10,513 bases of DNA, taken from the NCBI GenBank assembly GCA_003643935.1, contig QMLJ01000014.1, positions 1 through 10,513 of the forward strand, given 5' to 3'. The DNA comes from Deltaproteobacteria bacterium. GTDB taxonomy: Bacteria; Desulfobacterota; Desulfomonilia; UBA1062. The notes below the pieces were generated by a model. That model was not told the DNA's origin. It was given only the letters and a program-made list of their open reading frames with translations, and did no database searches. The position numbers and the translations under genes were made by a program. Within the stretch, counting starts at the first letter, position 1. Every line of letters begins with the position of its first letter. This document shows positions 1-10,513 of the stretch, piece after piece.

Positions 1-190
1 CATGGCAAAGTACTGGATATGCGAGATGTTAAACAGGCTCGTGGGCAAGTGCGTTGAGTTCCACGGCGGTTACGGATACATGGAGGAGTACCCCATAGCC
101 CGAATGTTCAGGGACGCAAGGGTTCAGACCATATATGCGGGCACTTCCGAGATCATGCTTCTGCTCATCAGTAGATCCTTGGGGCTATAA
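1..190 (+). CDS. acyl-CoA dehydrogenase, C-terminal fragment (5' end outside window)
   Basis: This is the last ~62 residues of an acyl-CoA dehydrogenase, the FAD enzyme that introduces the alpha,beta double bond into an acyl-CoA. The reading frame is open to the left edge, so the Met at position 2 is internal and the gene is truncated by the window. Visible family features are the FAD/dimer-contact motif FHGGYGYMEEYPIAR, then RDAR and the C-terminal TIYAGTSEIM motif. In medium- and short-chain enzymes the catalytic base is the Glu of YEGT. Here that position is Ala (codon 137-139), so the base must lie elsewhere, as in the isovaleryl-CoA and long-chain groups. The stop lies 4 bp before the next start, so the gene is the visible beginning of the operon. 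The family call is secure; the substrate cannot be read from this fragment. Confidence 0.93.
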   Translation, partial: MAKYWICEMLNRLVGKCVEFHGGYGYMEEYPIARMFRDARVQTIYAGTSEIMLLLISRSLGL

Positions 191-194
191 AAGT

Positions 195-1385
195 ATGGAT
201 GGACTTCTTTCGGGGCTAAAGGTTCTTGATTTTACCTACCTGCTTCCAGGCCCTTTTGCAACCATGGTACTTGCAGACCTTGGTGCTGATGTAATAAGGG
301 TTGAATCGCCGACCAGGATTGACATGGTAAGAATACTCCCACCCTTTGTGGATAGGGATGGCAAGGTATCTGCACTTCATGCATATCTGAACCGGAACAA
401 AAAATCCATTGCCCTTGATCTCAAGAACAAGGAGAGTATATCTGTAATAGAACGCCTGATAGATAACGGCTATGACATTATAGTAGAGCAATTCAGACCA
501 GGGGTTATGGAAAGACTTGGGCTTTCCTACGATAGGCTAAAAAGTGTTGATCCCTCCATCATATACTGTTCTATAACTGGATATGGGCAGACAGGCCCTT
601 TCAGGGACAGGGCAGGTCACGACATAAATTACCTTTCCCTTTCAGGGATAATGGGTTATTCTGGCAGGAAGGACACAGGGCCGTGCCTTATGGGTGTACA
701 GATGGCCGATATAGGTTCGGGTTCGTACAATACTATTGTGAGTATACTGGCTGCAGTCATATCTAGATTGAATACGGGCCAGGGCCAATATATAGACGTT
801 GCTATGGCAGATGGGCTTTTCCCTTACAACGCAGTGCAGGCTAGCACTGAGCTAGCCGGGGGAGATAGAAGCGGTTATGAGACAGAGGTTCTCAATGGAG
901 GTTCATTGTACGGTTTTTACGAGACAGCGGATAGCAGGTACATCTCTTTTGGTGGTCTTGAGCAGCAGTTCTTCACTGAGTTTTGCAAGGCATTGGGTGT
1001 TGAGGACCTAGCTGACGGCGGTGTAATGCAGTTCGGCAAGCTAGAAGAGGCAAGGGAAAGGATTTCAGGGATTATACGTTCAAAACCCCTGGAATTCTGG
1101 ATAGAGAGGTTTAAGAAGGTCGATGCGTGCGTTGAGCCTGTCTTGAGGCTTAGCGAGGCACTGGAAAGCGAATATGCAAAGGCAAAGGACCTGGTTGTGA
1201 ATGTACCTGGTCCTGATGGGAATCCTGTTCCCCAGCTTGCGCATCCCGTGAAATTTTCCAACTTTAAGCCTAGGTACAGGAAGACCGGTGGGAAGCTTGG
1301 AGAAGACACTAAAGCAATCTTAAGGTCCTTGGGATACGACGAGGAACGGGTAAAGAATATGGAGAAAAAAGGTGTCTTTGGATAG
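195..1385 (+). CDS. CaiB/BaiF class III CoA-transferase family protein, alpha-methylacyl-CoA racemase-like
   Basis: A 396-aa class III CoA-transferase/racemase-fold enzyme, near the usual family length. ATG 195 is preferred over the upstream ATG at 135: it leaves a 4-bp gap to the preceding stop and gives the canonical N terminus MDGLLSGLKVLDF. Seen in order: LPGPFATMVLADLGADVIRVE (~17-37), LNRNKKSIALDLK (~65-77), GYGQTGPF (~129-136), GHDINYLSLSG (141-151) and MADIGSG (170-176). In this family the Asp of the last motif (here D172) is the catalytic residue. The GHDxNY His (H142) is the second acid/base residue of alpha-methylacyl-CoA racemases. It may therefore epimerise 2-methylacyl-CoA or move CoA onto a free acid; sequence alone does not decide. 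Its place among beta-oxidation genes fits either role. Confidence 0.9.
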   Translation: MDGLLSGLKVLDFTYLLPGPFATMVLADLGADVIRVESPTRIDMVRILPPFVDRDGKVSALHAYLNRNKKSIALDLKNKESISVIERLIDNGYDIIVEQFRPGVMERLGLSYDRLKSVDPSIIYCSITGYGQTGPFRDRAGHDINYLSLSGIMGYSGRKDTGPCLMGVQMADIGSGSYNTIVSILAAVISRLNTGQGQYIDVAMADGLFPYNAVQASTELAGGDRSGYETEVLNGGSLYGFYETADSRYISFGGLEQQFFTEFCKALGVEDLADGGVMQFGKLEEARERISGIIRSKPLEFWIERFKKVDACVEPVLRLSEALESEYAKAKDLVVNVPGPDGNPVPQLAHPVKFSNFKPRYRKTGGKLGEDTKAILRSLGYDEERVKNMEKKGVFG

Positions 1386-1400
1386 CAAAGGCACACAAGA

Positions 1401-1408
1401 AAGGAGGT
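1401..1408 (+). promoter_or_regulatory. strong Shine-Dalgarno site for the HMGS-like/DUF35 gene
   Basis: AAGGAGGT lies just upstream of ATG 1412, close to a perfect anti-SD match. It fixes the start of the fusion protein, whose N terminus MIGIKSYGGYIPRYRL matches archaeal-type HMG-CoA synthases. Confidence 0.8.
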
Positions 1409-1411
1409 AGT

Positions 1412-2869
1412 ATGATTGGCATAAAGTCTTATGGGGGATACATTCCCCGGTATCGTTTAAATCGGATGGTCATAGTTCAGAACATGGCGTGGTATCTGCC
1501 TGTTATAATGGCTGTTGCCCAAGGGGAGAAATCTGTTGCAAACTGGGACGAGGACAGTCTCAGCATGGGTGTGGCTGCTGCCTATGACTGCATGTCAGGA
1601 GGAGATAGAAAGGCCCTTGATGCCGTGTACTTTGCTTCTACGACCCTTCCCTTTGCAGACAGGCAAAATGCAAGTGTATTGGCCACAGCGCTCAACGCAC
1701 CGGAAGAGGGTGTTGATAATGCTGACTTCACAGGCTCGATCAAGGCCGGTACAACTGCAGCCATAGCGGCGATTGAGGCCATTGAGTCTGGAAGTAAAGA
1801 CAACGTACTTGTTGTGGCCTCTGACCTGAGGCGGACGAAGATGGCTACCATGTACGAGATGTTCTTGGGCGATGGTGCAGCTGCTTTGCTGTTTGGCAAG
1901 GACGATATTATTGCAGAATGCAAGGGTTATTATTCCCACAGCTGTGACTTTGTGGATCACTACAAGGGTTATGGCAAGGAGTTCGATTACACGTGGGAAG
2001 AAAGATGGGTGAGGGACGAAGGCTACGGCAAGATAATACCGGAGGCAATATCTGCGTTCCTAGGAAAGACCGGGATGCAGATAAATGACTTCGACAAGGT
2101 TATATACCCATGCTATTTCAAGGGTACACATGCAGGCATTGCAAGGAAACTCGGCCTGGATCCGTCCAAGGTCCAGGACAATATGCATGAGGTATGTGGT
2201 GACACCGGAACTGCCCACCCGCTTGTCATGTTCATAGCAGCACTTGAAGAGGCAAAACCTGGCGACAAACTCCTGCTCGCAAGCTTTGGCCAGGGCTGTG
2301 ATGTGCTCTACTTCGAGGTTACCGATAAAATAAAGGATCTTAAAGCCCCTCAGGGAATAAAGGGCTCTCTTGCCAGAAGGGTAGAACTGGATAGTTACCA
2401 GAAGTTCTGCAAGTGGCGTGACCTCATTGTTGCAGACCTAGGTATAAGGGGGGAGGCGAATCCAAATACAGCACTCACCACACTGTGGCGCAAAAGGAAG
2501 ATGCTACTCGGCCTAGTGGGTTCAAGGTGCAAGAAGTGTGGAACACCGCATTTCCCACCCTCTCAGGTCTGCATTAACCCTGACTGCGGTGCCGTAGAAG
2601 AGATGGAAGAGTACGAATTCTCCGAGAAGACCGGCAAGATACTCATGTACACAGGTGACATGCTTGCCGCATCTGTTGATCCGCCTGCGATATACGGGAT
2701 GATAAGCTTTGATGGCGGCGGAAGGACAATGCTTGATTTCACTGATTGCAAGCTGGAGCAGATAAAGGTTGGTATGGGGGTTAGGCTCTCGTTCAGAAGG
2801 AAATATAGAGATGACATGCGGGGCTTTACAGGTTACTTCTGGAAAGCAATCCCCCAGGTAGAGGAATAA
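1412..2869 (+). CDS. HMG-CoA-synthase-like (thiolase fold) protein fused to a DUF35 zinc-ribbon/OB domain
   Basis: A 485-aa two-domain protein. Residues 1 to ~330 resemble archaeal-type HMG-CoA synthase: IGIKSYGGYIPRYRL at the start, SIKAGTTA (109-116), FLGDGAAALLFG (151-162), HAGIARKLG (240-248) and LLLASFGQGCDVL (287-299). Residues ~350-485 are a DUF35 domain: a zinc ribbon with C373, C376, C387 and C392, then an OB-fold stretch (TGKILMYTGD onward). By eye alignment the three synthase catalytic positions are replaced: Glu by T77, the nucleophilic Cys by I110 (just before KAGT) and His by P233. It probably does not make HMG-CoA. In archaea a DUF35 protein bridges thiolase and HMG-CoA synthase; the thiolase gene lies directly downstream here, so a scaffold or CoA-ester-channelling role is inferred. 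No function is proven. A related clan member such as a KAS III-like enzyme remains possible. Confidence 0.85.
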   Translation: MIGIKSYGGYIPRYRLNRMVIVQNMAWYLPVIMAVAQGEKSVANWDEDSLSMGVAAAYDCMSGGDRKALDAVYFASTTLPFADRQNASVLATALNAPEEGVDNADFTGSIKAGTTAAIAAIEAIESGSKDNVLVVASDLRRTKMATMYEMFLGDGAAALLFGKDDIIAECKGYYSHSCDFVDHYKGYGKEFDYTWEERWVRDEGYGKIIPEAISAFLGKTGMQINDFDKVIYPCYFKGTHAGIARKLGLDPSKVQDNMHEVCGDTGTAHPLVMFIAALEEAKPGDKLLLASFGQGCDVLYFEVTDKIKDLKAPQGIKGSLARRVELDSYQKFCKWRDLIVADLGIRGEANPNTALTTLWRKRKMLLGLVGSRCKKCGTPHFPPSQVCINPDCGAVEEMEEYEFSEKTGKILMYTGDMLAASVDPPAIYGMISFDGGGRTMLDFTDCKLEQIKVGMGVRLSFRRKYRDDMRGFTGYFWKAIPQVEE

Positions 2870-2876
2870 GGAGGTG
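2868..2876 (+). promoter_or_regulatory. Shine-Dalgarno overlapping the upstream stop codon
   Basis: The TAA stop of the HMGS-like gene (2867-2869) runs into AAGGAGGTG, which is placed correctly for ATG 2882. A ribosome terminating on the upstream gene would sit on this SD. This suggests coupled, stoichiometric synthesis of the two proteins. Confidence 0.75.
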
Positions 2877-2881
2877 TAATC

Positions 2882-4087
2882 ATGGCTACAGGAATAAAAG
2901 ATAAAGTTGCTATAATAGGAATGGGATGCACCAAGTTCGGTGAAAGATGGGACGTTGGGGCTGAAGAGCTAATGGTGGAGGCCTTCCAGGAGGCAATCCA
3001 GGATGCAGGGATAGACAAGAACGAAATACAAGCTGCTTGGCTGGGCACTTGCTTTGACGAGGTTAATGTGGGTAAGAGTGCGTTGCCTGCATCCATGACA
3101 CTCAGGCTCCCCAACATATCTGTTACAAGGGTAGAGAACTTCTGCGCGAGCGGTACAGAGGCATTCAGGGGCGCGGTATATGCAGTTGCATCGGGTGCAT
3201 ATGATATAGCCATGGCAATTGGCGTGGAAAAGCTCAAGGACATAGGTTATGGGGGGCTCCCGGAGTTCAGCTCTGCAATGGGTACCTTAAATGGTCTCTG
3301 GTTCCCTAACGTGACTGCACCCGGTTGCTTTGCAATGCTGGCAAGTGGTTACGCAGCAAAGTACGGTATTGACATGCAGGAACTAAAAAAGGCCATGGCC
3401 CACGTGTCAGCAAAAAGCCATGCAAACGGTGTACTTAACCCAAAGGCTCATCTACGCAAGGCAGTGACTGAAGAGAAGATTCTTAATGCGCCTATGATAG
3501 CCTACCCATTGGGCCTGTTTGATTGCTGCGGAGTTAGTGATGGTTCTGCATGTGCAATTGTCACCACACCTGAGATTGCAAAGAGCCTGGGCAAGAAGGA
3601 CTTCGTTACTGTTAAAGCCTTGCAGTTATCCTTGAGTAATGGCACAGAGATGGCCTACGAATGGGATGGTGCACACTTTATAACAGCAGCAAAGGCAAGT
3701 ACAGAGGCATACAAAGAGGCAGGGATAAAGAATCCCAGGGAAGAACTCAGCCTCATGGAGGTGCATGACTGTTTCTCCATCACCGAGCTGGTGACTATGG
3801 AAGACCTGCACATATCTGAAAGAGGTAAGGCCCCTAAGGACATAATGGATGGGTTCTATGACCTAGACGGGAAACTCCCGTGCCAGGTGGATGGTGGTCT
3901 AAAGTGCTTTGGGCATCCTATTGGGGCCTCTGGACTAAGAATGCTCTATGAGATTTATCTACAGCTCCACGGCAGGGCAGACAAGAGGCAGCTCAAGGAT
4001 CCTAAGCTGGGTCTTACACATAATCTCGGTGGTTTCCCGATGATGAATGTATGCAGTGTTGCTATAATCGGAAAGTACGACGTCTAG
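2882..4087 (+). CDS. SCPx-type thiolase (acetyl-CoA C-acyltransferase family)
   Basis: A 401-aa thiolase-superfamily enzyme of the sterol-carrier-protein-x / archaeal type, expected to cleave 3-ketoacyl-CoA with CoA in the cytoplasm. Seen: VAIIGMGCTKFGER (~9-22), the nucleophilic-cysteine motif NFCASGTEAF with C88, VHDCFSITE with H295 (typical of SCPx-like members), and CFGHPIGASG with H345. At the C terminus, HNLGGF (380-385) stands where classical thiolases have the second catalytic Cys (CxG); here it is Asn (N381). That substitution is characteristic of the SCPx/archaeal branch. C88 is retained, unlike the Ltp2-type retro-aldolases, so thiolysis is the more likely chemistry. The gene follows the HMGS-like/DUF35 gene with a coupled SD, which supports a physical complex. 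Confidence 0.92.
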   Translation: MATGIKDKVAIIGMGCTKFGERWDVGAEELMVEAFQEAIQDAGIDKNEIQAAWLGTCFDEVNVGKSALPASMTLRLPNISVTRVENFCASGTEAFRGAVYAVASGAYDIAMAIGVEKLKDIGYGGLPEFSSAMGTLNGLWFPNVTAPGCFAMLASGYAAKYGIDMQELKKAMAHVSAKSHANGVLNPKAHLRKAVTEEKILNAPMIAYPLGLFDCCGVSDGSACAIVTTPEIAKSLGKKDFVTVKALQLSLSNGTEMAYEWDGAHFITAAKASTEAYKEAGIKNPREELSLMEVHDCFSITELVTMEDLHISERGKAPKDIMDGFYDLDGKLPCQVDGGLKCFGHPIGASGLRMLYEIYLQLHGRADKRQLKDPKLGLTHNLGGFPMMNVCSVAIIGKYDV

Positions 4088-4108
4088 GCAATTATAAGGA
4101 GGCCCTGT

Positions 4109-4558
4109 ATGGCTGATAAGTCAAAGCAAGGTAAGGAGTATCCACCTATTATCTGGGAGGTTGAGAGGGGGAAGATAAGGGAGTTGGCAAAGGCTATAGG
4201 GGATCCGAATCCCATATACCAGGATAGGGATGCTGCCATCTTAGAGGGGTACAAGGATACCCCTGCCCCTCCCACTTTTCTCACAGTACCCATGATGTGG
4301 TCTAGCTCTATGCCCATGGTCATAAATGATCTTAAGATCAATTTTGCCAATGTATTGCATGGCGAGGAAGAATACGAGTATTACAAGCTGATATATCCCG
4401 GCGATGTGCTGACCGGTATACCAAAGGTGGTCAGCATTGAGGAGAAGACCAGTAAGTCGGGTAGAAAGATGGACATGGTCACCGTGGAAATTCTGTACAC
4501 AGATCAGAATGGGGAGAAGGTTGCCAAGGCCAGGTCTCTTTTAATTGAGAGGAAGTAG
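4109..4558 (+). CDS. MaoC-like hydratase subunit, N-terminal-domain type (MaoC_dehydrat_N)
   Basis: A 149-aa hot-dog-fold protein, a single-domain relative of the non-catalytic half of R-specific enoyl-CoA hydratase 2. Visible features are a short beta-start (IIWEVERGKIRELAKAIGDPNPIYQD, ~16-41), PAPPTF (~54-59) with the PP turn of this domain, INFANVLHGEEEYEYYKLIYPGD (~72-95) and a beta strand ending at IERK. The hydratase dyad motif DxNPxH is degraded: the His position is Tyr in GDPNPIYQD. It is therefore unlikely to be active alone. It probably forms a heterodimer with the next gene product, as in ChsH1/ChsH2-type hydratases. AAGGAGG at 4096-4102 supports ATG 4109. The dimer is inference; the fold call is firm. 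Confidence 0.87.
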   Translation: MADKSKQGKEYPPIIWEVERGKIRELAKAIGDPNPIYQDRDAAILEGYKDTPAPPTFLTVPMMWSSSMPMVINDLKINFANVLHGEEEYEYYKLIYPGDVLTGIPKVVSIEEKTSKSGRKMDMVTVEILYTDQNGEKVAKARSLLIERK

Positions 4559-4568
4559 GGGGTAGGTT

Positions 4569-5000
4569 ATGGCGCATGAGGTATACTATGAAGATATAAA
4601 CGTAGGCGATGAGATGCCCGAGCTTGTAAAGGGGCCTTTACAGAAACTACAACACGTTATGTATGCAGGTGCATCTGGTGATTTCAACCCCCTGCACACG
4701 GACGATGACTTTGCAAAGGCGGTAGGCTTGGATGGTGTAATTGCTCACGGCATGCTTATCATGGGTTTTGTTGGCCAGGCCATAACCCAGTGGATACCAA
4801 GAAAGTATTTAAAGAAGTTTGGTGTGCGCTTTGCAGGTATGACCAAGCCTGGGAACACTATTACGGTTAAGGGTAATGTGGTGGACAAGCTAGTGGAGGG
4901 TAGTGAGAACATCATCAGGTGCGAGGTCCTTGCCCAGGATGAGAATGGGGATATCAAGGTAACAGGCCATTTTGAGGCAGCATTGCCTTTGAAAGGCTAG
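4569..5000 (+). CDS. MaoC-like (R)-specific enoyl-CoA hydratase, catalytic subunit
   Basis: A 143-aa single hot-dog-fold hydratase that adds water to trans-2-enoyl-CoA to give (3R)-hydroxyacyl-CoA. The full catalytic motif is present: SGDFNPLHTDDDFAKAVGL (37-55), with D38 and H43 as the expected dyad, followed by VIAHGML (57-63), the loop that lines the active site. Length and motif order fit PhaJ-like and hydratase-2 proteins. The gene starts 10 bp after the previous stop, with only a G-rich weak SD (AGGGGGTAGG), so it may depend on translational coupling to its partner. R-specificity matches the HSD17B4-like dehydrogenase encoded next. The acyl chain is unknown. Confidence 0.92.
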   Translation: MAHEVYYEDINVGDEMPELVKGPLQKLQHVMYAGASGDFNPLHTDDDFAKAVGLDGVIAHGMLIMGFVGQAITQWIPRKYLKKFGVRFAGMTKPGNTITVKGNVVDKLVEGSENIIRCEVLAQDENGDIKVTGHFEAALPLKG

Positions 5001-5006
5001 GCAGAA

Positions 5007-5028
5007 GGGGCATACTTTTGTATGCCCC
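5007..5028 (+). other. intercistronic hairpin, perfect 9-bp stem
   Basis: GGGGCATAC and GTATGCCCC form a perfect 9-bp stem closed by a TTTT tetraloop, lying between the hydratase stop (5000) and the dehydrogenase SD (5043-5049). There is no U-run after the stem, so it is a poor intrinsic terminator. An mRNA-stabilising or processing element, or a leaky attenuator that tunes dehydrogenase expression, is more likely. Confidence 0.6.
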
Positions 5029-5055
5029 ATACTTACACTAATAGGAGGGTTTTTT

Positions 5056-5961
5056 ATGTCAAAGATTGATTTCACCGGTCGGGTAGCCATAGTAACCGGC
5101 GCTGGTGCGGGCCTTGGCAGGAACCATGCCATAGAGCTCGCAAAGAGAGGGGCAAAGGTTGTTGTAAATGATCTTGGCGGTACAAGGGATGGAGTTGGGT
5201 CCAGTGAGTCTGCCGCTAACAAGGTTGTAGAGGAGATAAAGGCCCTTGGAGGTGAAGCTGTACCAAACTATGACAACGTGGCAACTGTAAAGGGCGGTGA
5301 AAATATAGTGAAAACAGCTATAGACGCCTTTGGAAAGGTGGATATACTCATAAATAATGCAGGTATACTGAGGGACAAGAGCTTTGCAAAGATGGAAGAG
5401 GAGAACTGGGATGCCGTTGTAGCTGTACACCTTAAAGGTGCATACTGCGTTACAAGGCCTGCCTTCCAAAACATGAGGGAGAACGGATACGGAAGGATCA
5501 TAATGACCACCTCTGGTGCCGGGTTGTTCGGTAACTTTGGGCAGACAAATTATGCCAGTGCCAAGATGGGGTTGGTTGGGCTTGCCAATGTGCTGAAACT
5601 GGAGGGTGCAAAGTACAACATAAAGACCAATGTGCTGGCACCTGTTGCCGCGACAAGGCTCACCGAGGACGTACTGCCTCCTGAGATATTTGAGAAGATG
5701 AAGGTAGAGTACGTCACGCCTGCTGTGCTGTACATGTGTTCAGAGTTGTGCGAGGACTCAGGTGTTATTATAAATGCAGGTTTGGGTTATTTCAGTAGGT
5801 CAGCAATGATGACAGGTCCTGGTGCGGTTCTATCTGATGGGAAGAAGGTACCTACACCCGAAGAAGTCATGGATAACTGGGAGAAGATTACAAGCCTGGA
5901 CAACCCAAAGTTTTTCAACCAGCTAAACGATATGTTTGGAGAACTTGGCTCATTGTTGTGA
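5056..5961 (+). CDS. SDR-family 3-hydroxyacyl-CoA dehydrogenase, HSD17B4/MFE-2-like
   Basis: A 301-aa NAD-dependent short-chain dehydrogenase most like the dehydrogenase domain of peroxisomal multifunctional enzyme 2. It would oxidise (3R)-hydroxyacyl-CoA to 3-ketoacyl-CoA. Seen: Rossmann motif TGAGAGLG (14-21), an acidic D39 after beta2 in VVVNDLGG that favours NAD over NADP, NNAG (100-103), and the catalytic S153, Y166 and K170 (YASAK). The VNDLGGTRDG stretch and the ~60-residue tail after the SDR core are features of the HSD17B4 group; classical SDRs are ~250 aa. AGGAGGG at 5043-5049 supports ATG 5056. The order hydratase then dehydrogenase gives as separate genes what eukaryotic MFE-2 carries as one fusion. 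This is the last gene of the operon, followed by a hairpin. Confidence 0.92.
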   Translation: MSKIDFTGRVAIVTGAGAGLGRNHAIELAKRGAKVVVNDLGGTRDGVGSSESAANKVVEEIKALGGEAVPNYDNVATVKGGENIVKTAIDAFGKVDILINNAGILRDKSFAKMEEENWDAVVAVHLKGAYCVTRPAFQNMRENGYGRIIMTTSGAGLFGNFGQTNYASAKMGLVGLANVLKLEGAKYNIKTNVLAPVAATRLTEDVLPPEIFEKMKVEYVTPAVLYMCSELCEDSGVIINAGLGYFSRSAMMTGPGAVLSDGKKVPTPEEVMDNWEKITSLDNPKFFNQLNDMFGELGSLL

Positions 5962-5976
5962 TGGGCATAAGACAAT

Positions 5977-6008
5977 GGTCTTGGGGGGATCTATATCTCT
6001 CCAAGACC
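5977..6008. terminator. candidate bidirectional hairpin between convergent genes
   Basis: GGTCTTGG (5977-5984) pairs with CCAAGACC (6001-6008). The stem extends inward to 14 bp with two G-U pairs in the + strand RNA and a 4-nt loop (CTAT). It lies between the dehydrogenase stop (5961) and the convergent phosphoesterase, and overlaps the last codons of the latter. No U-tract follows on either strand, so it may act as a 3'-end stabiliser or a non-canonical terminator. Confidence 0.5.
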
Positions 6009-6611
6009 TATAAATCTCACCCTGTTTTGCTCGAGCATAAAAAGGGCACAGGATCCGTCTTCCACTGCTCCGACCGTTACTATGTATCTTTTGTCAGGAT
6101 TAAGGATTACTTCCTCACCTGGTCTTACCTTTATTCCTTTAGATACATCGCCATTAATCTCAAGGATTGAAGGTGTGTGTGAATGCCCCCTGAAAAGTAT
6201 TCTGAAAGTGGGTATGTTGTCCTTGATGATGTATGGAAGGTATTCTTCTATAGGCCTTTTTGTTGCGGCTGGCCAGTTAAAAGGCGCCGAATGTGTAAAG
6301 ATTATATCACCCATTGTAATGACATAGGGTAGTGCCTCTATGTATTTTATAGCCCTTAACCTTTGACTATCATTATGGTCTCCGTTTATACCCGATATAA
6401 GGCTGAGCTCGTTATTTCCCATTAAGGACTTTACATTATATCTTTCCAGAATAGAGATGGCCTCCTCAATTTCAACAGGCCTTAATGAATCACATATGTC
6501 CCCAAGATGTATGATAGTCTCAGCACCAAGTACTTTTAGTTTCTTTATTGCGTCTAGCATGTTTCTGTTATTGCTGTGACTGTCAGCAATCAATCCTATA
6601 ATGCCTTTCAT
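5991..6611 (-). CDS. calcineurin-like metallophosphoesterase, YfcE/MJ0936 family
   Basis: A 206-aa cytoplasmic metal-dependent phosphoesterase, somewhat longer than the ~160-185 aa usual for this family. All metal-site motifs are seen: ADSH (D10, H12), HLGDIC (D38), GNNE (N66; usually GNHD or GNCD), THS (H107) and GHSH (H143, H145). Family members hydrolyse phosphodiesters or phosphomonoesters in vitro; the natural substrate is not predictable here. The gene is transcribed against both neighbouring blocks, and nothing links it to acyl-CoA metabolism. The start has no convincing SD (CCTTTCACCT precedes ATG), so leaderless or weak initiation is possible. The N terminus MKGIIGLIADSH is nevertheless right for the family. 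Confidence 0.9.
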   Translation of the reverse strand: MKGIIGLIADSHSNNRNMLDAIKKLKVLGAETIIHLGDICDSLRPVEIEEAISILERYNVKSLMGNNELSLISGINGDHNDSQRLRAIKYIEALPYVITMGDIIFTHSAPFNWPAATKRPIEEYLPYIIKDNIPTFRILFRGHSHTPSILEINGDVSKGIKVRPGEEVILNPDKRYIVTVGAVEDGSCALFMLEQNRVRFIGLGEI

Positions 6612-6613
6612 AG

Positions 6614-6736
6614 GTGAAAGGTAACCCAGAATGGTCTTTTTTGCAACAGGTGCTGCTGATACTCATGCTCCTTACGGGGTGCAAGGCCCAGGGCGTCCCA
6701 TTTAACTTGACACAGAAGGGGGAAAGGTGTTATTAA
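6614..6736 (+). CDS. possible 40-aa lipoprotein mini-gene or remnant
   Basis: A short open frame starting at GTG 6614 (alternatives TTG 6641 or GTG 6650) encodes a hydrophobic stretch VLLILMLLTGC with a perfect lipobox (LTGC; Cys codon 6680-6682), then ~17 residues to TAA at 6734-6736. It resembles the N terminus of a small bacterial lipoprotein. Against it: no SD is visible before any of the starts, few basic residues precede the hydrophobic core, and the frame overlaps the sigma-70-like promoter. It could be a real tiny lipoprotein, the remnant of a larger gene, or chance. Confidence 0.25.
   Translation: MKGNPEWSFLQQVLLILMLLTGCKAQGVPFNLTQKGERCY
6707..6736 (+). promoter_or_regulatory. sigma-70-like promoter for the flavoprotein/reductase pair
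   Basis: A perfect -35 TTGACA (6707-6712) is followed, after an 18-bp spacer, by TATTAA (6731-6736), a 4/6 match to TATAAT. Initiation would fall near 6743, giving a ~30-nt leader before ATG 6772 that carries the SD GGAGGGGG (6761-6768). This is the best promoter candidate in the 160-bp gap between the divergent phosphoesterase and flavoprotein genes. Confidence 0.55.
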
Positions 6737-6771
6737 AGTTTGTAGTAAAGCTTTAAGATTGGAGGGGGTAT

Positions 6772-8280
6772 ATGGCTTCTAAATACGATGTAGTAGTCAT
6801 AGGTGCCGGTAATGCAGGGCTTGCTGCCGCACTGAGTCTAGCCAAGAAAGGCAGGGAAGTGCTCTTGCTGGAAAGACACAATGTACCAGGTGGTTGCGCA
6901 ACAAGTTTTGTAAGGGGAAGGTTTGAATTCGAGGTGGCCCTACACCAGTTGAGTGGCATGGGTACGGATGACAGGCCAGGCCCTTTAAGGGAACTTCTAC
7001 GGGAGCTTGGAGTACTTGATAAACTCGAATTTGTCCAGATGAAAGACCTTTACCGTATCATAATGCCGGGTGTGGCAGATATCAGGCTAAAGGCCCTTAA
7101 GGATGAAGTTGTATCAACTCTGAAAGAGAACTTTCCAAAGGAGAAGGACTCCATAGATAGCTTTTTCGACCTTGTTTATGAATTCTGCATGCAGATGATA
7201 GGTGGTGTTTACATGCATGACCCCGAGATATCGAGGGATAAATATCCGTTGTATTTCAAGTATGCCTTAAAGAGCTCCAAAGAAGTATTGGATCATTACT
7301 TTGATGATCCTGTACTAAAAGCTGTTATAAGTCCTTACTGGTCTTATATGGGCATCCCTCCGAAGTACCTCTCGTTTAGCGACCTTGCGATACTTATCTT
7401 TGCTTATATTGAATTCAAGCCTTTTCATATTAAGGGAGGTTCGCAGGCGTTATCAAATGCACTGCTTGATACCTTTATCCAGCACGGTGGTACAGCAAGG
7501 CTTAATACTCCGGTAGAGAAAATCATTATCAAAGATGGTAGGGCTAGTGGTGTTGTGACTGGACATGGAGAACAGATATTCTCCGATTACGTAATATCCA
7601 ATGCAAGCACAATATCCACTTATTATGAACTGCTTGGCCCGGAGTATGTTCTGGAAGAGGTGAAGATAGAACTCGGCAGGAGTACGATTGGGCCTTCTGC
7701 CTTTACCTTGTTTCTTGGCCTTGACTGTGAGCCCAATGACTTGGGTATTGAAGAAACCACTAACTTCATCGGGACTAGTCTTGACATGGAGAGGACTTAT
7801 GAACTGAGCAAGACATTGGGGAGGCCTGAGATGGGTCTTTTGTCATGCTACGATGTATCTGACCCTGATTTCTCGCCCAAAGGGGCATCTCAAGCCGCAT
7901 TTGTCACACTCCAGTATGCCGAGGCATGGTGCAATATCGGTCCCACGGAGTATTATGACACAAAGTACAGGTATGCAGAATCCATGCTTGACCTTGTGGA
8001 GAGGGCTTTCCCTGGTATCAGGGGGCACCTGGAAGAGGTTGAAGCGGCAACGCCTCTTACACACCTGCGCTACCTTGGCCATCCAGGTGGAGCCATATAT
8101 GGGTTTGACCAGTATGCAAAGGATTTGAACCTGTTTATGAGCAGGAGGTCTCCGGTGGACGGACTATTTCTTGCCGGGTCATGGGTTGATTCCGGTGGTT
8201 TTCAGCCGACACTCACTTCTGGTAGGCAGGCAGCAAAGGCCGTGCTCAAGGACATGGAAAACAAGGGGGTGAAAAGATGA
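6772..8280 (+). CDS. FAD-dependent oxidoreductase, phytoene desaturase / retinol saturase-like
   Basis: A 502-aa flavoprotein of the CrtI / carotenoid isomerase / retinol saturase superfamily. Seen: the N-terminal dinucleotide fold VVVIGAGNAGLAAALSLA with GxGxxG at 11-16, E34 at the end of beta2 (LLLER) to bind the FAD ribose, the VPGG motif (38-41), and the C-terminal FAD closure FLAGSWVDSGGFQPTL (466-481). The middle third is variable and has no further motif I recognise. Family members desaturate, isomerise or saturate isoprenoid polyenes and related lipids. No carotenoid synthesis genes (crtB, crtE) are nearby, and the gene is coupled to a ferredoxin-reductase-like gene. An electron-accepting reductive role on an unsaturated lipid or acyl-CoA is therefore plausible but inferred. 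GGAGGGGG at 6761-6768 sets the start. Confidence 0.82.
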   Translation: MASKYDVVVIGAGNAGLAAALSLAKKGREVLLLERHNVPGGCATSFVRGRFEFEVALHQLSGMGTDDRPGPLRELLRELGVLDKLEFVQMKDLYRIIMPGVADIRLKALKDEVVSTLKENFPKEKDSIDSFFDLVYEFCMQMIGGVYMHDPEISRDKYPLYFKYALKSSKEVLDHYFDDPVLKAVISPYWSYMGIPPKYLSFSDLAILIFAYIEFKPFHIKGGSQALSNALLDTFIQHGGTARLNTPVEKIIIKDGRASGVVTGHGEQIFSDYVISNASTISTYYELLGPEYVLEEVKIELGRSTIGPSAFTLFLGLDCEPNDLGIEETTNFIGTSLDMERTYELSKTLGRPEMGLLSCYDVSDPDFSPKGASQAAFVTLQYAEAWCNIGPTEYYDTKYRYAESMLDLVERAFPGIRGHLEEVEAATPLTHLRYLGHPGGAIYGFDQYAKDLNLFMSRRSPVDGLFLAGSWVDSGGFQPTLTSGRQAAKAVLKDMENKGVKR

Positions 8281-9437
8281 GTTCAATGGACTTTGTGAAG
8301 GATATGGATGGCTACAAAGAGATAGAGAACGATATAAAGGTATTAAGAAAGTATGCCCGCGACTATAGTGCCATGAGAGGTAATGTAAAAAGTATAATAG
8401 ACATGTTGCATCCATATAGACTCCATCTTAGGGTCTCTGAGATAAGGGAGGAGACACCCTCCACCAAGACATTAAGACTGGTTTCTGTTAATAATTATCT
8501 GCCCCCTTTCCAGGCAGGACAATACATCAATGTCTTCGTGGATATCACAGGGGTGAGGACGAGCAGGCCATACAGCATATCTTCCTCTCCAGCCCAGAGG
8601 GGTTACTACGATATAACGGTAAGAAAGGTGGAGGACGGCTTTGTATCAAATTACCTCTTGGAAGAAGTCAAGGTAGGCCAGGTACTGGAGAGTACGGCAC
8701 CGGCCGGGAATTTCTACTACAACCCGCTTTTCCACGGTAATGACCTGGTATTCCTTGCAGGAGGTAGCGGTATAACGCCGTTTATGAGCATGATAAGGGA
8801 GGTTACAGACAGGGATATAGATAGAAAGATACACCTTGTATATGGAAGCCAATTTGAGGACGATGTGATCTTTCAGGATGAACTGGAAGACAGGTCACGT
8901 AGACACGAAAATTTCAGTTACAACCTGGTGTTATCCAGTCCGCCGGATGGTTACAAAGGTCTTAAGGGTTTCATTACAGAAGGATTATTGAAACAAGTCC
9001 TTGGTGATATCAAGAACAAGATGTTCTACATATGCGGGCCAAAGCCCATGTACACATTTTGCATGGCAGAACTTGAGAAACTGGGCATAGAGGCAAGAAA
9101 GATTCGTTTAGAGATATCCGGCCCACCCAAGGACATAACAGCAGAGCCAGGCTGGCCCCGGGGTCTGGATGCCTCTACCGTTTTCAAGGTGAAGATAAGA
9201 AATGGTAAGACCATCAATGCTAAGGCAGGGGAGCCACTTATGGTATCTCTTGAAAGGGCCGGTATAGTTGTTGAGGCCATGTGCCGCTCAGGTGAATGCA
9301 GCATGTGCAGGACAAAACTCTTAGATGGCAAGGTCTTTCATCCTCAGGCGGTAAAACTGAGGAAGTCAGACAGAGATTTCGGCTACATACATCCATGCGT
9401 TGCTTACCCTATCCAGGATCTGGAAATTATGTTATAG
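8277..9437 (+). CDS. NAD(P)H:acceptor reductase with FAD, NAD and C-terminal plant-type 2Fe-2S domains
   Basis: A 386-aa electron-transfer protein. The order is an N-terminal helical, charged extension (1 to ~45), an FAD-binding barrel with RPYSISSSP (97-105), an NAD-binding domain with LAGGSGITPFMSM (160-172) and CGPKPM (253-258), then a 2Fe-2S ferredoxin domain (~302-386). The cluster ligands are C336, C341 and C344 (CX4CX2C) and C374. This is the class IA/CDP-glucoseen-reductase-like layout seen in reductases that pass electrons from NAD(P)H to a partner. No oxygenase gene is adjacent. The start overlaps the preceding stop as ATGA (8277-8280), so the flavoprotein is its most likely partner. 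The extra N-terminal segment is not part of the standard reductase core and could mediate docking. The physiological direction of electron flow is not known. Confidence 0.9.
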   Translation: MSSMDFVKDMDGYKEIENDIKVLRKYARDYSAMRGNVKSIIDMLHPYRLHLRVSEIREETPSTKTLRLVSVNNYLPPFQAGQYINVFVDITGVRTSRPYSISSSPAQRGYYDITVRKVEDGFVSNYLLEEVKVGQVLESTAPAGNFYYNPLFHGNDLVFLAGGSGITPFMSMIREVTDRDIDRKIHLVYGSQFEDDVIFQDELEDRSRRHENFSYNLVLSSPPDGYKGLKGFITEGLLKQVLGDIKNKMFYICGPKPMYTFCMAELEKLGIEARKIRLEISGPPKDITAEPGWPRGLDASTVFKVKIRNGKTINAKAGEPLMVSLERAGIVVEAMCRSGECSMCRTKLLDGKVFHPQAVKLRKSDRDFGYIHPCVAYPIQDLEIML

Positions 9438-9511
9438 GTAAGGCCTCTGACTTATCAAATGTGGGAAGTGATATGTTAACTATTTGACACCTTGTTATTC
9501 TCTTTTAATGA

Positions 9512-9532
9512 TATACTATGTAAAATAGTATA
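9512..9532. repeat. 8-bp dyad, possible activator site
   Basis: TATACTAT, a 5-bp spacer (GTAAA) and ATAGTATA form a perfect inverted repeat. Its centre is about 108 bp upstream of the -24 GG of the sigma-54-like element (near -133 from the predicted start), a normal enhancer distance for a sigma-54 activator. A sequence resembling one arm (TTAGTATAT, 9594-9602) recurs downstream. Confidence 0.45.
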
Positions 9533-9580
9533 CATTAATGGTAAATAATTTCTCATTTATTCCTACGGATCTCACATGAC

Positions 9581-9594
9581 AATCATACTTTGTT
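9581..9594 (+). repeat. direct repeat copy 1 (AATCATACTTTGTT)
   Basis: This 14-bp sequence is repeated exactly at 9662-9675, 81 bp downstream (start to start). The copies flank the -24/-12 element: one upstream, one in the predicted leader of the PEP-CTERM gene. The arrangement suits a regulator-binding pair or a looping site, but could be residual duplication. Confidence 0.5.
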
Positions 9595-9628
9595 TAGTAT
9601 ATGGTAGTTATTACAGTTAGTTATATTA

Positions 9629-9644
9629 TGGCATAGAATCTGCA
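9629..9644 (+). promoter_or_regulatory. sigma-54 (RpoN)-type -24/-12 promoter
   Basis: TGGCATAGAATCTGCA matches the TGGCACGNNNNTTGCW consensus, with the invariant GG (9630-9631) and GC (9642-9643) at exactly the required spacing. Transcription would start near 9655, leaving a ~32-nt leader before ATG 9687. PEP-CTERM genes in several Gram-negative bacteria are known to be controlled by RpoN with the PrsK/PrsR two-component system, which fits the gene downstream. Confidence 0.65.
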
Positions 9645-9661
9645 GATATTGTTTTATTACA

Positions 9662-9675
9662 AATCATACTTTGTT
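9662..9675 (+). repeat. direct repeat copy 2 (AATCATACTTTGTT)
   Basis: Exact second copy of the 9581-9594 repeat. It lies in the predicted 5' leader immediately before the weak SD GGAG (9676-9679), so a protein or RNA bound here could affect translation as well as transcription. Confidence 0.5.
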
Positions 9676-9686
9676 GGAGTGCAACC

Positions 9687-10343
9687 ATGAAAAAGATATA
9701 CTTGGCTATTATGATCGTTGCTGTCTTTGTTTTTCTAGTGGCTACAGAGATACACGAGCCATTAATGCAGATTACAATGAAGGCTATCACGGGGAAGAAC
9801 ACTGGTGTGACTACCTCGGTAGGTACTATAGATGAGAACTCACCAAAGGTAGACCTTGATATGCTTCTCAGGCCCAGCGACCTCTCTGATGCCTATGTAG
9901 ATAATTATGCAACGGCATATGGTATGTATTATTCTCCAGCAGTAGATATGGAGGGAACCGGGCAGGGTTATTATGGCATAACAGGACCTGGCCTTGGAAT
10001 TATATCAGACATGCCTAATAGCGGTCCTGTCTATGGCAGTCAACCTCCGGGATCCACCGGTGGTGTATTCCCGGGCAGGGCTCCGGACCTGTTACATGTT
10101 GCTGATCTTTCGTCTGCGCCTAGCCTCTCAGGTGGAGTTATCGGAGGCGCGATTGGAGTTGGTACGAATCCAGAAGAGAACACCGGAGGAGGGACATCAG
10201 GTGATGGTAACATCGGTGAACCAAGCACGTCCCCCGAGACACCACCTGCACCAGTACCTGAGCCTTCTACTATTCTCCTTGTTGCAACAGGCTTGGTAGG
10301 TCTTTTACCGTTTACCAGGAGGCATCGATTATCTCGCAGGTAA
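9687..10343 (+). CDS. PEP-CTERM sorting-signal exported protein
   Basis: A 218-aa surface or exopolysaccharide-associated protein. Residues 1-20 (MKKIYLAIMIVAVFVFLVAT) form a signal peptide. The C terminus has the tripartite PEP-CTERM signal: VPEPST (190-195), a hydrophobic helix (ILLVATGLVGLLPF, ~196-209) and a basic tail RRHRLSRR. Exosortase is known to cut at this signal and move the protein to the cell surface. The mature part has no domain I recognise. It is Gly-, Pro- and Ser/Thr-rich from about residue 88, with a low-complexity GGGTSGDGNIGEPSTSPETPP-like linker before the signal, and has no cysteines. It stands alone behind a sigma-54-type promoter; no exosortase gene is in the window. 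The last 32 bp overlap the end of the opposing moeA-like gene. Confidence 0.9.
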   Translation: MKKIYLAIMIVAVFVFLVATEIHEPLMQITMKAITGKNTGVTTSVGTIDENSPKVDLDMLLRPSDLSDAYVDNYATAYGMYYSPAVDMEGTGQGYYGITGPGLGIISDMPNSGPVYGSQPPGSTGGVFPGRAPDLLHVADLSSAPSLSGGVIGGAIGVGTNPEENTGGGTSGDGNIGEPSTSPETPPAPVPEPSTILLVATGLVGLLPFTRRHRLSRR

Positions 10344-10513
10344 CACTCTCGCCAATTGGTAAGTAGGTTTTATCCTTTGGTACAACTATTAGGCAATTCG
10401 CCATGCTCATGGAGGATAGTATTCCAGAACCTTGTGGTCCTGTTGTATAGACAATGAACTCGTCTTGTTCTAGTTTCAATACCCCCCTTAGGTAGTGTCT
10501 CCTGTCTGGTTTC
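10312..10513 (-). CDS. moeA: MoeA-like molybdopterin molybdotransferase, C-terminal fragment
   Basis: On the - strand the frame beginning at base 10512 is open from the right edge to TAA at 10314-10312, giving 66 residues of an incomplete gene. It reads as MoeA C-terminal domain IV: RRHYLRGVLK, then TTGPQGSGILSSMSMANCL (about residues 23-41) with the QGSG...S..AN pattern, and VVPKDKTYLPIGESVTCEII at the end (PxxxxxLxxGExV pattern). MoeA inserts molybdate into adenylylated molybdopterin during molybdenum cofactor synthesis. A fused MoeA/PBP-type or gephyrin-like relative is possible because only the tail is visible. The gene converges on the PEP-CTERM gene with a 32-bp overlap of coding ends. 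Confidence 0.82.
   Translation of the reverse strand, partial: KPDRRHYLRGVLKLEQDEFIVYTTGPQGSGILSSMSMANCLIVVPKDKTYLPIGESVTCEIIDASW

What the first reader, a model, noticed from the sequence alone, without database searches (positions are those of the whole stretch)
1412..2869. HMG-CoA-synthase-like domain with all three catalytic positions apparently replaced, fused to DUF35
Aligned by eye to archaeal HMG-CoA synthase, the catalytic Glu, Cys and His positions carry T77, I110 and P233, yet the fold motifs are intact. A DUF35 zinc-ribbon/OB domain is fused in the same chain and the thiolase gene is next door. In the archaeal thiolase/HMGS/DUF35 complex the DUF35 protein forms a shared CoA-binding site. 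Here an inactive synthase half may have become a structural or CoA-ester-channelling subunit for the thiolase, or may do a different reaction.
Basis: partly seen in the sequence, partly recalled or inferred. Interest (0 to 1): 0.72.

Follow-up and report, generated by a model that had tools for sequence, protein, structure and literature searches.

The report
Dead HMG-CoA-synthase fused to thiolase scaffold
The protein looks like an HMG-CoA synthase that has lost its catalytic residues and become a fixed, probably non-catalytic partner of the thiolase next to it; this type of partnership is already known from a few other bacterial and archaeal complexes, but here the two accessory parts are one protein in a fatty-acid-breakdown operon.

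Summary
The ORF at 1412-2869 (485 aa) is an HMGS-like domain fused to a DUF35 zinc-ribbon/OB domain. The positions of the HMGS catalytic Glu, Cys and His carry T77, I110 and P233. This is a family trait: none of 231 aligned family rows (window included) has any of the three in place, while 120 of 120 HMGS controls close to 6ESQ have all three. The thiolase next door keeps its catalytic residues and is a near-obligate partner: 56 of 60 family hits in 60 related genomes have it downstream on the same strand; the other four appear to lie at contig ends. Added here: PhlA-like and PhlB-like parts are one chain, serving a thiolase in an MFE-2-type beta-oxidation operon; in 51 of 81 family members from named loci the chain continues into an SDR, the enzyme that would feed the thiolase. 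Most likely a docking/CoA-site subunit of a degradative thiolase complex. Complex formation and substrate are untested. New variant of a known kind; moderate interest.

The parts
1412..2341 (+). HMGS-like (pseudo-synthase) domain of the fusion protein, residues 1-310; catalytic positions T77, I110, P233
2507..2869 (+). DUF35 module of the same chain (zinc ribbon C373/C376/C387/C392 plus OB fold), residues 366-485
2882..4087 (+). thiolase (SCP2/DUF35-partner type) with C88, H295-D-C297 and GH345P; NCBIfam PRK06157 above cut-off (695/403 bits)
2..190 (+). C-terminal 62 residues of an acyl-CoA dehydrogenase (gene cut by the contig start)
195..1385 (+). family III CoA-transferase (ORF listed from 135; the ATG at 195 is the likelier start because the preceding gene ends at 190); the only match to this family found in this incomplete genome
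4109..4558 (+). HadA-like hot-dog protein, probably the non-catalytic hydratase partner (GDPNPIY: Tyr at the His position)
4569..5000 (+). MaoC/HadB-like hydratase with intact hydratase-2 motif (YAGASGDFNPLH)
5056..5961 (+). SDR of the peroxisomal MFE-2 (3R)-hydroxyacyl-CoA dehydrogenase type; homologous to the SDR fused to the pseudo-synthase in other members

Best explanation
The fusion protein is the non-catalytic accessory subunit of a thiolase complex. Its HMGS-like half has lost the Cys/Glu/His machinery and serves as a structural half that packs, through the DUF35 zinc-ribbon/OB module of the same chain, onto the thiolase encoded 12 bases downstream, probably completing the acyl-CoA/CoA site as DUF35 and HMGS do in the archaeal complex. 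The thiolase does the chemistry: CoA-dependent cleavage of a 3-oxoacyl-CoA with C88 as nucleophile and C297/H345 as acid-base. It is the last step of an (R)-specific, MFE-2-type beta-oxidation sequence encoded in the same operon: acyl-CoA dehydrogenase, inert/active hot-dog hydratase pair, SDR dehydrogenase, thiolase, with a family III CoA-transferase for activation. Shown: residue loss, family-wide conservation, thiolase pairing, domain fusions, intact catalytic residues in the thiolase and the MaoC hydratase. Inferred: the physical complex, the shared CoA site, the catalytic roles of the thiolase residues (from family knowledge), the direction and the substrate (long, bulky or branched).
For: Triad absent in all 231 family rows against 120 of 120 controls intact. 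Closest structures are the HMGS-like subunits of thiolase/DUF35 complexes: 6ET9/6ESQ, CsATase 9SKH, PhlABC 5M3K, MucABC 9VBO. The thiolase matches 6ESQ chain A and BbsB (7PXP), both described with DUF35 partners in PMC12329534 (passages). In 80 named loci, 68 of 81 family members have the thiolase next (gaps 3-310 bases), 11 end with the contig, and 2 show none; of these 2, L068 carries the start of a thiolase at its contig end and L035 contains 500 N. In 60 relatives, 56 of 60 family hits and 56 of 58 thiolase hits are paired. Thiolase catalytic residues: C88 in 69 of 69 (window included), C297 and H345 in 64 of 64 rows with letters. Operon logic. SDR fused to the C-terminus in 51 of 81. Precedent for a catalytically silent HMGS-like subunit: PMC6392133 (passages).
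Against: No interaction data; the attempted joint model of fusion plus thiolase did not finish. 11 of 17 unfused family members with at least 4 kb downstream have the thiolase but no neighbour that passed my identity limits for the window's MaoC or SDR, so the pathway assignment does not hold for the whole family. The strong conservation of new residues in the dead half (C234, H269, the DYxWEERW stretch) is more than a plain scaffold needs. PhlABC and the archaeal complex run in the acylating or condensing direction.
Confidence: 0.7

Rival explanations
1. The HMGS-like half has kept or regained a chemical or acyl-binding role in a remodelled pocket. C234, one residue after the old catalytic His position, with H269 and the acid at 264 (the old Asn position), would form a new nucleophile/base or metal site, for example to park the acyl group between the dehydrogenase and the thiolase.
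For: C234 and H269 are invariant in 201 of 201 close family rows, where the HMGS controls have Q and A; position 264 is D or E in 200 of 201, N in the controls. 25 N-domain positions are conserved in at least 98.5% of the 201 rows but differ from the HMGS control majority.
Against: More distant relatives mostly lack them: C234 in 9 of 30, H269 in 6 of 30; several rows without them (L093, L100, L107) still have a thiolase next door (their hits). No coordinates were available, so nearness of C234 and H269 was not tested. Conserved residues may be contact surface.
Confidence: 0.12
2. The complex works in the synthetic direction, as a C-acyltransferase or Claisen condensing enzyme like PhlACB, MucABC or the archaeal acetoacetyl-CoA thiolase, making a secondary metabolite or lipid.
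For: Nearest structural relatives of the HMGS-like half are such complexes. The two hot-dog proteins are nearest to HadA/HadB-type dehydratases among the solved structures, which serve synthesis (recalled).
Against: Neighbours form a beta-oxidation set: acyl-CoA dehydrogenase C-terminus, hydratase pair, SDR of the peroxisomal MFE-2 type, CoA-transferase. In D. alkanivorans the neighbours include acyl-CoA dehydrogenases and an AMP-forming ligase.
Confidence: 0.13
3. The fusion is a decaying or incidental neighbour without a role for the thiolase.
For: It lacks catalytic residues.
Against: 54-79% identity over loci titled as several phyla, zinc ligands and 47 N-domain positions nearly invariant, near-obligate gene pairing.
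Confidence: 0.03

Closest known systems
PhlA/PhlB/PhlC acyltransferase (PpATase 5M3K, CsATase 9SKH) and MucABC (9VBO)
   Different: separate subunits; PpATase does CoA-independent Friedel-Crafts acyl transfer (PMC6392133); here subunits A and B are one chain and the operon looks degradative
[quoted passage not shown]
   Different: its HMGS has Cys114 and Glu82 (as told in PMC6392133); separate subunits; mevalonate pathway
Benzoylsuccinyl-CoA thiolase BbsAB (7PXP)
   Same: DUF35 plus thiolase at the end of an anaerobic beta-oxidation pathway; thiolase match 155 bits
   Different: no HMGS-like half is part of it (recalled); the window thiolase is far below the BbsB model cut-off (159/750)
Ltp2-ChsH1/ChsH2 and Sal-Shy steroid hydratase/aldolase complexes
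   Same: DUF35 joins the enzyme of the preceding step to a thiolase-fold enzyme (PMC11321319 and PMC12329534, passages)
   Different: retro-aldol chemistry; the partner is a hydratase, not a pseudo-HMGS with or without SDR

Membership tests
HMG-CoA synthase (enzyme) | catalytic Glu, Cys and His | tested here: not met
   T77, I110, P233; none of 231 family rows, 120 of 120 controls
HMG-CoA synthase (enzyme) | score above the curated NCBIfam cut-offs | tested here: not met
   188/244, 133/353 and 44/360 bits
HMG-CoA synthase (enzyme) | HMGS fold | tested here: met
Three-component HMGS-like/DUF35/thiolase complexes (PhlABC type) | HMGS-like, DUF35 and thiolase encoded together | tested here: met
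Three-component HMGS-like/DUF35/thiolase complexes (PhlABC type) | HMGS-like subunit without Cys/Glu, catalytic Cys in the thiolase | tested here: met
   PhlA per PMC6392133
Three-component HMGS-like/DUF35/thiolase complexes (PhlABC type) | stable hetero-oligomer | not testable with these tools
   no binding assay; a joint model was tried and did not finish
Three-component HMGS-like/DUF35/thiolase complexes (PhlABC type) | separate A and B subunits | tested here: not met
   one chain of 485 aa
DUF35 (zf-ChsH2/OB_ChsH2_C) | four-Cys zinc ribbon followed by OB fold | tested here: met
   four residues lie between the third and fourth Cys instead of the two given as canonical in PMC12329534
BbsB benzoylsuccinyl-CoA thiolase | score above NF053628 cut-off | tested here: not met
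   159/750 bits
MFE-2-type beta-oxidation | SDR (3R)-hydroxyacyl-CoA dehydrogenase and hydratase-2 motif | tested here: met
   SDR to 2ET6/1GZ6; YAGASGDFNPLH, motif recalled

The most novel reading that the evidence does not exclude
The pseudo-HMGS half is the chassis of an unrecognised beta-oxidation multienzyme: in many Desulfobacterota it carries the 3-hydroxyacyl-CoA dehydrogenase (and, in the one examined, an SCP2 domain) on its C-terminus and docks the thiolase through DUF35, so that the 3-oxoacyl-CoA passes directly from SDR to thiolase, with the remodelled dead pocket (C234/H269) holding or relaying the acyl group.
Probability: 0.2. Interest if true: 0.7.

Novelty: new variant of a known kind. 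Interest (0 to 1): 0.42.

Why it matters
If the complex is real, inactivated HMGS-like subunits are not a peculiarity of a few acyltransferase pathways but a widespread part of anaerobic acyl-CoA degradation, and proteins that several sources name HMG-CoA synthase (names) are wrongly named. It would also give a testable model of a dehydrogenase-thiolase complex built on a dead enzyme, and would bear on whether DUF35 complexes channel substrates, which PMC12329534 names as a question for the future (passage).

Tried and rejected
Considered and rejected: (1) misaligned catalytic residues; controls read E/C/H 120 of 120 in the same columns. (2) A one-off loss in this genome; the loss is family-wide. 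(3) Fumarate-addition pathway: the own genome has four glycyl-radical enzyme matches; of the two ORFs scanned against NCBIfam neither reaches a cut-off, and the one compared with solved structures is not nearest to benzylsuccinate or alkylsuccinate synthases, though these are among its weaker matches; so no substrate could be read from them. (4) BbsAB orthology: below cut-off. (5) Tree of the HMGS-like half (56 rows): archaeal HMGS (8 rows), PhlA with 9VBO, and the family come out as separate groups, but the tree is unrooted and 9VBO and other rows are long, so whether PhlA and this family lost the triad once or separately stays open. (6) Literature: searches listed no paper whose title or shown abstract treats this fused family (one search found none at all); passages were read in PMC6392133, PMC12329534, PMC11321319, PMC10398937, PMC2954200, PMC12955522 and PMC6996347. 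PMC2954200 mentions DUF35 fusions to thiolase, SDR, SCP2 and hot-dog domains in general. The archaeal complex paper and the presumed BbsAB paper (identifier recalled) were not held and are cited only through other papers or from recall. (7) Positions of C60, C234, H240, H259 and H269 relative to each other could not be measured, as no coordinates are given out.

Full report
The observation. The ORF at 1412-2869 encodes 485 aa with an HMGS/KAS III-like domain, a zf-ChsH2 zinc ribbon and an OB_ChsH2_C domain. HMGS models of NCBIfam cover residues 1-340 but stay below their cut-offs. As a control I aligned the 120 listed hits of the 6ESQ chain (73-100% identity): all 120 read E/C/H in these columns, while none of 231 family rows has E, C or H in its respective column. 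These controls are close to 6ESQ, so they show that the columns are read correctly, not how widely HMGS keeps the triad. Two of the 30 are not fused (L090, L099). Only 120 of 4105 protein hits, 80 of at least 586 loci and 30 of the phylum matches were examined, so a fused member with an intact triad is not excluded.

The partner. The thiolase at 2882-4087 begins 12 bases after the fusion's stop codon. It belongs to NCBIfam PRK06157 (695 bits, cut-off 403) and resembles 7YVY, the thiolase of 6ESQ and BbsB. C88 is kept in 69 of 69 aligned thiolases (window included), C297 and H345 in 64 of 64 with letters there. In 80 named loci, 68 of 81 family members have this thiolase next, 11 end with the contig and 2 show none; one of the 2 (L068) carries the start of a thiolase at its contig end, the other (L035) contains 500 N and no thiolase was found in it. 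In the 60 genomes of the relatives search (the own genome is in its table), 39 have the fusion at E <= 1e-60 (60 hits) and 38 the thiolase at E <= 1e-80 (58 hits); 56 of 60 and 56 of 58 pair on the same strand, 46 with gaps of 10-207 bases and 10 with gaps of 1298-1596 bases, the room of a further domain. The 4 and 2 unpaired hits appear to lie at contig ends, judged from their coordinates or cut length; contig lengths were not looked up.

The operon. The window holds the C-terminus of an acyl-CoA dehydrogenase, a family III CoA-transferase, the fusion, the thiolase, a HadA-like and a MaoC-like hot-dog protein and an SDR. The SDR is closest to peroxisomal (3R)-hydroxyacyl-CoA dehydrogenases. 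The MaoC protein has the hydratase-2 motif; the HadA-like one has Tyr at the His position. In related loci His is present in 12 of 12 MaoC and in 0 of the 12 HadA-like proteins in which the motif was found, of 14. Such inert/active pairs are known for bulky steroid substrates (PMC11321319, passages); but the nearest solved structures are HadA/HadB-type dehydratases and MaoC-like dehydratases, so a long chain is as possible as a bulky one.

Domain fusions. In 51 of 81 family members the chain continues into an SDR 59-74% identical to the window's own over the matched part. In Desulfosarcina alkanivorans (L031 8995-11727, 911 aa) an SCP2 domain follows; SCP2 was tested only there. In 35 of 35 such loci with at least 2.5 kb upstream another SDR-containing ORF lies upstream; in L031 it is a hydratase-SDR-SCP2 protein. 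Of 17 unfused members with at least 4 kb downstream, 6 have the window's order thiolase-HadA-like-MaoC-SDR and 11 have the thiolase without neighbours that passed my identity limits for MaoC (40%) or SDR (45%); weaker SDR matches of 25-35% occur in some of these. So the tie to the thiolase is general, the tie to SDR and hydratase is common but not universal.

How it probably works. In PhlABC the HMGS-like subunit lacks Cys and Glu, only PhlC residues take part in acyl transfer, and a functional enzyme is obtained only when all three are expressed together (PMC6392133, passages). In the archaeal complex CoA binds at an interface of all three proteins (same passages). By homology I take the fusion as the A plus B part of such a complex, fused, and the thiolase as the catalytic part. 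The neighbours point to degradation. The complex and the shared CoA site are inferred, not shown.

What does not fit a plain scaffold. In 201 close rows 25 N-domain positions are conserved in at least 98.5% but differ from the HMGS control majority, among them C60, C234, H269 and several of the DYxWEERW stretch. C234 and H269 lie, in sequence, near the former catalytic His and the Asn of HMGS. In 30 more distant rows they are mostly absent (C234 in 9, H269 in 6 of 30).

Novelty. Inactive HMGS-like subunits (PhlA), DUF35-thiolase pairs (BbsAB) and DUF35 fusions in general (PMC2954200, passages) are in print. I found no paper on this fused family in searches of an open-access library, which lacks most subscription journals. 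I rate it a new variant of a known kind.

Noticed in passing
L031 6871-8973 and 8995-11727: Desulfosarcina alkanivorans encodes two consecutive multidomain proteins, hydratase-SDR-SCP2 and pseudo-HMGS-DUF35-SDR-SCP2, followed by the thiolase.
   Followed up: partly
window 6772-8280 and 8277-9437: A CrtI-like FAD oxidoreductase and an overlapping ferredoxin-reductase-like protein recur with the same operon in L011, L014 and L021.
   Followed up: no
window 5991-6611 (-): YfcE-like metallophosphoesterase on the opposite strand; an ORF of similar size and look lies in the same place in L011 (the L011 ORF was not scanned).
   Followed up: no
window 9687-10343: Protein with a C-terminal PEP-CTERM sorting signal after a stretch without a long ORF.
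   Followed up: no
L018 6379-8178; L016 7422-8864: Other family pairs have other neighbours: a succinate dehydrogenase/fumarate reductase-type flavoprotein before the pair in L018, an HpaB-like hydroxylase in L016.
   Followed up: no
L113, L114, L115, L116: The own genome has four glycyl-radical enzyme matches; the 839-aa one in L114 reaches no NCBIfam cut-off.
   Followed up: partly
L083-L086: Genomes of one family of the phylum (f40) have 488-490 aa fusions that score nearer to HMGS (up to 309 of 353 bits) and still lack the triad.
   Followed up: partly
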